DNA of 64,000 bases from the NCBI RefSeq assembly GCF_019884785.1, contig NZ_CP082326.1, positions 1,047,355 to 1,111,354 of the forward strand, written 5' to 3'. Source of the stretch: Crassaminicella profunda (GTDB taxonomy: Bacteria > Bacillota > Clostridia > Peptostreptococcales > Thermotaleaceae). This document shows, in pieces, positions 1 through 64,000 of this stretch. Under the pieces are notes generated by a model that had not been told where the DNA came from, ran no database searches, and saw nothing but the letters and a program-made list of their open reading frames with translations. Position 1 is the first letter of the stretch; each line of letters opens with the position of its first letter. A program made the position numbers and the translations under genes.

Positions 1-208
1 AGAATCTCATATTCTCTAGCAAGAGATTTAATAGATTCCCCATATTAGCCAAGAAACCCATTTCTTTTGTATGAAATTTTTTAGTAAAGTCTCCATTGGT
101 TAAAGGATGAATTTTTTTAGTAGTAAATTTAATATTTCGTAAGATCAGAATATTAAATGTGAGTGATATGATTAATAAAACTGTTAATAATATTGTTAGT
201 ATAAGCAT
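1..208 (-). CDS. Methyl-accepting chemotaxis-like membrane protein, N-terminal part
   Basis: This gene begins inside the window and runs off its left edge. An ATG at 208 follows a strong GGAGGT ribosome site at 215-220. The first 69 residues show one hydrophobic segment (about residues 2-24), then a basic stretch and a segment with a GDFTKKF motif followed by a helix that looks like the linker (HAMP-like) part of chemotaxis transducers. That reading is inferred from pattern only; a sensor kinase or another HAMP protein is possible. The signalling domain, if present, lies outside the window. Confidence 0.5.
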   Translation of the reverse strand, partial: MLILTILLTVLLIISLTFNILILRNIKFTTKKIHPLTNGDFTKKFHTKEMGFLANMGNLLNLLLENMRF

Positions 209-455
209 AGTAGTACCTCCTTAAGTCATATTAGTAACAAAATATATATTCTACAAATTTAGCCATATTCCTTTTATACTTTTTTAAATTTTATGAAAAT
301 TATACTTGGATAGACTGATTGCATACAAAGAATAGTTAAGTATAGAATTTTAATGAAAAGAATAGGATATAAAGTAGAAAGAAGATGATGACATTATTAA
401 AATGAAAATAATTAAAAATTTAGTTTAGTATTTGAAATTAAATCGGAATACCAGA

Positions 456-1940
456 TTAGATTTTATAATAAATATGAATTTTTTTTCTTGCATAAGGTTG
501 ATCATTATCAAAGACTTCTATACGTTCAATAATTCTATTTAAAAGTTCCTTTTGGGTATAAAAAGAGAGGGTGTCGAATTTATTGTTAAAGGATTTTATA
601 GAGAGCATGAAGTTTTTATCTCCTTGGTAATTTTTTATAGTATTTAGATTAGAGTGTAGCTTATTTAAGAGCGTCTTTTTTGCTTCCTTTTCTTTAGATA
701 ATTTTTTCTTTCTGTTGATGAAATCTGTCTCTGTGATGATTTCTCTTTCAATTAGTTCGAATAGTTTATCTTTTCTTCTTGAAAGACTGCGAATACTATC
801 TTGTATTGTAGCAATCTCATTTTCGATGGTATGTAACTTATGTTCTTTTTCTTCAACTAATTTTTTATTCATTTCATAAATCATGCTTTTAGACTGTTCT
901 ATATTTGGAATACTCTTTTTAATTGCTTTCATTACTACATTTTCTGAGATGTAATGATGTGTACATTTTCCATAGTGTTTATAGTTTTTACAAGTAAAAA
1001 AAACCTCCCCATTTTTTCTGCGATTTCGCAGCATATACTCTTTGCAATCTCCACAAAATAGGAATCCAGACAATAGGTTTGGTATTTTAGAAGAAGTTCC
1101 ACGGTTTTTTTTTCGTCTATTCATATTTTCTTCAGATTTACAAAATAAATCTTTAGAAATGATAGGAGTAAAGAATCCTTTAAAAGTCTGATAGGTATCT
1201 GAATACACTATTTTTTTTTTGCCATTTCTTTTTACATATTGTTGTCTTTTATGGATCATCTCTCCATAATAAGTAGGGTTTTTCAATATACGAACAATAC
1301 TAGAGCTAGTAAAAGGTTTATGATTTCTAGTGAAATATCCTAAAGTATTAAGATGAATGGCAATACTTCTAGTTCCCATATTTTTATTTGCACTAAGATC
1401 AAATATTTTTTTTACAATCAAAGCGTCGTCTTCATTAATTTTAAGGGTTTTGTCTTCACTGATTTCATAGCCTAAAGGAGGTTTACCCCCTCGCCATTTT
1501 CCTTCATTCAGTATTTTTTTATGAGCTAATTGTATTCTTTCACTTATAGAAGATCTTTCAAATTCAGCAAAAGAACCAAGCATATTTAGCATCAACTTTC
1601 CAGATGCAGTAGAAGTATCAAAGTTCTCTGTTTTAGATTTAAATATGACATGATAGCTTGTAAATATTTCTAGTATTTTCATCAAATCAGCCATATCCCT
1701 AGAAATTCTATCTAATCTCCATACTAGTGCTACATCATATTTATTACAATGGGCTAATAATTTTTTTAAGGCAGGTCTGTCCATAGTACTAGCAGAGTAT
1801 CCAGCATCCACATAAAAATCATAAATTTTATAATCAAATGCAGTACAATACTTTATTAACTCCTGACGTTGTGCCTCAATAGAGTGTCCACCAGAAGCTT
1901 GTTCTTCTGTACTAACACGTAAGTATAGGGCAGCTTTCAA
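456..1940 (-). CDS. Large serine recombinase (resolvase/integrase family)
   Basis: A DNA recombinase of the large serine type, about 494 residues. The N-terminal resolvase domain has the catalytic-serine motif YLRVSTEEQ near residue 10 and the LVWRLDRISRD arginine motif near residue 80. A recombinase domain with GKWRGGKPPLGY follows, then a zinc ribbon (CGDC...C...C, around residues 290-330) and a C-terminal coiled coil. A TTG at 1940 is the preferred start because GAGGTGA lies just upstream; a GTG at 1949 would overlap that site. No accessory genes of a phage or conjugative element are beside it, so it is either the edge of an element lying to the left or a stranded remnant. It may also serve a developmental rearrangement, but nothing in the window shows that. 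Confidence 0.9.
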   Translation of the reverse strand: MKAALYLRVSTEEQASGGHSIEAQRQELIKYCTAFDYKIYDFYVDAGYSASTMDRPALKKLLAHCNKYDVALVWRLDRISRDMADLMKILEIFTSYHVIFKSKTENFDTSTASGKLMLNMLGSFAEFERSSISERIQLAHKKILNEGKWRGGKPPLGYEISEDKTLKINEDDALIVKKIFDLSANKNMGTRSIAIHLNTLGYFTRNHKPFTSSSIVRILKNPTYYGEMIHKRQQYVKRNGKKKIVYSDTYQTFKGFFTPIISKDLFCKSEENMNRRKKNRGTSSKIPNLLSGFLFCGDCKEYMLRNRRKNGEVFFTCKNYKHYGKCTHHYISENVVMKAIKKSIPNIEQSKSMIYEMNKKLVEEKEHKLHTIENEIATIQDSIRSLSRRKDKLFELIEREIITETDFINRKKKLSKEKEAKKTLLNKLHSNLNTIKNYQGDKNFMLSIKSFNNKFDTLSFYTQKELLNRIIERIEVFDNDQPYARKKIHIYYKI

Positions 1941-2066
1941 ACAAATCACCTCGTGAGTTATGTATATTAAGACATATGCAAAGAACCATAATATTTATTA
2001 CAGATTTATAAATGATTGAAAGATATAAATGAAAAGGACGGATTATGATGATTCTGTATCTTATCT

Positions 2067-2318
2067 TTAGGTAGCATGATTAGATAAAAGTGCAGTCATA
2101 GTTTTATCAGCTCCTTGACCGTTGATAAGCTCAACTTCAAGTCCTTTCTCTTTAAAGAATCCTTCTGTGATGGCTACATATTGAGGCGCATAAAATACGG
2201 AGTGAGTTACTTCAGCTACCCTTACTTTTGTAAGAGCCTTTTCTCCACAACCAGTGAATGTAATGGATAAAAGCATAAGTAGTGAAAGGACCATAGCTAT
2301 TTTTTTTACGCTTTTCAT
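2067..2318 (-). pseudogene. Truncated ABC transporter solute-binding lipoprotein
   Basis: Only the first 83 residues of an NMT1/SsuA-type solute-binding protein remain. There is a lipoprotein signal peptide with lipobox FTGC, then a typical start of the mature fold (YAPQYVAITEGFFKEKGLEVELINGQGADKTMTALLSN) before the frame stops abruptly at HAT-stop. Family members usually exceed 300 residues. ATG 2318 is preferred because GGGGGGA sits 6 bases upstream. No homologous continuation is visible between 1950 and 2066, so the break is a rearrangement rather than a simple frameshift. It lies 117 bp from the 5' end of the serine recombinase, which suggests but does not prove an integration or deletion scar. 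Confidence 0.8.
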
Positions 2319-2411
2319 ACAAAATCCCCCCAAAATAATAAAAGTTTTTACATAATTTTATTATATTCAGGGAAAAATCAATGGTTACAAAATTAAAATG
2401 AATAATGGAAA

Positions 2412-2443
2412 TAAAAAAAGAGGTTTTAACATTAAAAACCTCT
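2412..2443 (-). terminator. Intrinsic terminator of the HD-GYP gene
   Basis: On the minus strand a 9-bp stem AGAGGTTTT/AAAACCTCT with a short loop is followed by a run of T. It overlaps the stop codon of the HD-GYP gene. Confidence 0.85.
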
Positions 2444-3536
2444 AAATAATTTCTTCGATAAAAATATTTCGTTCTTCTTTTAAATCAACAATGGTACCGT
2501 CTACTTGGACAATAGGCTTTGAAACCATATCTTTGTTAATAAAAACAATTTTAGCTTCTTCTCCTGTAGAGAGAAGGCACCAATTGCCTATGTAACAAGA
2601 AGCAATATGATTGAGAAAAGTCAATAAAAATTTGGTATCAAACTTTCTGTAACCAGTGTTTTCGAAATGACGAATGACTTGAAACGGACAAAACTTTTTT
2701 CGATAAGAACGTTGTGAGGTCATTGCATCATAAATATCTGCAATAGCTATAATTTTAGCATAATCATTGATTTGTTCATTTTTTGCATTTAAGGGATATC
2801 CGCTGCCATCATATCTTTCGTGATGCATTAATATAGCCATTTTAATATTATAGGGAATATCTTGATGTTCTACTAAACGGAATCCATAAATAGGGTGTTT
2901 TTTTATTTCTTCAAATTCTTCCTCGGTTAATTTATCTGGTTTGTTTAGAATATGATTGTCAATTTGAGTTTTCCCAATATCATGCAAAAGTCCAGCAACA
3001 GATAGGTCTTTTAAAGCTTTTTTATCAAAACCTAACCATTCTCCGAATACATGACATAAAAGAGAAACGTTTACACAATGGGTGTAAGTATAATTATCTG
3101 TTGTTTGAAGATTATGAAGGAAACCGAATAAATCACTTTTTGAGTCTAATATATTTTTTAAGTCATGACTAATGGAATATAAGTTTGTAATGTTAATATT
3201 TTTTCCTTCACTAATATCTAACATATAGTTTTCTAATGATTCAATATTTTCACTGTAAGAGGACTGAAAAGATTGAAAAGATGATTTTTTGGTTATAGAA
3301 TTGTTTCTCATTGGAGTAGATATGGAAGATTGTTCTTTTACTGTTTCTTGAGGTAAAGCTTCTTTGATTGAAATCATACAGATTTGATAAAGCTTTAATC
3401 GAACAATACTTTTTTTATTCAGCATCGTGTTTTTTGTAGCTAATGTAAAACCAGTATCTGTAATAATATCTTTGGCAAGAATCATACCGGTCTTAGCTTG
3501 ATCAACAGGGATTGTTTTTGTTATACATTTAGTCAT
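2442..3536 (-). CDS. HD-GYP domain protein, probable c-di-GMP phosphodiesterase
   Basis: A 364-residue soluble protein. An N-terminal domain of about 60 residues resembles the small domain that precedes many HD-GYP proteins (VDQAKTGMILAKDI). The HD-GYP domain occupies about 140-310, with HDIGK, HHERYDGSGYP and the IADIYDAMTSQRSYRK signature. Proteins with these metal ligands hydrolyse cyclic di-GMP; activity here is inferred. ATG 3536 is preferred over the in-frame GTG at 3545 because AGGTGA lies 5 bases before it. It is a single gene with its own terminator and no pathway neighbours. Confidence 0.9.
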   Translation of the reverse strand: MTKCITKTIPVDQAKTGMILAKDIITDTGFTLATKNTMLNKKSIVRLKLYQICMISIKEALPQETVKEQSSISTPMRNNSITKKSSFQSFQSSYSENIESLENYMLDISEGKNINITNLYSISHDLKNILDSKSDLFGFLHNLQTTDNYTYTHCVNVSLLCHVFGEWLGFDKKALKDLSVAGLLHDIGKTQIDNHILNKPDKLTEEEFEEIKKHPIYGFRLVEHQDIPYNIKMAILMHHERYDGSGYPLNAKNEQINDYAKIIAIADIYDAMTSQRSYRKKFCPFQVIRHFENTGYRKFDTKFLLTFLNHIASCYIGNWCLLSTGEEAKIVFINKDMVSKPIVQVDGTIVDLKEERNIFIEEII

Positions 3537-3682
3537 AGCATTCACCTAATTCACAGTTTTTTACAATAATAAATTTGACAAAATATGAGTATATAAAACT
3601 ATAAAATGGTATATTTTGGTTTAATATACAAATTTATTATATCATATTCATTATTATTGAGCAATCGATTGTAGTTTGAGAA

Positions 3683-3844
3683 GCACTCTTAGTGGCAATT
3701 GTTATTCTCCTTGAAAAAGATTTTGGACCTATGTATAGAGCTGAAGTAAGAGCTAGAACAACGGGGAAGGTTATACGTGATGGTGCTATGCCAATGATGT
3801 CAAAAGAGATTACTGAAACTAGTTTTTTTTCTATATTTGCTTAA
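3683..3844 (+). pseudogene. Fragment of an NhaC-type Na+/H+ antiporter
   Basis: The plus frame from 3683 reads ALLVAIVILLEKDFGPMY, then RAEVRARTTGKVIRDGAMPM and MSKEITE before TAA at 3842. The RAEVRARTTGKV..DGA block is characteristic of an internal cytoplasmic loop of NhaC-family antiporters as I know the family. An in-frame TGA at 3677 lies just upstream and there is no start codon with a ribosome site, so only about 53 codons of a roughly 450-residue protein survive. The rest of the 3545-3908 gap is AT-rich and shows no other gene. A relic of a lost gene is the simplest reading. Confidence 0.7.
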
Positions 3845-3908
3845 ATAAAGAAGATGTAAAATTTCATAGTTGAGGGATCATATTCAAGAAAAATGAATGT
3901 TTCTAAAA

Positions 3909-4325
3909 TCAAGATGGGTCGTCAAAATAATTGAGCATTAAAAAAAAAGAGAATATGATGATAGAAAAAATAAATATATACCCTAAAATATGATATAAAG
4001 TAATGGCATGATAGAATGTTGAAATGCATAATAGGATGAACCATAATAAAATAAAGATTCGTAGTGCTAATTTTAAATTAGACCAATAAGAACGCAAGGC
4101 ATGTGCAGTAGCAAAAATGAGATAAAATAATAATAGGAACCCTATGAAGGCTAAAAAAATTCCTGCTATTGCGTGATTTGCAAGACTTTGGATAGAATGA
4201 AAGGATGAGTCAATCGTAAGCCAAGTATCTTTTGGCATATGCAAGAGTATGTCACTAAGGAATATACATAAAACCCCAAGGATTAATTGAAGCATATAAT
4301 GAAAAAGATTAAAGTTTTCTTTCAT
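3909..4325 (-). CDS. Small integral membrane protein of unknown function
   Basis: 138 residues with four hydrophobic segments (about 10-28, 48-72, 84-103 and 106-134) separated by short polar loops, consistent with a four-helix membrane protein. ATG 4325 follows a GGGGGA ribosome site 6 bases upstream. I do not recognise a family. It stands alone between a degraded NhaC fragment and a divergent small gene, so the context offers no clue. Confidence 0.65.
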   Translation of the reverse strand: MKENFNLFHYMLQLILGVLCIFLSDILLHMPKDTWLTIDSSFHSIQSLANHAIAGIFLAFIGFLLLFYLIFATAHALRSYWSNLKLALRIFILLWFILLCISTFYHAITLYHILGYIFIFSIIIFSFFLMLNYFDDPS

Positions 4326-4453
4326 AAATATTCCCCCTTAAAAACTAAATATGCGAATTCTATGAAAAAATGCAAAAAAAATTATTAAATGGAAACAATA
4401 TGGAATATATATATAATAAGAGAACTTTATGAATCGTGAAAAGGTGGGGTTTT

Positions 4454-4798
4454 ATGAATTGCAATATAAAAATAGATGAGGGAAGACATAGATACGGATA
4501 TATAAGAGGAAAGGTAGATGGTTTTGAGTGGTATGCATTGGTTCATAAGGAACAAAGTGAGAATGGGATTAATCCTTATAATCTTCACAATGGTCAGGGA
4601 AGAGTGACAAGGTTATGTGTGTATAAAGATATGGTTGAACATGGAGGGAATCCTTATGCGCCTACTTGTAGTGTAAAAAGATTCATTTATGCAAATTATA
4701 AAAGAGAATGGGATGTACTCAATAGTAATCATATAGGGATGGTAAAAGAATTAATAGGTTATTTAGAGAGACGATATTCTTTAAGAATCGTAAAATAA
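4454..4798 (+). CDS. DUF7678-like small protein
   Basis: 114 residues, soluble, without signal peptide or membrane segment. The central part (GYIRGKVDGFEWYALVHKE, then SENGINPYNLHNGQGRVTRL and CVYKD) resembles a short beta-rich family found in clostridia and phage-like regions (DUF7678); this assignment is from memory and uncertain. ATG 4454 is preferred over GTG 4436 because AAGGTGGGG lies just before it, inside the longer frame. It sits just upstream of the valS T-box promoter and is probably a separate transcript. Confidence 0.65.
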   Translation: MNCNIKIDEGRHRYGYIRGKVDGFEWYALVHKEQSENGINPYNLHNGQGRVTRLCVYKDMVEHGGNPYAPTCSVKRFIYANYKREWDVLNSNHIGMVKELIGYLERRYSLRIVK

Positions 4799-4812
4799 TT
4801 TATGTTTACATA

Positions 4813-4842
4813 TTGACTTTTAGGATGAAAAAAATATATAAT
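4813..4842 (+). promoter_or_regulatory. Sigma-A type promoter for the valS leader
   Basis: TTGACT and TATAAT are separated by 18 bp and lie about 25 bp before the start of the T-box leader. This matches a vegetative promoter and no other open frame needs it. Confidence 0.75.
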
Positions 4843-4864
4843 AGTGGAAAAATGACTACAAAAA

Positions 4865-5098
4865 ACAAACATTGAGGAAGAGGAGTAAATAATGAACCCC
4901 CTCTAGAGAGGGAAATCCGTAGGCTGGAAGATTTCTTAGGGGAGTGTTATTGAAGGTAGCTTCTGAGTTGCTGAATTGAATATTAGGTAGATTCAGCCGG
5001 GAAATCCCGTTATAGATCAATAAGAGCCAGTGAAGCTGGAATTAAGGTGGTACCGCGAAAAGTTCCTTTCGTCCTTATTTAGGATGAAAGGTTTTTTT
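4865..5098 (+). promoter_or_regulatory. T-box riboswitch, valine specific (specifier GUA)
   Basis: The leader carries the T-box core AAGGTGGTACCGCG at 5044-5057, followed by a terminator whose arms AGTTCCTTTCGTCCT and AGGATGAAAGG precede a T run (5061-5098). In stem I, the codon lies just before a purine, four bases and TGAG, as in well-studied glyQS and tyrS leaders; this gives GTA at 4956-4958, a valine codon, in agreement with the downstream valS. Uncharged tRNA-Val should stabilise the antiterminator and switch on the operon. Confidence 0.95.
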
Positions 5099-5114
5099 AT
5101 TTGGGAGTGAGAAG

Positions 5115-5342
5115 ATGTTTTTTATAGGCATAGTGATTTTAATGATTGGGGCAATATTTGTTTATCGGACAAATGATTGCATGAAGCTTTTCAGAATGAA
5201 AAATCTTATTCGTCTAAAAGGCATAGGATTAATTGTTTCAATTATAGGAGTTTTGATGATCTTATATGGAGAGTTTCCGAAAAGTTTAGAATTTATTAGA
5301 ATATTTTTTGGTAGAATATTTAAAGATTTTGGAATTCGTTAG
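5115..5342 (+). CDS. Small two-helix membrane protein between T-box and valS
   Basis: 75 residues with two predicted membrane helices (about 1-17 and 35-52) and a basic linker between them. ATG 5115 follows GGGAGTGAG. It starts only 17 bases after the T-box terminator and ends 27 bases before valS, so it must be co-transcribed with valS under T-box control. I do not recognise a family. It may be a passenger or a translational spacer; conservation in relatives would decide. Confidence 0.65.
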   Translation: MFFIGIVILMIGAIFVYRTNDCMKLFRMKNLIRLKGIGLIVSIIGVLMILYGEFPKSLEFIRIFFGRIFKDFGIR

Positions 5343-5369
5343 AATATTTTTAAAAAGAGGAGTGTTATC

Positions 5370-8030
5370 ATGACCATTAAAAATTTGGATAAAACTTATA
5401 ATCCACAAGAATTTGAAAACAGAATTTATGAAGAGTGGTTAGACAAAGATTATTTTAAGGCAGAAGCTAACCCTGAAAAGGACCCATATACTATTGTATT
5501 GCCACCACCTAATATTACAGGACAGCTTCATATGGGACATGCTCTTGATCATACCCTACAAGATATATTGATTAGATGGAAAAGAATGCAAGGATATGAA
5601 GCGTTATGGCTTCCTGGAACAGATCATGCAAGCATTGCAACAGAAGTAAAAGTAGTAGAAAAAATATTAAAAGAAGAAGGAAAAACAAAAGAAGAGCTTG
5701 GAAGAGATGAGTTTTTAAAAAGAGCATGGGAATGGAAAGAAGAGTATGGTGGAAGAATTGTAGAACAAATGCAAAAGCTAGGAAATTCTTGTGATTGGTC
5801 AAAAGAAAGATTTACAATGGATGAAGGATGTAACAAAGCTGTAAGAGAAGTTTTTGTAAGATTATATGAAAAGGGATATATTTATAGAGGAAATCGTTTG
5901 ATTAACTGGTGCCCAGATTGTAAAACTTCCCTTTCTGATGCAGAAGTTGAGCATGAAGAGCAGGGCGGACAGTTTTGGCATATCAAGTATCCTGTAAAGG
6001 ATTCAGAAGAGTTTTTAGAAATCGCTACTACTAGACCAGAAACAGTTCTAGGAGATACAGCTGTAGCAGTACATCCAGAGGATGAAAGATATGCTCATTT
6101 AGTTGGAAAAACTTTAATATTGCCTATCGTAGGAAGAGAAATTCCAGTGATTGCAGATGAGTATGTAGATAAAGAATTTGGTACAGGAGCAGTAAAAATT
6201 ACACCTGCCCATGACCCAAATGACTTTGAAGTAGGACTTAGACATAATCTAGAACAAATTACTGTTATGACAGATGAAGCAAAAATGAATGATCGAGCAG
6301 GAAAATATGCAGGACTAGATCGTTATGAATGTAGAAAAGCTTTAGTAAAAGATTTAGATGAGGCAGGATTTTTAGTAAATGTAAAAGATCATACCCACAA
6401 CGTAGGAACTTGTTATAGATGTCATACAGTTGTTGAACCAAGACTTAGTGATCAGTGGTTTGTAAAGATGGAAGAACTTGCAAAGCCCGCTATTGAAGCT
6501 GTTCGATCCGGCGAAACAAAATTTGTTCCAGAACGTTTTGACAAAATTTATTATCATTGGTTAGAAAATATTAGAGATTGGTGTATCTCAAGACAATTAT
6601 GGTGGGGTCATAGAATACCTGCTTACTATTGTCAAGATTGTGGAGAATTGATGGTAGCAAGAGAAATGCCTGATTGTTGTAGCAAATGTAATAGCACCAA
6701 CTTAAAACAAGATGAAGATGTACTAGATACTTGGTTTAGTTCAGCATTATGGCCATTTTCCACTCTTGGTTGGCCAGATCATACAGAAGAATTAAAATAT
6801 TTCTATCCTACAGATGTATTGGTAACAGGATATGATATTATTTTCTTCTGGATTGTAAGAATGATGTTCTCAGGTCTTGAGCAAATGGGAGAAATTCCTT
6901 TTAAATATGTATTTGTACATGGATTAGTACGTGACTCTCAAGGAAGAAAGATGAGTAAGTCTTTAGGAAATGGTATTGATCCACTAGAAATTATCAACAA
7001 ATATGGAGCAGATGCTTTAAGATTAACTTTAGTTACAGGAAATAGCCCTGGAAATGATATGCGTTTTTATATGGAAAGGGTAGAAGCCAATAGAAACTTT
7101 GCAAACAAATTATGGAATGCAACACGTTTTGTACTTATGAATCTAGAGAAAGAAAGCTTTGATGAAGAAAAATGTGTGAAAAACTTTACCCTTGCGGATA
7201 AGTGGATTGTATCTAGAATGAATAGTGTTTCTAAAGAGGTTACGGAGAACTTAGAAAAATTTGAATTAGGAATGGCTGTACAAAAGATTTATGATTTTAC
7301 TTGGAATGAATATTGTGATTGGTACATTGAATTAGTAAAACCAAGACTTTATGGAGAAGATGAAGATACGAAAGATGCGGCACTATATGTACTTACTATG
7401 GTACTTGAAAATATTTTAAAATTATTACACCCATTTATGCCATTTATTACAGAAGAAATTTGGAAGCATCTTCCTACTACAAAAGATGAGAGTGTAATGA
7501 TTAGTCAGTGGCCAAAATATGAAGAAAACTTTGTTTTTGAAAAAGAAGAAAAAGACATGGAATTAATCATGGATGCCATTAGAAGTATCAGAAATATTCG
7601 AGCTGAAATGAATGTAGTACCATCTAAAAAAGCAAAAGTGATGGTTGTTGCATCAGGAGATGCTTATGACGCTATCAATGCAGGAAGAAGTTATTTTATG
7701 ACTTTAGCTAGTGCTTCAGAAGTAATCCTTCAAGATGAGAAAAAGAATATTCCAGAAGATGCTATGTCTGCTGTTGTAGCAGGTGCTGAAATTTTCCTTC
7801 CATTAGATGAATTAGTTGATTTTGAAAAAGAAGTAGAAAGACTAGAAAAAGAAAAAGCAAAACTTGAAAAAGAGTTAAAAAGAGTAAATGGAAAACTTTC
7901 TAATCAAGGATTCTTAGCTAAAGCACCAGCGAATGTTATTGAAGAAGAAAAAGAAAAACAAGAAAAATATCAAACCATGATGGATCAAGTATTAGAAAGA
8001 CTTACTACAATGAAAAATAAAATGAAATAA
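5370..8030 (+). CDS. valS: Valyl-tRNA synthetase
   Basis: Class I synthetase that charges tRNA-Val. At 886 residues it has the normal bacterial length. The HIGH motif appears as HMGH at 54-57 within [13 protein letters not shown], a CPDC zinc-type motif near 180, the CP1 editing domain ([19 protein letters not shown]) follows, and the KMSKS loop is at about 527-531 ([11 protein letters not shown]). The anticodon-binding domain and a C-terminal ValS coiled coil (about 805-886, rich in E and K) close the protein. ATG 5370 follows AAGAGGAGTG. Regulation is by the upstream valine T-box. Confidence 0.98.
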
Positions 8031-8035
8031 ATCTA

Positions 8036-8056
8036 AGCCGGGTTTTATACCCGGCT
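8036..8056 (+). terminator. Hairpin after valS
   Basis: AGCCGGG and CCCGGCT form a perfect 7-bp stem with a 7-base loop seven bases after the valS stop. No good T run follows, so termination may be weak or Rho-independent only in part. Confidence 0.6.
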
Positions 8057-8225
8057 ATTGTATATGCTTTATACATATATAATTTGCTATAATGAAGTGA
8101 AAGATAATAGACAAGAAGGCTTAAAGTGTTTATGACAAAAATAAATTTGTTTTAAAGTTCAATAAATTGGGCGTAGTTTGAAATCAATGATAGTTATAGA
8201 ATGTTTAGTAATTGGAGGGGTTGTT

Positions 8226-9521
8226 ATGGACTATAATAAAGCTTTAAACTATATTCATGGTACATACAAATTTGGAAGCAAATTAGGACTTGAGAACATT
8301 ACAGAGCTATTAAAATTAATGGGAAATCCTCATGAAAAGCTCAAAGTAATTCATGTAGCGGGAACAAATGGAAAAGGTTCTACGTCTTCTTTTATAGCTT
8401 CAGTACTAAAGGGGGCTGGTTATAAAGTAGGACTTTATACATCTCCCTATCTTGAAGAATTCACAGAAAGAATACGTGTGAATGGGAAGAATATTCCAAA
8501 AGAAGATTTAGGAGAAGTCACTGGTTTTGTAAAGGAAAAAGTAGAGAAAATGGTTTCAAGGGGAATGAATCATCCTACTGAATTTGAAATTGTTACCGCA
8601 ATAGGTTTTGAATATTTTAAAAGGCAAAAGGTAGATTTTTTAGTATTAGAAGTAGGCTTAGGAGGAAGGTTCGATGCTTCAAATGTAGTGAAAAATCCGT
8701 TAGTATCTGTTATTACTCCAATCGATTTTGATCATACAGATTACTTAGGAGATACCTTAGGAAAAATTGCTTATGAAAAGGCTGGGATTATTAAAGAAAA
8801 TGGCTTTGTAGTATCTTTTCCACAACAAATAGAAGCTATGAAGGTTATTGAAGAAGTATGTAGCAAGAAGAATGGAAAATTAATAAAAGCACCTATTGAT
8901 TCTATTGAAATTTTAAAGCAAGATGATTGGGGACAGTCATTCTGTGTAAAGTATGGAAATGAAAAAATAGAAAATATAACCATATCCATGCTTGGAGAAC
9001 ATCAAATTCAAAATGCTACAGTAGCACTTACTGCTCTTTATATATTAGAAAAGGAACATGGAGTGATGATTTCTAGGAATGCTTTATATGAGGGATTCAA
9101 AGAAAATATTTGGCCTGGAAGACTTGAAATTATGCAAAGAAACCCTCTTGTACTCATAGATGGTGCTCATAATCCTCAAGGAATGAGAGCTTTATCAAAA
9201 GTATTAAAAAAACTTTTTTATGATAAAAATATTATTTTAGGAATAGGAATTTTGGGGGATAAAGATGCATCTATGTTAGATGAAATTGTGCCATTTGCAA
9301 AAAAGATGGTTCTTACACAGCCCAATAATCCAAGAGCTATGTCTGTAGAAAACCTAGAAGAAATCCTTAAAAAATATAAAAAAACCATTGTTAAAAAAGA
9401 AAATATTAAAGAAGCAGTTCAAGAAGCTTTATCTTTAGCTGATAGTGAGGATGTAGTTGTTTTTGCAGGTTCTTTATATATGATCGGAGAAGTAAGGACA
9501 ATACTAAAAAATAAAAGATGA
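8226..9521 (+). CDS. folC: Folylpolyglutamate synthase / dihydrofolate synthase
   Basis: ATP-dependent ligase that adds glutamate to folates (431 residues, usual length). The P-loop HVAGTNGKGSTSSF lies near residues 42-55, the omega-loop VGLGGRFDASNV near 145, and the Mur-ligase C-terminal domain has NIWPGRLEI and LIDGAHNPQGM. ATG 8226 has GGAGGGG 5 bases upstream; an upstream in-frame ATG at 8178 lacks a site and would add an unusual 16-residue extension. Clostridial folC genes often follow valS, as here. Confidence 0.96.
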   Translation: MDYNKALNYIHGTYKFGSKLGLENITELLKLMGNPHEKLKVIHVAGTNGKGSTSSFIASVLKGAGYKVGLYTSPYLEEFTERIRVNGKNIPKEDLGEVTGFVKEKVEKMVSRGMNHPTEFEIVTAIGFEYFKRQKVDFLVLEVGLGGRFDASNVVKNPLVSVITPIDFDHTDYLGDTLGKIAYEKAGIIKENGFVVSFPQQIEAMKVIEEVCSKKNGKLIKAPIDSIEILKQDDWGQSFCVKYGNEKIENITISMLGEHQIQNATVALTALYILEKEHGVMISRNALYEGFKENIWPGRLEIMQRNPLVLIDGAHNPQGMRALSKVLKKLFYDKNIILGIGILGDKDASMLDEIVPFAKKMVLTQPNNPRAMSVENLEEILKKYKKTIVKKENIKEAVQEALSLADSEDVVVFAGSLYMIGEVRTILKNKR

Positions 9522-9546
9522 AAAATGTGTTAAGAGGATGGTCCAT

Positions 9547-11406
9547 ATGTTTGAAAATAAAAGTTATATAAGGCAATTTGCAGATTTAATGACAGAGGGC
9601 TTTATCTTTATAGATCATCAAGGGAAAATACAAGTATATAATGAAAAAGCGAAGGAAATATTTGGGATTCGTTACCATCAAGGGATTGGACATGGTAAGG
9701 GGAAAATAAACCCTGGAGATATTGTTATTATTGGAGACAATTGTCTAGGGAAAGATGATGGAGGACTTACTCCAAAGGATTTAATCTATATAGGAATTGA
9801 TGATCGCAAGGTGAATATAAAAGATGCATTTATAGGAATAGGTGTATATAAAAATAAAGAAATTATACCTCTTTATAAAAATCAAAGATTTCAAGAAAAA
9901 CCAGATACTTTTACTTTAGAGACAAATTTTCAAAATATTAGAATTCGTATACAGATAAATTTTTTTATGAAATTTATAGAGATTGCTATAGAGAAGCAAT
10001 CTTTTAAAATGAATTATATGAATGCCATAGGGCATATGGTCGTTATTGATGGGTTAACAAAGAAAGTGAAATTTTACCAAGCAGAAGGATATACGGCAAG
10101 AGGAGAAGGGATTACTAATTTACTATTAGGGAAATCCTTTAGAGCAAAGGGAGAAAATGTGGAACAATTAGATGTATTTGGTAAAGACTTATTTGAAATT
10201 CATGAAGAAGGAGATACCATAAAAGAATTTTATCAAGTAGCAAAGGGAGTGAATATAAGCTATAAAGATAAATTTACAGAAATTAATGGATATCCTACCC
10301 TTTGTACATTGGTACCTATAAGCATAGATGGTAAAAGAGTGGGGGCAGCCTTAAAAGTAGAAGATTTATCTATGCTCAAAAAAGTAATAAAAGAGAGAGA
10401 TGAAGCTCTTTTTCAAATTGAACAAATGGAAAGAATGATACAGGAAGATAAAAATAGCAAAGATTTATTCTCAGAAATATTAGGAGAAAGTGATGCAATC
10501 AATCATGTGAAAAAGCTGGCGTATAAAGCATCTAAATCAAACTCAACTGTATTGTTATTGGGAGAAAGTGGTACAGGAAAAAGCATGCTTGCAAAAGCCA
10601 TACATGGGGCAAGTAAATATAAAGATAAGCCTTTTATACATGTGAATTGTGGTGCTATTCCAGAACATCTTTTAGAGAGTGAATTATTTGGATATGAAAA
10701 AGGTGCTTTTACAGGTGCTAGTGTCCAAGGAAAAGTAGGACTTTTTGAAGCAGCCTCTGGGGGAACGATTTTTTTAGATGAGATTGGGGAAACAAATCCT
10801 TTCATACAAGTAAAATTATTAAAGGTGCTACAAAATAAAACTTTTTTTCGAGTTGGAGGAACAAAAGAAGTTTCTGTTGATGTGAGAGTTATTGCAGCTA
10901 CCAATAAAAATTTAGAAGAAGAGATGCATAAAGGGAAATTTCGAGAGGATTTATATTATCGTATTAATGTTTTTTCTATTTGGATTCCCCCCTTAAGGGA
11001 CAGGAAAGAGGATATATATTTTTTAGCTCAAGCAATGATTCCTAAAATATGTAATAGAATGGAATTAGAAGAAAAAAATATTTCTGCTAAAGCTTTGTAT
11101 TTTCTAATGGAATATGATTGGCCTGGTAATATTAGAGAACTTGAAAATGTTTTGGAAAGAGCAGTAAACATTTCAGAAGAGCATAGGATAGATGAATTTT
11201 CCTTATCTTTAAAAATAGAAACAAAAAAAATAGATAGAGATGAGAATATGATTAGACCTTTAAAAGAATCTGTACATGGGGCAGAAGAAAAGGCCATAAG
11301 AAAAGCATTAAAATATTATCAAAATGATAAAATAAAAGCAATGAAAGCATTAAAAATTGGAAAAACAAGCTTTTATGAAAAAATAAAAAAATATAAAATA
11401 AAGTAG
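9547..11406 (+). CDS. Sigma-54 activator with N-terminal PAS sensor
   Basis: A bacterial enhancer-binding protein of about 619 residues. A PAS-like region is at about 8-45 (MTEGFIFIDHQGKIQVYNEKA), followed by a long sensor segment I do not recognise. The AAA+ domain (about 320-540) has Walker A GESGTGKSM, the sigma-54 contact loop GAFTGA and Walker B GGTIFLDEIGE. A Fis-type helix-turn-helix ends the protein (KAMKALKIGKTSFYEKIKKY). The start at 9547 gives better spacing from AGAGG than the ATG at 9538. I find no -24/-12 promoter close by, so its targets probably lie elsewhere. Confidence 0.92.
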   Translation: MFENKSYIRQFADLMTEGFIFIDHQGKIQVYNEKAKEIFGIRYHQGIGHGKGKINPGDIVIIGDNCLGKDDGGLTPKDLIYIGIDDRKVNIKDAFIGIGVYKNKEIIPLYKNQRFQEKPDTFTLETNFQNIRIRIQINFFMKFIEIAIEKQSFKMNYMNAIGHMVVIDGLTKKVKFYQAEGYTARGEGITNLLLGKSFRAKGENVEQLDVFGKDLFEIHEEGDTIKEFYQVAKGVNISYKDKFTEINGYPTLCTLVPISIDGKRVGAALKVEDLSMLKKVIKERDEALFQIEQMERMIQEDKNSKDLFSEILGESDAINHVKKLAYKASKSNSTVLLLGESGTGKSMLAKAIHGASKYKDKPFIHVNCGAIPEHLLESELFGYEKGAFTGASVQGKVGLFEAASGGTIFLDEIGETNPFIQVKLLKVLQNKTFFRVGGTKEVSVDVRVIAATNKNLEEEMHKGKFREDLYYRINVFSIWIPPLRDRKEDIYFLAQAMIPKICNRMELEEKNISAKALYFLMEYDWPGNIRELENVLERAVNISEEHRIDEFSLSLKIETKKIDRDENMIRPLKESVHGAEEKAIRKALKYYQNDKIKAMKALKIGKTSFYEKIKKYKIK

Positions 11407-11461
11407 TTCAGAATTTGTGGATCTATTCATATATTTAAATATATGAATAGGAGGCATTTTT

Positions 11462-11668
11462 ATGGGAATACTCATGTTTAGGCTTTTTAAAAGACTTAGT
11501 GATGAACAATTGATTAACAAAATCCATGAAGCTTTTAAGAATTTAAAATTGGAAGATAGATATTACAAAGAACAATTTATACTTTGTGATGAATTGATTA
11601 AAGAAGCAAAACTTAGAAATCTCTGTTGTTCAAAAGAAATTATGTATAGAAAAATATTGCATAAATAA
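11462..11668 (+). CDS. Small charged hypothetical protein
   Basis: 68 residues, soluble, rich in K, E and L, with a probable two-helix layout and a cysteine pair near the C-terminus (LRNLCCSKE). GGAGGC lies 6 bases before ATG 11462. No family recognised. It follows the sigma-54 activator by 55 bp and ends in a strong bidirectional terminator, so it may share that transcript. Confidence 0.55.
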   Translation: MGILMFRLFKRLSDEQLINKIHEAFKNLKLEDRYYKEQFILCDELIKEAKLRNLCCSKEIMYRKILHK

Positions 11669-11698
11669 AATCGCCTTAAGGCGATTTTATTTATGCAA
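11657..11698. terminator. Bidirectional terminator, perfect 42-bp inverted repeat
   Basis: Two 21-base arms meet at CTT/AAG in the centre and carry A-rich and T-rich ends on both strands. It serves the small plus-strand gene and the convergent TSCPD gene, overlapping the ends of both. Confidence 0.85.
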
Positions 11699-11942
11699 TT
11701 TCTTTTTTTAGGGACATTAAAGCTTTTGATAACTGATCTGGGCAAGAAGTGGACTTGTTTCCACATCTAATACCTGTTAACTTTTGGATGGCTTCATCTA
11801 CAGACATTCCTTCAAGAAGAATACTTAATCCTAGTGTATTTCCAGGACATCCTCCATGAAATTTAACCTCTTTGAGCATATTATTTTCTACAGAAAAAGA
11901 GATTTCTTTTGCACAAACACCAGCTGTCTTATAAACATACAT
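11691..11942 (-). CDS. TSCPD domain protein (TIGR03905-type)
   Basis: 83 residues. The sequence has the pattern of the small TSCPD family: a beta-rich N-terminus (TAGVCAKEISFSVENNMLKE), the central FHGGCPGNTLGLSILLEGMS and the C-terminal GIRCGNKSTSCPDQLSKAL. The family takes its name from this last motif, and a related domain occurs at the C-terminus of some class II ribonucleotide reductases. The conserved cysteines could bind metal. GGAGGA precedes ATG 11942. Function is unknown. Confidence 0.9.
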   Translation of the reverse strand: MYVYKTAGVCAKEISFSVENNMLKEVKFHGGCPGNTLGLSILLEGMSVDEAIQKLTGIRCGNKSTSCPDQLSKALMSLKKEIA

Positions 11943-12094
11943 ATTTAAATCCTCCTACTCAAAATAGAATCTATACAAGATATTAATACATAAAAGGGAA
12001 AAGGTCAATAAAAACAATTCACAACAAATAAATAGTTGCATAAAATGATATAAAGGTAATGGAAAAATTGCTGACTATTTTTAGGGGTGAAGGG

Positions 12095-13036
12095 ATGGGA
12101 AATAACTTTGAAAAGATGGTTTTTATAGCGAATATGGGAGAGGATACGATTTCTGTTGTGGATTTAGTGAGTCTAGGAGAGTCGTATAAAATAGGCTTGA
12201 ATGAGGATTATTTTCATAAAATGAGGAAACCAACCCTTGGACCACATCATATGATTATTGATTATAATAAAAAATATCTTTATCTAACCAATTCCCATAA
12301 TGGAAGTATTAGTATTGTTGATTTAATTGAAAATAGGGTTATTGATAATATTTGTGTGGGAAGCTGTCCAAGTCATATGGTATTTAGCAAAAAAAATAAA
12401 ATGATCTATGTTTCTAATGCAGATTCAAATTCTGTTTCTGTGATTAGTACAGAAAGAAGAGGTCTATTGGCGCAAATACCTGTTGGAAGGATGCCTCATG
12501 ATATTCAATTAAGTAAAGATCATAAAAAACTGTATGTTGTGAATGTAGATTCCAATACTTTAACCATCATTGATACCCTTACAAATGATGTAGAAAAGTC
12601 TATTTATGTTCATCAAAACCCTTACCATATTGTACTCAATAAGGATGGAAGTTTAATATTTATCGTGAATACTAGTTTTTCAAGAAGGGAAGGGGGAAGT
12701 ATTACAATTTTAGATAGCAAAGAGATGAAAGTTATAGATCGAATAAGGATAGGAAAAATGCCTATAGAAGCAGTAGCTGGAGAGGATGAAGATATTTTAT
12801 ATATTACAGATGCAGAACTAAATGCTGTAAATGTTTTAAGTGTTAAGAAGAAGAGACTACTCGATAGAGTTTATGTAGGAAGAATGCCAGGAAGTATTGG
12901 AAAAGATGAGAAAAATCAGTATTTGTTTGTTGGAAATATGCAGGATAATAGTTTAACGATTATTGATGCTAAAAAATTTAAAATTTTAAAAAACATCCCT
13001 GTAGGAATAGAACCAAGTGGGATTTTATGTATATAA
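12095..13036 (+). CDS. YVTN-repeat beta-propeller protein
   Basis: About 313 residues made of repeating units of roughly 42 residues (for example YLYLTNSHNGSISIVDL, then MIYVSNADSNSVSVIST, then LYVVNVDSNTLTIIDT), the YncE-like YVTN beta-propeller pattern with about seven blades. There is no signal peptide, so it is probably cytoplasmic. ATG 12095 is preferred because AGGGGTGA lies 5 bases upstream; the ATG at 12059 would add 12 residues with a poor site. The ligand is unknown. It is a single gene followed by a shared hairpin. Confidence 0.85.
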   Translation: MGNNFEKMVFIANMGEDTISVVDLVSLGESYKIGLNEDYFHKMRKPTLGPHHMIIDYNKKYLYLTNSHNGSISIVDLIENRVIDNICVGSCPSHMVFSKKNKMIYVSNADSNSVSVISTERRGLLAQIPVGRMPHDIQLSKDHKKLYVVNVDSNTLTIIDTLTNDVEKSIYVHQNPYHIVLNKDGSLIFIVNTSFSRREGGSITILDSKEMKVIDRIRIGKMPIEAVAGEDEDILYITDAELNAVNVLSVKKKRLLDRVYVGRMPGSIGKDEKNQYLFVGNMQDNSLTIIDAKKFKILKNIPVGIEPSGILCI

Positions 13037-13070
13037 CCCCCTTAGCTTGGAGAAGTATAAAGGGGGTTAT
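13033..13070. terminator. Hairpin between convergent genes
   Basis: ATAACCCCCTT and AAGGGGGTTAT form an 11-bp stem between the propeller gene and the DUF4364 gene. The T run is short on both strands. Confidence 0.6.
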
Positions 13071-13600
13071 GGTTGTATAAGCAGATTAATAATCTGACCA
13101 TAAATATTTTGAGCTTCATTTTTCCATTTTTCACAGATTTGTTTTGCTTGTTTGTTAGAAACTACGTTTAATTTTAAGTCGATTAAAGTGATGTTGTTTT
13201 CGGTTACTTTTAGATCAACCATATAATCATTTTCTTTTTCTTTTGTGTAATCTGCTGTAATATGTCTTGCTTTTAACAGTATTTTTTTCTTTTCTTCAAT
13301 AGATGTTTCTAATGTAGTAATTAATTCATTTGATAATCTGTTTTCAAAATACTGAAGCGTGCGTTTTCCTTTTTCTGTTATTACATAGAAAAAACTGTTG
13401 TTACTTTCGCTATATTCGAGCATGCCAGTATTTGTTAGTTCTCCAAGAAATTGTTGCAATGAAAAATAGTTCATATAATCTTTTTCCATGACAAATTGTG
13501 TAATTTGTGTGTTTGTAAGTGGCATTGAAAATTCATCAAATATGTACAACAATATAAGCTTATGTTCAGCTAATCGTTGTGTATTATTATCAAACATCAT
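13067..13600 (-). CDS. DUF4364 family protein, probable winged-helix regulator
   Basis: 177 residues. The first 75 residues form a winged-helix-like region (HKLILLYIFDEF, LTNTQITQFVMEKDYMNYF, GMLEYSESNNSFFYVITEKGKRTL). The second half is a charged alpha/beta segment ending in a helix (AKQICEKWKNEAQNIYGQII). This matches the clostridial DUF4364 family, whose function is not established. Tandem ATG codons at 13600 and 13597 follow GCAGGTGAG; the second has slightly better spacing. Confidence 0.85.
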   Translation of the reverse strand: MMFDNNTQRLAEHKLILLYIFDEFSMPLTNTQITQFVMEKDYMNYFSLQQFLGELTNTGMLEYSESNNSFFYVITEKGKRTLQYFENRLSNELITTLETSIEEKKKILLKARHITADYTKEKENDYMVDLKVTENNITLIDLKLNVVSNKQAKQICEKWKNEAQNIYGQIINLLIQP

Positions 13601-13657
13601 CTCACCTGCTTGCAGAGTTTTCTATATTGATTATAGCATATTCTCACGAAAAAAGAA

Positions 13658-13702
13658 AAAAATAAAAGGAGAAATGATTGAATCATTTCTCCTTTTATTT
13701 TT
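13658..13702. terminator. Terminator after the spore protein gene
   Basis: A long inverted repeat with core AAAAGGAGAAATGATT and AATCATTTCTCCTTTT around one central base ends in T runs on both strands. On the minus strand it directly follows the small acid-soluble protein gene. Confidence 0.85.
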
Positions 13703-13706
13703 ATAT

Positions 13707-13910
13707 TTATTTACCAGCCATACTTCTTTCAGCAGCTTCAACTAATCGTTTAGTCATGTATCCTCCAACATAACCATTTTGTCTAGAAGTTAAGTTTCCT
13801 TTATCCATATTTTCATAATTTGCAAGTCCAAGTTCACCAGCGATTTCAGCTTTCATTTGATTTAAAGCCATTCTAGCTTCAGGAACAACTGCTTTATTAT
13901 TGTTTGCCAT
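13707..13910 (-). CDS. Small acid-soluble spore protein, alpha/beta type
   Basis: 67 residues. DNA-binding protein that coats the chromosome in dormant spores. Both family signatures are present: the GPR protease region (KAEIAGELGLANY) and the C-terminal NGYVGGYMTKRLVEAAE block. GGAGGG precedes ATG 13910. Expression in the forespore under sigma-G is expected from the family. It shows that the host forms endospores. Confidence 0.97.
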   Translation of the reverse strand: MANNNKAVVPEARMALNQMKAEIAGELGLANYENMDKGNLTSRQNGYVGGYMTKRLVEAAERSMAGK

Positions 13911-14160
13911 GGTTTTTCCCTCCTAGTAAAGTTTGAAGTCAACATCTTTTGATGTTGTACTATTAATTTAACCAGATAGAAAAAGAAATATGTTAGTACA
14001 TTTTGTAATGTAGTATAATTATTGGTGAAAATGAAAAAAATAATTAAATTTACTATTTTTATTATATTTCTATGTAAAAAGAGCAGATGATTTTTTTATA
14101 TGTATTTACTATGAATTTAGGTGGTATAATGAAATAAAAGTTTAAAGGAAGGAAATGTTT

Positions 14161-14850
14161 ATGAATCAAACAAATCAACTAAAAGAAAAAATAAAAGAAT
14201 GGGGAGTTTCAAAAGTTGGAGTTGGATATGTAGAAGATGTATTACCTGAAAATCTTAAACATTTAAAAACAGGCATTTCTATTGCTGTAAGATTATCTGA
14301 TGAAATTATCAGTCAAATAGAAGAGATGCCCACGCATACTTATTTTCATCATTATCGAACAGTAAATGCATTTATTGATCAGGTGACGTTAAAAATTTCG
14401 CTAGCTCTTCAAGATTTGGGATATTTAGCCATGCCTATTCCTGCATCTCAAAGTGTAAATATAGATGGTAAACAGTATAGAGGAATTTTTCAGCATCGAA
14501 CAGCAGCTACAAGAGCAGGCCTTGGATGGATTGGAAAAAATGCTTGTTTAGTTACAGAAGAATTTGGACCAAGAGTAAGGCTAGGAACGGTTTTAACAAA
14601 TATGAATGCAGACTATGATGAGCCCACTGAAAGATCTCAATGTGGTGATTGTAAAAAATGTGTGAGTAGCTGTCCTGCATTAGCACTACGAGGGGCATTG
14701 TGGCATCCAGGAATAAAAAGAGAAGAATTAGTAGATGCAAAAGCCTGTAGTATGCATATGCATAATCATTACCAACATATTGGAAGAGGTGTGGTATGTG
14801 GGCTTTGTGTAAGTATATGTCCTAAGGGTAATAAAGTGTTAAAAAGATAG
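14161..14850 (+). CDS. QueG-like double [4Fe-4S] protein
   Basis: 229 residues. The C-terminal half has two four-cysteine clusters (CGDCKKCVSSCP and CGLCVSICP), and the middle carries the block QHRTAATRAGLGWIGKNACLVTEEFGPRVRLGTVLT, cited here for its RAGLGWIGKN core, typical of epoxyqueuosine-reductase-like proteins. Genuine QueG is longer (about 370 residues) and binds cobalamin, so this shorter form may act on another substrate. ATG 14161 gives better spacing from AAGGAAGG than ATG 14155. It is a single gene. Confidence 0.85.
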   Translation: MNQTNQLKEKIKEWGVSKVGVGYVEDVLPENLKHLKTGISIAVRLSDEIISQIEEMPTHTYFHHYRTVNAFIDQVTLKISLALQDLGYLAMPIPASQSVNIDGKQYRGIFQHRTAATRAGLGWIGKNACLVTEEFGPRVRLGTVLTNMNADYDEPTERSQCGDCKKCVSSCPALALRGALWHPGIKREELVDAKACSMHMHNHYQHIGRGVVCGLCVSICPKGNKVLKR

Positions 14851-14869
14851 GGTAGAAATACTACCCTAT
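14847..14869. terminator. Shared hairpin between convergent genes
   Basis: ATAGGGTAG and CTACCCTAT form a 9-bp stem with a 5-base loop, covering the ends of the QueG-like gene and the small basic gene. Confidence 0.6.
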
Positions 14870-15054
14870 GTTAACTTTCTATCCATCTTTACTTTTACAT
14901 CTTTTCTAGTACCATGTTCATGATGACTTTCTAATTGAGCTTTTTGAGATTTTGGCTCATGTAAAAAATGTCTTTCCTCGGTTTTGAAAGTTCTTCGACC
15001 TGATTCTACTCGACGACCTTTTATATTAGTATAACTGCTTCTTATAATAGACAA
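14866..15054 (-). CDS. Small basic hypothetical protein, TTG start
   Basis: 62 residues, strongly basic and histidine-rich (SHHEHGTRKDVKVKMDRK), without hydrophobic segments. A near-perfect AAGGAGGT site lies 6 bases before the TTG at 15054, which is the main evidence that it is real. I do not recognise a family. The composition would suit a spore-associated or nucleic-acid-binding protein, but that is speculation. Confidence 0.6.
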   Translation of the reverse strand: MSIIRSSYTNIKGRRVESGRRTFKTEERHFLHEPKSQKAQLESHHEHGTRKDVKVKMDRKLT

Positions 15055-15296
15055 GAAAAGACCTCCTTAGAAAATATTGAATGCTTTTGCATTCATTTTT
15101 AGTTTTTGTTTAATTTTAAAAATTATGTCTTGTAAAAATTTGATTTTTTTAAGAGAAAAGAAATTTTTGGTAAATTGATTGATAATATTTTACAAAAAAC
15201 AAGGAATTTCTATTTTTTCTAAGGTTTACAAACTAGATTATCGTGTAAGAGTATTATATAATTATAGAGTAAGATGTAAATGAGGGAGGATAAAAA

Positions 15297-16394
15297 ATGA
15301 GAATCAATAAAAAAATCATTGCATTAGCCATTTCAGCAAGTTTAGTAGTAACTGGCTGTACTTCAAAAACTTCCCCAAATCCTGAAAAAGAGGAAAAAGA
15401 AGTTGTTAAAGTAGAAAAAACTCAAGAAACTCAGGAAGATCAAAAGGAAGAAAAGAAAGAAATCAACCTGCAAGAAATCAAACCCAATGAAGCAGGGCAG
15501 ATTATGGTAATTATGTATCATAGTATAGGAGAGCCAGAAGCTGAATTTACAAGAACACCAGAAAATTTTAGAAAAGATTTAAATTATTTATACGAAAAAG
15601 GATATAGACCCATTAGTCTAAAGGATTATGTATCAGGAAATATTACAACAGAGGCAGGATTTACACCTATTGTATTAACTTTTGATGATGGATGGCAAAA
15701 TAATTTTAATTTGATACAAGATGAAAAAGGAGAGTGGGTAATAGACCCAGATTGTGCTGTTGCGATCCTTGAAGAATTTAATAAGAAACATCCAGATTTC
15801 CCCTTAGAAGTTACTTTTTTTGTGAATAATAATATTCCCTTTGGACAAAAAGAACATTTAGAGTATAAGCTAAAATATATTGTTGAAAAGGGTATGGATA
15901 TAGGGAATCATACAGCTACCCATGTAAACTATAAAAATACAGATGCACAAAGAATACAGAAGGAGTTAGGAATTATCGTAAAATTAGTAAATCAGTATCT
16001 ACCTGATTATGAAGTAAATACTCAAGCCCTTCCATTTGGATCAAGACCGAAGGACAAAGGACTATATAAATATTTAGCTTCAGGAAGCTATGAGGATATC
16101 ACTTATAATAATATTGCAATTTTAAATGTAGGATGGGACCCATATAAATCTCCTTATCATATAAAGTTTAATCCATTAGCGATTCACAGGGTAAGAGGAA
16201 GTGATCTTCAAAAATATGTGCAAGGTGTAGGCATGTATGATTGGATGAAGCATTTTGAAAAAGGAAATCGAGTAAAATATGTATCTGATGGAGATCCTGA
16301 TATGGTGACAATTCCTGAAAATTATAAGAAAGTAATTGATTCTCAAAAAACAGGAGACAGAAAAATAAGAACATATACATTGGAAAAACAATAA
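15297..16394 (+). CDS. Polysaccharide deacetylase lipoprotein
   Basis: 365 residues. The signal peptide ends in the lipobox VTGC (Cys19), followed by a charged, flexible stretch (about 20-60) and a NodB-type deacetylase domain. Key motifs are IMVIMYHSIGE, LTFDDGW (metal-binding Asp pair) and the GNHTATH histidine motif. Family members deacetylate N-acetylglucosamine polymers outside the cell; the substrate here is not known. ATG 15297 follows GGGAGGA. It is a single gene ended by a strong inverted repeat. Confidence 0.9.
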   Translation: MRINKKIIALAISASLVVTGCTSKTSPNPEKEEKEVVKVEKTQETQEDQKEEKKEINLQEIKPNEAGQIMVIMYHSIGEPEAEFTRTPENFRKDLNYLYEKGYRPISLKDYVSGNITTEAGFTPIVLTFDDGWQNNFNLIQDEKGEWVIDPDCAVAILEEFNKKHPDFPLEVTFFVNNNIPFGQKEHLEYKLKYIVEKGMDIGNHTATHVNYKNTDAQRIQKELGIIVKLVNQYLPDYEVNTQALPFGSRPKDKGLYKYLASGSYEDITYNNIAILNVGWDPYKSPYHIKFNPLAIHRVRGSDLQKYVQGVGMYDWMKHFEKGNRVKYVSDGDPDMVTIPENYKKVIDSQKTGDRKIRTYTLEKQ

Positions 16395-16422
16395 GATAGC
16401 TATAGCTATCTTATTATTTTTT
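16390..16422. terminator. Terminator between convergent genes
   Basis: A perfect 26-bp palindrome (arms AATAAGATAGCTA and TAGCTATCTTATT) is followed on the plus strand by a run of seven T. It covers the deacetylase stop codon and nearly reaches the transporter stop codon. Confidence 0.8.
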
Positions 16423-17335
16423 TAGAAGTAAATACAAATAATTTTACAAAAGGAAGCAATAAAATAACATTGAATACATTGAATAAAGTATGAGCATTGG
16501 CAATTTGTCTTATGGAATTGAGTGGTGTTAGGGAAAATACAAAATGTGAAAATAAATGTATAAAAGGATATAAAAAAATAGTACCTGTTACATTAAATAA
16601 AAGATGAATAATAGCAGCTCTTTTGCCGTTTTTATTAGTAGCCATACTTGAAAAAAGAGTTGTAACACATGTACCAATATTTTGTCCCATAATAATGGGA
16701 ACAGCTTGATAAATATCTATAAGCCCTATATGGGCAAGTCCTTGAAGGGTGGCAATAGAAGTGCTACTGCTTTGGATAACAGCAGTGGTCATAGCACCTA
16801 TAAAAATCCCTTTTAAATGCTGGTGCTCTATAGAGAGCATTAATGTTTTGAAGTGCATTAAATCTTTTAGAGGATTTAATGAAGCTACCATTAATTTTAT
16901 TCCTAGAAAAAGAAATGAAAAAGCAATCAAAAACTTACCAATATTTTTAGATAAGGGATTCCATCTTAAGAAGAATAACAAAACGCCTAAAAAAAGTATA
17001 TGAGGAATTAAAAAGAAAAAATCAAAGCTTATAAGTTGGGCTGTAAAAGTAGTCCCTACATTTGCGCCCATCAGAATAAATGCTGCTTGGTAAAGATTCA
17101 TTACTCTAGAATTGACTAAAGATACAACCAATATTGAGGTAGCACTACTGCTTTGCATAAGAGCTGTTATAACTATTCCTGAAAATATACCTAATAAAGG
17201 ATGTATAGTGAGGGTGGCAATGAATTTTTTGAGTTTTTTGCTGTATAAAGCTTTTATAGAATGAGTGAGTAAGAACATACCAATAAAAAAAAGTATTACT
17301 CCTAAAAAAGTTCCTATTAAAATAGAAAATAGCAT
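16406..17335 (-). CDS. Na+/phosphate cotransporter family membrane protein
   Basis: 309 residues, with about eight hydrophobic segments. The duplicated QSSSA/QSSST motif of the family appears twice (ITALMQSSSATSILVV near 60 and TAVIQSSSTSIATLQG near 185), each followed by GANVGTT or GQNIGTC. Full-length members carry a C-terminal PhoU-like domain; this one ends after the membrane part, as do many firmicute homologues. ATG 17335 follows AAGGAG. Phosphate as substrate is inferred from the family. Confidence 0.9.
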   Translation of the reverse strand: MLFSILIGTFLGVILFFIGMFLLTHSIKALYSKKLKKFIATLTIHPLLGIFSGIVITALMQSSSATSILVVSLVNSRVMNLYQAAFILMGANVGTTFTAQLISFDFFFLIPHILFLGVLLFFLRWNPLSKNIGKFLIAFSFLFLGIKLMVASLNPLKDLMHFKTLMLSIEHQHLKGIFIGAMTTAVIQSSSTSIATLQGLAHIGLIDIYQAVPIIMGQNIGTCVTTLFSSMATNKNGKRAAIIHLLFNVTGTIFLYPFIHLFSHFVFSLTPLNSIRQIANAHTLFNVFNVILLLPFVKLFVFTSKKIIR

Positions 17336-17488
17336 AAGATTTTTTCTCCTTTTTTATATTTCAATATTATGTTTATAACATTGTGATTCTTTATATAACT
17401 AAAAATGTTCAAAAATATTAGCATAATAGGATAATTTTAGAATACATTTAGTATTATAAAAACAATGGATAATTAAGGGGGAGACAAG

Positions 17489-18265
17489 ATGAGAATATGG
17501 ATTATTAATCGAAAGCTGGTTTTAAGTATAGTGTTTATTTTTATATTTGTAGGAGTGTCTTTTTTTTATCTTGGAGACTTTGGAGAAATGATTGTTGGTG
17601 TAATGAATAGAGATAAAACTTTGCCTATATATTGTGTAGATCAAGACCAAAAAAAGATTGCAATAAGTTTTGATGCAGCTTGGGGAGATCAATATACAGA
17701 TGGTATATTAGAGATTTTAGATAAATATCATGTAAAAACAACATTTTTTTTGGTAGGATTTTGGGTTGATAAGTATCCTGATATGGTAAAAAAAATTCAT
17801 GATAAAGGTCATGAGGTGGGAAATCATTCTAGTACTCATCCCCATATGTCAAAATTATCTATGGAACAAATTAGCAAAGAATTAAATGAGACAGGGGAGA
17901 AAATTGAAAAAATCACAGGGAAAAAACCTATTTTATTTAGACCTCCCTTTGGGGATTATAATAATCGATTAATTGATACAGCAAAAGAAAACGGATATTA
18001 TACCATCCAATGGGATGTAGATTCTCTTGATTGGAAAGAATTAGGAACTCAACCAGTTGTGGATCGGGTTACACGAAATGTAAAAAATGGATCTATTGTG
18101 CTCTTTCATAATAATGCAAAGTATGTAGTAGAGTATTTGCCCCTTGTTATTGAGAGACTTCAAAAAGAAGGATATGAAATTGTGCCTATATCTCAGTTGA
18201 TAATAAAGAAAGATTTTTACATAGATCATACAGGAATGCAAAAGTGTAAAGAAGAAAAGGAGTAA
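17489..18265 (+). CDS. pdaB: PdaB-like polysaccharide deacetylase, sporulation type
   Basis: 258 residues. An N-terminal signal anchor (about 10-27) is followed by a NodB domain: ISFDAAWGDQYTDGILEILDKY, FFLVGFWVDKYP, GHEVGNHSSTHPHMSKL, RPPFGDYN and IVLFHNN. The FDAAWG form of the catalytic motif and the short length match the PdaB family needed for spore cortex or spore stability in Bacillus. ATG 17489 has GGGGGAGA upstream. The gene is single; a sporulation promoter was not resolved. Confidence 0.85.
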   Translation: MRIWIINRKLVLSIVFIFIFVGVSFFYLGDFGEMIVGVMNRDKTLPIYCVDQDQKKIAISFDAAWGDQYTDGILEILDKYHVKTTFFLVGFWVDKYPDMVKKIHDKGHEVGNHSSTHPHMSKLSMEQISKELNETGEKIEKITGKKPILFRPPFGDYNNRLIDTAKENGYYTIQWDVDSLDWKELGTQPVVDRVTRNVKNGSIVLFHNNAKYVVEYLPLVIERLQKEGYEIVPISQLIIKKDFYIDHTGMQKCKEEKE

Positions 18266-18300
18266 GAAGATACAAGTATTTTGGAAATAGAAATAGGATA

Positions 18301-18329
18301 TTGACTTTATTTGAAAAATTTTGTATAAT
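18301..18329 (+). promoter_or_regulatory. Sigma-A type promoter for the transporter leader
   Basis: TTGACT and TATAAT with a 17-bp spacer, just upstream of the second T-box leader. Confidence 0.8.
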
Positions 18330-18359
18330 AATATACAATTATAAAAAAGTTAAAATGCT

Positions 18360-18576
18360 ATGAAAGAGAATAGTAAAAAAATGATGTTTTACAGAGAGTA
18401 AGTTAATGGTGAGAGACTTGCGAACTAGTTTTTTGAACCCGCTCTTGAGCAGATGGTGATAAAGCCACTACGTTTCTAATCACGTTACGATTAGCTAAAG
18501 TGAGCCTATGGGCTAACAAGGGTGGTACCGCGAGTAAGTTCTCGTCCCTTTTGAGGGATGAGGACTTTTTTTGTTT
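18360..18576 (+). promoter_or_regulatory. T-box riboswitch with apparent proline specifier CCC
   Basis: The T-box core AAGGGTGGTACCGCG is at 18518-18532 and a terminator (arms GTTCTCGTCCCT and AGGGATGAGGAC, then a T run) ends near 18576. Stem I has AGAGAG and a GGTGAGAG segment. Placing the specifier by the same rule that gives GUA for the valS leader (codon, purine, four bases, TGAG) yields CCC at 18438-18440, a proline codon. The assignment is by inspection, not by folding. It controls the NSS transporter pair downstream. Confidence 0.9.
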
Positions 18577-18637
18577 TTGTCAGAAAATTTATATAAACAA
18601 TTTTATGTAAATGGTTAGAAAGCAAAGGAGGAAGTTT

Positions 18638-20137
18638 ATGAGTAAACAAAAGGAACAATGGGGCAGTAGATGGGGATTTATTGCTGCATCTATGGGAATG
18701 GCCATAGGGACAGGAAATATATGGAGATTTCCAAGGGTGGCAGCGTCTAATGGGGGAGGTCCATTTTTGATTGCTTGGACCGTTGCATTATTTGTCTGGG
18801 CTATTCCATTACTGATGGGTGAGATGGTAATGGGGAGAAAAACAGGACTTGGTACTATAGGCGCATTTCGTGATTTTGTAGGACAAAAATTTGCATGGAT
18901 GGGTACGTGGATTGCAGCAATATGTTTGGCAATTATGTTTTATTATTCAGTGGTTATGGGTTGGTGTATGAAGTATTTTACATTGGCTGTTTCAGGGGCA
19001 TTTAAACCTGGAATGGGAACGGAAGCTACGGAGGCTATATGGAATACCTTTACGACTACCCCATCACAGACAATATTTTTTCATCTTATTGCAATGATTA
19101 TTGCAGGAACGATTATTTACAAGGGGATCAATGAAGGCATTGAAAAAGCTAGCAAAATTATGATTCCAACTTTATTTTTATTATTAGTTTTTGCAGTAAT
19201 AAGATCTGTAACACTACCAGGTGCTACAAAGGGGCTGGAATACTTATTTAGTCCAAAGCTTTATATGCTTAAAAATCCTAAAATTTGGCTTGAAGCATTT
19301 ACCCAAGCTGCATGGTCAACTGGAGCTGGATGGGGTTTCATTATTACTTATGCAGTATATACAAAGAAGAAAGAAGATATTGCAGCAAATTGTATGATTA
19401 TGGGCTTTGGAAATAATGTAGGTTCTTTAATCGCAGGCCTTACAATACTTCCTGCTATATTTGCTTTATCTCCAAGTCAAGAATTTGTTAATCAAGCAAT
19501 TACTTCAGGCAATACGGGACTTGCATTTATTTATTTAGCACAGCTATTTCCAACAATGCCAGCAGGAAGAATTCTTGCAGCAATCTTTTTCTTAGCCATG
19601 TCTATTGCGGCCCTTTCATCACTCCTTCCAATGATAGAGGTAGGGGTAAGAAATTTAATGGATATGGGAATGACTCGAAAAAAAGCCACCCTGATAATAA
19701 TTATTGGAGGATTTATATTTGGAATACCTTCTGCTTATAGTTTGGACTTTTTAAATAATCAAGATTTTGTATTAGGAATTGGATTATTGGTAAGTGGGTT
19801 ATTTGTAGCATTTGCTCTTATAAAATATGGTTTAGAGGACATTAGAAATAAAGTAATTAATACAGAATGGTCTGATTTAAGAATAGGAAAATGGTGGAGT
19901 ATATGTGTGAAATTGTTTCCTTTATTTTTCGTAACTCTTACGGGCTGGTGGATGTGGCAAGCTGTAGGATGGTATCCTAATAACTGGTGGAATCCATTTG
20001 AAGTATATAGTCCTGGAACAATATTATTCCAAGTTGCTTTTTGGATTTTCATAGGGCTGTTAACGAATAATCTATTGGCGAATAAAATTGGACAAGGTAG
20101 AGATATTACGGAGCTCTCTTTAGGAAAGGAGAAATAA
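18638..20137 (+). CDS. NSS/SNF family Na+-dependent amino-acid symporter
   Basis: 499 residues with 11-12 membrane segments. The N-terminus has the family signature WGSRWGFIAASMGMAIGTGN and NIWRFPRVAASNGGGPF, which builds the substrate and sodium sites of LeuT-like transporters. ATG 18638 follows AAAGGAGG; the earlier in-frame ATG at 18611 would read through that site. The next gene, two bases on, encodes a tiny membrane subunit as in MetPS-type transporters. The T-box specifier predicts proline as the transported amino acid; methionine (as for MetPS) is the main alternative. Confidence 0.95.
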   Translation: MSKQKEQWGSRWGFIAASMGMAIGTGNIWRFPRVAASNGGGPFLIAWTVALFVWAIPLLMGEMVMGRKTGLGTIGAFRDFVGQKFAWMGTWIAAICLAIMFYYSVVMGWCMKYFTLAVSGAFKPGMGTEATEAIWNTFTTTPSQTIFFHLIAMIIAGTIIYKGINEGIEKASKIMIPTLFLLLVFAVIRSVTLPGATKGLEYLFSPKLYMLKNPKIWLEAFTQAAWSTGAGWGFIITYAVYTKKKEDIAANCMIMGFGNNVGSLIAGLTILPAIFALSPSQEFVNQAITSGNTGLAFIYLAQLFPTMPAGRILAAIFFLAMSIAALSSLLPMIEVGVRNLMDMGMTRKKATLIIIIGGFIFGIPSAYSLDFLNNQDFVLGIGLLVSGLFVAFALIKYGLEDIRNKVINTEWSDLRIGKWWSICVKLFPLFFVTLTGWWMWQAVGWYPNNWWNPFEVYSPGTILFQVAFWIFIGLLTNNLLANKIGQGRDITELSLGKEK

Positions 20138-20138
20138 T

Positions 20139-20240
20139 ATGTCAGGAACATCTATTTTTATGATGAGTATAACGTTAGGGTTTTATTTTATTGGATTTAT
20201 TTTATTGCTCAATAAAGTCTTTAAATCAGAGAATAGTTAA
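20139..20240 (+). CDS. MetS-like small subunit of the NSS transporter
   Basis: A 33-residue peptide with a single membrane helix (SIFMMSITLGFYFIGFILL) and a short charged tail. It begins one base after the transporter stop codon, with AAAGGAG 6 bases upstream of ATG 20139. Small subunits of this kind (MetS in Corynebacterium) are required by some NSS transporters. The gene is easily missed because of its size; position and shape are the evidence. Confidence 0.8.
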   Translation: MSGTSIFMMSITLGFYFIGFILLLNKVFKSENS

Positions 20241-20259
20241 TCTTAGGAACTGATGAAAG

Positions 20260-20286
20260 GAGATATGCCATGCATATCTCTTTTTT
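20260..20286 (+). terminator. Terminator of the NSS transporter operon
   Basis: GAGATATGC and GCATATCTC form a 9-bp stem with a 3-base loop, followed by six T. Confidence 0.85.
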
Positions 20287-20363
20287 AGATACAATAGTAT
20301 ACATATTTCATGCAAGAAAGAGAAAAATAAAATAAAGTAGATTCCTTTTGAGGTGATAAATGT

Positions 20364-21596
20364 ATGCTGTTTGAAGGAGTAAATATATATAATAAAATAT
20401 ATGACTATCCTTTTGAAAAGGTAAAGAAAATAGGTGTTGCAGGGACAAATGGGAAAACTACAACAGCTAAGATGATTTGCCATATATTGAGGGATGCGGG
20501 AGTACCTGTGGGATTTATTAGTAAAGATGAAATAAGTATGAATGAAGAAAAAACAGAAGGGGATTTTAAAAATTCCAATATAGAAAAACTTTTCAAGATT
20601 TTTGATAGAATGATTAAAATGAAGGTAGAAATTGTTGTTATAGAAGTGGATGACTGGTGTTTTGAGACAAGTATTCTACAAGGTATAAATTTTGATATGA
20701 TTGTATACACAAGCATAGAAATTGATCATATAAAAAATACTGAGGAAATAAAAAAATATATGGAGGGACAAAAGAGCCTGTTAAATTATTTGTTAGATAA
20801 TGGTATAGTCATTGTTAATACAGATGATAAAAGTAATTTGAAGCTATTAGAAAATATAAAAAATAGATTAATTATTACTTATGGACTTTCTTCTAGAGCT
20901 ACCATTACAGCATCTAGTATAGATATTGTCCCCATTAAATTTAACTGTTGTATACAACGGGGGATTACCCCTTTAAATGATATGGATATTGAACCTATGG
21001 AATTTCCTATTGCAATGAATTTCATTGGAAGGCATAATGTTTATAATACTTTAGCAGCTGTTAGTGCAGCACTTATATATGGTGTTTTGCCAGAAAACAT
21101 TATAAAAGCAGTTAGAAATTTAAAAAGAATAAAAAGAAGAATGTATAAAATTGATCATCATAAATATCAAATTATAGATGACAGGTGTCATAATCCATCT
21201 AGCTTTGAAGCTGTGTTTGAAGCTATTCAAAGTGTTGATTATGAAAGTTTATATATTGTAAATGCAATCATAGGGAATAAAGGAATAGAAATAAACAAAA
21301 GGAATGCTAAGATTATTTCTAATTGGGTAAATGGGTTAAAATCTGCTAAGCTTATTACAACTTGTAGTACGGATGTAGTAGATAAAAAAGATGTGGTTTT
21401 AGAAGATGAAAGAGACGTGTTTCATCAAGTTCTTAAAGAAAATGAAATCTTATTTGATCATAAAAATCAGTTAAAAGATGCACTCTATATAGCTTTATCA
21501 AATGCGGCAAGGAATGATTTAATTTTACTTTTAGGAAGTAGTGGAATGGATGAAGGCGAAAATTTAATAAGAAAGCTTTTAAAAGAGAAAAAATAA
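20364..21596 (+). CDS. Mur ligase family protein of unknown substrate
   Basis: 410 residues. The P-loop IGVAGTNGKTTTAKMICHIL near 24-43, the central domain with GRHNVYNTLAAVSAAL and the C-terminal domain with IIDDRCHNPSSFEAV give the three-domain Mur ligase fold (ATP-dependent amide ligation). It is shorter and more divergent than MurE or FolC, and resembles the ligase half of cyanophycin-synthetase-like enzymes. Neither peptidoglycan genes nor another pathway surround it, so the substrate cannot be named. ATG 20364 follows GAGGTGA. Confidence 0.85.
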   Translation: MLFEGVNIYNKIYDYPFEKVKKIGVAGTNGKTTTAKMICHILRDAGVPVGFISKDEISMNEEKTEGDFKNSNIEKLFKIFDRMIKMKVEIVVIEVDDWCFETSILQGINFDMIVYTSIEIDHIKNTEEIKKYMEGQKSLLNYLLDNGIVIVNTDDKSNLKLLENIKNRLIITYGLSSRATITASSIDIVPIKFNCCIQRGITPLNDMDIEPMEFPIAMNFIGRHNVYNTLAAVSAALIYGVLPENIIKAVRNLKRIKRRMYKIDHHKYQIIDDRCHNPSSFEAVFEAIQSVDYESLYIVNAIIGNKGIEINKRNAKIISNWVNGLKSAKLITTCSTDVVDKKDVVLEDERDVFHQVLKENEILFDHKNQLKDALYIALSNAARNDLILLLGSSGMDEGENLIRKLLKEKK

Positions 21597-21611
21597 TTTT
21601 CTCTTTTTTTT
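21581..21611 (+). terminator. Terminator of the Mur ligase gene
   Basis: AAAAGAGAAAA and TTTTCTCTTTT arms overlap the stop codon and run into an eight-T tract. Confidence 0.8.
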
Positions 21612-21708
21612 ATTTTCGTTAGCATAATCTCGTCCTAGGGTGAATAAATATAGTTGTAGATTAGCCCTGAAAAAGTACATAAGAATCAGGAAGGAGCGTG
21701 GGGGTTAA

Positions 21709-22353
21709 ATGACGGATCAAGTGATTGATACAAATTCAGTATCTGTTGTAGGAGAGATGTATTCACCTTCGGTGTTTAGTCATGAAATGTACGGAGAAGG
21801 GTTTTATACTTTTCAGATAAAAGTCCCTAGATTAAGCGAATATAATGATATATTGCCTGTAACGATTTCAGAACGATTGATGATGGATTTGAATATTGAG
21901 ATAGGAACAACCGTTAAGATCGAGGGGCAATTACGATCATACAACAAATATGTAAATGGGAAGAATAGGCTTATTTTAACTATTTTTGCTCGTGAACTAT
22001 TATTGTGTGAGGAAGAGGAAGTAAAAAATCCAAATCAAATTTTCTTGGATGGTTATATTTGCAAATCTCCTGTATATCGATCAACACCTTTTGGAAGAGA
22101 GATTACAGACATGTTGATTGCTGTTAACAGACCATACAACAAGTCTGACTATATTCCCTGTATTGCCTGGGGAAGAAATGCAAGATTTTCAGAAAAATTA
22201 AAGGTAGGGGACCATATGAAAATATGGGGAAGAGTACAGAGTAGGGAATATCAAAAAAAATTAAGGGACGATAATGTAGAAACAAAAATAGCCTATGAAG
22301 TATCCATATCTAAAATGGAAATCAGTGAAGAGAACAATAAAGAGGCTAAATAA
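21709..22353 (+). CDS. Single-stranded DNA-binding protein-like, two OB folds
   Basis: 214 residues. Two OB-fold-like halves are visible: residues about 9-100 (VVGEMYSPSVFSHEMYGEGFYTFQIKVPRLS, IGTTVKIEGQLRSYNKY) and about 105-200 (IFLDGYICKSPVYRSTPFGREITDMLIAVNRPYN, YIPCIAWGRNA, GDHMKIWGRVQSREY). The second half has the SSB/PriB pattern. A tandem-OB SSB-like protein of this sort is common in clostridia beside the main ssb; its role is not established. ATG 21709 follows AAGGAGCG. Confidence 0.8.
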   Translation: MTDQVIDTNSVSVVGEMYSPSVFSHEMYGEGFYTFQIKVPRLSEYNDILPVTISERLMMDLNIEIGTTVKIEGQLRSYNKYVNGKNRLILTIFARELLLCEEEEVKNPNQIFLDGYICKSPVYRSTPFGREITDMLIAVNRPYNKSDYIPCIAWGRNARFSEKLKVGDHMKIWGRVQSREYQKKLRDDNVETKIAYEVSISKMEISEENNKEAK

Positions 22354-22462
22354 AAAGAAGAATCATGCTTTTTCTGTGTATTGTTAAGTGATAAAATTAC
22401 AGGAGGAGTGTGATTTTTTATGTAGATAGAATTGGGTAAACTACCCAATCCTATCTTTGGAC

Positions 22463-22597
22463 TTAATATCTTCCGAAAAAGCTATCGAATCCCCCACAGA
22501 AACAAAAAATTATTACTAACAATAAAAAGAAAAACAATAAGTTATCATCAAAACCACCAAAAATGCTACCGATACCACCACATTGTTTATCAGCCAA
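22463..22597 (-). CDS. Tiny hydrophobic Cys/Gly protein, TTG start
   Basis: A 44-residue protein: a polar, glycine- and cysteine-containing head (ADKQCGGIGSIFGGFDDN), one hydrophobic helix (LLFFFLLLVIIFCFC) and a short GGFDSFF tail. GGAGGTG lies 9 bases before the TTG at 22597. It is a clear paralogue of the 34-residue gene at 22836-22940, sharing the head, the FFFLLLV-I-FC helix and the gene layout with a downstream hairpin. Such peptides resemble YjcZ-like sporulation proteins; that link is an inference. Confidence 0.7.
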   Translation of the reverse strand: MADKQCGGIGSIFGGFDDNLLFFFLLLVIIFCFCGGFDSFFGRY

Positions 22598-22835
22598 AAG
22601 AATGCACCTCCTTTAGTAGGTTATTAAGTATCATATTTTTTATCTTAAATATTTAATATGTTTACTAATAAAATATGCATGAACCATCATATGTGTTACA
22701 AATGATGATAAATAATAAAAGACCAATATAAATATTGGCCTATGGTGTTAGAAAGGGCTGATTTTTATTAGAGATGTTTTGGAAAAAAATGATTATGTAT
22801 AGAGAATTGGGAAAAATCCCAATTCCTTTACTGAA

Positions 22836-22940
22836 TTAGCATCTTCTATAGCCACCATAACAATTACAGAAGATAACGACTAATAATAAGAAGAAAAATA
22901 ATAATTCGTCTCCACAACCACCACATTGTCTATCAGCCAT
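22836..22940 (-). CDS. Tiny hydrophobic Cys-rich protein
   Basis: A 34-residue protein with head ADRQCGGCGDE, one membrane-length helix (LLFFFLLLVVIFCNC) and tail YGGYRRC, giving five cysteines. GGAGGTG precedes ATG 22940 by 7 bases. It is a paralogue of the gene at 22463-22597; both are followed on the minus strand by a GC-poor hairpin (22804-22825 here). A spore-coat or spore-membrane role is suspected from size and composition, but not shown. Confidence 0.75.
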   Translation of the reverse strand: MADRQCGGCGDELLFFFLLLVVIFCNCYGGYRRC

Positions 22941-23128
22941 GTATGTGCACCTCCTTTTCTATTATGTATAACTTATGGTTTGTAAAGCTCTTCATTTATT
23001 TTTCTCTTAATATAAAGTATGCTAGATGCAGGACATGTGTTACATGATAAAATGTATAATCTGCATGGTTTACGGAATATAAGAAAAAATAGTATAATAA
23101 GGGTAAATGCAAAATAGGAGTGAAGAAA

Positions 23129-23269
23129 ATGAATTATTGGGTGATTGGAGGAACAATATTTTTTGTTATACTCATTAGCATACAATATTCTCTTAATAAG
23201 ATCATTGTATTATTAAAAGAAATCAAAGAAATATTGTATAGATTGGATGTAAAAGATAGGCTTAAGTGA
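23129..23269 (+). CDS. Single-helix membrane microprotein
   Basis: 46 residues: an N-terminal membrane helix (about 3-18, VIGGTIFFVILISI) followed by an amphipathic, charged helix (KIIVLLKEIKEILYRLDVKDRLK). TAGGAGTGA stands 7 bases before ATG 23129. No family recognised. It lies between the tiny cysteine proteins on the other strand and the PfkB kinase. Confidence 0.55.
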   Translation: MNYWVIGGTIFFVILISIQYSLNKIIVLLKEIKEILYRLDVKDRLK

Positions 23270-23382
23270 GGAATTTCTACAAAAAAACAAAAAAATCTTT
23301 GCAAATAAGCTCATTTGTGTTTATAATAGATGTGTGTCTTTTGCATATTAAGGAAATCGTTAAAGAGTAAGAAGGGGATATA

Positions 23383-24321
23383 ATGATTACTACAGTTACC
23401 TTAAACCCTGCCATTGATCGGGCATATGTTATTAATGACTTTAAACCAAATAAGAAATATCATTTAGATGTAGATGAAGTAAAAATTACTGCTGGTGGTA
23501 AGGGGCTAAATGTAGCAAGAGTAGCTGCTATTTTAGGAGAAAAAGTAAATGCCACAGGATTACTTGGAGGATACTCTGGTAAATTTATCCAAGAAGAATT
23601 GGATAAGCTGCATATAAGCACATCTTTTGTACGAATTAATGAGTCTTCTAGAATATTTACTGCTATTGTAGATCCGCTCAATAATACAGAAACAATTGTA
23701 GCAGAAAAAGGACCTGTAGTAACCAAAAAAGAACTTAATGCATTTGTAAAAGAGTTTGTGAAAATTTTAAAATATAGTGAAATAATTGTTGCAGCAGGGT
23801 CTGTGCCGAAGGGACTTCCTAAGACGATCTATGGAGATATGGTAAAGATTGCAGAGGATAATAATGTAAAGATGATTATTGATGCCAGCGGAAGTTATTT
23901 AGAGGAAGCTATAAAAGCAAGGCCTTTCATGATTAAGCCAAATCTTGAAGAACTAGAAGAACTAGTAGGTTATAAACTGGATAGTGAACATAAAATTATC
24001 TTTGAATGCAAACATATTTGCAAACAAGGTATTGAAGTGGTAGGAATTTCTATGGGAGCTGAAGGTGCAATTTTTGTTACAAAAGATGGGGCGTATAAGG
24101 TATGTGCACCAAAAGTAGATCCAATCAATTCAGTAGGATGTGGAGATGCATTTGTAGCAGGATTTGCTGTAGCTATTTATAAAAAAAATAATTTAGAAAA
24201 AGCCTTTAAAAAGGCTGTAGCCGCTGGGACTGCCAATGTGATTGAGGAAAAAATCGGTTATATCGATGTAGAACATATGGAAAAATTTTATAATGAGGTA
24301 AAGGTGATAAAGTTGGACTAA
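23383..24321 (+). CDS. PfkB-family sugar-phosphate kinase, probable 1-phosphofructokinase
   Basis: 312 residues. MITTVTLNPAIDRAYV at the start, GGKGLNVARVAAILG near 40, KPNLEELEELVG near 185 and NSVGCGDAFVAGFA near 250 (catalytic Asp in GCGDAF) are the PfkB signatures of the 1-phosphofructokinase/tagatose-6-phosphate kinase branch. There is no PTS gene beside it, so the sugar phosphate cannot be fixed from context; FruK is the likeliest. The gene is monocistronic with a strong terminator. Confidence 0.9.
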   Translation: MITTVTLNPAIDRAYVINDFKPNKKYHLDVDEVKITAGGKGLNVARVAAILGEKVNATGLLGGYSGKFIQEELDKLHISTSFVRINESSRIFTAIVDPLNNTETIVAEKGPVVTKKELNAFVKEFVKILKYSEIIVAAGSVPKGLPKTIYGDMVKIAEDNNVKMIIDASGSYLEEAIKARPFMIKPNLEELEELVGYKLDSEHKIIFECKHICKQGIEVVGISMGAEGAIFVTKDGAYKVCAPKVDPINSVGCGDAFVAGFAVAIYKKNNLEKAFKKAVAAGTANVIEEKIGYIDVEHMEKFYNEVKVIKLD

Positions 24322-24338
24322 TGTACCAACTTTTTTTT
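24309..24338 (+). terminator. Terminator of the PfkB kinase gene
   Basis: AAGTTGG and CCAACTT arms around a 9-base loop, followed by eight T; the stem overlaps the stop codon. Confidence 0.9.
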
Positions 24339-24379
24339 ATGATATAATCATAGTGAATATAATAATAAGGATGATGATG

Positions 24380-26155
24380 ATGAACCTTACGAATATTGTT
24401 TTGAGTGTTCAGAATATTGCTAAAGCTATAGAAAGTGTGATTAAGGTAGATGTGACCATTGTAGATAACGATTTTAATAGAATCGCGGCAACTGGACGGT
24501 ATAAAAATCATATTGGTGAAAAAGTAAATAGACATTCTGTCTTTGGTTTTGCATTGAAGCAAGGAGAAAGTTTTATTATTGAGAATCCTAGAAATCATGA
24601 AGCTTGCCTTAAATGTGAAAATATAAAAGAATGTAAAGAATATGCAGAAGTTTGTTGTCCTATTAAAGTAAATAATGAGATCATTGGGGTCATAGGACTT
24701 ATTGCTTTTGAAGAAAAGCAGAGGGCAGCTATTGTAGATAACAAAAAAAATCTTATGGAATTCTTAAATAGGATGGCAGATTTGATTGCTTCAAAGTTAT
24801 TAGAAAAAGAAAAAACAGAAAGAATGAAACTTTTGGCAAGAGAATTAGAAACGGTACTTCATTCTGTAGATAGAGGGATTATTGCAGTGGATGAGTTTGG
24901 GTTAGTACTCCATTATAATAGAAAAGCTGCCCAATTATTTAAAATAAACGAAAACGAAGTATTTCATATGAATATAAAAAAATTGTTAGGAGATTTTGAT
25001 TTAAGTAGCTTTATTACGAAGCGGTTTCCTATAAAAAATAGGGAATTTAGTTATAAAAGGAATGGATATGATTTTAGAGGTGTATTTGATGCAAATCCTA
25101 TTTTAGCAGGGAAAAAGACCTTTGGATTTGTTTTTACCTTTAGCAAGATTTCTGAGGTGCTAAGTGTAGTAAATGACATTGCTACGAGGACAATGGCAAC
25201 AAGTTTTGACCATATTATAGGAAATAGTGACTGCCTAAAAAAAGTAAAATATGCAGCTAAAAGAGCTGCAAAATCAACTTCAACCGTCTTAATTCAAGGG
25301 GAGAGTGGAACAGGTAAAGAACTATTTGCTAGAGCGATACATTTTTATAGTGATCGATCAAAAGAACCCTTCATTCCTATAAATTGTGCAGCTATTCCTG
25401 AACAATTGTTAGAGAGTGAGCTTTTTGGATATGAGGAAGGTGCTTTTACGGGATGCAAAAAAGGTGGAAAAGCTGGTAAATTTGAGTTAGCCCATAAGGG
25501 AACGTTATTTTTAGATGAAATCGGAGATATGCCAATCCATCTTCAAACAAAACTTTTAAGAGTGCTACAAGAATATGTGATTGAAAAGGTTGGAGGAAAA
25601 GATTTTATACCTATAGATGTTAGAATTATTGCAGCAACAAATAAAAAATTAGAAGAACAAGTATTAGAAGGTGCATTTAGAGAAGATTTGTTCTATCGTT
25701 TAAATGTCATTCCATTAAATATCCCACCCCTAAGACAGCGGAGAGAAGATATAGAGGTTTTAGTAGAATATTTACTTGAAAAATGTAATAGAAAGTTAGG
25801 GAAGAATATTTTACAAATTGATGAGGTTGCATTAAAAATACTTATGAACTATAAGTGGTCTGGTAATGTAAGAGAACTTGAGAATACTATTGAATATGCT
25901 GTAAATATGTGTAGTGGGAATAGGATTACAGCACAAGATTTGCCAAACAGACTAAGAAATAAAGAAACAAATTTGAAAGAGAAAGACTTTGAAAGAATTG
26001 TTCCTATTAAGGAATTAGAAAGAATAGAAATTAAAAAGGCTTTAGATTATTTTGGAAATACCAAGCAAGCTATAACAAAAGCAGCTAAAGCTTTAGGAAT
26101 GAGCAGAGCAACTCTTTATAGAAAATTAAAAGAGCATGGGATCAAACAGTCTTAA
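24380..26155 (+). CDS. Sigma-54 activator, probable regulator of the cysteine desulfidase
   Basis: About 591 residues. The N-terminus is a GAF-like sensor with a cysteine cluster (EACLKCENIKECKEYAEVCCP near 70-90), which could bind metal or sense thiols. A PAS region follows (LHSVDRGIIAVDEFGLVLHYNRKAAQLF), then AAA+ with GESGTGKELF, GAFTGC (alanine of the usual GAFTGA replaced by cysteine) and TLFLDEIGD, and a Fis helix-turn-helix at the end. Four in-frame ATG codons follow AAGG; the last one (24380) has the best spacing. The next gene has a sigma-54 promoter, so this is its likely activator. Confidence 0.93.
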   Translation: MNLTNIVLSVQNIAKAIESVIKVDVTIVDNDFNRIAATGRYKNHIGEKVNRHSVFGFALKQGESFIIENPRNHEACLKCENIKECKEYAEVCCPIKVNNEIIGVIGLIAFEEKQRAAIVDNKKNLMEFLNRMADLIASKLLEKEKTERMKLLARELETVLHSVDRGIIAVDEFGLVLHYNRKAAQLFKINENEVFHMNIKKLLGDFDLSSFITKRFPIKNREFSYKRNGYDFRGVFDANPILAGKKTFGFVFTFSKISEVLSVVNDIATRTMATSFDHIIGNSDCLKKVKYAAKRAAKSTSTVLIQGESGTGKELFARAIHFYSDRSKEPFIPINCAAIPEQLLESELFGYEEGAFTGCKKGGKAGKFELAHKGTLFLDEIGDMPIHLQTKLLRVLQEYVIEKVGGKDFIPIDVRIIAATNKKLEEQVLEGAFREDLFYRLNVIPLNIPPLRQRREDIEVLVEYLLEKCNRKLGKNILQIDEVALKILMNYKWSGNVRELENTIEYAVNMCSGNRITAQDLPNRLRNKETNLKEKDFERIVPIKELERIEIKKALDYFGNTKQAITKAAKALGMSRATLYRKLKEHGIKQS

Positions 26156-26212
26156 AATGAGAATATATTCTCATTTTAAGACTGTTTTGCGTTTGTTTAT
26201 CTCAAAATGAGA
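26144..26212 (+). promoter_or_regulatory. Inverted repeats between activator and desulfidase gene
   Basis: A 44-bp perfect inverted repeat (arms AAACAGTCTTAAAATGAGAA plus TA, 26144-26187) covers the activator stop codon. A second short dyad, TCTCA-AAA-TGAGA, follows at 26200-26212. Both carry the same TGAGA/TCTCA half-sites. The first may end transcription; both lie 45-100 bp upstream of the sigma-54 promoter and may be activator sites. Confidence 0.55.
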
Positions 26213-26251
26213 AAACAAATTATAAATATATTGGAATTTCAACGTTTATTT

Positions 26252-26268
26252 TTGGCATAAATTTTGCA
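26252..26268 (+). promoter_or_regulatory. Sigma-54 promoter of the cysteine desulfidase gene
   Basis: TTGGCAT-AAATT-TTGCA: the GG at 26254 and GC at 26266 are exactly 12 bp apart, as required for -24/-12 promoters. It lies 42 bp before the start codon. Confidence 0.85.
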
Positions 26269-26309
26269 ATTCTCTCTTTATAGAATCTTAAAAAGAAGGA
26301 GGATTTCCT

Positions 26310-27602
26310 ATGAAATTGAGAAATCTTATTGTTGAAACATTAAAGAGAGAAGTTGTGCCAGCTATGGGATGTACGGAACCAGTGGCAGTAGCATTAGCTT
26401 GTGCAAAGGCAAAAGAATTAATAGCTTTTAATGATATAGAAAAGGCAGAGGTTTATGTGAGTCCTAATATATATAAAAATGGTTTAAGTGTAGGAATTCC
26501 AAATACTAATGAAGTAGGACTTCATATTGCAGCAGCTTTAGGATTTATTGGAGGAAAAAGTGAAAAAGAGTTGCAGGTTTTAGACGGGATCCAAGAAAAG
26601 GATGTTATTTTAGCAAACGAGTTATTAGAAAGTGGAAAATTTATACTAGGAATTAAGGATACGAAAGAAAAAATTTATGTGGAAGTAAAACTATATACAG
26701 ATCAAGGAAGCAGTAAGAGCATTATAAAAGGAAAACATAATCGGTTTACTTATTTGGAAAGGAATGGAGAAGTTGTATTAGCGGAAAAGGACGCTAGTGA
26801 AAAGGGAAAGGATACGATCAATTTATTATATACTTTGAAAATAAATGATCTTATTAAGGAGATAGAAAAAATACCTTATGAAGAAATTGCCTTTATGATG
26901 GAAGGTTTTAAAATGAATGAAGAGATAGCTTTGGAAGGATTAAAGCAAAAGATGGGAATGGGTGTGGGTTTTAGCCTATCTGAAAATATGAAAAAGGGAG
27001 TATTATCGAATGATTTAATGAATTATGCTATGATGCTTACTGCTGCCGCATCAGATGCAAGAATGTCTGGAATCAGTATGTCTGTAATGAGTAGCAATGG
27101 AAGTGGGAATAATGGATTAACGGCAATTCTTCCTATTGTAGCCTATAAAAACAAATTTAAGGTAGAGGATGAAAGGTTAGCAAAAGCATTAGCTATTAGT
27201 CATATTATGAATAGTTATATTAAATATTATATAGGAAGATTATCTGCCCTTTGTGGTTGTGGTGTTGCAGCAGCAACAGGTGCAAGTGTGGCTATTGCCT
27301 GGCTAATGGGAGGCAATGATACACAAATAGAAGGTACCATAAAAAATATGCTTGCCAATGTTAGTGGTATGATTTGTGACGGTGCAAAGGTAGGATGTGC
27401 ATTAAAACTTTCTACTTCAGCGGCTACAGCTGTTCAGTCGGCCATCTTGGCATTGAGTAATAATATTGTACCTGCTAAGAATGGCATTGTTGCAGAAACG
27501 GCTGAGGAGACAATAAAAAATTTAGGAACATTATCTAAAGAAGGAATGAGTATCACAGATGATGTTATATTAAAAGTAATGAAAAATATGCAAGCTTCCT
27601 AA
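26310..27602 (+). CDS. cyuA: L-cysteine desulfidase family protein (CyuA/UPF0597)
   Basis: 430 residues. Family members are oxygen-sensitive [4Fe-4S] enzymes that break L-cysteine to pyruvate, ammonia and sulfide. The N-terminal VPAMGCTEPVAVALACAKAKE and C-terminal SALCGCGVAAATGASVAIAWL and GMICDGAKVGCALKLSTSA blocks match the serine-dehydratase-alpha-like fold with conserved cysteines for the cluster. ATG 26310 follows AAGGAGGA. The sigma-54 promoter and adjacent activator indicate inducible cysteine breakdown. Confidence 0.9.
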   Translation: MKLRNLIVETLKREVVPAMGCTEPVAVALACAKAKELIAFNDIEKAEVYVSPNIYKNGLSVGIPNTNEVGLHIAAALGFIGGKSEKELQVLDGIQEKDVILANELLESGKFILGIKDTKEKIYVEVKLYTDQGSSKSIIKGKHNRFTYLERNGEVVLAEKDASEKGKDTINLLYTLKINDLIKEIEKIPYEEIAFMMEGFKMNEEIALEGLKQKMGMGVGFSLSENMKKGVLSNDLMNYAMMLTAAASDARMSGISMSVMSSNGSGNNGLTAILPIVAYKNKFKVEDERLAKALAISHIMNSYIKYYIGRLSALCGCGVAAATGASVAIAWLMGGNDTQIEGTIKNMLANVSGMICDGAKVGCALKLSTSAATAVQSAILALSNNIVPAKNGIVAETAEETIKNLGTLSKEGMSITDDVILKVMKNMQAS

Positions 27603-27644
27603 AACAATAAAAATAAATAAAATTTGATGAAATAGTTATAATAA

Positions 27645-27673
27645 TTGACAAAGCAAAGGATATAGATTAGAAT
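27645..27673 (+). promoter_or_regulatory. Sigma-A type promoter of hpt
   Basis: TTGACA and TAGAAT with a 17-bp spacer, 47 bp before the preferred hpt start. Confidence 0.65.
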
Positions 27674-27719
27674 ATTGACTTATAAAGGATACTGATTGAA
27701 ACTGGAGGCGAAGCAGAAT

Positions 27720-28250
27720 ATGAGTATAGAAAACAAGAGAAAAGAACTTCTCTTTTCTAGAGAAGATATTCAAAATAGAGTAAAAGAATTAGGAAAGCAA
27801 ATAGCCAAGGATTATGAAGGCAAAAAAATATTAGCTGTATCTTTATTAAAGGGGAGTTTTATTTTTGCTGCTGATTTAGTAAGGGAAATCGATGCACCTG
27901 TTAGAATTGAATTTATGACAACTTCAAGTTATGGACATGGGGAAGAAACTTCAGGACATGTAAAGGTAGTGCATGATTTAAATATGGATCTTAAAGATTA
28001 TGATGTTTTAGTGATTGATGATATTGCTGATACAGGTCTTACAATGGAATTTGTATTAGAGCATTTAAAGGCTAAAAATCCAGCTAGCATTAAATGTTGT
28101 GTATTATTAGATAAGCCATCAAGAAGAAAAACAGAACTTGAAGCAGATTATGTTGGATTTACTATCCCTGATAAGTTCATTGTAGGGTATGGATTGAATT
28201 ATGGAGATTATTATAGAAACGTTCCTTATGTTTTTGCTTTTGTTGATTAA
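27720..28250 (+). CDS. hpt: Hypoxanthine phosphoribosyltransferase
   Basis: 176 residues, the usual length. Purine salvage enzyme making IMP or GMP from hypoxanthine or guanine and PRPP. Motifs: LLKGSFIFAADLVREI, the flexible loop TTSSYGHGEETSG, the PRPP-binding VLVIDDIADTGLT near 100, and KFIVGYGLNYGDYYRNVPYV at the end. ATG 27720 with GGAGG 11 bases upstream is preferred over an in-frame TTG at 27696. It has its own promoter and terminator and is unrelated to the sigma-54 genes on either side. Confidence 0.95.
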   Translation: MSIENKRKELLFSREDIQNRVKELGKQIAKDYEGKKILAVSLLKGSFIFAADLVREIDAPVRIEFMTTSSYGHGEETSGHVKVVHDLNMDLKDYDVLVIDDIADTGLTMEFVLEHLKAKNPASIKCCVLLDKPSRRKTELEADYVGFTIPDKFIVGYGLNYGDYYRNVPYVFAFVD

Positions 28251-28255
28251 TAATA

Positions 28256-28286
28256 AAGCCAATAGCTATTAAGCTGTTGGCTTTTG
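28256..28286 (+). terminator. Terminator of hpt
   Basis: AAGCCAATAGCT and AGCTGTTGGCTT arms with a short loop and a brief T stretch. Confidence 0.75.
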
Positions 28287-28311
28287 GTTTATAAATGAAA
28301 GGAGTAATGTA

Positions 28312-30381
28312 ATGACAAAAAAGGTAGTGATCATTACGTTTTTTGAAAGTGTTGCTAAGCTTCATTCAGAGCATTTAAAAAAGTTATTTGGAAAAGATAT
28401 AGAAATTGCTTGTTATTCCTATGATATGGATCACATTACTGAAATTATAAATGCAGATGTAGTGGTTGTGTCTTTGTATTCCATATATGTAGCTGTTAAA
28501 AAATATATATGCCCAAAAGCGAAAGTAGTTATTCTTAGTAGTACAATTACAAAAGATCAATATAAAAAAATAATGGAAATAAATGAAGGAACAAAAGCTA
28601 TGCTAGTAAATTATAGTGCAGAAATGACCTTTGAAACAATTGCCCTGTTGGATCAAATAGGAATAGATCATGTAGAGTTTGTACCAGTATATCCAGGGGT
28701 TATGAATACACCTAATTTAGATGTTGCTGTTACACCAGGAGAACCCCAATGTGTTCCTGATTCTGTAAAAAAAGTTATTGATATTGGTCATAGAGTGTTA
28801 GATATAAATACAATGGTTAATATTGCTATGAAACTAAATATGGAGTATTTACTACAAGAAAAGCATTTTATAGATCACTTTGAAAATTTAATGACCCCTA
28901 GGGAAGGAATAACAGCTTTATTAGGAAAGGCGAATACTTTAGAGAGTCGACTTCATAGTTTGTTAAATGTTATGGAGGATGGCATTATAGTAATAGATAT
29001 AAAAGGAACTGTATATGCATGTAATAAAAAGGCGCAAGAGATTATAGAATATAAAGGGGAAATTTTAGGAAGGGATCTATCAAGCTTAGTTTCTCAAATT
29101 CCTTTTAAGGAGGTTTTATATAGCTCGAAGCCTATAGAAAATAAGCTTATTAAAATAAAAGGTCAAGATATAACGATTACAATAGTGCCTGTTATTACAA
29201 TAGGAAAAATTACAGGGGCCTTAGTGATTATGAATCGATTTGAAGAAAAGGAGAAAAAGCAACATAAGCTTAGGGCACAATTACGAGGAAAAGGTCATAG
29301 AGCAAAATACAGCTTTGAGGATATTATTGGAGAGAGTAAAGCTATCATAGAAATAAAAAGAGTTGCCGAAAGAATGGCTAAATCAGATAGTTCTGTATTA
29401 ATTACAGGAGAGAGCGGAACAGGAAAAGAATTGTTTGCGCAAGCCATACATAATGATTCTAAGAGAAAAGCGTATCAGTTTGTAGCAATAAATTGTGCAG
29501 CATTACCAGAGAGCTTATTAGAAAGTGAATTGTTTGGATATGAAGAAGGGGCTTTTACAGGAGCAAAAAAAGGTGGAAAGTTAGGGCTATTTGAGTTAGC
29601 CCATAGCGGAACTCTATTTTTAGATGAAATAGGAGAAATGGCATTAAACTTACAAGCAAGATTGCTTAGGGTCATCCAAGAGAGAGAAGTAATGAGAATT
29701 GGCGGTGATTCTGTAATTAAAATAGATACAAGGATTATTGCAGCAACGAATAAAAATTTAAGAGAATTAGTAGATCAAGGAAAGTTTAGAAAAGATTTAT
29801 ACTATCGATTAAATGTATTACCTTTAGAAATTATACCTTTAAGAGAAAGAAAAGAAGATATCATACTTTTGTGTGAATATATGAAAAAGAAAATTGGGGT
29901 AGAATTTAGTTTAAGCGAAGAAGCTCAAAAAGCATTTGAAAATTATTCGTGGGATGGAAACTTGAGAGAACTAAAAAATTATGTGGAGTATCTTGCCCAT
30001 TTAGATAAAAGCATCATACAATTTTTAGATTTGCCTAAAGTCATAAGAAATAAAAAAGAAGTCATAAAACTAGATGATTTTGAAAAAGAGAAGATTTTAA
30101 AATTTAAAAAAGAGATAAATATTAAAGAGAATGAATATATATTTGTTTTAGATTGTTTAGAAAATAGTTTTCAACAGAGAACAAGAATAGGAAGAAGAAG
30201 TATTGTAAAGATTGCTAAAGAAAAAGGAATTTTTCTGTCAGAAGGTGAAATAAGAAAAATACTTTTAGTGCTAGAAGAATATAATATGGTTGTGTTATCA
30301 AACGGGAGAGGTGGTACACAGATAACGAAATTTGGAATAAAGATATTCAATTACTTAAACCGGGATAAATGGGGAAATTAG
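28312..30381 (+). CDS. Sigma-54 activator with PrpR-N-like sensor and unusual C-terminus
   Basis: 689 residues. The N-terminal 180 residues resemble the PrpR-N sensor domain. A PAS region follows near 215 (LLNVMEDGIIVIDIKGTVYACNKKA), then an AAA+ domain with GESGTGKELF, GAFTGA and TLFLDEIGE. Instead of a Fis helix-turn-helix, the last 90 residues read as a winged-helix-like segment (RRSIVKIAKEKGIFLSEGEIRKILLVLEEY, then NMVVLSNGRGGTQITKFGI). It lies directly upstream of a sigma-54 promoter that drives the ridA region, so it is the likely activator. Confidence 0.92.
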   Translation: MTKKVVIITFFESVAKLHSEHLKKLFGKDIEIACYSYDMDHITEIINADVVVVSLYSIYVAVKKYICPKAKVVILSSTITKDQYKKIMEINEGTKAMLVNYSAEMTFETIALLDQIGIDHVEFVPVYPGVMNTPNLDVAVTPGEPQCVPDSVKKVIDIGHRVLDINTMVNIAMKLNMEYLLQEKHFIDHFENLMTPREGITALLGKANTLESRLHSLLNVMEDGIIVIDIKGTVYACNKKAQEIIEYKGEILGRDLSSLVSQIPFKEVLYSSKPIENKLIKIKGQDITITIVPVITIGKITGALVIMNRFEEKEKKQHKLRAQLRGKGHRAKYSFEDIIGESKAIIEIKRVAERMAKSDSSVLITGESGTGKELFAQAIHNDSKRKAYQFVAINCAALPESLLESELFGYEEGAFTGAKKGGKLGLFELAHSGTLFLDEIGEMALNLQARLLRVIQEREVMRIGGDSVIKIDTRIIAATNKNLRELVDQGKFRKDLYYRLNVLPLEIIPLRERKEDIILLCEYMKKKIGVEFSLSEEAQKAFENYSWDGNLRELKNYVEYLAHLDKSIIQFLDLPKVIRNKKEVIKLDDFEKEKILKFKKEINIKENEYIFVLDCLENSFQQRTRIGRRSIVKIAKEKGIFLSEGEIRKILLVLEEYNMVVLSNGRGGTQITKFGIKIFNYLNRDKWGN

Positions 30382-30408
30382 CAAAACCATATAACCCGGT
30401 TTTGTTGT

Positions 30409-30464
30409 TTGTAATACAATATTTTGTGATAAAATGAAGGTTCTGCGTTGGCATAGAAATTGCA
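30409..30464 (+). promoter_or_regulatory. Sigma-54 promoter of the ridA operon, with nearby dyad
   Basis: TTGGCAT-AGAAA-TTGCA at 30449-30464 has GG and GC 12 bp apart. A perfect short dyad TTGTAATACAA lies just upstream at 30409-30419. The ridA start codon is 76 bp downstream. Confidence 0.85.
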
Positions 30465-30539
30465 AATATATCGTAATATATGATCGAGTTTTACAATGTA
30501 GACAATTTAGTAACAAAAAACTATTTTGGAGGGATTAAA

Positions 30540-30917
30540 ATGAAAAAAGAAGTGATTACAACAAAGAATGCCCCTGGAGCCATAGGTCCATATTCACAAG
30601 CTATAAAAATTAATAATTTAGTTTATACATCAGGACAACTACCAATAGATCCTAATACTGGAGTTATGCCACAAACTATTGAGGAACAAACAAGACAATC
30701 TTTAAAAAATGTAGAGGCAATCATTAAAGAAGCAGGAAGTGATATGAGCAAAGTAGTAAAGACGACTGTATTTTTAAGTGATATGAATAATTTTGCAAAA
30801 ATGAATGAAGTGTACAGCGAATTTTTTACAGATGCTTATCCTGCTAGAAGTGCAGTGGAAGTAGCAAGATTACCTAAAGATGCATTAGTTGAAATTGAAG
30901 TAATAGCACTTATTTAA
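30540..30917 (+). CDS. ridA: RidA family reactive-imine deaminase
   Basis: 125 residues. RidA proteins hydrolyse enamine/imine intermediates released by PLP enzymes, protecting other PLP enzymes. Family marks: [48 protein letters not shown] and [24 protein letters not shown] with the conserved arginine. ATG 30540 follows GGAGGG. Its place at the head of an operon of PLP-dependent lyases fits the known role well. Confidence 0.93.
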
Positions 30918-30989
30918 GTTTATAGTGATTGTAAAACATTGTAAAACTCTTTTGATTATGAAATTTAATAGTATACAAGGAGAGATATT

Positions 30990-32171
30990 ATGCAATATAA
31001 TTTTGACGCAGTAATAAATAGAGAAAATAACTTTTCTGCAAAATATGATGAATTAGGAAAGAAATTTGGACGAGATGATTTAACTGCTTTATGGGTTGCT
31101 GATATGGATTTTATGTCAGCAAAACCTATTATTGATGCCATTAAGGATAGAGCAGAGCAAGGGATTTATGGATATACTTCAAGACCAGATTCATATTATG
31201 AAGCGTTTTGTGAGTGGTATAGAAAAAGACATGGTTTTAACATTAAGAAAGAATGGATTATCCATAGTCCTGCAGTAGTTAGTTCTTTGAGTTTAATTGT
31301 AAGAGAGGTGACACAGCCTGGTGATAAAATTATTATACAAACACCTGTATATCATCCTTTCTTTGAAGTAGTTGAGAAAAATAATAGAAAATTAGTAAAA
31401 AATCCATTAAAAAAAGTAAATGGAATTTATGTAATAGATTATGAAGATCTAGAGAAAAAAGTAATTGATGAGAAAGTGAAATTTTTAATTCTTTGTAACC
31501 CACATAATCCAGGGGGAAGGGTGTGGACAAAAGAAGAATTAATAAGATTAGGAGAAATATGTATTAAAAACAATGTAAAAGTGATTTCCGATGAAATTCA
31601 TGGAGAATTAGTGTTTGGCGGAAAACGTTATACACCTTTTGCATCAATATCAGAAGAATTTTGCAAGCATTCGATCACCTGTTTATCTGCTACAAAAACA
31701 TTTAATATTGCAGGGTTACAAGCTTCTTTTGTGGTTATTCCTAATAAGTGTGAATATGATAAAGTTGATGAAATTTTAGGAATATTAGATATAAGAAGAA
31801 ACAATTGTTTTAGTCTAGTAGCAGTAGAGGCTGCGTATAAGTATGGTGAAGAGTGGCTGGAACAATTATTAGATTATATAGAAAAAAACATTGAATATGT
31901 AATCAATTATTGTAAGGAAAGAATTCCTAAAATTAAGATTAATAAACCAGATGGAACTTATTTATTATGGTTAGATTGTAAAGAGTTAGGAATGGAAGAT
32001 GATGAACTATCAAGTTTTTTTATCAACCAAGCTGAGGTTGCATTAAACAGTGGAATTGGATTTGGCGATGATGGGAAAGATTATATGAGAATGAATGTAG
32101 CTTGTCCAAGAAGTATTTTAGAAGAAGCGTTGAAAAAAATTGAAGGGGCTGTAAATAAATTAGAAAAATAA
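30990..32171 (+). CDS. MalY/PatB family C-S lyase (PLP-dependent)
   Basis: 393 residues, fold-type I aminotransferase class. WVADMDFMSAKPIIDAI near the start, LCNPHNPGGRVW near 170 and the PLP lysine in LSATKTFNIAG (about residue 235) are PatB/MalY features. These enzymes split cystathionine or cysteine-type substrates to pyruvate, ammonia and a thiol. ATG 30990 follows AAGGAGAG. Position after ridA and before the symporter and desulfhydrase points to use of sulfur amino acids. Confidence 0.9.
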   Translation: MQYNFDAVINRENNFSAKYDELGKKFGRDDLTALWVADMDFMSAKPIIDAIKDRAEQGIYGYTSRPDSYYEAFCEWYRKRHGFNIKKEWIIHSPAVVSSLSLIVREVTQPGDKIIIQTPVYHPFFEVVEKNNRKLVKNPLKKVNGIYVIDYEDLEKKVIDEKVKFLILCNPHNPGGRVWTKEELIRLGEICIKNNVKVISDEIHGELVFGGKRYTPFASISEEFCKHSITCLSATKTFNIAGLQASFVVIPNKCEYDKVDEILGILDIRRNNCFSLVAVEAAYKYGEEWLEQLLDYIEKNIEYVINYCKERIPKIKINKPDGTYLLWLDCKELGMEDDELSSFFINQAEVALNSGIGFGDDGKDYMRMNVACPRSILEEALKKIEGAVNKLEK

Positions 32172-32371
32172 ATAAAGACTGTTGCTTTCAATGGTTTTAT
32201 GTAGAGTATGAGTAAAAGTATTTTTGCTTTTTCAAAAATAAATTTAAAAGAGAAGCCACAGGCAAAGGTTTGCTTATAGAATGGTTTTATTTTACGTAAT
32301 ACAAGGGGTGCATCTTAATAATACAAGAATAAATGATAAAAAGAATATAATAATGATAGGAGGATGTACAA

Positions 32372-33625
32372 ATGACAACAAAACAAAAGCAAAGTATTTG
32401 GAAAGCATATAGATTTCCTATTATCCTGTTAACAGGGATTGTGTTGGGCAGTTTAATAGGCCTTCAAATGGGGGAAAAAGCAAGTATATTTAAGCCTTTA
32501 GGAGATTTATTCTTAAATGGTATGTTTACCATTGTAGTACCTTTGGTTTTTCTTTCAATAAGTAGTGCTGTATCGAATATGGCTAATCTAAAAAGACTTG
32601 GGAAAATATTAGGAAACTTATTTTTAACATTTGCCATAACTGGTTTGATTGCTGCTTTTATAATGATTGTTGTAGTGAATGTATTTCCACCAGCAGAAGG
32701 TGTCAATCTTAAATTACAGGCTGCTGAAGCTATAGAACCTTTTGAAACAGCTGATCAAATTGTATCAGCCTTGACGGTAAAGGATTTCCCTGATTTAATC
32801 TCTAGACAAAATATGTTACCCTTAATTATATTTTCTATTATCTTTGGATTATGTATCAATATGATTGGAGAAAAAGGAAAAATAATTGCTAATGGACTCC
32901 ATGCATTATCAGATGTATTCCTAAAAATGGTATCTTTACTGATGTATTATGCGCCCATAGGTTTAGGTGCTTACTTCGCTTCCTTAATAGGAGAATTTGG
33001 TCCGGAATTATTAGGTTCTTATGCACACGCTATGCTAATTTATTATCCTGTATGTATTCTATATTTTATCATAGCTTTTACTGCATACACTTATTTTGCA
33101 GGAGGGAAAAAAGGTGTTACTACATGCTTTAAAAATATTATATCTCCTGCTATAACTGCACTAGCAACTCAAAGTAGTATTGCAACATTACCTGTTAATT
33201 TAGAAGCTACTGAGAAGATGGGTGTTCCAAAAGATATTAGAGAAATTGTGCTTCCAATAGGTGCTACTATGCATATGGATGGTACATGTCTTAGCTCTAT
33301 ATTAAAGATATCTTTTATGTTTGGAATATTTGATATTCCATTTGAAGGGGTAGGTACGTATGTTAGTGCAATCCTATTATCCGTATTAGGAGGAGTAGTT
33401 ATGTCAGGAGTACCAGGAGGCGGACTTATAGGAGAGATGCTTATTGTAAATATGTATGGATTCCCAGCAGAAGCATTTCCTATTATAGCTACAATTGGAT
33501 TTTTAGTAGATCCAATGGCTACGATGATCAATGCATCTGGAGATGCAGTAGCATCTATGATGGTTACTAGATTAGTAGAAGGAAAGAATTGGATGAAACA
33601 AAATATAACTCCTCATATACAGTAA
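32372..33625 (+). CDS. Dicarboxylate/amino acid:cation symporter, copy 1
   Basis: 417 residues, DAACS (GltP/TcyP-like) family with about eight membrane segments and re-entrant loops. Signature regions: SSAVSNMANLKRLGKILGN, ATQSSIATLPVNLE (serine-rich re-entrant loop), IGATMHMDGTCLSSI, and VDPMATMINASGDAVASMM. ATG 32372 follows AGGAGGA. It is nearly identical (about 15 differences by my count) to the symporter at 37585. Pairing with a D-cysteine-desulfhydrase-like enzyme suggests a cysteine, cystine or related amino acid as cargo; the family alone also allows glutamate or aspartate. Confidence 0.93.
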   Translation: MTTKQKQSIWKAYRFPIILLTGIVLGSLIGLQMGEKASIFKPLGDLFLNGMFTIVVPLVFLSISSAVSNMANLKRLGKILGNLFLTFAITGLIAAFIMIVVVNVFPPAEGVNLKLQAAEAIEPFETADQIVSALTVKDFPDLISRQNMLPLIIFSIIFGLCINMIGEKGKIIANGLHALSDVFLKMVSLLMYYAPIGLGAYFASLIGEFGPELLGSYAHAMLIYYPVCILYFIIAFTAYTYFAGGKKGVTTCFKNIISPAITALATQSSIATLPVNLEATEKMGVPKDIREIVLPIGATMHMDGTCLSSILKISFMFGIFDIPFEGVGTYVSAILLSVLGGVVMSGVPGGGLIGEMLIVNMYGFPAEAFPIIATIGFLVDPMATMINASGDAVASMMVTRLVEGKNWMKQNITPHIQ

Positions 33626-33731
33626 AATAAAAAACGGAAAAATTTTACTTTAGAGTGATGGCTATTTGATAAATGATATATACTTGGATGTGTCAGGATA
33701 ATAAAATTAGGATAAAGGGGAATGATGTATG

Positions 33732-34718
33732 ATGAAAGTACCTGCTAAAATAGAGATTGCAAACTTACCTACAAAAATTGAAAAATTAGAAAGATTATCA
33801 AAAAGTTTAGAAGGGCATGAAATTTATATAAAAAGAGATGATCAAACGGGGACTGAAATTGCAGGAAATAAAGTGAGGAAATTAGAGTATAGTGTGAAAG
33901 AGGCGCTGAATCAAGGTTGTGATTATTTAATTACTTGTGGAGGGGTTCAATCTAATCATGCGAGAGCTACGGCTGCTGTTGCGGCAAAACTTGGTATTAA
34001 TTCATTCTTAGTTCTTAGAAACAAGGGAGAGAAGAAGGTAGAAGGTAATTGTTTTTTAGATCAAGTATTAGGTGCACAGCTTCGTTTCATCACGGCTGAT
34101 GAATATAGCAACCATAGAATGGATATTATGAAAGAAGTAAAAGCTGAATTAGATAGAAAAGGGCATAAGGCGTATATTATACCAGAAGGAGCTTCTAATG
34201 GAATTGGGACATTTGGATATTATAACGCCATGGAAGAAATTTTAAATCAAGAAAAGGAAAAGGGGATAAAGTTTGATGCCATTGTAACAGCTGTTGGTTC
34301 TGGCGGTACTTATGCAGGGCTGTTTTATGGAAATAAAATAAATAAAAATAGTGCTAAAATATTTGGTGTGAATGTATGCGATGATGCTCAACATTTTAAA
34401 GAAGCAATCGAAAATATACTTCATGAAAGTTTTCAGTATACTAATCAACCTATAGAATTTACCAAAGAAGAAATCAATATTATAGATGGATATGTAGGAA
34501 AAGGGTATGCTTTGAGTCGTCCAGAAGAGTTAAAATTTATTTATGAATTAGCTAAATTAGAAGGGGTAATATTAGATCCTGTTTATACAGGAAAAGCTAT
34601 GTATGGTTTAGTAGAAGAAATTAAGAAAGGGAATCTAAAAGATTATAAAAATATTTTATTTATTCATACAGGAGGACTTTTTGGGTTGTTTCCTAAACAA
34701 GATCAATTTTCTTTTTAA
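33732..34718 (+). CDS. D-cysteine desulfhydrase / ACC deaminase family enzyme, copy 1
   Basis: 328 residues, fold-type II PLP enzyme. IKRDDQTGTEIAGNKVRKLEY carries the PLP lysine of the family (GNK, Lys47); CGGVQSNHARATAAVAAKLG and the glycine-rich VGSGGTYAGLFYG loop complete the cofactor site. Family members convert D-cysteine to pyruvate, ammonia and sulfide or deaminate ACC; the desulfhydrase reading is favoured because a cysteine desulfidase and C-S lyase lie upstream. The ATG at 33732 aligns with the start of copy 2; another ATG is at 33729. Confidence 0.9.
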   Translation: MKVPAKIEIANLPTKIEKLERLSKSLEGHEIYIKRDDQTGTEIAGNKVRKLEYSVKEALNQGCDYLITCGGVQSNHARATAAVAAKLGINSFLVLRNKGEKKVEGNCFLDQVLGAQLRFITADEYSNHRMDIMKEVKAELDRKGHKAYIIPEGASNGIGTFGYYNAMEEILNQEKEKGIKFDAIVTAVGSGGTYAGLFYGNKINKNSAKIFGVNVCDDAQHFKEAIENILHESFQYTNQPIEFTKEEINIIDGYVGKGYALSRPEELKFIYELAKLEGVILDPVYTGKAMYGLVEEIKKGNLKDYKNILFIHTGGLFGLFPKQDQFSF

Positions 34719-34768
34719 AAAAAAGGGGTGTCTCAAGTTTGATGATTTGAGACATTCCCTTTTTTTTT
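34719..34768 (+). terminator. Terminator after cassette copy 1
   Basis: AAAAGGGGTGTCTCAA and TTGAGACATTCCCTTTT form a long stem closed by a short loop and followed by a T tract. Confidence 0.85.
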
Positions 34769-34817
34769 ATGATTATGATATCAATGAATAAAAAGATCAT
34801 AAAGCCTGGTTTTTTAT

Positions 34818-35047
34818 TTGTTATACAAAAGTGTGGCAGGATGAGGATTTTGTGATGGCATAAGTATTGTAATCGTATAAGTAATTTACGTAATTTTATC
34901 AATTAGTATGGAATTGTGCAATGAGATAAATTCAAAAAAACGGAAAGCGGTTCTAAAAAACGGAAAATACGGAGCGTGATGAATTTATCTACAAATATAA
35001 GGTGGATATAGCCTGTTTGTGGCTAGAATAGTTCGCAAAAACGAACT
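34818..35047 (+). promoter_or_regulatory. Probable enhancer region upstream of lysA
   Basis: This gap holds no gene but several ordered repeats: a dyad TTGTTATACAA (34818-34828); a -24/-12-like element TGGCAT-AAGTA-TTGTA near 34856 with the -12 C changed; two direct repeats TTCAAAAAAACGGAAA and TTCTAAAAAACGGAAA 20 bp apart (34931 and 34951), enclosed by the inverted repeat AGATAAATTCA/TGAATTTATCT (34924 and 34980); and the dyad AGTTCG-CAAAAA-CGAACT (35030-35047). Together they look like activator sites for the lysA sigma-54 promoter. The remainder of 34769-35316 is AT-rich. Confidence 0.5.
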
Positions 35048-35251
35048 GTTTGTAATTTTGAAAGTATAGTATTTAATATAAATTTCAAGAAAATTTAAAT
35101 ATACTTGGGAAAATAGTCGTCAAAAAAAAATAAATTTTCATAATAAAAAACAGATAAATACTTGTATTTTCAATGGGCTTGTAGATTTTCTTGATAAAAT
35201 AGTTTTGTTTTTCAAAAAATAAATTAGACAGAGGAAAATATTTTTTTACAA

Positions 35252-35267
35252 TGGCATGAATATTGCT
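35252..35267 (+). promoter_or_regulatory. Sigma-54 promoter of lysA-dapF
   Basis: TGGCATG-AATA-TTGCT with GG (35253) and GC (35265) 12 bp apart, 50 bp before the lysA start codon. Confidence 0.8.
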
Positions 35268-35316
35268 TTTAATATGATTACCTGAATAAATACAAAATGA
35301 TTAAGGAGTTGAAGTA

Positions 35317-36600
35317 ATGAAAGGAACAGAGGTCATTGGTAGTAATTTTTACTTCGGAGGATGCGATACTGTAAACTTAGCTAAAAAATATGGAACCCCT
35401 CTTTATGTCATGTCGGAAGACTATATATGCGAAAGATGCAAAGAAGTAAGAAAAGATTTTTTAGGGAAATATGAAAACACTAGGGCTGTTTATGCAAGCA
35501 AAGCTTTTTTAACATTAGAGATGTGTAGAATTATAGAAAGAGAAGGTCTTGGAATAGATGTTGTTTCAGGTGGAGAATTATATACTGCTATAAAGGCAGG
35601 ATTTCCAATGGAAAAAGTAATATTCCATGGAAATAATAAAACCATAGATGAAATAGAATTAGCAGTAAAAAACAATGTGGGAAGAATGGTTGTTGATAAT
35701 TTATATGAATTAGAGTTATTAAATAGTGTAGCACAAGCTTTTGGAAAGACAATGAAAATTTTATTTAGAATTACGCCTGGGGTAGATAGTCATACTCATA
35801 AGTATATTAGTACAGGACAAGTAGATTCTAAATTTGGTATACCTCTTAAAGGGAATATTATCAATGAAGCTATAAGAAGGGCTATGGATGCATCAAATAT
35901 TGAATTAATGGGATTTCATTTTCACGTAGGATCACAACTTTTTGACAATGCATCTCATATAAAAGCTGTGAAAATATTAGTGGAATTAATGAAAGATATG
36001 AAAGAAAAAGTAGGATTCATTACAAAGGAATTAAATACAGGTGGAGGATTTGGAATTTATTATGTAGAAGGAGATGAGCCAAAGCCTTTGAAGTATTTTA
36101 CAGATGCTGTGATGAATACCATTAAAGAAGAATGTGGTGAATTGGGTCTTTATATGCCACAAGTAATCATTGAACCAGGAAGATGGATGGTAGGAGAAGC
36201 AGGAATTACTCTATATACAGTAGGGTCTATTAAGGAGATCCCTGGTGTGAGAACGTATGTAGGAATTAATGGAGGATTACCTGATAACCCAAGACCGGCT
36301 CTTTATGATGCAAAATACGAAGCAGTTGTAGCCAATAAAATGGATCAAGAAAAAAATAGTTTAGTGACAATAGCAGGAAAGTGCTGCGAATCAGGAGATA
36401 TTTTAAGATATGATTTAAAAGTACCAATGCTTGAATCAGGAGATATTCTAGCAGTTAAGAGTACGGGTGCATATAATTACTCTATGGCAAGTAATTATAA
36501 TAAAATACCAAGACCTGCAGTTGTAATGGTCAAAGAAGGGGAGGATAGAATTATAGTAAAAAGAGAAACTTATGAAGATTTATTAAAAAATGAGCTGTAA
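35317..36600 (+). CDS. lysA: Diaminopimelate decarboxylase
   Basis: 427 residues, fold-type III PLP decarboxylase that makes L-lysine from meso-diaminopimelate. The PLP lysine is in VYASKAF (Lys62); GLGIDVVSGGELYTA, MGFHFHVGSQLFDN, ELNTGGGFGI, EPGRWMVGEAG and GKCCESGD (cofactor/substrate site cysteine) follow in order. ATG 35317 has AAGGAG 8 bases upstream. Unusually it is driven by a sigma-54 promoter and separated from the riboswitch-controlled lysine operon on the opposite strand; dapF follows by 42 bp. Confidence 0.93.
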   Translation: MKGTEVIGSNFYFGGCDTVNLAKKYGTPLYVMSEDYICERCKEVRKDFLGKYENTRAVYASKAFLTLEMCRIIEREGLGIDVVSGGELYTAIKAGFPMEKVIFHGNNKTIDEIELAVKNNVGRMVVDNLYELELLNSVAQAFGKTMKILFRITPGVDSHTHKYISTGQVDSKFGIPLKGNIINEAIRRAMDASNIELMGFHFHVGSQLFDNASHIKAVKILVELMKDMKEKVGFITKELNTGGGFGIYYVEGDEPKPLKYFTDAVMNTIKEECGELGLYMPQVIIEPGRWMVGEAGITLYTVGSIKEIPGVRTYVGINGGLPDNPRPALYDAKYEAVVANKMDQEKNSLVTIAGKCCESGDILRYDLKVPMLESGDILAVKSTGAYNYSMASNYNKIPRPAVVMVKEGEDRIIVKRETYEDLLKNEL

Positions 36601-36642
36601 AGACAGTATAATAATAGCATAAAGATAATTAAAGGAGGATGT

Positions 36643-37479
36643 ATGATGAAATTTACTAAAATGCATGGAGCAGGAAATGATTTTGTGCTATTCAATGGTC
36701 TAGAAGAAAAAATTGATGACTATGGAAAACTGGCTTTACAGGTATGTCATCGACACTTCAGTGTAGGTGGAGATGGCATAATGGTTGTTGAAAAAAGTGA
36801 TATAGCAGATGTGAAGATGATTTATTTTAATTCAGATGGTTCTCAAGGTGAAATGTGTGGAAATGGAATAAGGTGTTTTTCTAAATTTGTATATGATAAT
36901 AAGATTGTAAATAAAGAGACTTTTACTGTAGAAACTTTAGCAGGGATTCAAAATATATGGCTTGAAGTAGAGAATAAAGAAGTGAAGTTTGTAAAAGTAA
37001 AAATGAGTAAGCCTGTATTTGAACCAAAAGAAATACCTGTTGTGTGTGAAGGTGAAAAGGTAATCGAAAAGTGTGTTGAAATAGATGGAAAAGAAGTCGT
37101 ATTTTCTACTGTATTTTTAGGAGTACCTCATACGGTTATTTTTGTGGAGGATATAAATGCTATAGATATTAATGGATTAGGATCTAAAATGGAAAAACAT
37201 TCAATTTTTCCTAAAAAGACAAATGTAAATTTTGTTGAGGTAAAAGATAGAAGTCATATTCATGTGTATACTTGGGAAAGAGGCGCAGGAAGAACCTTAG
37301 CTTGTGGAACTGGATGCTGTTCAAGTGTAGTTTTAGGCAATATTTTGAATAAGCTTGATCATAAAGTGAAGGTTCAAGCTGAAGGTGGTGTAATAGAAGT
37401 AGAAATACAAGATAACTTTGAAGTTTTTATGAAAGGGAAAGCTACGACTATTTGCGTTGGAGAATTTGTGAATTTTTAG
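36643..37479 (+). CDS. dapF: Diaminopimelate epimerase
   Basis: 278 residues, PLP-independent racemase interconverting LL- and meso-diaminopimelate. Both catalytic cysteines are seen: GEMCGNGIRCFSKF near 73 and ACGTGCCSSVV near 219. MKFTKMHGAGNDFVLFNG is the standard start. AAAGGAGGAT lies upstream of tandem ATG codons (36643/36646). It appears to be the second gene of the sigma-54 lysA transcript; the symporter copy 2 follows 105 bp later. Confidence 0.95.
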   Translation: MMKFTKMHGAGNDFVLFNGLEEKIDDYGKLALQVCHRHFSVGGDGIMVVEKSDIADVKMIYFNSDGSQGEMCGNGIRCFSKFVYDNKIVNKETFTVETLAGIQNIWLEVENKEVKFVKVKMSKPVFEPKEIPVVCEGEKVIEKCVEIDGKEVVFSTVFLGVPHTVIFVEDINAIDINGLGSKMEKHSIFPKKTNVNFVEVKDRSHIHVYTWERGAGRTLACGTGCCSSVVLGNILNKLDHKVKVQAEGGVIEVEIQDNFEVFMKGKATTICVGEFVNF

Positions 37480-37584
37480 GGGTTTGATTTTAATGTCGGT
37501 TTACAATACATAACAAAAGGGGTACATCTTTAATCAAGTAAGAATAAATAATATATTCAATGAAAATGATAGGAGGATGTACAA

Positions 37585-38838
37585 ATGACGACAAAACAAA
37601 AGCAAAGTATTTGGAAAGCATATAGATTTCCTATTATCCTGTTAACAGGGATTGTGCTTGGTAGTTTAATAGGAATTCAAATGGGGGAAAAAGCAAGTAT
37701 ATTTAAACCTTTAGGGGATTTGTTTTTAAATGGTATGTTTACCATTGTAGTACCTTTAGTTTTTCTTTCAATAAGTAGTGCTGTATCGAATATGGCTAAT
37801 TTAAAAAGACTTGGTAAAATATTAGGAAACTTATTTTTAACATTTGCCATAACTGGTTTGATTGCTGCTTTTATAATGATTGTTGTAGTGAATGTATTCC
37901 CACCAGCAGAAGGTGTTAACCTGAAATTACAGGCTACTCAAGCTATAGAACCTTTTGAAACAGCCGATCAAATTGTATCAGCCTTGACGGTAAAGGATTT
38001 CCCTGATTTAATCTCTAGAAAAAATATGTTACCGTTAATTATATTCTCTATTATCTTTGGATTATGTATCAATATGATTGGAGAAAAAGGAAAAATAATC
38101 GCTAATGGACTCAATGCATTATCAGATGTATTTTTAAAAATGGTATCTTTACTGATGTACTATGCGCCCATAGGTTTAGGTGCTTACTTCGCTTCCTTGA
38201 TAGGAGAATTTGGTCCGGAATTATTAGGTTCTTATGCACATGCTATGCTAATTTATTATCCTGTATGTATTCTATATTTTATTATAGCTTTTACTGCATA
38301 CACTTATTTTGCAGGAGGAAAACAAGGTGTTACTACATGCTTTAAAAATATTATATCTCCTGCCATAACAGCACTAGCAACTCAAAGTAGTATTGCAACA
38401 TTACCTGTTAATTTAGAAGCTACTGAGAAGATGGGGGTACCAAAAGATATTAGAGAAATTGTACTTCCAATAGGTGCTACTATGCATATGGATGGTACAT
38501 GTCTTAGTTCTATACTAAAGATATCTTTTATGTTCGGAATATTTGATATGCCATTTGAAGGGATGGGAACATATGTTAGTGCAATCCTGTTATCTGTATT
38601 AGGTGGAGTAGTTATGTCAGGAGTACCAGGAGGTGGACTTATAGGAGAAATGCTTATTGTAAATATGTATGGATTTCCAGCAGAAGCATTTCCTATTATA
38701 GCTACAATCGGATTTTTAGTAGATCCAATTGCTACGATGATCAATGCATCTGGAGATGCAGTAGCATCTATGATGGTTACTAGATTGGTAGAAGGAAAAG
38801 ATTGGATGAAGCAGAGATTGGGTGCACATGCACAATAA
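37585..38838 (+). CDS. Dicarboxylate/amino acid:cation symporter, copy 2
   Basis: 417 residues. Same DAACS transporter as the gene at 32372, with about 15 substitutions, five of them in the last seven residues (RLGAHAQ against NITPHIQ). The membrane core, re-entrant loops and the MDGTC and NASGD motifs are unchanged, so transport specificity is probably the same or close. Many synonymous changes separate the two genes, so the duplication is not brand new. It may be read from the lysA-dapF transcript or from its own start in the 37480-37584 gap. Confidence 0.93.
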   Translation: MTTKQKQSIWKAYRFPIILLTGIVLGSLIGIQMGEKASIFKPLGDLFLNGMFTIVVPLVFLSISSAVSNMANLKRLGKILGNLFLTFAITGLIAAFIMIVVVNVFPPAEGVNLKLQATQAIEPFETADQIVSALTVKDFPDLISRKNMLPLIIFSIIFGLCINMIGEKGKIIANGLNALSDVFLKMVSLLMYYAPIGLGAYFASLIGEFGPELLGSYAHAMLIYYPVCILYFIIAFTAYTYFAGGKQGVTTCFKNIISPAITALATQSSIATLPVNLEATEKMGVPKDIREIVLPIGATMHMDGTCLSSILKISFMFGIFDMPFEGMGTYVSAILLSVLGGVVMSGVPGGGLIGEMLIVNMYGFPAEAFPIIATIGFLVDPIATMINASGDAVASMMVTRLVEGKDWMKQRLGAHAQ

Positions 38839-38884
38839 AGAATCACTGAAAAAATATAGATTAATGAAGTTCATAGAAGAGAAT

Positions 38885-38912
38885 AAAAGCTGAAGTATTA
38901 TACTTCGGCTTT
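38885..38912 (+). terminator. Hairpin between symporter and desulfhydrase, copy 2 only
   Basis: AAAGCTGAAGTA and TACTTCGGCTTT form a stem with a 3-base loop. The following T run is short, so it may attenuate rather than end the transcript. Confidence 0.5.
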
Positions 38913-38993
38913 GCTCAATTGGAAAATGAAAAGTGAATGGTATATACTGGATGTATAGCGATAATAAACTATGATAAAGGGGAATGAGTTATA

Positions 38994-39980
38994 ATGAAAT
39001 TACCTGCTAAAATAAAAATTGCAAATTTACCTACAAAGATTGAAAAACTAGAACGGTTGTCTCAAAAATTAGAGGGACATGAAATATACATAAAAAGAGA
39101 TGATCAAACGGGAACCGAAATTTCTGGAAACAAAGTAAGAAAGTTAGAGTATACTGTGAAAGAAGCACTAAATCAAGGTTGCGACTATCTGATTACTTGT
39201 GGAGGGATTCAATCTAATCATGCAAGAGCTACTGCTGCTGTTGCTGCAAAACTAGGGATCAATTCATTTTTAGTCCTTAGAAGTAAGGGAGAAAAGAAGG
39301 TAGAGGGAAATTGCTTTTTAGATCAAGTATTAGGTGCACAAATTCGATTTATTACTGCTGATGAATATAGAGATCATAGAATGGATATTATGAAAGAAGT
39401 AAAAGCTGAATTAGATAAAAAAGGACATAAGGCATATATTATACCAGAGGGAGCTTCTAATGGTATTGGTACTTTTGGGTATTATCATGCTATGGAGGAA
39501 ATTTTAAAGCAAGAAGAGGAAATGGGGATAAAATTTGATGCTATTGTTACAGCTGTGGGTTCTGGAGGGACTTATGCAGGACTCTTTTATGCAAATGAAG
39601 TAAGTGAAAATAATGCAAAAATATTTGGTGTGAATGTATGTGATGATGCTAATTATTTTAAAGAAGCTATATTTAATATACTTCATGAAAGTTTTGAGTA
39701 TACAAATAAGCCTATAAAATTCTCTAAAGAAGAAATAAATATGATAGATGGATATGTAGGAGTTGGGTATGCTTTGAGCCGTCCTGAAGAGCTAAGGTTT
39801 ATCCATGAATTAGCCAAACTAGAGGGGCTTATATTAGATCCTGTTTATACAGGAAAAGCCATGTATGGTTTGGTAGAAGAGATTAAAAGAGGAAATTTAA
39901 AGGAGTGTAAAAATATCTTGTTTATTCATACAGGAGGACTTTTTGGATTATTCCCTAAAAAAGATCAATTTTCTTTCTAA
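38994..39980 (+). CDS. D-cysteine desulfhydrase / ACC deaminase family enzyme, copy 2
   Basis: 328 residues and close to 90 percent identical to the enzyme at 33732 by inspection. The PLP lysine motif SGNKVRKLEY, CGGIQSNHARATAA and VGSGGTYAGLFYA are kept. Differences are spread along the chain and cluster near 200-235 (YANEVSENNAKIF against YGNKINKNSAKIF). AAAGGGGAATG precedes ATG 38994. Two functional copies may reflect dosage or slightly different substrates. Confidence 0.9.
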   Translation: MKLPAKIKIANLPTKIEKLERLSQKLEGHEIYIKRDDQTGTEISGNKVRKLEYTVKEALNQGCDYLITCGGIQSNHARATAAVAAKLGINSFLVLRSKGEKKVEGNCFLDQVLGAQIRFITADEYRDHRMDIMKEVKAELDKKGHKAYIIPEGASNGIGTFGYYHAMEEILKQEEEMGIKFDAIVTAVGSGGTYAGLFYANEVSENNAKIFGVNVCDDANYFKEAIFNILHESFEYTNKPIKFSKEEINMIDGYVGVGYALSRPEELRFIHELAKLEGLILDPVYTGKAMYGLVEEIKRGNLKECKNILFIHTGGLFGLFPKKDQFSF

Positions 39981-40016
39981 AAAATAAAGCTGAGGAAATT
40001 TCCTCAGCTTTTATTT
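39981..40016. terminator. Bidirectional terminator between the cassette and dapH
   Basis: A perfect inverted repeat with arms AATAAAGCTGAGGAAA and TTTCCTCAGCTTTTATT has T runs on both strands. It ends both the plus-strand cassette and the minus-strand lysine operon. Confidence 0.9.
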
Positions 40017-40017
40017 T

Positions 40018-40755
40018 TTAACCTCTTAGATCATCTAATAATTGTGTCTTATCTGCAGTTTTTTCGTCTTTTTCCTTGATAACTTTTGCAGGAGAGCCAG
40101 CAACAACGCATCCAGCAGGAACATCCTTTGTAACGATAGCTCCAGCAGCAACAACGGCTCCTTTTCCTATACATACTCCTTCTAAGATTACTGCATTAGC
40201 ACCGATTAGTACATCATCTTCTACGATAACTGGAGTTGCACTAGGGGGCTCTAATACACCTGCAATAACAGCCCCTGCACCTACATGGGCGTTTTTGCCG
40301 ATGGTAGCACGAGCTCCAAGGACTGCGTTCATATCAATCATAGTACCTTCTCCGACTTCAGAACCGATATTAATGACAGCTCCCATCATGATAACGGCGT
40401 TTTTTCCTATTTTCACACGATCTCTTATGATGGCACCAGGTTCAATACGTGCATTGATTTCTTTTAGATCAAGCATAGGAATAGCAGAGTTTCTTCGATC
40501 ATTTTCTATTTCGTAATAATTGATTATATTTTCATGTTCTGATAAGTAATCTAATACTTCACTATGCTCACCAAAGATTACCCAAAAGTTATCTTGACCA
40601 AATTTTTTCATATTTGTAGTTGGCGCATCACTAAGATCACCGTTTACATAAACTTTTACAGGAGTAGATTTTTTTACATGCTTAATAAATTTTGCAATTT
40701 CATAAGGGTTTGTCAAATCTATGTTTGCATTGGTTGAATTTTTTTCTGTAGTCAT
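40018..40755 (-). CDS. dapH: Tetrahydrodipicolinate N-acetyltransferase
   Basis: 245 residues. Acetylates tetrahydrodipicolinate in the acetylase branch of lysine synthesis. The N-terminal alpha/beta domain ([28 protein letters not shown]) is followed by left-handed beta-helix hexapeptide repeats from about 95 to 225 ([48 protein letters not shown]). ATG 40755 follows AAAGGA. It is the last gene of the riboswitch operon. Confidence 0.94.
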
Positions 40756-40794
40756 TAGTAAAATCAGTCCTTTCTCTTTCTATTATCATTTCAG

Positions 40795-41544
40795 TTATTT
40801 TAATAAATCATTCATGTTATAGAAACCATTTTTTTGTGCATTTAAAAACCTTGCGGCTTTTATTGCACCTAAACCAAATATATCTTTAGAAAGGGCTGTA
40901 TGCTTGATTTCTATTATTTCATCAGGTCCTGCGAAAATAACTGTATGTTCTCCAACAATATTACCTCCACGAATAGCATGGATGCCTATTTCAGTATCTT
41001 TCCTTTTTTCACTGCGGCCATATCTGCCATAGATAAATTCTTTTTCATTATTAAAAGATTCATTAATGCCATTAGCAATTAAGTAAGCAGTACCACTAGG
41101 GGCATCTACTTTTTGATTGTGATGCTTTTCAATAATTTCAATATCAAAATCTCTTAATCCAGTAGCTGCGGATTTAGCTAAATTCGTAAGAACATTAACC
41201 CCTAAGGACATATTTCCTGTTTGGAATATAGGGATATTGTTAGAAGATTCCATAAGACTTTTTAAATCTTCTCCACTAAGTCCTGTAGTTGCTACAACCA
41301 AAGGAGTTTTTGTTTTTACGCTATATGCTAAAACATCTGCTAATGCACTGTGATGAGAAAAATCAATGAGTACATCAGCTTTTTCTTTACAGAATTCAGC
41401 TTTTTCATAGACAGGGAATGAATTTTCGTATCTTTCATGATTCATGTCGATTCCAGCTATAATTTCCATATCTTTTTCTTGGGAGATTAGTTTTACTAAA
41501 ACTCTACCCATTTTTCCATTGCATCCACTTAAAATTACTTTCAT
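40795..41544 (-). CDS. dapB: 4-Hydroxy-tetrahydrodipicolinate reductase
   Basis: 249 residues. NAD(P)H-dependent reductase of the lysine/diaminopimelate pathway. The Rossmann start VILSGCNGKMGRVL, DFSHHSAL, VVATTGLS, EIIEKHHNQKVDAPSGTA (catalytic His/Lys region) and RGGNIVGEHTVIFAG match DapB. AGGGAGGG precedes ATG 41544. It is 16 bp downstream of dapA and 40 bp upstream of dapH. Confidence 0.96.
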   Translation of the reverse strand: MKVILSGCNGKMGRVLVKLISQEKDMEIIAGIDMNHERYENSFPVYEKAEFCKEKADVLIDFSHHSALADVLAYSVKTKTPLVVATTGLSGEDLKSLMESSNNIPIFQTGNMSLGVNVLTNLAKSAATGLRDFDIEIIEKHHNQKVDAPSGTAYLIANGINESFNNEKEFIYGRYGRSEKRKDTEIGIHAIRGGNIVGEHTVIFAGPDEIIEIKHTALSKDIFGLGAIKAARFLNAQKNGFYNMNDLLK

Positions 41545-41559
41545 GAAGAAAATCCCTCC

Positions 41560-42444
41560 CTATTGAATTAAACCATACTCTTTCATTCTTTGTTTTAAAA
41601 CGGTTAAGTTTTCATCATCCATCTCTACCAGTGGTAATCGAAGATTTCCTACTTCAAAATTCATTAAATTCATAGCTGTTTTTACTGGGATAGGATTTAC
41701 TTCTATGAATAATGAATCAATTAATGCTTTCATATGAAGTTGCAATTTGCAAGCTCCTTTTACATTTCCATCAATGAAGTTTTGTACCATTGTATGGGTA
41801 TCCTTAGGAGCAATATTTGCAACAACAGAAATGACACCAGAGCCTCCTAGAGACATTAAAGGAACAACCATATCATCATTACCAGAATAAATGGAAAAGT
41901 CATCAGGAGTTAGACGAGCCATTTCCGCCACTTGAGCAATATTTCCACTAGCTTCCTTTACGCCTTTTACATTAGAATATTGATGGGCTAAAGCAGCCAA
42001 AGTTTTAGGGAGTATATTTACTCCAGTTCTTCCAGGAACATTATAAACGATAATTGGAATACTTATAGCTTTTGCTACAGCGCCAAAGTGTGCAATAAGA
42101 CCCTTTTGTGTAGTTTTGTTATAGTATGGAGTAATGACTAATACACCATCTGCACCAATTTTTTCTGCATATTGACTCATTTCTATAGCATGATTTGTAC
42201 AGTTACTTCCTGTTCCGGCGATTACTGGAATACGCCCGTTAATTTTTTCTACTGTAAATTTAATGGTTTTCTTTTGTTCTTCATCTGTCATAGTAGAAGC
42301 TTCTCCAGTAGTACCACAGATAACAATAGCATCTGTTCCTTGTTCTACATGCCAATTTAACATTTCTTCTAGCTTTTTAAAGTTTACCTTTCCATCTTTA
42401 AAAGGAGTAATAATGGCAACGCCAGAACCGGTAAATAAACTCAT
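41560..42444 (-). CDS. dapA: 4-Hydroxy-tetrahydrodipicolinate synthase
   Basis: 294 residues, the usual length. Condenses pyruvate with aspartate semialdehyde. [55 protein letters not shown] (Tyr of the proton relay) and GVKEASGNI (Schiff-base lysine) are present. ATG 42444 ([11 protein letters not shown]) is preferred over 42453, whose codon touches the AAAGG site. Feedback control by lysine is expected from the family, besides the riboswitch. Confidence 0.96.
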
Positions 42445-42494
42445 AAAAACCATCCTTTCATTATTATTTAAGACTCTATATTATTTTATGCTGA

Positions 42495-43493
42495 TTACTC
42501 TAGAGTAGGAATCAAAATTTCTGCAATTTGAACTGTATTTGTTGCTGCACCTTTTCTGATGTTATCTGCGACTACCCATAAATTCAGACCATTTTCAAGA
42601 CTGAAGTCTCGTCTTATACGACCGATATATACTTCATCATGTCCTGCAGCATTTCTAGCTAGTGGATAAACATTATTAGCTACATTATCTTGAACCACTA
42701 TGCCAGGAGCATTTTCGAAAATATTTCTTACTTCTTCTAATTGGAAAGGTTTTTCAAATTCTATATTAATAGATTCACTATGAGCATCTCTTACAGGAAC
42801 TCTTACAGTAGTTGCTGTAATTTTTAAATCGTAATCATTTAAAATCTTTTGTGTTTCGTTAATCATTTTCATTTCTTCTTTTGTATAACCATTTTCTAAA
42901 AATACGTCAATATGAGGAAGACAATTTCCTGCGATAGGATGTGGATAAGCGGATAAAAGATCATTCCCCTTTAAACCCTCTTCAAGATCTGCTACACCCT
43001 TTACACCTGAACCAGATACAGCTTGGTAAGTAGAGTATACGATTCTTTTTATATTAAATTTATCGTGTAGTGGCTTTAGAGCAACTACTGCTTGAATAGT
43101 AGAACAATTAGGATTTGCAATGATTCCTTTATGCCATTTAATGTCTTCAGGATTTACTTCAGGAACCACTAGTGGAATATCTTTATCCATTCTCCAAGCA
43201 CTACTGTTATCTACAACGATTACACCTTTTGAAGCAGCAATAGGAGCGAATCTTTTACTAATATCACCACCTGCTGAGAAAAGGGCAATGTCAATATCTC
43301 TATCAAAAGAATTTTCAGTTAATTCTTCCACTGTAAAATCTTTACCTTTACAAGTTACTTTTTGACCAGCTGATTTTTTAGATGCAAAGACATATAGATT
43401 TTCATATGGAAAATCTCTTTCTTCTAATACCTTTAAGAATGTTCTTCCAACCATACCAGTAGCACCTACTACTGCAATATTTACTTTTTTCAT
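42495..43493 (-). CDS. asd: Aspartate-semialdehyde dehydrogenase
   Basis: 332 residues. Makes aspartate semialdehyde, shared by lysine, threonine and methionine synthesis. The NADP site VAVVGATGMVGRTFLKVLEER, IALFSAGGDISKRFAP, the catalytic cysteine in NPNCSTIQAVVAL (near 130) and RVPVRDAHSESINIEF are all present. AGGGGGTAAT precedes ATG 43493. It lies 26 bp after the DeoR-type gene and 50 bp before dapA in the same transcript. Confidence 0.96.
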   Translation of the reverse strand: MKKVNIAVVGATGMVGRTFLKVLEERDFPYENLYVFASKKSAGQKVTCKGKDFTVEELTENSFDRDIDIALFSAGGDISKRFAPIAASKGVIVVDNSSAWRMDKDIPLVVPEVNPEDIKWHKGIIANPNCSTIQAVVALKPLHDKFNIKRIVYSTYQAVSGSGVKGVADLEEGLKGNDLLSAYPHPIAGNCLPHIDVFLENGYTKEEMKMINETQKILNDYDLKITATTVRVPVRDAHSESINIEFEKPFQLEEVRNIFENAPGIVVQDNVANNVYPLARNAAGHDEVYIGRIRRDFSLENGLNLWVVADNIRKGAATNTVQIAEILIPTLE

Positions 43494-43519
43494 CTTTATT
43501 ACCCCCTAAATTTGTTTTT

Positions 43520-44290
43520 TTATATTGAAATATTTCCAATTTCCACATGTATTCCTTTTTTTGCTATTTTGCTTATTTCGTCTTTATTCCCTTTATCATC
43601 TGTAATGAGTATATGAATTTTATCAAGATCACATACATGAGCAAAGGTAATTCTTCCAATTTTTCTGTAGTCTGTAATGATGATGTTTTGTCTGCTACTT
43701 TCGATAACAGCTTTTGAAAAATCGCTACTGTCAATGGTTGAAGTGCTAACACCTGTATGATTAATGCCAGCACATGGAATAAAGGCTTTGTCAAAATAAT
43801 AATTTTTTAGATCATTTATGGCTCTAGAGCCTAGTATGTTTCCTTTGTAGTTTTTAATATGACCACCAATCATGATTGTTTCAATATTAGAAATCTGAGA
43901 GAGGTCTTTTGCCACATCTAAAGAATTTGTAACTACTGTAATATTTTTATCTTTAATCAATGGAATCATTAATAAACTAACCATACTACCCATAAGTATG
44001 ATGGTATCACCATCATCTACAAATTCTACTGCTTTTTGGGCGATCTTTTTTTTCTCTTCAAGGGCTTCTATTTTTCCTTCTTCTATAGATGGAATCCATT
44101 TTGATTTTTCTACTCTAACAGCTCCACCATGGGTTTTTTTTAGAAGTCCTTTTTTTTCTAAGGTTGTAAGATCTCGTCTGATAGTATAAATGGATACATC
44201 AAAGGTGTCTGTTAATTGTTGTAAGTTGACAATCCCTTCTCTTTCAATAAGTTCTAATATTTTTTTTCTTCGAGCTTCTGTTATCAACAC
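43520..44290 (-). CDS. DeoR/GlpR family transcriptional regulator
   Basis: 256 residues. An N-terminal DeoR helix-turn-helix (RRKKILELIEREGIVNLQQLTDTFDVS, YTIRRDLTTLEKKGLLKKTHGGAV) is joined to the DeoR C-terminal sensor domain, with IILMGSMVSLLM in place of the more usual phosphosugar-binding GST-type loop and AGINHTGVSTSTID later. It starts with GTG 44290 after GGGGGC. As first gene behind the lysine riboswitch it would be repressed by lysine, which is unusual for this family. Its effector is unknown. Confidence 0.9.
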   Translation of the reverse strand: MLITEARRKKILELIEREGIVNLQQLTDTFDVSIYTIRRDLTTLEKKGLLKKTHGGAVRVEKSKWIPSIEEGKIEALEEKKKIAQKAVEFVDDGDTIILMGSMVSLLMIPLIKDKNITVVTNSLDVAKDLSQISNIETIMIGGHIKNYKGNILGSRAINDLKNYYFDKAFIPCAGINHTGVSTSTIDSSDFSKAVIESSRQNIIITDYRKIGRITFAHVCDLDKIHILITDDKGNKDEISKIAKKGIHVEIGNISI

Positions 44291-44490
44291 AATTGCCCCC
44301 TGTGTTTATATTTTGGTGATTAACTTATGCTAATATTATTATAATATAATTATGAACATTTGGTTACATTTATGATATATGATTATGTAATATCTGTCAA
44401 AATATTTTTGAAAAATTTTAGGGATTTTAAGATTTACAAAGGAAGTGTATAGAGGTGTGACTTTATTGGGATCAAAAGGTGAGAACCAAT

Positions 44491-44757
44491 AAAAAAACGG
44501 CAAAAGAGTAAAAGGTACTCTCAGCCGCTTAGTACTGAAAAGAATACAACTTTCACCCCGTGTGAAGTAGCGCACCATTAATAGCTTGGGTAATCTAGTA
44601 ATGACAGTATTATGCTTATTCAACATAATGCCAGTAATATTCTCAAGGGATGAGACATATTACTTCGGCGATAACACCTTTCTTTTAAACATGACAGTTC
44701 CCTTTACCTAGTTTAAAATACTTATTGTCTATCGCAACCTCTAAAACACAACGCTTT
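44491..44757 (-). promoter_or_regulatory. Lysine riboswitch (L box)
   Basis: Read on the minus strand, the leader shows AGAGGTTGCGAT near 44742, AAAGGGAAC, the CGCCGAAGTAATATGTC segment and long paired arms, all L-box features. It ends in a terminator with CGGC...GAGTA and TACTC...GCCG arms and a run of seven T (44491-44527). Lysine binding should terminate transcription of deoR-asd-dapA-dapB-dapH. Confidence 0.9.
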
Positions 44758-44776
44758 TGAATATTCATTTTTACGT

Positions 44777-44805
44777 ATCGTAACATAACTTAAAAGTTGT
44801 GTCAA
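44777..44805 (-). promoter_or_regulatory. Sigma-A type promoter of the lysine operon
   Basis: On the minus strand TTGACA and TACGAT are separated by 17 bp, about 20 bp before the riboswitch. Confidence 0.8.
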
Positions 44806-44886
44806 CTAAAAACTTTTACTTTTCTAAGATTAAAAAAAAGGATACAATACTGTATAGGCAATTTTATTAGAGGTTGGGGTGAGAAA

Positions 44887-46053
44887 ATGATTCATATTGA
44901 AAAAGAAATTATAAAGATCAAGGAAGAAGTAATTCTTACGAGAAGAGAGCTTCATAAGATTCCTGAAATTGCATTTGAAGAGGAAAAGACCAGTGGTTTT
45001 ATTGTGGAAAAACTTGAGGAGTATGGTGTAAAGGTTTATAAAAATATTGCAAAAACAGGTGTTATAGGATATTTAAAAGGAAGTGTTGGAGAAAAGACCA
45101 TTGCATTTCGAGCAGATATGGATGCCCTTAATATTGAAGAGGCGACAAAACTTTCTTATAGGTCAAAGCATAAGGGTATGATGCATGCTTGTGGACATGA
45201 CGCACATATGGGGGTTGTTTTGGGCCTTGCAAAATACTTATCTATGAATAAGGAAAAGCTAATAGATAATATTGTTTTTTTGTTTCAACCAGCAGAAGAA
45301 GGACCTGGGGGAGCTCGTCCTATGATTGAAGAAGGGGTTTTAGAAAAATTTCATATTGATAAAATCATAGGATTACATGTTTATCCAGAAGTGAAAGAGG
45401 GGAGAGTCGGATGCAAGAAAGGCCCTATGATGGCTCAGACTGGTGAATTTGATATAGTAATCTATGGAGAGAGTGGTCATGGTGCTATTCCTCAAAAAGC
45501 AAAGGATAGTATTGTAATTGCTGCTAATTTGATTACGTCTTATCAGACCATTGTAAGCAGAAGTATTAATCCTGTGAAGGGCGCTGTGCTGACCATAGGA
45601 AAAATGTGGTCAGGAGAAAGGCGAAATATTATTGCAGCAAATGCCCATTTGGAAGGAACACTAAGGGCTTTTCATGAAGATGTATATAAAAAGATGAAAG
45701 AAAGAATGATAGATTTAGCAAAAGGCATTGAAAAAATGTATGATTGTAGAATAGATATTATCTTTCGAGATATGTATCCAGCAATAAATAATGATGCTGA
45801 TTTAGTAGACACTCTTATCAAAGCTGTTGGAAGGGAAAATATTGATTTGGTAGAACCACAGATGATTGCTGAAGATTTTTCTTATTTTCAAAAGGAAATA
45901 CCAGGACTGTTTTTCTTTTTAGGAGTTAGAAATGAGAAAGAGGAAGCTATATATCCTCTTCACAATTGCTGTTTTAATTTTCATGAAGATGTTTTGCTTA
46001 TGGGTATACAAGTATATGTGAATATTTTAAGGACTATGAATGGATTTGAATAA
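44887..46053 (+). CDS. M20 family amidohydrolase, possibly N-acetyldiaminopimelate deacetylase
   Basis: 388 residues. A metal-dependent amidohydrolase: RRELHKIPEIAFEE, FRADMDALNIEE, MMHACGHDAHMG (metal ligands), FQPAEEGPGGARPMIEEG and a dimerisation domain with HGAIPQKAKDSI. ATG 44887 follows GGGGTGAG. The acetylase branch started by DapH needs exactly such a deacetylase, and this gene lies divergent from the lysine operon, so that role is plausible. A general amino-acid amidohydrolase is the alternative. No lysine riboswitch precedes it. Confidence 0.88.
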   Translation: MIHIEKEIIKIKEEVILTRRELHKIPEIAFEEEKTSGFIVEKLEEYGVKVYKNIAKTGVIGYLKGSVGEKTIAFRADMDALNIEEATKLSYRSKHKGMMHACGHDAHMGVVLGLAKYLSMNKEKLIDNIVFLFQPAEEGPGGARPMIEEGVLEKFHIDKIIGLHVYPEVKEGRVGCKKGPMMAQTGEFDIVIYGESGHGAIPQKAKDSIVIAANLITSYQTIVSRSINPVKGAVLTIGKMWSGERRNIIAANAHLEGTLRAFHEDVYKKMKERMIDLAKGIEKMYDCRIDIIFRDMYPAINNDADLVDTLIKAVGRENIDLVEPQMIAEDFSYFQKEIPGLFFFLGVRNEKEEAIYPLHNCCFNFHEDVLLMGIQVYVNILRTMNGFE

Positions 46054-46077
46054 AGTTGTGTATAAGGAGTGGATTTT

Positions 46078-47031
46078 TTGGAAAAAAAGGATACAATAGG
46101 AGTATTAGGAATAAATATATTATACTTAGTTACAGCTCTTTTGCTATTAACAGTAGGATACTATGTACAGAGTAAAGATATAAAAAGTGGATTGATCATT
46201 ACAGAATATATTCTTGTACTATTACCGCCACTGATTTATATTAAATTAAAAGGAGATTCATTCAAAAGGGTTTTGAGACTCAACAAATTAAAAGGGAAAC
46301 ATATTTTGACCATTGTTGGGATTACAATATTTGTTTATCCAGTGGCTTTGTTTTTTAATTTAATCGTTATGACAGTTCTTAGTACTTTAGGAAAGATTCA
46401 GCCACCACCTATTCCTACTGCTAATAATATAGGTGAATATTTTGTGCTAATGCTTATTATTGCTATGTCAGCAGGAATATGTGAAGAAGTATTTTTTAGA
46501 GGACTTGTCATGCGGGGGTATGAAAGATTTGGTCAAGTAAATGCCATTGTACTATCAGCTCTTTTGTTTGGACTGTTTCACTTTAATATTCAAAATTTTG
46601 CAGGACCTATGATCCTTGGACTTGTTTTCGGGTTTTTGGTATATAGAACAGATTCTATATTTGCAGGAATCGTTGGACATATGACAAATAATGGGATAGC
46701 CGTAACCTTTGGATTCCTTTTAAATTATTTCAATTCAAAATTACCTAAGCCCAATGTAGAGGTGCAGAATCAGATGTCAAGTACAATGCAATTAATCTTT
46801 GCTACTATTTTTATGGGGATGATTGCTGTTGTAGCAGGTTCTATAGCGTATTTTCTGATAAGAATGATTATAAAAGAAACAAAAAGTGTATCTTATAGGA
46901 TAAATAATGAGGTAGAAAATAATGTAGAACCTAAAAAAATGTCTATATTTATATTTACACCTATACTGCTAACGGTTATTATATTTATATATGTTGCATA
47001 TATACAATTGAAATATATTATGGCTGCATAA
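46078..47031 (+). CDS. CPBP family intramembrane protease (Abi-like)
   Basis: 317 residues with about eight membrane segments. The conserved CPBP motifs are seen: EEVFFRGLVMRGYERFG near 140, LFGLFHFNIQNF near 175 and GHMTNNGIA near 210, giving the glutamate and histidine residues of the active site. The TTG at 46078 has AAGGAG 8 bases upstream and is preferred over GTG 46069, which overlaps that site. Family members process prenylated or other membrane proteins; its target is unknown. Confidence 0.88.
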   Translation: MEKKDTIGVLGINILYLVTALLLLTVGYYVQSKDIKSGLIITEYILVLLPPLIYIKLKGDSFKRVLRLNKLKGKHILTIVGITIFVYPVALFFNLIVMTVLSTLGKIQPPPIPTANNIGEYFVLMLIIAMSAGICEEVFFRGLVMRGYERFGQVNAIVLSALLFGLFHFNIQNFAGPMILGLVFGFLVYRTDSIFAGIVGHMTNNGIAVTFGFLLNYFNSKLPKPNVEVQNQMSSTMQLIFATIFMGMIAVVAGSIAYFLIRMIIKETKSVSYRINNEVENNVEPKKMSIFIFTPILLTVIIFIYVAYIQLKYIMAA

Positions 47032-47047
47032 AGTTGGGAGTGTTTAA

Positions 47048-47890
47048 ATGAATAAAATTGCTATTGTTACGGATTCTTCTTGTGATTTACCTGATGAAGT
47101 TGTACAAGAATATGATATAAAAATACTTCCTCTTCGAATCATTTATTCAAGTAAAGAGTATAGAGATCGAGTAGAAATCTCTGCAGAGGAAGTTTACGGA
47201 AAATTAGAAGAAGAGATTCCTAAAACTTCGTTACCTTCACCAGAAGATGTAACTGATTTATTTGAAAGATTGAAAGAAGAAGGATATACTCATGTTTTAG
47301 GGTTGTTTATTTCTAGTGGGTTGAGTGGTACCTATAATATGGTGAAAAACTTGACAGATTCTTTTAAAGAATTAGAGATCAAATTATTGGATGCTAAAAA
47401 CTTATCTATTGGGCTAGGGTTTATAGTTCTTCAAGCAGCTAAGGAAATAAAGATATCAAATGATTTTTTGAAAGCCTATGAAAAGGCAGAAAAAGGAATA
47501 AACAATTCAAAACTTTTTTTTGTACTAAAGACCCTAGATTATTTAAGAAAAGGAGGAAGAATTGGCGTCGTAGAAGGGACTATAGGAGAACTACTTGGAA
47601 TAAAGCCGGTTATTTCTGTAGATGAAGAAGGAAAATATTATTCTTATACAAAAGTACGAGGAAGAAAAAAATCTATAGAAGAACTTTATAAAATTGCAAA
47701 AGAAAAATTAACCAATAAGAGATGTTATGTAGCTGTTATGCATGGATATGCTGAAAAAGAGGCTTCAAACCTTCTTGAAAGAATTAAAGAAATTGGAAAT
47801 GTAGAGGAAACTTTTTTCGGTCAAATTAGTCCTGTTTTAGGAGTGCATACAGGATCAGGATTAATTGGATTAGGTATTTTTGAAGTGTAA
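47048..47890 (+). CDS. DegV family fatty-acid-binding protein
   Basis: 280 residues. IAIVTDSSCDLPDE at the start, TSLPSPEDV near 60, GLFISSGLSGTYN near 90 and HTGSGLIGLGIF at the end are DegV motifs. DegV (FakB-type) proteins bind fatty acids and hand them to the kinase FakA in Gram-positive bacteria; which fatty acid is not visible. GGGAGTG precedes ATG 47048. The gene follows the CPBP protease by 16 bp and is probably co-transcribed. Confidence 0.93.
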   Translation: MNKIAIVTDSSCDLPDEVVQEYDIKILPLRIIYSSKEYRDRVEISAEEVYGKLEEEIPKTSLPSPEDVTDLFERLKEEGYTHVLGLFISSGLSGTYNMVKNLTDSFKELEIKLLDAKNLSIGLGFIVLQAAKEIKISNDFLKAYEKAEKGINNSKLFFVLKTLDYLRKGGRIGVVEGTIGELLGIKPVISVDEEGKYYSYTKVRGRKKSIEELYKIAKEKLTNKRCYVAVMHGYAEKEASNLLERIKEIGNVEETFFGQISPVLGVHTGSGLIGLGIFEV

Positions 47891-47899
47891 AAATAAATA

Positions 47900-48026
47900 G
47901 TGACGGGGAGCTGAAAATTGGCTGAGAGGGAGTTATTTGTGTTCCGACCCATAACCTGATCTGGATAATGCCAGCGTAGGAAAATTGTTAAATTTTATGC
48001 TGCATTTTTAGAATGCAGTTTTTTTA
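47900..48026 (+). promoter_or_regulatory. TPP riboswitch with terminator
   Basis: The THI-box parts ACGGGGAGCTGA, GGCTGAGAGGG, GACCCATAACCTGATC and TGGATAATGCCAGCGTAGG lie in order from 47903 to 47980. A terminator with CTGCATT/AATGCAG arms and seven T follows at 47999-48026. Thiamine pyrophosphate should shut off thiT downstream. Confidence 0.95.
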
Positions 48027-48053
48027 TTTTAAAATACAAAGGAGAGAGTAAAA

Positions 48054-48575
48054 ATGAGAAAAATGTCTACTAGAATGTTAGTGGAAGCTGGAATGATGAT
48101 TGCCTTAGCACAAATTTTAAGCTATTTAAAAGTATATGAGGGTCCAAATGGAGGATCGGTTACAGCTGGAAGTATGGTACCCATTTTATTTTATGCAGTA
48201 AGGTGGGGGGTAAGACCGGGTATATTAGCAGGAGTTGTATATGGAATATTACAATTTATTTTAGGACCTATGTATTCTACTCATATATTATGTATTCTAC
48301 TAGATTATATTATTCCTTTTGGATTGTTAGGATTAGCAGGATTGTTAAAAAAAAGCTTTGCAGGAGTATTAGCAGGTGTATTTATAGGTATACTTGGAAG
48401 ATTTATATCTCATGTTCTATCAGGAGTAATTTTATGGGCATCTTATGCAGGGGACACAAATCCATGGATTTTTTCTATTGGTTATAATAGTTCATATTTG
48501 TTACCGGAATTAATTATTTCTTTAATACTTGTAGGAATATTATATAAAACCCTTAAAAACTTACCCAATAATTAA
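48054..48575 (+). CDS. thiT: Thiamine-specific ECF transporter S component
   Basis: 173 residues with six hydrophobic segments. The ThiT pattern is clear: MLVEAGMMIALAQILSYLK, GGSVTAGSMVPILFYAVRWG and RPGILAGVVYGILQF, including the tryptophan/tyrosine-rich thiamine pocket loop. It works with the shared ECF A, A' and T subunits encoded elsewhere. The TPP riboswitch upstream confirms the substrate. ATG 48054 follows AAAGGAGAG. Confidence 0.95.
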   Translation: MRKMSTRMLVEAGMMIALAQILSYLKVYEGPNGGSVTAGSMVPILFYAVRWGVRPGILAGVVYGILQFILGPMYSTHILCILLDYIIPFGLLGLAGLLKKSFAGVLAGVFIGILGRFISHVLSGVILWASYAGDTNPWIFSIGYNSSYLLPELIISLILVGILYKTLKNLPNN

Positions 48576-48664
48576 AGGATTTTACAAAAATATTATTATG
48601 ATTTAAAACTTAAGGTATAAAAATTATACCCCTTACCCATAATACCAATAGGGGAGGGGTATAA

Positions 48665-48877
48665 ATGTCTAAAAAAAATAGTGAGAAGAATAAAAAGAAA
48701 AAGATAGAAACCATTGAAGACAAATGGAAATATGAAATTGCAAAAGAGTTAGGATTAATGGAAAAAGTGGAAACACTTGGATGGGGTGGACTTACTGCAA
48801 AAGAGACTGGAAGAATCGGTGGACTAATTACAGTGAAAAAGAAGGAGCTAAAAAAGAAAAATTCAGTTGAGGGATAG
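48665..48877 (+). CDS. SspF-like small acid-soluble spore protein
   Basis: 70 residues with a lysine-rich N-terminus, then WKYEIAKELGLMEKVETLGWGGLTAKETGRIGG, of which the KYEIAKELGL and GGLTAKETGRIGGL cores are typical of alpha/beta-type SASP variants near SspF. It is the second spore DNA-binding protein in the window. GGGGAGGGG precedes ATG 48665. Forespore expression is expected from the family. Confidence 0.88.
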   Translation: MSKKNSEKNKKKKIETIEDKWKYEIAKELGLMEKVETLGWGGLTAKETGRIGGLITVKKKELKKKNSVEG

Positions 48878-48900
48878 GGTGTTCCTATCTCTTTTTCTTT
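48868..48900 (+). terminator. Terminator of the SspF-like gene
   Basis: GAGGGATAGG and CCTATCTC arms around a 5-base loop, followed by a T-rich run; the stem includes the stop codon. Confidence 0.75.
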
Positions 48901-49122
48901 TCTAAAAGGAATAAAATCGTTATAATATAAAAGTAGCATAATTATAGATTGTTGTATTGTTTGATATAAAAATAAAATAAGATGTTCTGACCTATAAGGT
49001 AGCGTATAAAATGATTCAGCTGGAATAGAATTTTTAACTAAATGTAGAGGGTAAGTTTTGATAAAGAATTTTGCTTTTATACTTATGAAGTTGAGAAGTA
49101 TAAAAAATAGAGGAGAGATGAA

Positions 49123-49863
49123 ATGAATAGCTATAGTGCTTTTGCTTATGTATATGATCAACTGATGGAAGATGTGGATTATGAGAATTGGGTTGATTAT
49201 ATTGAAAGGATATTTGAAAAATACAATATAAAACCCCAAAATATTGCAGAACTAGCTTGTGGTACAGGGAATATTACGAATATTTTAGCCCGAAGAGGGT
49301 ATAATCTTATTGGAGTAGATCTTTCAGAGGATATGCTTTTTGTTGCTCAAGAAAAAGCGAGAGATATGGGGGTTGAAGTAATCTACTTAAATCATGATAT
49401 GAGAGAGCTAGCATTACCTAGTGAATTGGATAGTATTTTATGTATTTGTGATGGCATCAATTATATTATTGATGAGAAAGATTTATTAAAAGTATTTCAG
49501 AATGTATACAATGATTTAAAAACGAAGGGCTTATTTGTATTCGATATTAGTTCTTATTATAAATTATCAAACATACTTGGGAACAATACATATGCTGAAA
49601 ACTTTCAAGAAGTTTCTTATATATGGGAAAATTATTTTGATGAAGATCGAAGTGTTTGTGATTTTGATTTAACTATTTTTTCAAAAGAAGGAGACGTATA
49701 TAAAAAATATGAAGAATCCCATAGTCAAAAGGCCTATAAAGAAAATGAAATAGTAGAAAAATTAAGCACGGTAGGATTCCGTAAAATAGAAAAATTTGAG
49801 GCCTTTACATTTGAAAAAACTAAGAATGAAAGTGAAAGAATTTACTTTGTATGTGAGAAGTAG
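49123..49863 (+). CDS. Class I SAM-dependent methyltransferase
   Basis: 246 residues. The SAM-binding core is visible: IAELACGTGNITNILARRGYNLIGVDLSEDML (motif I and post-I) and LDSILCICDGINYI. The pattern YDQLMEDVDYENW at the start is common in a clostridial and bacillar methyltransferase family near the YqeM type. The substrate is unknown. GGAGAGATG precedes ATG 49123. The 245-bp gap upstream holds no gene that I can see. Confidence 0.88.
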   Translation: MNSYSAFAYVYDQLMEDVDYENWVDYIERIFEKYNIKPQNIAELACGTGNITNILARRGYNLIGVDLSEDMLFVAQEKARDMGVEVIYLNHDMRELALPSELDSILCICDGINYIIDEKDLLKVFQNVYNDLKTKGLFVFDISSYYKLSNILGNNTYAENFQEVSYIWENYFDEDRSVCDFDLTIFSKEGDVYKKYEESHSQKAYKENEIVEKLSTVGFRKIEKFEAFTFEKTKNESERIYFVCEK

Positions 49864-49964
49864 GGTGAAAGTTTTTCCTTTCATTGACATAAATTAAGAG
49901 CTATGATAAACTCTAAATAGCGTAAAGAAATTGCGCATGAAATTTGTTAGGAGGTATTATTTCG

Positions 49965-50165
49965 ATGGAAAAAGGTACTGTAAAATGGTTTAACTCAGAA
50001 AAAGGTTATGGATTTATTTCAAGAGAGAATGGTGATGATGTTTTCGTACATTACTCAGCAATCGCTATGGATGGTTACAAAACTTTAGAAGAAGGTCAAG
50101 CTGTTCAATTTGAAGTAGTTCAAGGAGAAAAAGGACCTCAAGCTACAAACGTTACTAAAGCGTAA
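49965..50165 (+). CDS. Cold-shock protein, CspA family
   Basis: 66 residues, one cold-shock domain. RNP1 (KGYGFISRE) and RNP2 (DVFVHYSAI) nucleic-acid-binding motifs are intact; it acts as an RNA chaperone. ATG 49965 has TAGGAGGT upstream; a longer in-frame start at 49944 is not supported. A leader of about 80-100 bases before the start may fold in a temperature-dependent way, as in other csp genes. Confidence 0.96.
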
Positions 50166-50221
50166 TAAAAGCTTATACATAGAAGTGTAATAAAAAACTT
50201 TAATAACTTGTAGTGTCGAAT

Positions 50222-50247
50222 AGCCCTGTCATATCAGGGCTTTTATT
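50222..50247 (+). terminator. Terminator of the cold-shock gene
   Basis: AGCCCTG and CAGGGCT arms around a 6-base loop, then TTTATT. Confidence 0.85.
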
Positions 50248-50310
50248 GTGTTTATAAATAGATGCTTATTAGGGATACTATATATAGTTAGTAATAAGGA
50301 GGAATAGGTA

Positions 50311-51192
50311 ATGAAGAACTATGTTATTCGTGCAGTAGCTGCTAATAAAAATTTAAGAGTTTTTTTTGCTGTTACAACAGGTTTAGTTGAAGAAGCAAGA
50401 AAAATACATGATACAACACCTGTTGTAACGGCAGCCTTAGGAAGAACACTTACAGCAACAGCTATGATGGGAATGATGCTTAAGGGAGATCGGGACAAAT
50501 TATCTGTGCAAATAAAGGGAGATGGACCAGTAAAACAAATTTTAGCAGTAGCAGATCCTAATGGAAATGTAAAGGGATATGTGGCAAATCCATATGTAGA
50601 GCTACCCTTAAGACAAGATGGAAAACTAGATGTTGGTGGGGCTGTAGGAACCAATGGAAAGATGGTAGTAATCAAAGATTTAGGTTTGAAAGAGCCTTAC
50701 GTTGGGCAATCAGATTTAGTATCTGGAGAGATAGCACAAGATTTTACTGCATATTTTGCTTATTCAGAACAACAACCCTCTGCTGTAGCATTAGGTGTTT
50801 TAGTAGATAGGGATTATTCTGTAAAGGAAGCAGGAGGATTGATTATTCAAGTTTTACCAGATGCAGAGGAAGATGTTATTATAAAACTTGAAGAAAGATT
50901 AAAAAATCTTCCGCCTATTACGAAGATTATGGAAACGGCAGTAGCTGAAGAAGAAATGCTAAAAATAATCTTGGAAGGTTTTGATTTTGAAATATTAGAT
51001 AAAAAAGAGATAAAATTAGTTTGTGATTGTTCTGTTGAGAAACTAGAAAAGGCACTTATTAGTGTAGGAGAAAAAGACTTAAAAGAAATGATTGAAGAAG
51101 ATGGACAAGCAGAGCTTACTTGTCATTTTTGCAATACAAAGTATCATTTTGACAAAGAACATTTATTAAGATTATTAGAGCAGGCAAAATAA
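50311..51192 (+). CDS. hslO: Redox-regulated chaperone Hsp33
   Basis: 293 residues. The substrate-binding N-domain (YVIRAVAANKNLRVFFAVTT, GDGPVKQILAVADPNGNVKGYV) is followed by the C-terminal redox switch with four zinc-binding cysteines, VCDCSVEKL and CHFCNTKY. Oxidation releases zinc and activates the holdase. GGAGGAAT precedes ATG 50311. A single gene ended by a long hairpin just before the tRNA cluster. Confidence 0.97.
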   Translation: MKNYVIRAVAANKNLRVFFAVTTGLVEEARKIHDTTPVVTAALGRTLTATAMMGMMLKGDRDKLSVQIKGDGPVKQILAVADPNGNVKGYVANPYVELPLRQDGKLDVGGAVGTNGKMVVIKDLGLKEPYVGQSDLVSGEIAQDFTAYFAYSEQQPSAVALGVLVDRDYSVKEAGGLIIQVLPDAEEDVIIKLEERLKNLPPITKIMETAVAEEEMLKIILEGFDFEILDKKEIKLVCDCSVEKLEKALISVGEKDLKEMIEEDGQAELTCHFCNTKYHFDKEHLLRLLEQAK

Positions 51193-51227
51193 TTGGTGGA
51201 ATTAGCATTATGCTAGTTCTGCCAATT
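51191..51227 (+). terminator. Hairpin after hslO
   Basis: AATTGGTGGAATTAGCAT and ATGCTAGTTCTGCCAATT form a long imperfect stem right after the stop codon. Confidence 0.7.
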
Positions 51228-51300
51228 GTTTGAAATAATTCTTGACATTATAGGTATTCGTGGTATAATATTCTTTGTCAGTAAGAACAAAGATTTTTAG

Positions 51301-51376
51301 GGGCGCATAGCTCAGCTGGGAGAGCACCTGCCTTACAAGCAGGGGGTCATAGGTTCGATCCCTATTGCGCCCACCA
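51301..51376 (+). tRNA. tRNA-Val (anticodon TAC)
   Basis: 76 bases with encoded CCA. Acceptor arms GGGCGCA and TGCGCCC pair, the anticodon loop CTTACAA gives TAC, and GGTTCGATCC forms the T arm. It reads GUA, the codon named by the valS T-box specifier. Confidence 0.98.
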
Positions 51377-51387
51377 TATTTCAAATT

Positions 51388-51464
51388 GGCCCGGTAGTTC
51401 AGTTGGTTAGAATGCCAGCCTGTCACGCTGGAGGTCGAGGGTTCGAACCCCTTCCGGGTCGCCA
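51388..51464 (+). tRNA. tRNA-Asp (anticodon GTC)
   Basis: 77 bases with encoded CCA. Acceptor arms GGCCCGG and CCGGGTC, anticodon loop CTGTCAC, T arm with GGTTCGAACCC. Confidence 0.98.
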
Positions 51465-51468
51465 ATTT

Positions 51469-51544
51469 GCCCAGATAGCTCAGTCGGTAGAGCAGGGGAC
51501 TGAAAATCCCCGTGTCGGTGGTTCGATTCCGCCTCTGGGCACCA
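51469..51544 (+). tRNA. tRNA-Phe (anticodon GAA)
   Basis: 76 bases with encoded CCA. Acceptor arms GCCCAGA and TCTGGGC, anticodon loop CTGAAAA, T arm with GGTTCGATTCC. Confidence 0.98.
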
Positions 51545-51602
51545 TCAATAAATATTTTGGTATAAATGGAAGTGAAAGTGAATATATATAACATGCAAGG
51601 AA

Positions 51603-51626
51603 ACTCAGAAACTAAAGTTTCTGAGT
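51603..51626 (+). terminator. Hairpin after the first three tRNA genes
   Basis: ACTCAGAAACT and AGTTTCTGAGT form a perfect 11-bp stem with a two-base loop. No T run follows, so it may be a processing or partial termination signal. Confidence 0.5.
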
Positions 51627-51668
51627 ACTACAATCACACAAAATATAAAATTTTGGTAATTGTAGCAT

Positions 51669-51688
51669 GCGGAAGTGGCTCAGTGGTA
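51669..51688 (+). pseudogene. 5' fragment of a tRNA-Gly gene
   Basis: The first 20 bases of the tRNA-Gly at 51787, plus three upstream bases, recur here exactly (51666-51688). After GTGGTA the sequence departs; no anticodon arm, T arm or 3' acceptor strand matching CTTCCGC is found before 51787. It is a partial duplication, not a working tRNA. Confidence 0.8.
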
Positions 51689-51786
51689 TAAGTAGAGAAC
51701 CGAAATCTTTGATTTCGTGTGAATCACTTAGTAATGAGTTAGAGATTCAATTAGAACTAAATCTTAGTTTATAGTATTGATAACAT

Positions 51787-51861
51787 GCGGAAGTGGCTCA
51801 GTGGTAGAGCATCGCCTTGCCAAGGCGAGGGTCGCGGGTTCGAATCCCGTCTTCCGCTCCA
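51787..51861 (+). tRNA. tRNA-Gly (anticodon GCC)
   Basis: 75 bases with encoded CCA. Acceptor arms GCGGAAG and CTTCCGC, anticodon loop TTGCCAA, T arm with GGGTTCGAATCCC. Confidence 0.98.
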
Positions 51862-51866
51862 ACTAT

Positions 51867-51941
<75 letters not shown>

Positions 51942-51952
51942 AAAGAAATCAG

Positions 51953-51980
51953 AATCCTAGTATCTACTAGGATTTTTTTT
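51953..51980 (+). terminator. Terminator of the tRNA cluster
   Basis: AATCCTAGTA and TACTAGGATT arms around two bases, then a T tract to 51980. Confidence 0.9.
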
Positions 51981-52031
51981 GTTATGTATGTGATATAATG
52001 GTAATATTGATATAAATAGGGAGGTGTCTTA

Positions 52032-54119
52032 TTGAAGGTTAAAGATTTGATGACAAAAGACCCTATTGTGGTAACCGTCAATGATACATTGAATGATGTT
52101 GTGAAAATTTTTATTTCGAATCGTATTGACGGTGCACCTGTGGTTGATAAATATGGAAAACTCATAAGTATTATTACAAAAACTGAATTGATGAAAGCCT
52201 TTGTAAATAAAGTTTCTCCACTTACTTGCATAGACAAAATTTCTTCTAAAAGGGTTATTACTATAAACGAGGATGCGGATATAAAAGATGCTTGGGATGC
52301 TGGGGTAGGAAGATTGCCGGTTGTTAATGAAAATGGGAATTTAGTAGGAATCCTTACTCGTACTGATTTATCAAAAAGACTTCTAGAAAAAGAAGTTCAG
52401 GAGTCTAAAGAGATCAAAGCAATTTTGCAGTCTACGAATAATGGAGTCATCATCGTTAATCAGGAGGGATTGATTACCCGGTGTAATCCTTCTGCTATCA
52501 GGATATTGGATTTGGATAACAAGGACATTGGGGGTCTAGAAGTAGAATGTGTTTTACCAGAATTAAAACTTCATGAAACTGTTAAAACAGGAATGACTAC
52601 ATATACAGAAAAAATTCAGTTTAAGGATAAAGAACTCATATGTGATCGTATTCCTTTATTCAAAGAGGAAGAGGTTGCTGCTGGCGTCATTGTTTTTAAA
52701 GACAGTTCTGATTTACAAAGTACAATAGATGAATTAAACACTGTACAACAATTATCAAAAAAATTAGATGCGGTCATTGAATCTTCTTATGATGGTATTT
52801 ATATTACAGATGGACAAGCAAATACGATGAAGATTAATAAAGCCTATGAAAGAATTACTGGGGTAAAAAGAGAAGAAATGCTAGGGAGCAATATGATAGA
52901 ATTAGAAAAATCTGGATGCATTTCTGAGTCAGCTACTCTAAGAGTATTGAAAACTAGAAAAACAACTACTATTCATCAAAAATTCCGAACAGGAAAGAAT
53001 GCATTGGTTACCAGTACCCCTATTTTTGATAAGAACGGAAAAATTTCAATGGTAGTGACAAATGTGAGAGATATTACGGAACTTGCAAAGCTTAAGGAAC
53101 AGCTTGAAAAAAATAAAGAGCTGGCACAAAAGTATTATTCTGAGATTGAAGAAATGCGATTACAGCTTTTAAATACTTTGCATATTGTTGCTGAAGATGA
53201 AAAAATGCTTGAGACCATGCGGATTGCAAAAAGAGTTGCAAAGGTGGATACAACGGTATTGTTATTAGGAGAAACAGGGGTTGGAAAAGAGGAAGCAGCA
53301 AAATTTATTCATAAGAATAGCAATCGAAAGAGAAATCAATTTATAAAAATTAATTGCGGTGCAATTCCTATGAATTTAATTGAATCTGAATTATTTGGGT
53401 ATGAAAAAGGGGCTTTTACTGGAGCGAATAGAGAAGGTAAAGTAGGGTTGTTTGAAGTTGCAAATGGAGGAACCTTGTTTTTAGATGAAGTAGGAGAATT
53501 ACCTTTAGATATGCAAGTGAAACTTCTTAGAGCACTTCAGGAAAGGGAAATTAAGCGTGTTGGTGGGACTGTATCTGTTAAAATAGATGTTCGTATTTTA
53601 GCTGCAACGAATCGTGATCTTGAAGAGATGGTAAAACAAAAACAGTTTCGAGAAGATCTTTACTATAGGTTAAATGTTGTGCCTATTAATATTCTTCCTT
53701 TAAGAGAAAGAAGAGGAGATATTCTACCTCTTGTGCGCTATTTTCTTTCCGAACTTAATGAGAGATATCATTGGGATAAAGAATTTAGTAAAGATGCACT
53801 GGGGGTATTGTATGAATATGATTGGCCAGGAAACGTTCGGGAATTGAAAAATATTGTGGAAAGAGTATTTATTATGAGTAGTGAAAGTAAAATTACCTTT
53901 GAGGATCTTCCTAAAAAAATAGTTGCTAGTAATATAAATAGAGAGTTAGTTTTAGGAGAGGGCATTGTACCGTTAAAGGATGCTGTTGCAAAGGTGGAAA
54001 TGGAACTCCTTGATAAAGCTTTTGAAAAGTATGGAAATGTAAGGAGTGCAGCGAAAGTTTTAGGGATAGATGCATCTACATTTGTCAGAAAAAGGAAAAA
54101 ATACAGAAAGATGCATTAG
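52032..54119 (+). CDS. CBS-PAS sigma-54 activator, probable regulator of 4-hydroxybutyrate genes
   Basis: 695 residues. Two CBS domains (about 1-120: MKVKDLMTKDPIVVTVNDT, GRLPVVNENGNLVGILTRTDL) are followed by two PAS domains (about 130-230 and 245-350), a short coiled coil and the AAA+ domain with GETGVGKEEA, GAFTGA and TLFLDEVGE. A Fis helix-turn-helix ends it (RSAAKVLGIDASTFVRKRKKY). CBS pairs commonly sense adenine nucleotides or cofactors, perhaps CoA- or SAM-linked signals here. The start is TTG 52032 after GGGAGGTG. The stop codon overlaps the first upstream dyad of abfD copy 1, and matching dyads precede copy 2. Confidence 0.94.
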   Translation: MKVKDLMTKDPIVVTVNDTLNDVVKIFISNRIDGAPVVDKYGKLISIITKTELMKAFVNKVSPLTCIDKISSKRVITINEDADIKDAWDAGVGRLPVVNENGNLVGILTRTDLSKRLLEKEVQESKEIKAILQSTNNGVIIVNQEGLITRCNPSAIRILDLDNKDIGGLEVECVLPELKLHETVKTGMTTYTEKIQFKDKELICDRIPLFKEEEVAAGVIVFKDSSDLQSTIDELNTVQQLSKKLDAVIESSYDGIYITDGQANTMKINKAYERITGVKREEMLGSNMIELEKSGCISESATLRVLKTRKTTTIHQKFRTGKNALVTSTPIFDKNGKISMVVTNVRDITELAKLKEQLEKNKELAQKYYSEIEEMRLQLLNTLHIVAEDEKMLETMRIAKRVAKVDTTVLLLGETGVGKEEAAKFIHKNSNRKRNQFIKINCGAIPMNLIESELFGYEKGAFTGANREGKVGLFEVANGGTLFLDEVGELPLDMQVKLLRALQEREIKRVGGTVSVKIDVRILAATNRDLEEMVKQKQFREDLYYRLNVVPINILPLRERRGDILPLVRYFLSELNERYHWDKEFSKDALGVLYEYDWPGNVRELKNIVERVFIMSSESKITFEDLPKKIVASNINRELVLGEGIVPLKDAVAKVEMELLDKAFEKYGNVRSAAKVLGIDASTFVRKRKKYRKMH

Positions 54120-54153
54120 TTGCAAAAATGCAATATAGTTGTATTTTTGCAAC
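54119..54153 (+). promoter_or_regulatory. Activator dyads 1 and 2 upstream of abfD copy 1
   Basis: GTTGC-AAAAAT-GCAAT (54119-54134) and GTTGT-ATTTTT-GCAAC (54138-54153), starting 19 bp apart. Both fit a GTTGC-N6-GCAAC dyad, and together they make a larger palindrome. Same pair and spacing occur before abfD copy 2. Confidence 0.75.
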
Positions 54154-54221
54154 GATGATAAAAAATAAGGGGATTGTCATAAAAAGCCTGAAAAATGAAA
54201 AATATTGAAGTGAGAAATTCA

Positions 54222-54256
54222 AAAAAATCTGTTGCATTATAGCAACGGATTTTTTT
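54222..54256 (+). promoter_or_regulatory. Activator dyad 3 / possible terminator upstream of abfD copy 1
   Basis: GTTGC-ATTATA-GCAAC (54231-54246) is the third dyad. It is embedded in a longer stem, AAAATCTGTTGC and GCAACGGATTTT, followed by T residues, so it may also terminate the regulator transcript. Confidence 0.7.
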
Positions 54257-54378
54257 CTTTATAAAACAAAATAGGTAAGGAGAAAGAATTAGGAAATAAA
54301 TTAATTATCTGGTTGAAACTAGTAAAATAAATACATTATGGCATATTTTATAAAAAATATGGAGGTTTATATAAAATA

Positions 54379-54394
54379 TGGCACAACCCTTGCT
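54379..54394 (+). promoter_or_regulatory. Sigma-54 promoter of abfD copy 1
   Basis: TGGCAC-AACCC-TTGCT matches the -24/-12 consensus fully, with GG at 54380 and GC at 54392. The start codon is 43 bp downstream of the -12 element. Confidence 0.93.
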
Positions 54395-54436
54395 TTGTTA
54401 AAAATATATCGAAAAATAAAAAGGAGCTGATTTTAA

Positions 54437-55927
54437 ATGGCATTAATGACAAAAGAACAATATCTTGAAAGTTTAAGAAAATTGGATGTAAAGGTGTATA
54501 TGTTTGGAGAATTGGTTGAAAACTTTGTAGACCATCCAGTAATTAGACCATCTATCAATTCAGTAGCAATGACTTATGAATTAGCACATGATCCTCAATA
54601 TGAAGATTTGATGACAGCTACATCTAACTTAACTGGGGAAAAAGTAAATCGTTTTACACATTTACATCAAAGCACAGATGATTTAAGAAAGAAAGTAAAA
54701 ATGCTAAGACTTCTTGGACAAAAAACTGGATCATGCTTCCAAAGATGTGTTGGTATGGATGCCTTCAATGCAGTATATAGCACAACTTTTGAAACAGATA
54801 AAGCACATGGAACAAAGTACCATGAAAACTTCAAAAAGTATTTAGAGTATGTACAGAAGAATGACTTAGTAATAGATGGAGCGATGACTGACCCTAAAGG
54901 AGATAGAAGTTTAGCACCAAGTAAGCAACATGATCCTGATCTTTTCTTACACGTAGTAGAGCAAAGAGAAGATGGTATTGTTGTAAAAGGAGCAAAAGCC
55001 CATCAAACAGGTTCTATTAACTCACATGAACATTTAATTATGCCAACAATTGCTATGAGAGAAGGAGACGAAGCTTACGCAGTATCTTTCGCAGTACCAA
55101 CAGATGCAGAAGGAATTTATATGATCTATGGAAGACAAAGTTGCGATACAAGAAAGTTAGAAGAAGGTGCAGATATTGATGTAGGAAACAAACAATTTGG
55201 TGGACAAGAAGCATTAGTAGTATTTGATAATGTATTCATTCCAAATGATAGAATTTTCCTAAATGGAGAAGTAGAATTTGCAGGAATGCTAGTAGAAAGA
55301 TTTGCAGGATACCATCGTCAAAGTTATGGTGGATGTAAAGTAGGTGTTGGGGATGTACTTATAGGAGCAGCAGCACTTGCAGCAGAATTCAATGGAGCAG
55401 CAAAAGCTTCTCACGTTAAAGATAAATTAATCGAAATGACTCACTTAAATGAAACATTATACTGCTGTGGTATTGCCTGTTCAGCAGAAGGATATCCAAC
55501 AGAGGCTGGAAACTATCAAATCGATTTATTACTTGCAAATGTATGTAAGCAAAATGTAACAAGATTCCCATATGAAATCACAAGACTTGCAGAAGATATT
55601 GCTGGAGGACTTATGGTAACAATGCCATCAGAACAAGATTTCAAACATCCAGTAATTGGACCTGTTTGCGAGAAATACTTCAAAGGCGTAAATGTAGTTC
55701 CAACAGAGCATAGAATGAGAGTACTAAGACTGATTGAAAATATGACATTAGGAACAGCAGCAGTAGGATATAGAACAGAATCAATGCATGGAGCAGGTTC
55801 TCCGCAAGCACAAAGAATTATGATTGCAAGACAAGGAAATCTACCTCATAAGAAAGATTTAGCAAGAAAAATTGCTAGAATTGATGAAGTTTCTGTAGCA
55901 GCAAGAGAAGCGGCGGCTACAAAATAG
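54437..55927 (+). CDS. abfD: 4-Hydroxybutyryl-CoA dehydratase / vinylacetyl-CoA isomerase, copy 1
   Basis: 496 residues. A flavin and [4Fe-4S] enzyme that dehydrates 4-hydroxybutyryl-CoA to crotonyl-CoA by a ketyl-radical path and isomerises vinylacetyl-CoA. Cluster ligands known for the Clostridium aminobutyricum enzyme (Cys99, Cys103, His292, Cys299) are matched one residue later: GSCFQRC gives Cys100 and Cys104, and GYHRQSYGGC gives the His and third Cys near 293 and 300. KGAKAHQTG and NMTLGTAAVGYRTESMHGAG also fit. GGAGCTGA precedes ATG 54437. It differs from copy 2 at about 22 residues. Confidence 0.96.
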   Translation: MALMTKEQYLESLRKLDVKVYMFGELVENFVDHPVIRPSINSVAMTYELAHDPQYEDLMTATSNLTGEKVNRFTHLHQSTDDLRKKVKMLRLLGQKTGSCFQRCVGMDAFNAVYSTTFETDKAHGTKYHENFKKYLEYVQKNDLVIDGAMTDPKGDRSLAPSKQHDPDLFLHVVEQREDGIVVKGAKAHQTGSINSHEHLIMPTIAMREGDEAYAVSFAVPTDAEGIYMIYGRQSCDTRKLEEGADIDVGNKQFGGQEALVVFDNVFIPNDRIFLNGEVEFAGMLVERFAGYHRQSYGGCKVGVGDVLIGAAALAAEFNGAAKASHVKDKLIEMTHLNETLYCCGIACSAEGYPTEAGNYQIDLLLANVCKQNVTRFPYEITRLAEDIAGGLMVTMPSEQDFKHPVIGPVCEKYFKGVNVVPTEHRMRVLRLIENMTLGTAAVGYRTESMHGAGSPQAQRIMIARQGNLPHKKDLARKIARIDEVSVAAREAAATK

Positions 55928-55938
55928 ATAATAATTAT

Positions 55939-55970
55939 AAAAAAGGGGGAAGCTCCTTTCTCCCTTTTTT
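55939..55970 (+). terminator. Terminator after abfD copy 1
   Basis: AAAAAGGGGGA and TCTCCCTTTTT arms with an 8-base loop and T-rich end. The next gene could still be reached by read-through or by its own promoter. Confidence 0.8.
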
Positions 55971-56118
55971 AATTTTTTAGAGGAACATTTTGTGTGAAAA
56001 AGAAAGTTGGATAATTACATAAAATTACAAAAATGTTTTAACAGGACTAATAAAAATTTATACATTTGTACTGAAAATTACAAAACTTAAAAAACAACAA
56101 TAAAAAGGAGGAAATATT

Positions 56119-57486
56119 ATGGCGATGAAGAGAGAGTTAGGAAAAGAACAACCGTATATTCCAGCAGGGCCGTTTAAAATTCGTATTCCATTTATCCATT
56201 ACAAATTCGAATGGGCGGATTATATTCAGGGATTATTAATGTGTGCAGTCTGTCTTGGGGCAGTTCCAATGCTTCAAGAGTATTTAGGAATGCCTTTTGA
56301 AGTAGCTATGGCAATTGTTGTACTAAATGGATTATTCTATTGTGCACATGTATTTTTAGGAGATCCGGTAGTCCCAGGATGGGTAACGCCAGCTATTCCA
56401 CTTTTGATGCTTCATATTAGTCAATATGAAATGGGTCCTGAGAGAATGCAAGCTTTAATTGCATTTGAGATGTCTTTAGGTATTTTAGCAATTATTTTAG
56501 GTGTTACAGGACTTGGTAAAAAAATTGTTTCTATTGTTCCTAATGCAATGCAATCAGGAATTATAATGGGTGCAGGTTTTGCAGCTGTAATTCTTATTTT
56601 TAAGAAGGGTGCTAAGTTTGATAGTTTTCCATTATCTATTATTATTTGTGTAGGATTAGGTTTCTATCTTTTATTCTCAAATCATTTTAAAAGTATTAGA
56701 GAAAACCATTCTATATTAAAGGTGATTGCGAACCTAGGGATTTTACCAGTTGTAGCGTTAGCTATCATAGTAGGTCCAATGCTTGGGGAAACACCATGGC
56801 CACAAATTGAGTGGGGAATTACAAAACCTGCATTTGCTACTATGTGGAGAGAGTGGACATTCTTTGGAGTGGGTTTTCCTCCAGTGAGTCTGTTTATTGA
56901 AAGTTTACCTACAGTTATCTCTGCATATATCGTATTATTTGGAGATATGATTCAATCACAAGCTTTACTTGAAGATGCTGGAAAGGTTCGTACAGATGAA
57001 CATATTGATTATAATCCTAATAGATCTCACTTAGTATTTGGTTTAAGAAACTTTATTATGTCTATTATCGGACCAGATTTAACTATGTGTGGACCTCTTT
57101 GGGCCGCGATGCAAGTTGTTATTTGTGAACGTTATAAGCATGGAAGAAAAGCAATGGATTCAATTCATGGTGGAGCAGGATCTTTTAGATTTGGTACTTT
57201 TACAGGTTACTTAATTCTTCCGATTGTTACCCTTTGTAAACCTATATTAGGAATTGCTCTTGCGTCTACTATGTTGATTCAAGGTTATGTTTCTGTTCGT
57301 GTTGGGGTTATGAAGGCTCGTACCTTTAATGATTTAGGTATTGCTGGTGTAATGGGTGCTGTTCTTTGTACTCGTGGAGCTGCATGGGGACTTGCAGCAG
57401 GTATTGTGCTTTGCTTACTTGTTAATTTAGGAAATAAGCCAGAGTATGATGTGTATGTATTTGGTGAAGAAGAAGAAGCAGCTTAG
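56119..57486 (+). CDS. NCS2-like multi-span membrane transporter, candidate 4-hydroxybutyrate carrier
   Basis: 455 residues with roughly 11-13 hydrophobic segments. The architecture (a long N-terminal half with VVPGWVTPAIPLLML, and GIIMGAGFAAVILIF, then ISAYIVLFGDMIQSQALLEDAG and GPDLTMCGPLWAAMQ) resembles the xanthine/uracil permease superfamily (NCS2/SulP fold), but I cannot place it in a named subfamily. AAAGGAGGAA precedes ATG 56119. Being enclosed by the two abfD units, it may import 4-hydroxybutyrate or a related acid; this is inference from position. Confidence 0.75.
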   Translation: MAMKRELGKEQPYIPAGPFKIRIPFIHYKFEWADYIQGLLMCAVCLGAVPMLQEYLGMPFEVAMAIVVLNGLFYCAHVFLGDPVVPGWVTPAIPLLMLHISQYEMGPERMQALIAFEMSLGILAIILGVTGLGKKIVSIVPNAMQSGIIMGAGFAAVILIFKKGAKFDSFPLSIIICVGLGFYLLFSNHFKSIRENHSILKVIANLGILPVVALAIIVGPMLGETPWPQIEWGITKPAFATMWREWTFFGVGFPPVSLFIESLPTVISAYIVLFGDMIQSQALLEDAGKVRTDEHIDYNPNRSHLVFGLRNFIMSIIGPDLTMCGPLWAAMQVVICERYKHGRKAMDSIHGGAGSFRFGTFTGYLILPIVTLCKPILGIALASTMLIQGYVSVRVGVMKARTFNDLGIAGVMGAVLCTRGAAWGLAAGIVLCLLVNLGNKPEYDVYVFGEEEEAA

Positions 57487-57550
57487 TTTAAAATTAAAGT
57501 ATGCAGGTAGTCATAAGGCTATCTGCATCTTTCCATATGGAGGAGATTTT

Positions 57551-57871
57551 ATGAATGTCAAGATTACAGAAGAGGCGAAGATGTATATAAAAAAGCAAAA
57601 GGCCTCTTGTGTTGTTATTCATATGATTCCAGAAGAGACAAGTGGTGGATGAGGATGTGGAAATACAAAGAGATACTATATTCCTTCCGTGAGAATGGGA
57701 TTTAAAGATCAAAAAAAGGTGAAATCATATGAAAAGCTCAAAATTAATGGAATAGATGTTTATTTGTCTTCTAAAGTAGAAATGGATAAAGAGGGAATTA
57801 CTATTTTTCTTGAAAAAATATTTTTTAAACGGAGACTACAGGTTGAAGGGATATTGCTTCGATTGCAGTAA
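57551..57871 (+). CDS. HesB/IscA-like selenoprotein (in-frame TGA as Sec34)
   Basis: 107 codons counting the stop. The frame reads MNVKITEEAKMYIKKQKAS..., reaches SGG at 57641-57649, a TGA at 57650-57652, then GCGNTKRYYIPSVRMGF and a normal C-terminal half, ending at TAA 57869. The fold pattern is that of a short HesB/IscA-like protein, and a selenocysteine-containing HesB-like family is known from clostridia. A plausible SECIS-type hairpin follows the TGA (GGAAATA pairing with TATATTCC, about 57659-57684). GGAGGAG precedes ATG 57551. If TGA is a stop, the gene would be broken, but both halves look intact. Selenium incorporation is inferred. Confidence 0.8.
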
Positions 57872-57909
57872 TCTTTATGAGGCTATAGGTAAAAAAGGAG
57901 ACGGAATAT

Positions 57910-58818
57910 ATGAGGATCAATCATACACAAATATTAGAAAATCCTGCGTATAAAAATTTGTCAGTTATTTTAGGGAATCATCCAAAAGAATATACGGTTA
58001 TAGATTATTTAACCATTGCAGCTTTTTATATGCATGCCATATATAGTGAACAAATTGTTGTTGCAGTAGCAGATATAGAGAAATATCGTGTCTATATTCC
58101 AGGAAAAAGGATTAATCATAACCTAAAAGCAGGAGATAAACTTGTAAAAGGGTCTATTATGAGTGACGCCATTAATAATAAAAAAAGGATTAGTAAAAAG
58201 ATAGATGAAAATGTTTTTGGGTTTCCATATATAGGAACGGCTTATCCTATTTATGACCAATCGGGTAAAGTTGTAGCTGGACTAATCATATGTGAAAGTA
58301 ACGAAGGTTTAGCCAATATGACAGTAGCTGCCTCAGATTTAAATAATGTTTCAGAAAGAATCATAGAGATGGTGGAGGATTTGGAAACTTCAAATGGTAA
58401 ATTATCTGGTGTAGGAGAGAAATTATCCGAATTATCATCGGACTCTTTAGAAAAGGTTGCAGCTACAGATGAAATATTAAAGTCTATTGGTGGCATTGCA
58501 AAGCAATCGAATATTTTAGGAATTAATGCAGCTATTGAAGCTGCAAGAGCTGGGGAATTAGGAAAAGGATTTGGTGTTGTTGCTAAAGAAATACAAAAAT
58601 TTTCCAATCAAAATGTAAATTCTCTTAAAATTATTGAAGAAACTTTAAAACAAATTTGTGCTTCTTCCGAAAATGTAAATGATGAGGTTGGGCATATAAG
58701 GGAGTTTGTGAAAAAACAAGCTGAAGTTATGTCAGAGTTATCCTCAGTTACGCAGCAGTTATATTCTGTAAGTGTCCTACTAAAAGATTTAGCAGAAAAA
58801 ATGATAGAAAGAAAGTAA
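57910..58818 (+). CDS. Soluble methyl-accepting chemotaxis-type sensor
   Basis: 302 residues and no membrane segment. The first 140 residues form a sensor-like domain ([58 protein letters not shown]). The rest is a short MCP signalling hairpin with the conserved tip [31 protein letters not shown]. The signalling hairpin is shorter than in full chemoreceptors. AAAGGAGACGG precedes ATG 57910. Its place in the abfD unit suggests it senses a substrate or redox state linked to the pathway. Confidence 0.88.
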
Positions 58819-58831
58819 AGGAGGAGTTTTT

Positions 58832-59446
58832 GTGTTTACATGTGCAGACTGTGAGATCATAGGTTGTCGAAAAGGAGAATTTGAAAAAGTACCTGCTAAT
58901 TGTCCTATAAAAGAAGAGGAAGTTTATGAGTGTGCAAGGGAAGAATATGAGAAAGAAGAAATTAAAAAGTTTATAGATGGAACAATACAACTTGAAAAAG
59001 AAGGAAAGGGTAGATGGTCTCGCGTTGAAGAAACCATTCAATTCTGTAAGATGATGAATTATAAAAAAATTGGTGTAGCCTTTTGTTTAGGACTTAAAAA
59101 GGAAACAAAAATATTTGTAAAAATTCTTAGAGATCATGGTTTTGAGGTTTCATCAGTGATTTGTAAAAATGGAGGGATTGATAAAAAAGCATTAAGTATA
59201 AGTGATGGAGAAGATTTAAGAGGAGTAAGTTGTAATCCAATAGGACAAGCCATGTTGTTGAACAAAGAGGAGACGGAATTTAATATTACTATAGGACTTT
59301 GTGTAGGACATGACGCTTTGTTTTTTAAATATGTTGAGGCTCCAACTACTGTGTTACTTACAAAAGATAGGGTTTTAGCCCATAATCCAATTGGCGCTTT
59401 GAATTGTGCCCATAGTTTTTATCGTAGAAAGCTAAGAAATAAGTAA
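58832..59446 (+). CDS. DUF1847 family cysteine-rich protein
   Basis: 204 residues. The N-terminus has a cysteine-rich, probable metal-binding segment (CADCEIIGCRKGEFEKVPANCP), and the body has GVAFCLGLKKETKIFVKIL, GVSCNPIGQAMLLNKE and GLCVGHDALFFKYVEAPTT, the DUF1847 pattern. Function is unknown. It starts with GTG 58832 after AAAGGAGGAG, 13 bp behind the chemotaxis-type gene, so they share a transcript. Confidence 0.9.
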   Translation: MFTCADCEIIGCRKGEFEKVPANCPIKEEEVYECAREEYEKEEIKKFIDGTIQLEKEGKGRWSRVEETIQFCKMMNYKKIGVAFCLGLKKETKIFVKILRDHGFEVSSVICKNGGIDKKALSISDGEDLRGVSCNPIGQAMLLNKEETEFNITIGLCVGHDALFFKYVEAPTTVLLTKDRVLAHNPIGALNCAHSFYRRKLRNK

Positions 59447-59451
59447 GAAAT

Positions 59452-59577
59452 GTTGCTGAAATGCAACGTGAATGCATAAATGCAACAGAAGTATAAAGAT
59501 AGCTAAATACTTATACATAGCAAAAATTGACTATTATTTAACATATATTTAGGAGAAAAATGTTGCAAATTTGCAAC
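59452..59577 (+). promoter_or_regulatory. Three activator dyads upstream of abfD copy 2
   Basis: GTTGC-TGAAAT-GCAAC (59452-59467), AATGC-ATAAAT-GCAAC (59471-59486) and GTTGC-AAATTT-GCAAC (59562-59577). Start-to-start distances are 19 and 91 bp, against 19 and 93 bp before abfD copy 1. The rest of the 59447-59847 gap is AT-rich without a gene. Confidence 0.8.
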
Positions 59578-59717
59578 GAAATATAATTGTATATTTTTGA
59601 GGATAATAAAATGATAAGTGTAAATATAAATAGTATAAAAGGATATAAACTAGTGAATTCAAATGCTGTGTTGGATTGTTCTAAAAAAAAAATAAAAAAA
59701 ATTAACAGCTTAAATAA

Positions 59718-59733
59718 TGGCATAGGATTTGCT
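59718..59733 (+). promoter_or_regulatory. Sigma-54 promoter of abfD copy 2
   Basis: TGGCAT-AGGAT-TTGCT with GG (59719) and GC (59731) 12 bp apart, about 115 bp before the start codon. Confidence 0.88.
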
Positions 59734-59847
59734 TAATAGTATAAGTGTAAGAAATAACGAAAAAAAGTTAAAGAATTTCAAAAATGTATGTACAAAAATA
59801 AAATATTTTGTTAAAATAATAACAAATCGAAAGGGAGCTGATTTTAA

Positions 59848-61338
59848 ATGGCATTAATGACAAAAGAACAATATCTTGAAAGTTTAAGAAAATTAGATAT
59901 AAAGGTGTACATGTTTGGAGAATTAATTGAAAACTTTGTAGATCATCCAGTAATTAGACCATCTATCAATTCGGTAGCAATGACTTATGAATTAGCACAA
60001 GATGAACAATATGAAGATTTAATGACAGCTACATCGAACTTAACTGGGGAAAAAGTAAATCGTTTTACACATTTACATCAAAGTACAGATGACTTAAGAA
60101 AGAAAGTAAAAATGCTAAGACTTCTTGGACAAAAAACAGGATCATGTTTCCAAAGATGTGTGGGAATGGACTCTTTCAATGCTGTATATAGTACAACTTA
60201 TGAAATTGATAAAGCTCATGGAACAAAATATCATGAAAACTTCAAAAAATATTTAGAATATGTACAAAAGAATGACTTAGTAGTAGATGGAGCTATGACT
60301 GATCCTAAAGGAGATAGAGGTTTAGCACCAAGTAAGCAAAAGGATCCTGATCTTTTCTTACATGTAGTAGAGCAAAGAGAAGATGGTATCGTTGTAAGAG
60401 GAGCAAAAGCTCACCAAACAGGAGCAGTAAACTCTCATGAACATCTAATCATGCCAACAATTGCTATGAGAGAGGGAGACGAAGCTTACGCTGTATCTTT
60501 TGCTATTCCATCAGATGCTGAAGGTATTTTTATGATCTACGGAAGACAAAGCTGTGATTCAAGAAAGACAGAAGAAGGTGCAGATATTGATGTAGGGAAT
60601 AAAGAATTTGGTGGACAAGAAGCATTAGTAGTATTTGATAATGTATTTATTCCAAATGATAGAATCTTCTTAAATGGAGAAGTGGAATTTGCAGGAATGT
60701 TAGTAGAAAGATTTGCAGGATACCATCGTCAAAGTTATGGTGGATGTAAAGTAGGTGTTGGTGATGTACTTATAGGAGCAGCAGCACTTGCAGCAGAATT
60801 CAATGGAGCAGCAAAAGCTTCTCACATTAAAGATAAATTAATCGAAATGACTCACTTAAATGAAACATTATACTGTTGTGGTATTGCTTGTTCAGCAGAA
60901 GGTTATCCAACAGAAGCTGGAAACTATCAAATCGATTTACTACTTGCAAATGTATGTAAGCAAAATGTAACAAGATTCCCATATGAAATCACAAGACTTG
61001 CAGAAGATATTGCTGGAGGACTTATGGTAACAATGCCATCAGAACAAGATTTCAAACATCCAGTAATCGGACCTGTTTGTGAGAAATACTTCAAAGGAGT
61101 AAATGTAGTTCCAACAGAGCATAGAATGAGAGTATTAAGACTTATTGAGAATATGACATTAGGAACAGCAGCAGTAGGATATAGAACAGAATCAATGCAT
61201 GGAGCAGGTTCTCCACAAGCACAAAGAATTATGATTGCAAGACAAGGAAACCTTGCACATAAAAAAGATTTAGCAAGAAAAATTGCTAGAATAGATGAAG
61301 TATCTGTAGCAACAAGAGAAGCAGCAGCTACTAAATAA
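59848..61338 (+). CDS. abfD: 4-Hydroxybutyryl-CoA dehydratase / vinylacetyl-CoA isomerase, copy 2
   Basis: 496 residues and about 95 percent identical to copy 1. All cluster ligands (Cys100, Cys104, and the His/Cys pair in GYHRQSYGGC) are unchanged. Substitutions lie mostly at surface-type positions in the first 245 residues, such as AQDEQYED for AHDPQYED and TTYEIDK for TTFETDK; the last 240 residues have only three. GGGAGCTGA precedes ATG 59848. This copy heads the unit with the CoA-transferase and dehydrogenase, so it is likely the main catabolic enzyme. Confidence 0.96.
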   Translation: MALMTKEQYLESLRKLDIKVYMFGELIENFVDHPVIRPSINSVAMTYELAQDEQYEDLMTATSNLTGEKVNRFTHLHQSTDDLRKKVKMLRLLGQKTGSCFQRCVGMDSFNAVYSTTYEIDKAHGTKYHENFKKYLEYVQKNDLVVDGAMTDPKGDRGLAPSKQKDPDLFLHVVEQREDGIVVRGAKAHQTGAVNSHEHLIMPTIAMREGDEAYAVSFAIPSDAEGIFMIYGRQSCDSRKTEEGADIDVGNKEFGGQEALVVFDNVFIPNDRIFLNGEVEFAGMLVERFAGYHRQSYGGCKVGVGDVLIGAAALAAEFNGAAKASHIKDKLIEMTHLNETLYCCGIACSAEGYPTEAGNYQIDLLLANVCKQNVTRFPYEITRLAEDIAGGLMVTMPSEQDFKHPVIGPVCEKYFKGVNVVPTEHRMRVLRLIENMTLGTAAVGYRTESMHGAGSPQAQRIMIARQGNLAHKKDLARKIARIDEVSVATREAAATK

Positions 61339-61360
61339 TGATTAAATGTTAATTTTAAAA

Positions 61361-61383
61361 TGGGGTGGAAAATTCCACCCCCA
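61361..61383 (+). terminator. Hairpin between abfD copy 2 and the NifU-domain gene
   Basis: TGGGGTGGAA and TTCCACCCCCA form a strong stem without a T run. It may stabilise the abfD message or reduce downstream expression rather than terminate. Confidence 0.5.
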
Positions 61384-61404
61384 ACCTTATAATGGGGTGA
61401 GGAT

Positions 61405-61683
61405 ATGTTTAATAGAGTAAATGAAGTAATAGACAAAATCATAAGACCAAAGTTAAAAGAGCATTATGGAGACATTGAGCTTGTAGAAGTGAAAGAGGGT
61501 ATTGTAAAAGTAAAATTTTTAGGAGCTTGCAGTGGATGTCCATCTGCAAAATTTACCCTGGAGGATATTGTACTTCGTGATTTACAGGAAAAAATACCTG
61601 AAATCAAGGAAGTTTTGCTAGTGACAGAAGTGAGTCAAGACCTTATAGATATGGCAAAAAAAATATTAAATAAGGAAAAGTAG
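61405..61683 (+). CDS. NifU C-terminal domain protein (Nfu-like)
   Basis: 92 residues, one Nfu domain. The cluster-binding CxxC lies in FLGACSGCPSAKFTLEDIV near 45. Nfu proteins carry and deliver iron-sulfur clusters. GGGGTGAGG precedes ATG 61405, 66 bp after abfD copy 2. Position suggests it serves the [4Fe-4S] cluster of the dehydratase. Confidence 0.92.
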   Translation: MFNRVNEVIDKIIRPKLKEHYGDIELVEVKEGIVKVKFLGACSGCPSAKFTLEDIVLRDLQEKIPEIKEVLLVTEVSQDLIDMAKKILNKEK

Positions 61684-61694
61684 GTAGATTGACT

Positions 61695-61964
61695 TTGAAA
61701 ATAGGGATAAAGTACTGTGGAGGATGTAACCCACGGTATGATCGAAAAAAGTTTATAGAGCAAATAAAAGAAGCGTTAGGAGAAAACTTTACGTTTGAAG
61801 TTGCAAAAGAAGAAGAAATGTATGATTTTCTTTTAGTAGTGGGGGGATGCACGAATTGTTGTGCAAATTTCACGAATATTCGCACTAAAAAAGGTGTTTT
61901 TTGTATAAAAAAGCATGATGATTATGAAAAAGTGATTCATGTAATCAAAAAAATTCATAAATAA
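61695..61964 (+). CDS. Small CGGCN-motif protein of unknown function
   Basis: About 89 residues. IKYCGGCNPRYDRKKFIEQIKEAL at the start and VVGGCTNCCANF near 52 give five cysteines in two clusters, suggesting metal or cluster binding. I recognise the CGGCNPR start from small clostridial proteins near amino-acid and CoA-pathway genes, but know no assigned function. TTG 61695 is preferred over TTG 61689 by spacing from TAGGT. It is 11 bp after the Nfu gene and 17 bp before the CoA-transferase. Confidence 0.75.
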   Translation: MKIGIKYCGGCNPRYDRKKFIEQIKEALGENFTFEVAKEEEMYDFLLVVGGCTNCCANFTNIRTKKGVFCIKKHDDYEKVIHVIKKIHK

Positions 61965-61981
61965 GGGAAAGGGTGGAGAAG

Positions 61982-63286
61982 ATGAGTTGGCAAGATGTTT
62001 ATCAATCTAAATTAACAACTGCAAAAGATGCTGTAAGCTATATTCAATCAGGAAATAGAGTAGTTATTGGTCATGCGGTATGTGAACCTCAAAAGTTAGT
62101 TGAGGCGATGGTAAATAATAAAGAACAATATGAAAATGTGGAAATCGTTCACATGGTAGCTATGGGAAAAGGCGAATATACAAATCCTGAAATGGCGCCA
62201 CATTTTAGACATAATGCATTATTTGTAGGAGGATCTACAAGAAAGGCAGTCAGCGAAGCAAGAGCGGATTATACTCCTTGTTTCTTTACAGAGATCCCAA
62301 GACTTTTCAAAGAAGAGTATTTACCAGTAGATGTGGCATTAGTTCAAGTAAGTCGTCCAGATGAACATGGATACTGTAGTTTTGGCCTTTCTGTTGATTA
62401 TACAAAACCAGCAGCAGAATGTGCAAAGGTAGTGATTGCAGAAGTAAATGATCAAATGCCAAGAACTATGGGAGATTCTTTTATTCATATTTCTGAAATG
62501 GATCATATTGTCGAAACTTCTTATCCAATCATAGAACTTCCACCTCCTAGAATTGGTGAAATTGAAAAGGCAATAGGTGAAAACTGTGCTAAACTAGTAG
62601 AAGATGGTTCTACTCTTCAATTAGGGATTGGAGCTATTCCGGATGCAGTACTATTATTCTTAAAGGATAAAAAAGATTTAGGAATTCACTCAGAAATGTT
62701 CTCAGATGGTGTTGTTGAACTAGTAGAGGCAGGCGTTATTAATAATAAAAAGAAAACTTTACACAAAGGAAAAATGGTTGTAACATTCTTAATGGGTACC
62801 AAGAGACTTTATGATTTTGTTGATAATAATCCGTCAGTAGAATTGTATCCAGTAGATTATGTAAATAATCCTTGTGTAATTATGCAAAATGAAAACATTA
62901 TTTCTATTAACTCTTGTATCCAAGTAGATTTAATGGGTCAGGTAGCTTCAGAAAGTATAGGATTAAAACAATTTAGTGGTGTAGGTGGACAAGTTGACTA
63001 TATTCGTGGAGCAAGTATGGCAAGAAAAGGTAAATCTATTATTGCTATTCCATCAACAGCATCAAAAGGGAAAGTTTCTCGTATTGCTCCTTTTATTGAT
63101 GAAGGTTCAGCTGTTACAACATCACGTAATGATGTAAATTATGTAGTTACAGAATATGGTATTGCACAATTGAGAGGAAAGAGCTTAAAAGAAAGAGGTA
63201 GAGCCCTTATCAATATTGCTCATCCAGATTTTAGACCAATGTTGATTGAAGAGTGGGAAAAAAGATTTAATTGTAAATTTGAATAG
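61982..63286 (+). CDS. abfT: 4-Hydroxybutyrate CoA-transferase
   Basis: 434 residues, family I CoA-transferase of the AbfT/Cat2/acetyl-CoA hydrolase group. It moves CoA from acetyl-CoA or butyryl-CoA to 4-hydroxybutyrate. GNRVVIGHAVCEPQKLVEAM near 30, LQLGIGAIPDAVL near 215 and the catalytic glutamate in NDVNYVVTEYGIAQLRGKS near 390 are visible. ATG 61982 follows AGGGTGGAGA; the GTG at 61973 overlaps that site. Context with abfD and the dehydrogenase supports the substrate. Confidence 0.94.
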   Translation: MSWQDVYQSKLTTAKDAVSYIQSGNRVVIGHAVCEPQKLVEAMVNNKEQYENVEIVHMVAMGKGEYTNPEMAPHFRHNALFVGGSTRKAVSEARADYTPCFFTEIPRLFKEEYLPVDVALVQVSRPDEHGYCSFGLSVDYTKPAAECAKVVIAEVNDQMPRTMGDSFIHISEMDHIVETSYPIIELPPPRIGEIEKAIGENCAKLVEDGSTLQLGIGAIPDAVLLFLKDKKDLGIHSEMFSDGVVELVEAGVINNKKKTLHKGKMVVTFLMGTKRLYDFVDNNPSVELYPVDYVNNPCVIMQNENIISINSCIQVDLMGQVASESIGLKQFSGVGGQVDYIRGASMARKGKSIIAIPSTASKGKVSRIAPFIDEGSAVTTSRNDVNYVVTEYGIAQLRGKSLKERGRALINIAHPDFRPMLIEEWEKRFNCKFE

Positions 63287-63306
63287 AGAATAGGAAGGGG
63301 ATTATT

Positions 63307-64000
63307 ATGAAATTTTTTAAATTACCAACACAAATCCATAAATTTAATGATTTTAAAACTTTTGCAGAAGAATTCCAAATTGGAGAAAATGATTTAGTAC
63401 TTACCCATCAATTCCTTTTTGATCCTTTTATGAAAGCATTAGACTTAAAAGCAGATTTTATCATGCAAGAAAAGTATGGTGTAGGTGAACCATCTGATGA
63501 AATGATCGATGAAATTTTAGCAGAAGTAGTTGATAAACCATATAAAAGAATTATTGCAATCGGTGGAGGCTCAGTAATCGATATTGCAAAACTATTAATC
63601 TTTAAAGATGGTAAAAACGCATTAGATATGTTTGAAAAGAGAATTGATTTCATAAAAGATAAAGAATTAATCATTGTACCTACAACTTGTGGAACAGGAA
63701 GTGAAGTAACAAATATTTCTATTGCTGAAATCAAATCAAAGCATACAAAGATGGGTCTTGCCATTGATGAATTATATGCTGATTATGCAGTACTTGTTCC
63801 AGAACTAATAAAGGGTCTTCCATACAAATTCTTTGTATTTAGTTCAATTGACGCGTTAATTCATGCTATTGAATCTTATGTATCACCAAATGCAAATGAC
63901 TTTACACAAATGATCAGTGTAAAAGCCATTGAAATGCTTTTAAAAGGATATATAGAGATTATTGAAAAAGGTGAAGATTACCGTCAAGAATTATTAGAAG
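63307..64000 (+). CDS. abfH: 4-Hydroxybutyrate dehydrogenase, 5' part
   Basis: The first 231 residues of an iron-containing (type III) alcohol dehydrogenase; the gene runs off the right edge. IIAIGGGSVIDIAKLLI near 82 is the nucleotide-binding motif, VPTTCGTGSEVTNIS near 127 follows, and SSIDALIHAIESYVS near 180 holds the first metal-binding residues. The family reduces succinate semialdehyde or oxidises 4-hydroxybutyrate. ATG 63307 lies behind AGGAAGGGG, 20 bp after abfT, in the same transcript. Confidence 0.92.
   Translation, partial: MKFFKLPTQIHKFNDFKTFAEEFQIGENDLVLTHQFLFDPFMKALDLKADFIMQEKYGVGEPSDEMIDEILAEVVDKPYKRIIAIGGGSVIDIAKLLIFKDGKNALDMFEKRIDFIKDKELIIVPTTCGTGSEVTNISIAEIKSKHTKMGLAIDELYADYAVLVPELIKGLPYKFFVFSSIDALIHAIESYVSPNANDFTQMISVKAIEMLLKGYIEIIEKGEDYRQELLE

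Follow-up and report, generated by a model that had tools for sequence, protein, structure and literature searches.

The frame at 57551-57871 of the window, by which we mean the whole 64,000-nucleotide stretch of Crassaminicella profunda DNA that was analysed, is predicted to encode a small protein of the CC/Se motif family, and the TGA within it, seemingly a stop, almost certainly encodes selenocysteine (Sec). We place good confidence in the explanation as a whole, namely that Sec is inserted into a CC/Se protein and that this protein forms part of a branch of the HesB superfamily; its action as a redox or metal-reactive helper of the adjoining permease or its pathway is the more tentative part. 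The gene and its signals are as follows.

57551..57871, + strand: small selenoprotein with 106 residues and Sec34, assigned to the CC/Se motif family (NF041239); from translation with TGA as U, the model match and orthologues
57650..57652, + strand: in-frame TGA, Sec codon (codon 34); from translation and from Sec/Cys in the aligned column
57539..57545, + strand: ribosome-binding site GGAGGAG, read from the sequence
57685..57700, + strand: candidate bacterial SECIS hairpin with a 6-bp stem and a GAGA loop; from a 30-base fold and codons fixed in orthologues

Translation of 57551-57871 with TGA as U gives 106 residues with a single TGA and a TAA at the end. The protein reads SGG before the TGA and GCGNT after it, as the original prediction described, and its claim that both sides are coding in the same frame is borne out by selection: dN/dS before and after the TGA, respectively, was 0.11 and 0.27 against the orthologue in G461, 0.17 and 0.19 against that in G449, and 0.25 and 0.22 against that in G467 (0.11-0.27 overall). 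The homologues do not stop at this point. Seven other orthologues, five of them 50-73% identical and two about 41% identical, read through a TGA at the same codon. They belong to a close subgroup of 11 aligned members that carry an insertion, GCGxTKRYYxP, after the Sec (varied in G477 and G283); G606, which matched but has no insertion, was left out of this count. Sec stands in eight members (the window genome G000, G449, G461, G467, G434, G477, G155 and G283), and Cys takes its place in the other three, encoded by TGT in G394 and G650 and by TGC in G402, which is the kind of TGA/TGC exchange that an alignment of homologues had been proposed to reveal.

The same pattern extends over the family. 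The Sec/Cys column is the only invariant column among 23 aligned family members when Sec is read as Cys, and the best tree of these members implies four changes between Sec and Cys, two of which are forced by well-supported branches. A family search of 391 genomes of the class found a match in 37 genomes; the 60 matches listed comprise 28 with one in-frame TGA, nine with two and 23 with none, and every in-frame stop among the 37 listed matches that bear one is TGA, with TAA or TAG in 0/60. Searching 393 genomes of the order with the window protein gave a match in 45, and a single one of the 51 listed matches (G528) has a TAA besides the TGA, at the very end of the match. A pattern scan of the genome contigs recovered one relative only.

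The genome also holds the complete selenocysteine machinery, for which the original prediction had asked. Model searches identified tRNA-Sec (74.5 bits), SelB (404 bits) and SelD (401 bits, with an in-frame TGA of its own); SelA, which adjoins SelB, was identified by reading the open reading frame rather than by a model run, and all four lie within about 13.4 kb. SelB was found in 8/8 other TGA genomes tested, that is, the seven of the subgroup and G606. It is missing from two of the three subgroup Cys genomes, G402 having SelB despite its Cys form, and from four of five further, hand-chosen Cys genomes, G091 being the one that has it.

A hairpin had been described after the TGA, and one can be drawn in which 57685-57690 pair with 57695-57700 around a GAGA loop, at -5.1 kcal/mol in a 30-base fold. 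The codons TCC GTG AGA ATG (57686-57697) are identical in 6/6 close Sec orthologues, although the ATG could not differ. By our own count, 15 columns of four- or six-fold degeneracy encode the same residue throughout the six orthologues, and only three of these, the adjacent S, V and R, use a single codon. The hairpin fares less well on the window sequence alone, which folds no more strongly than its shuffles (z -0.96 for 51 bases, +0.11 for 81, -0.26 for 48 and -0.45 for 41, the length closest to that originally suggested for folding); the single-sequence fold of the close relative L018 likewise gave no significant hairpin. The Rfam SECIS_1 model matched nothing in the genome, nor anything in any control genome, and is uninformative here.

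Comparison between genes was more telling. In the 58 genes whose motif was anchored by hand, the 48-base fold from the Sec/Cys codon averaged z = -0.99 over 40 Sec genes and +0.25 over 18 Cys genes (p = 4e-5), and the 30-base fold at the conserved P-x-V site had a mean of -7.1 versus -2.7 kcal/mol (Mann-Whitney p = 2e-6), p values that treat related sequences as independent. This set omits eight loci with two TGAs, L048 (partial), L089, L098 and L099 (partial or at an edge), second gene copies, and near relatives of included genes (L080, L081, L082, L084 and L086, near L090; L085, near L083; L093, near L092). Against the trend, the folds of the Sec genes L079 (-1.9 kcal/mol) and L061 (-3.0) are weak, and those of the Cys genes L021 (-12.9) and L045 (-7.3) are strong. 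The hairpin is lost in the three subgroup Cys orthologues (-2.6, -0.6 and -1.5 kcal/mol). The bSECIS model given in PMC13188914 requires a hairpin 16-37 bases after the UGA with an energy of at most -7.5 kcal/mol and a G among the first two bases of the loop; the loop of the window hairpin opens with G but is 38 bases from the UGA, and its -5.1 kcal/mol falls short of the energy limit. An alternative short stem drawn by eye, with the loop CGUGA 35 bases after the UGA, fits the spacing. As a separate observation, the Cys form at L021 (1501-1782, G109), which reads TGC TGC, retains its SECIS-like hairpin of -12.9 kcal/mol, as if the loss of Sec were recent.

The weakness of the hairpin in the window sequence is also what could be said for a plainer reading, in which the TGA is a true stop and the gene is broken or represents two short genes. 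We reject this reading as extremely improbable, given the purifying selection after the TGA (dN/dS 0.19-0.27), the TGA/Cys exchange among subgroup orthologues, the restriction of in-frame stops to TGA in the 37 stop-bearing matches listed, and the complete machinery. The comparative evidence thus upholds the assignment of this TGA to selenocysteine.

The protein matches NF041239 with 55.3 bits over residues 1-100, above the membership cut-off of 40. This family is already catalogued, as a predicted selenoprotein named 'hypothetical protein' and without function, in Table 1 of a 2026 review (PMC13188914), which gives it one Sec and the motif CxxU. The adjacent pair that the family name suggests as a possible requirement is missing from the window protein, as it is from other matches (GUR, CASU). 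Its only Cys or Sec residues are Cys20, Sec34 and Cys36, with none beyond residue 36, and the motif is UGCG, with Sec and Cys one residue apart (UGC); in G477 Tyr takes the place of Cys36, and in G283 this Cys is shifted.

The original prediction had called the protein HesB-like. At the level of the superfamily this description stands: in a profile comparison (hhalign) with 19 HesB-like proteins collected with TIGR01911, the family aligned with a probability of 95.5% over 81 columns (E 1.5e-8 for one comparison) and with Sec on Sec, as against at most 2.2% for 60 column shuffles and 3.6% for a reversed profile. The 19-sequence alignment was needed for this result, a single HesB-like sequence giving a probability of 22.9% only. 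The Pfam model PF01521 (Fe-S_biosyn) hits residues 1-82 of the window protein at E 0.0044 with 17.7 bits, below its cut-off of 26.3, and reaches E<=1 in 15 of the 23 family members (best 1.3e-5); the IscA/HesB model NF038090 matches four of the 23 (best 0.00075) and TIGR01911 one (0.092). On these comparisons, the window protein can be assigned to the HesB superfamily. The description does not hold for the family of HesB-like selenoproteins proper, TIGR01911, which had no match to the window protein at E<=1 and whose whole-genome search gave only another locus. The motif listed for these selenoproteins, UxGP (PMC13188914), is absent from the window protein. Membership of TIGR01911 is rejected on these two results, and the family is NF041239 instead. 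A profile search of solved structures returned a single match, at E 0.55, and an AlphaFold model built from two sequences was poor (mean pLDDT 49.6).

Several related genes were observed along the way. The same genome encodes a TIGR01911-like HesB-like gene with a TGA (L069 1501-1767; G000:C1:3228878-3229144), which has the motif GUGGP and scores 60 bits, below the cut-off of 66.35, and another gene of the CC/Se family, with a single TGA and the motif SICU (L049; G000:C1:4015300-4015566). Two adjacent in-frame TGAs occur at eight loci in seven genomes (L059, L060, L062, L063, L064, L065, L066 and L067; GUU, or TUU in L062), and further matches with two TGAs lie in G109:C23 and G501. Three of the two-TGA proteins scored 42.1, 32.8 and 41.7 bits against NF041239 (cut-off 40). 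These relatives would carry a would-be Sec-Sec pair; a limited literature search on consecutive UGA codons with selenocysteine found nothing.

The selenoprotein gene stands in the following row, its ATG lying 64 bases 3' of the end of the permease gene.

52032..54119, + strand: CBS/PAS sigma-54 activator
54437..55927, + strand: 4-hydroxybutyryl-CoA dehydratase (AbfD), copy 1; 878 bits to PDB 1u8v
56119..57486, + strand: PurT-like permease, 455 aa; PDB 7tak match and locus comparison
57910..58818, + strand: methyl-accepting-chemotaxis-like (MCPsignal) protein; domain match
58832..59446, + strand: DUF1847 protein; domain match, also after the selenoprotein in L018/G461
59848..61338, + strand: 4-hydroxybutyryl-CoA dehydratase, copy 2, sharing 96% identity with copy 1
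61405..61683, + strand: NifU-like (Nfu) domain protein; domain match
61689..61964, + strand: 91-aa CGGCNPRYDR protein with no assigned function
61973..63286, + strand: 4-hydroxybutyrate CoA-transferase; 622 bits to PDB 3eh7
63307..63999, + strand, running off the window: iron-containing alcohol dehydrogenase that matches several ADH models in part and is probably the 4-hydroxybutyrate dehydrogenase

The neighbour was correctly recognised as a 4-hydroxybutyryl-CoA dehydratase: PDB 1u8v, named gamma-aminobutyrate metabolism dehydratase/isomerase, is an entry which we take to be this enzyme, and the dehydratase of the cluster is presumably a [4Fe-4S] enzyme. PDB 3eh7 is named 4-hydroxybutyrate CoA-transferase. 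For the permease, PDB 7tak, a putative membrane protein PurT by name, gave E 1.5e-112, and Pfam Xan_ur_permease matched below its cut-off only. To judge from its position, the sigma-54 activator probably regulates the cluster. The MCPsignal gene between the selenoprotein and DUF1847 genes was not found at that place in the close relative L018/G461. The Nfu-like gene and the gene of the 91-residue CGGCNPRYDR protein (61405-61964) stand in 7/7 dehydratase loci, and Nfu-like frames were also read next to the dehydratase of L131 and of L132, both without the selenoprotein.

Of its neighbours, the selenoprotein gene is most tightly linked to that of the PurT-like permease immediately upstream. In nine of the 11 subgroup loci the gene for the selenoprotein, or for its Cys counterpart, comes directly after the permease, G283 and G467 being the exceptions. 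The dehydratase gene is present in the fetched stretch, within 9 kb, in seven of the 11 (G000, G461, G449, G434, G477, G155 and G283); in G394, G402, G650 and G467 it lies elsewhere in the genome, so that the three Cys loci have the permease upstream and no dehydratase gene in the fetched stretch. We rejected the dehydratase as the sole partner. Read from the permease, the link is looser: the 30 loci examined of 45 permease matches include seven with an intact copy of the selenoprotein gene behind and one with a truncated copy, all eight of which fall within the 17 loci that share 74% identity or more, and in six of the 30 (L119, L120, L127, L131, L132 and L134; by reading) 4-hydroxybutyrate genes follow the permease without the selenoprotein. 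On these counts, we regard the selenoprotein as an optional companion of the permease and the cluster, and not as a fixed part of the dehydratase pathway. The truncated copy (L100, G449:C58, 2165-2323) lacks the Sec part and lies behind a second copy of the permease, in an apparently duplicated cluster.

What the protein does was weighed between three roles. Taken together, its residues and neighbours suggest that it helps the permease or the pathway through selenol/thiol redox or metal-reactive chemistry; this is the most likely, if still tentative, role, and its redox part is argued by analogy. Somewhat less probable is that the protein serves the PurT-like permease alone, as a selenol switch or redox repair protein of the transporter, independently of dehydratase chemistry. 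The position behind the permease, shared by all three Cys orthologues whose dehydratase gene is elsewhere, fits such a partner or regulator, but the permease often stands without the selenoprotein, even where it clusters with 4-hydroxybutyrate genes, and in G467 and G283 the selenoprotein is not beside the permease.

The idea that was proposed at the outset, a specialised role in cluster assembly, would make the protein a carrier of Fe-S clusters, or a factor inserting them, that serves the [4Fe-4S] dehydratase specifically. Its place in the HesB superfamily, the dehydratase gene nearby in seven subgroup loci and the Nfu-like gene of the cluster are all compatible with this, and in the order sample the dehydratase occurs in 9/9 subgroup genomes versus 152/393 overall, a co-occurrence inflated by the relatedness of the nine genomes, for which reason we do not lean on it as proof of function. 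Conversely, a subgroup member is seen in only nine of the 152 genomes with the dehydratase, a count that leaves aside weak matches lacking a locus, and every one of the seven dehydratase loci already has an Nfu-like gene. The possible ligands are limited to Cys20, Sec34 and Cys36. Three Cys residues, including a C-terminal CxC, are the defining feature of the A-type Fe-S carriers IscA, SufA and ErpA, and since the window protein lacks the C-terminal Cys pair, cluster carriage is disfavoured. With the permease as the most constant neighbour, we consider a dedicated carrier unlikely; redox protection, the other half of the same proposal, is possible.

For the helper role that we prefer, we envisage that SelB and tRNA-Sec would insert Sec at residue 34, using the hairpin about 35-38 bases after the UGA. 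Sec34, which is aligned with the Sec of HesB-like selenoproteins, would be the reactive residue, with Cys36 as its usual partner. The protein would then be a selenol/thiol redox or metal-reactive helper rather than a cluster carrier, encoded in a row resembling an operon, beside the PurT-like permease and the genes of 4-hydroxybutyrate fermentation, and may serve the permease or the pathway, for example under oxidative or electrophilic stress. It is conceivable, though doubtful, that the UGCGxTKRYYxP branch is a dedicated accessory of the permease and the 4-hydroxybutyrate pathway, and hence an undescribed selenol-dependent transport or fermentation module with a SECIS element unusually far from the UGA.

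The literature compared comprised parts of PMC13188914 and PMC1794560. Limited searches on 4-hydroxybutyryl-CoA dehydratase with selenoproteins returned only an oral transcriptome study containing each term once; those on selenoproteins with Haft/NCBIfam or a Moorella hypothetical selenoprotein returned nothing on the permease or 4-hydroxybutyrate context; and those on PurTCp found nothing. The family itself is thus already known, and its context of permease and 4-hydroxybutyrate genes was not found described within these limits. The branch gives a function-less family a concrete gene context, and its Sec and Cys forms, which occur naturally in genomes that have SelB and in others that lack it, make a role testable. 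Our comparisons further tie the CC/Se family to the HesB superfamily, while its member in the window has no C-terminal Cys pair of the A-type kind.

Among known systems, the window protein most resembles the CC/Se family NF041239 (Moor_selen_rel), with which it shares a full-length match above the cut-off, the Sec/Cys column, a similar length and Clostridia-like relatives. Many members of that family have adjacent UC, CU or CC, whereas the window subgroup has an insertion after the Sec and its second Cys one residue away (UGC), and it differs from the rest of the family in being tied to the permease and the 4-hydroxybutyrate genes. The HesB-like selenoproteins of TIGR01911 are homologous by profile comparison, have their Sec at the aligned position and are represented in the same genome (L069), but the window protein fails their model at E<=1 and has no UxGP. 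With the A-type carriers IscA, SufA and ErpA (PF01521) the likeness is a weak model match, below the Pfam cut-off, and the C-terminal Cys pair of these carriers is absent.
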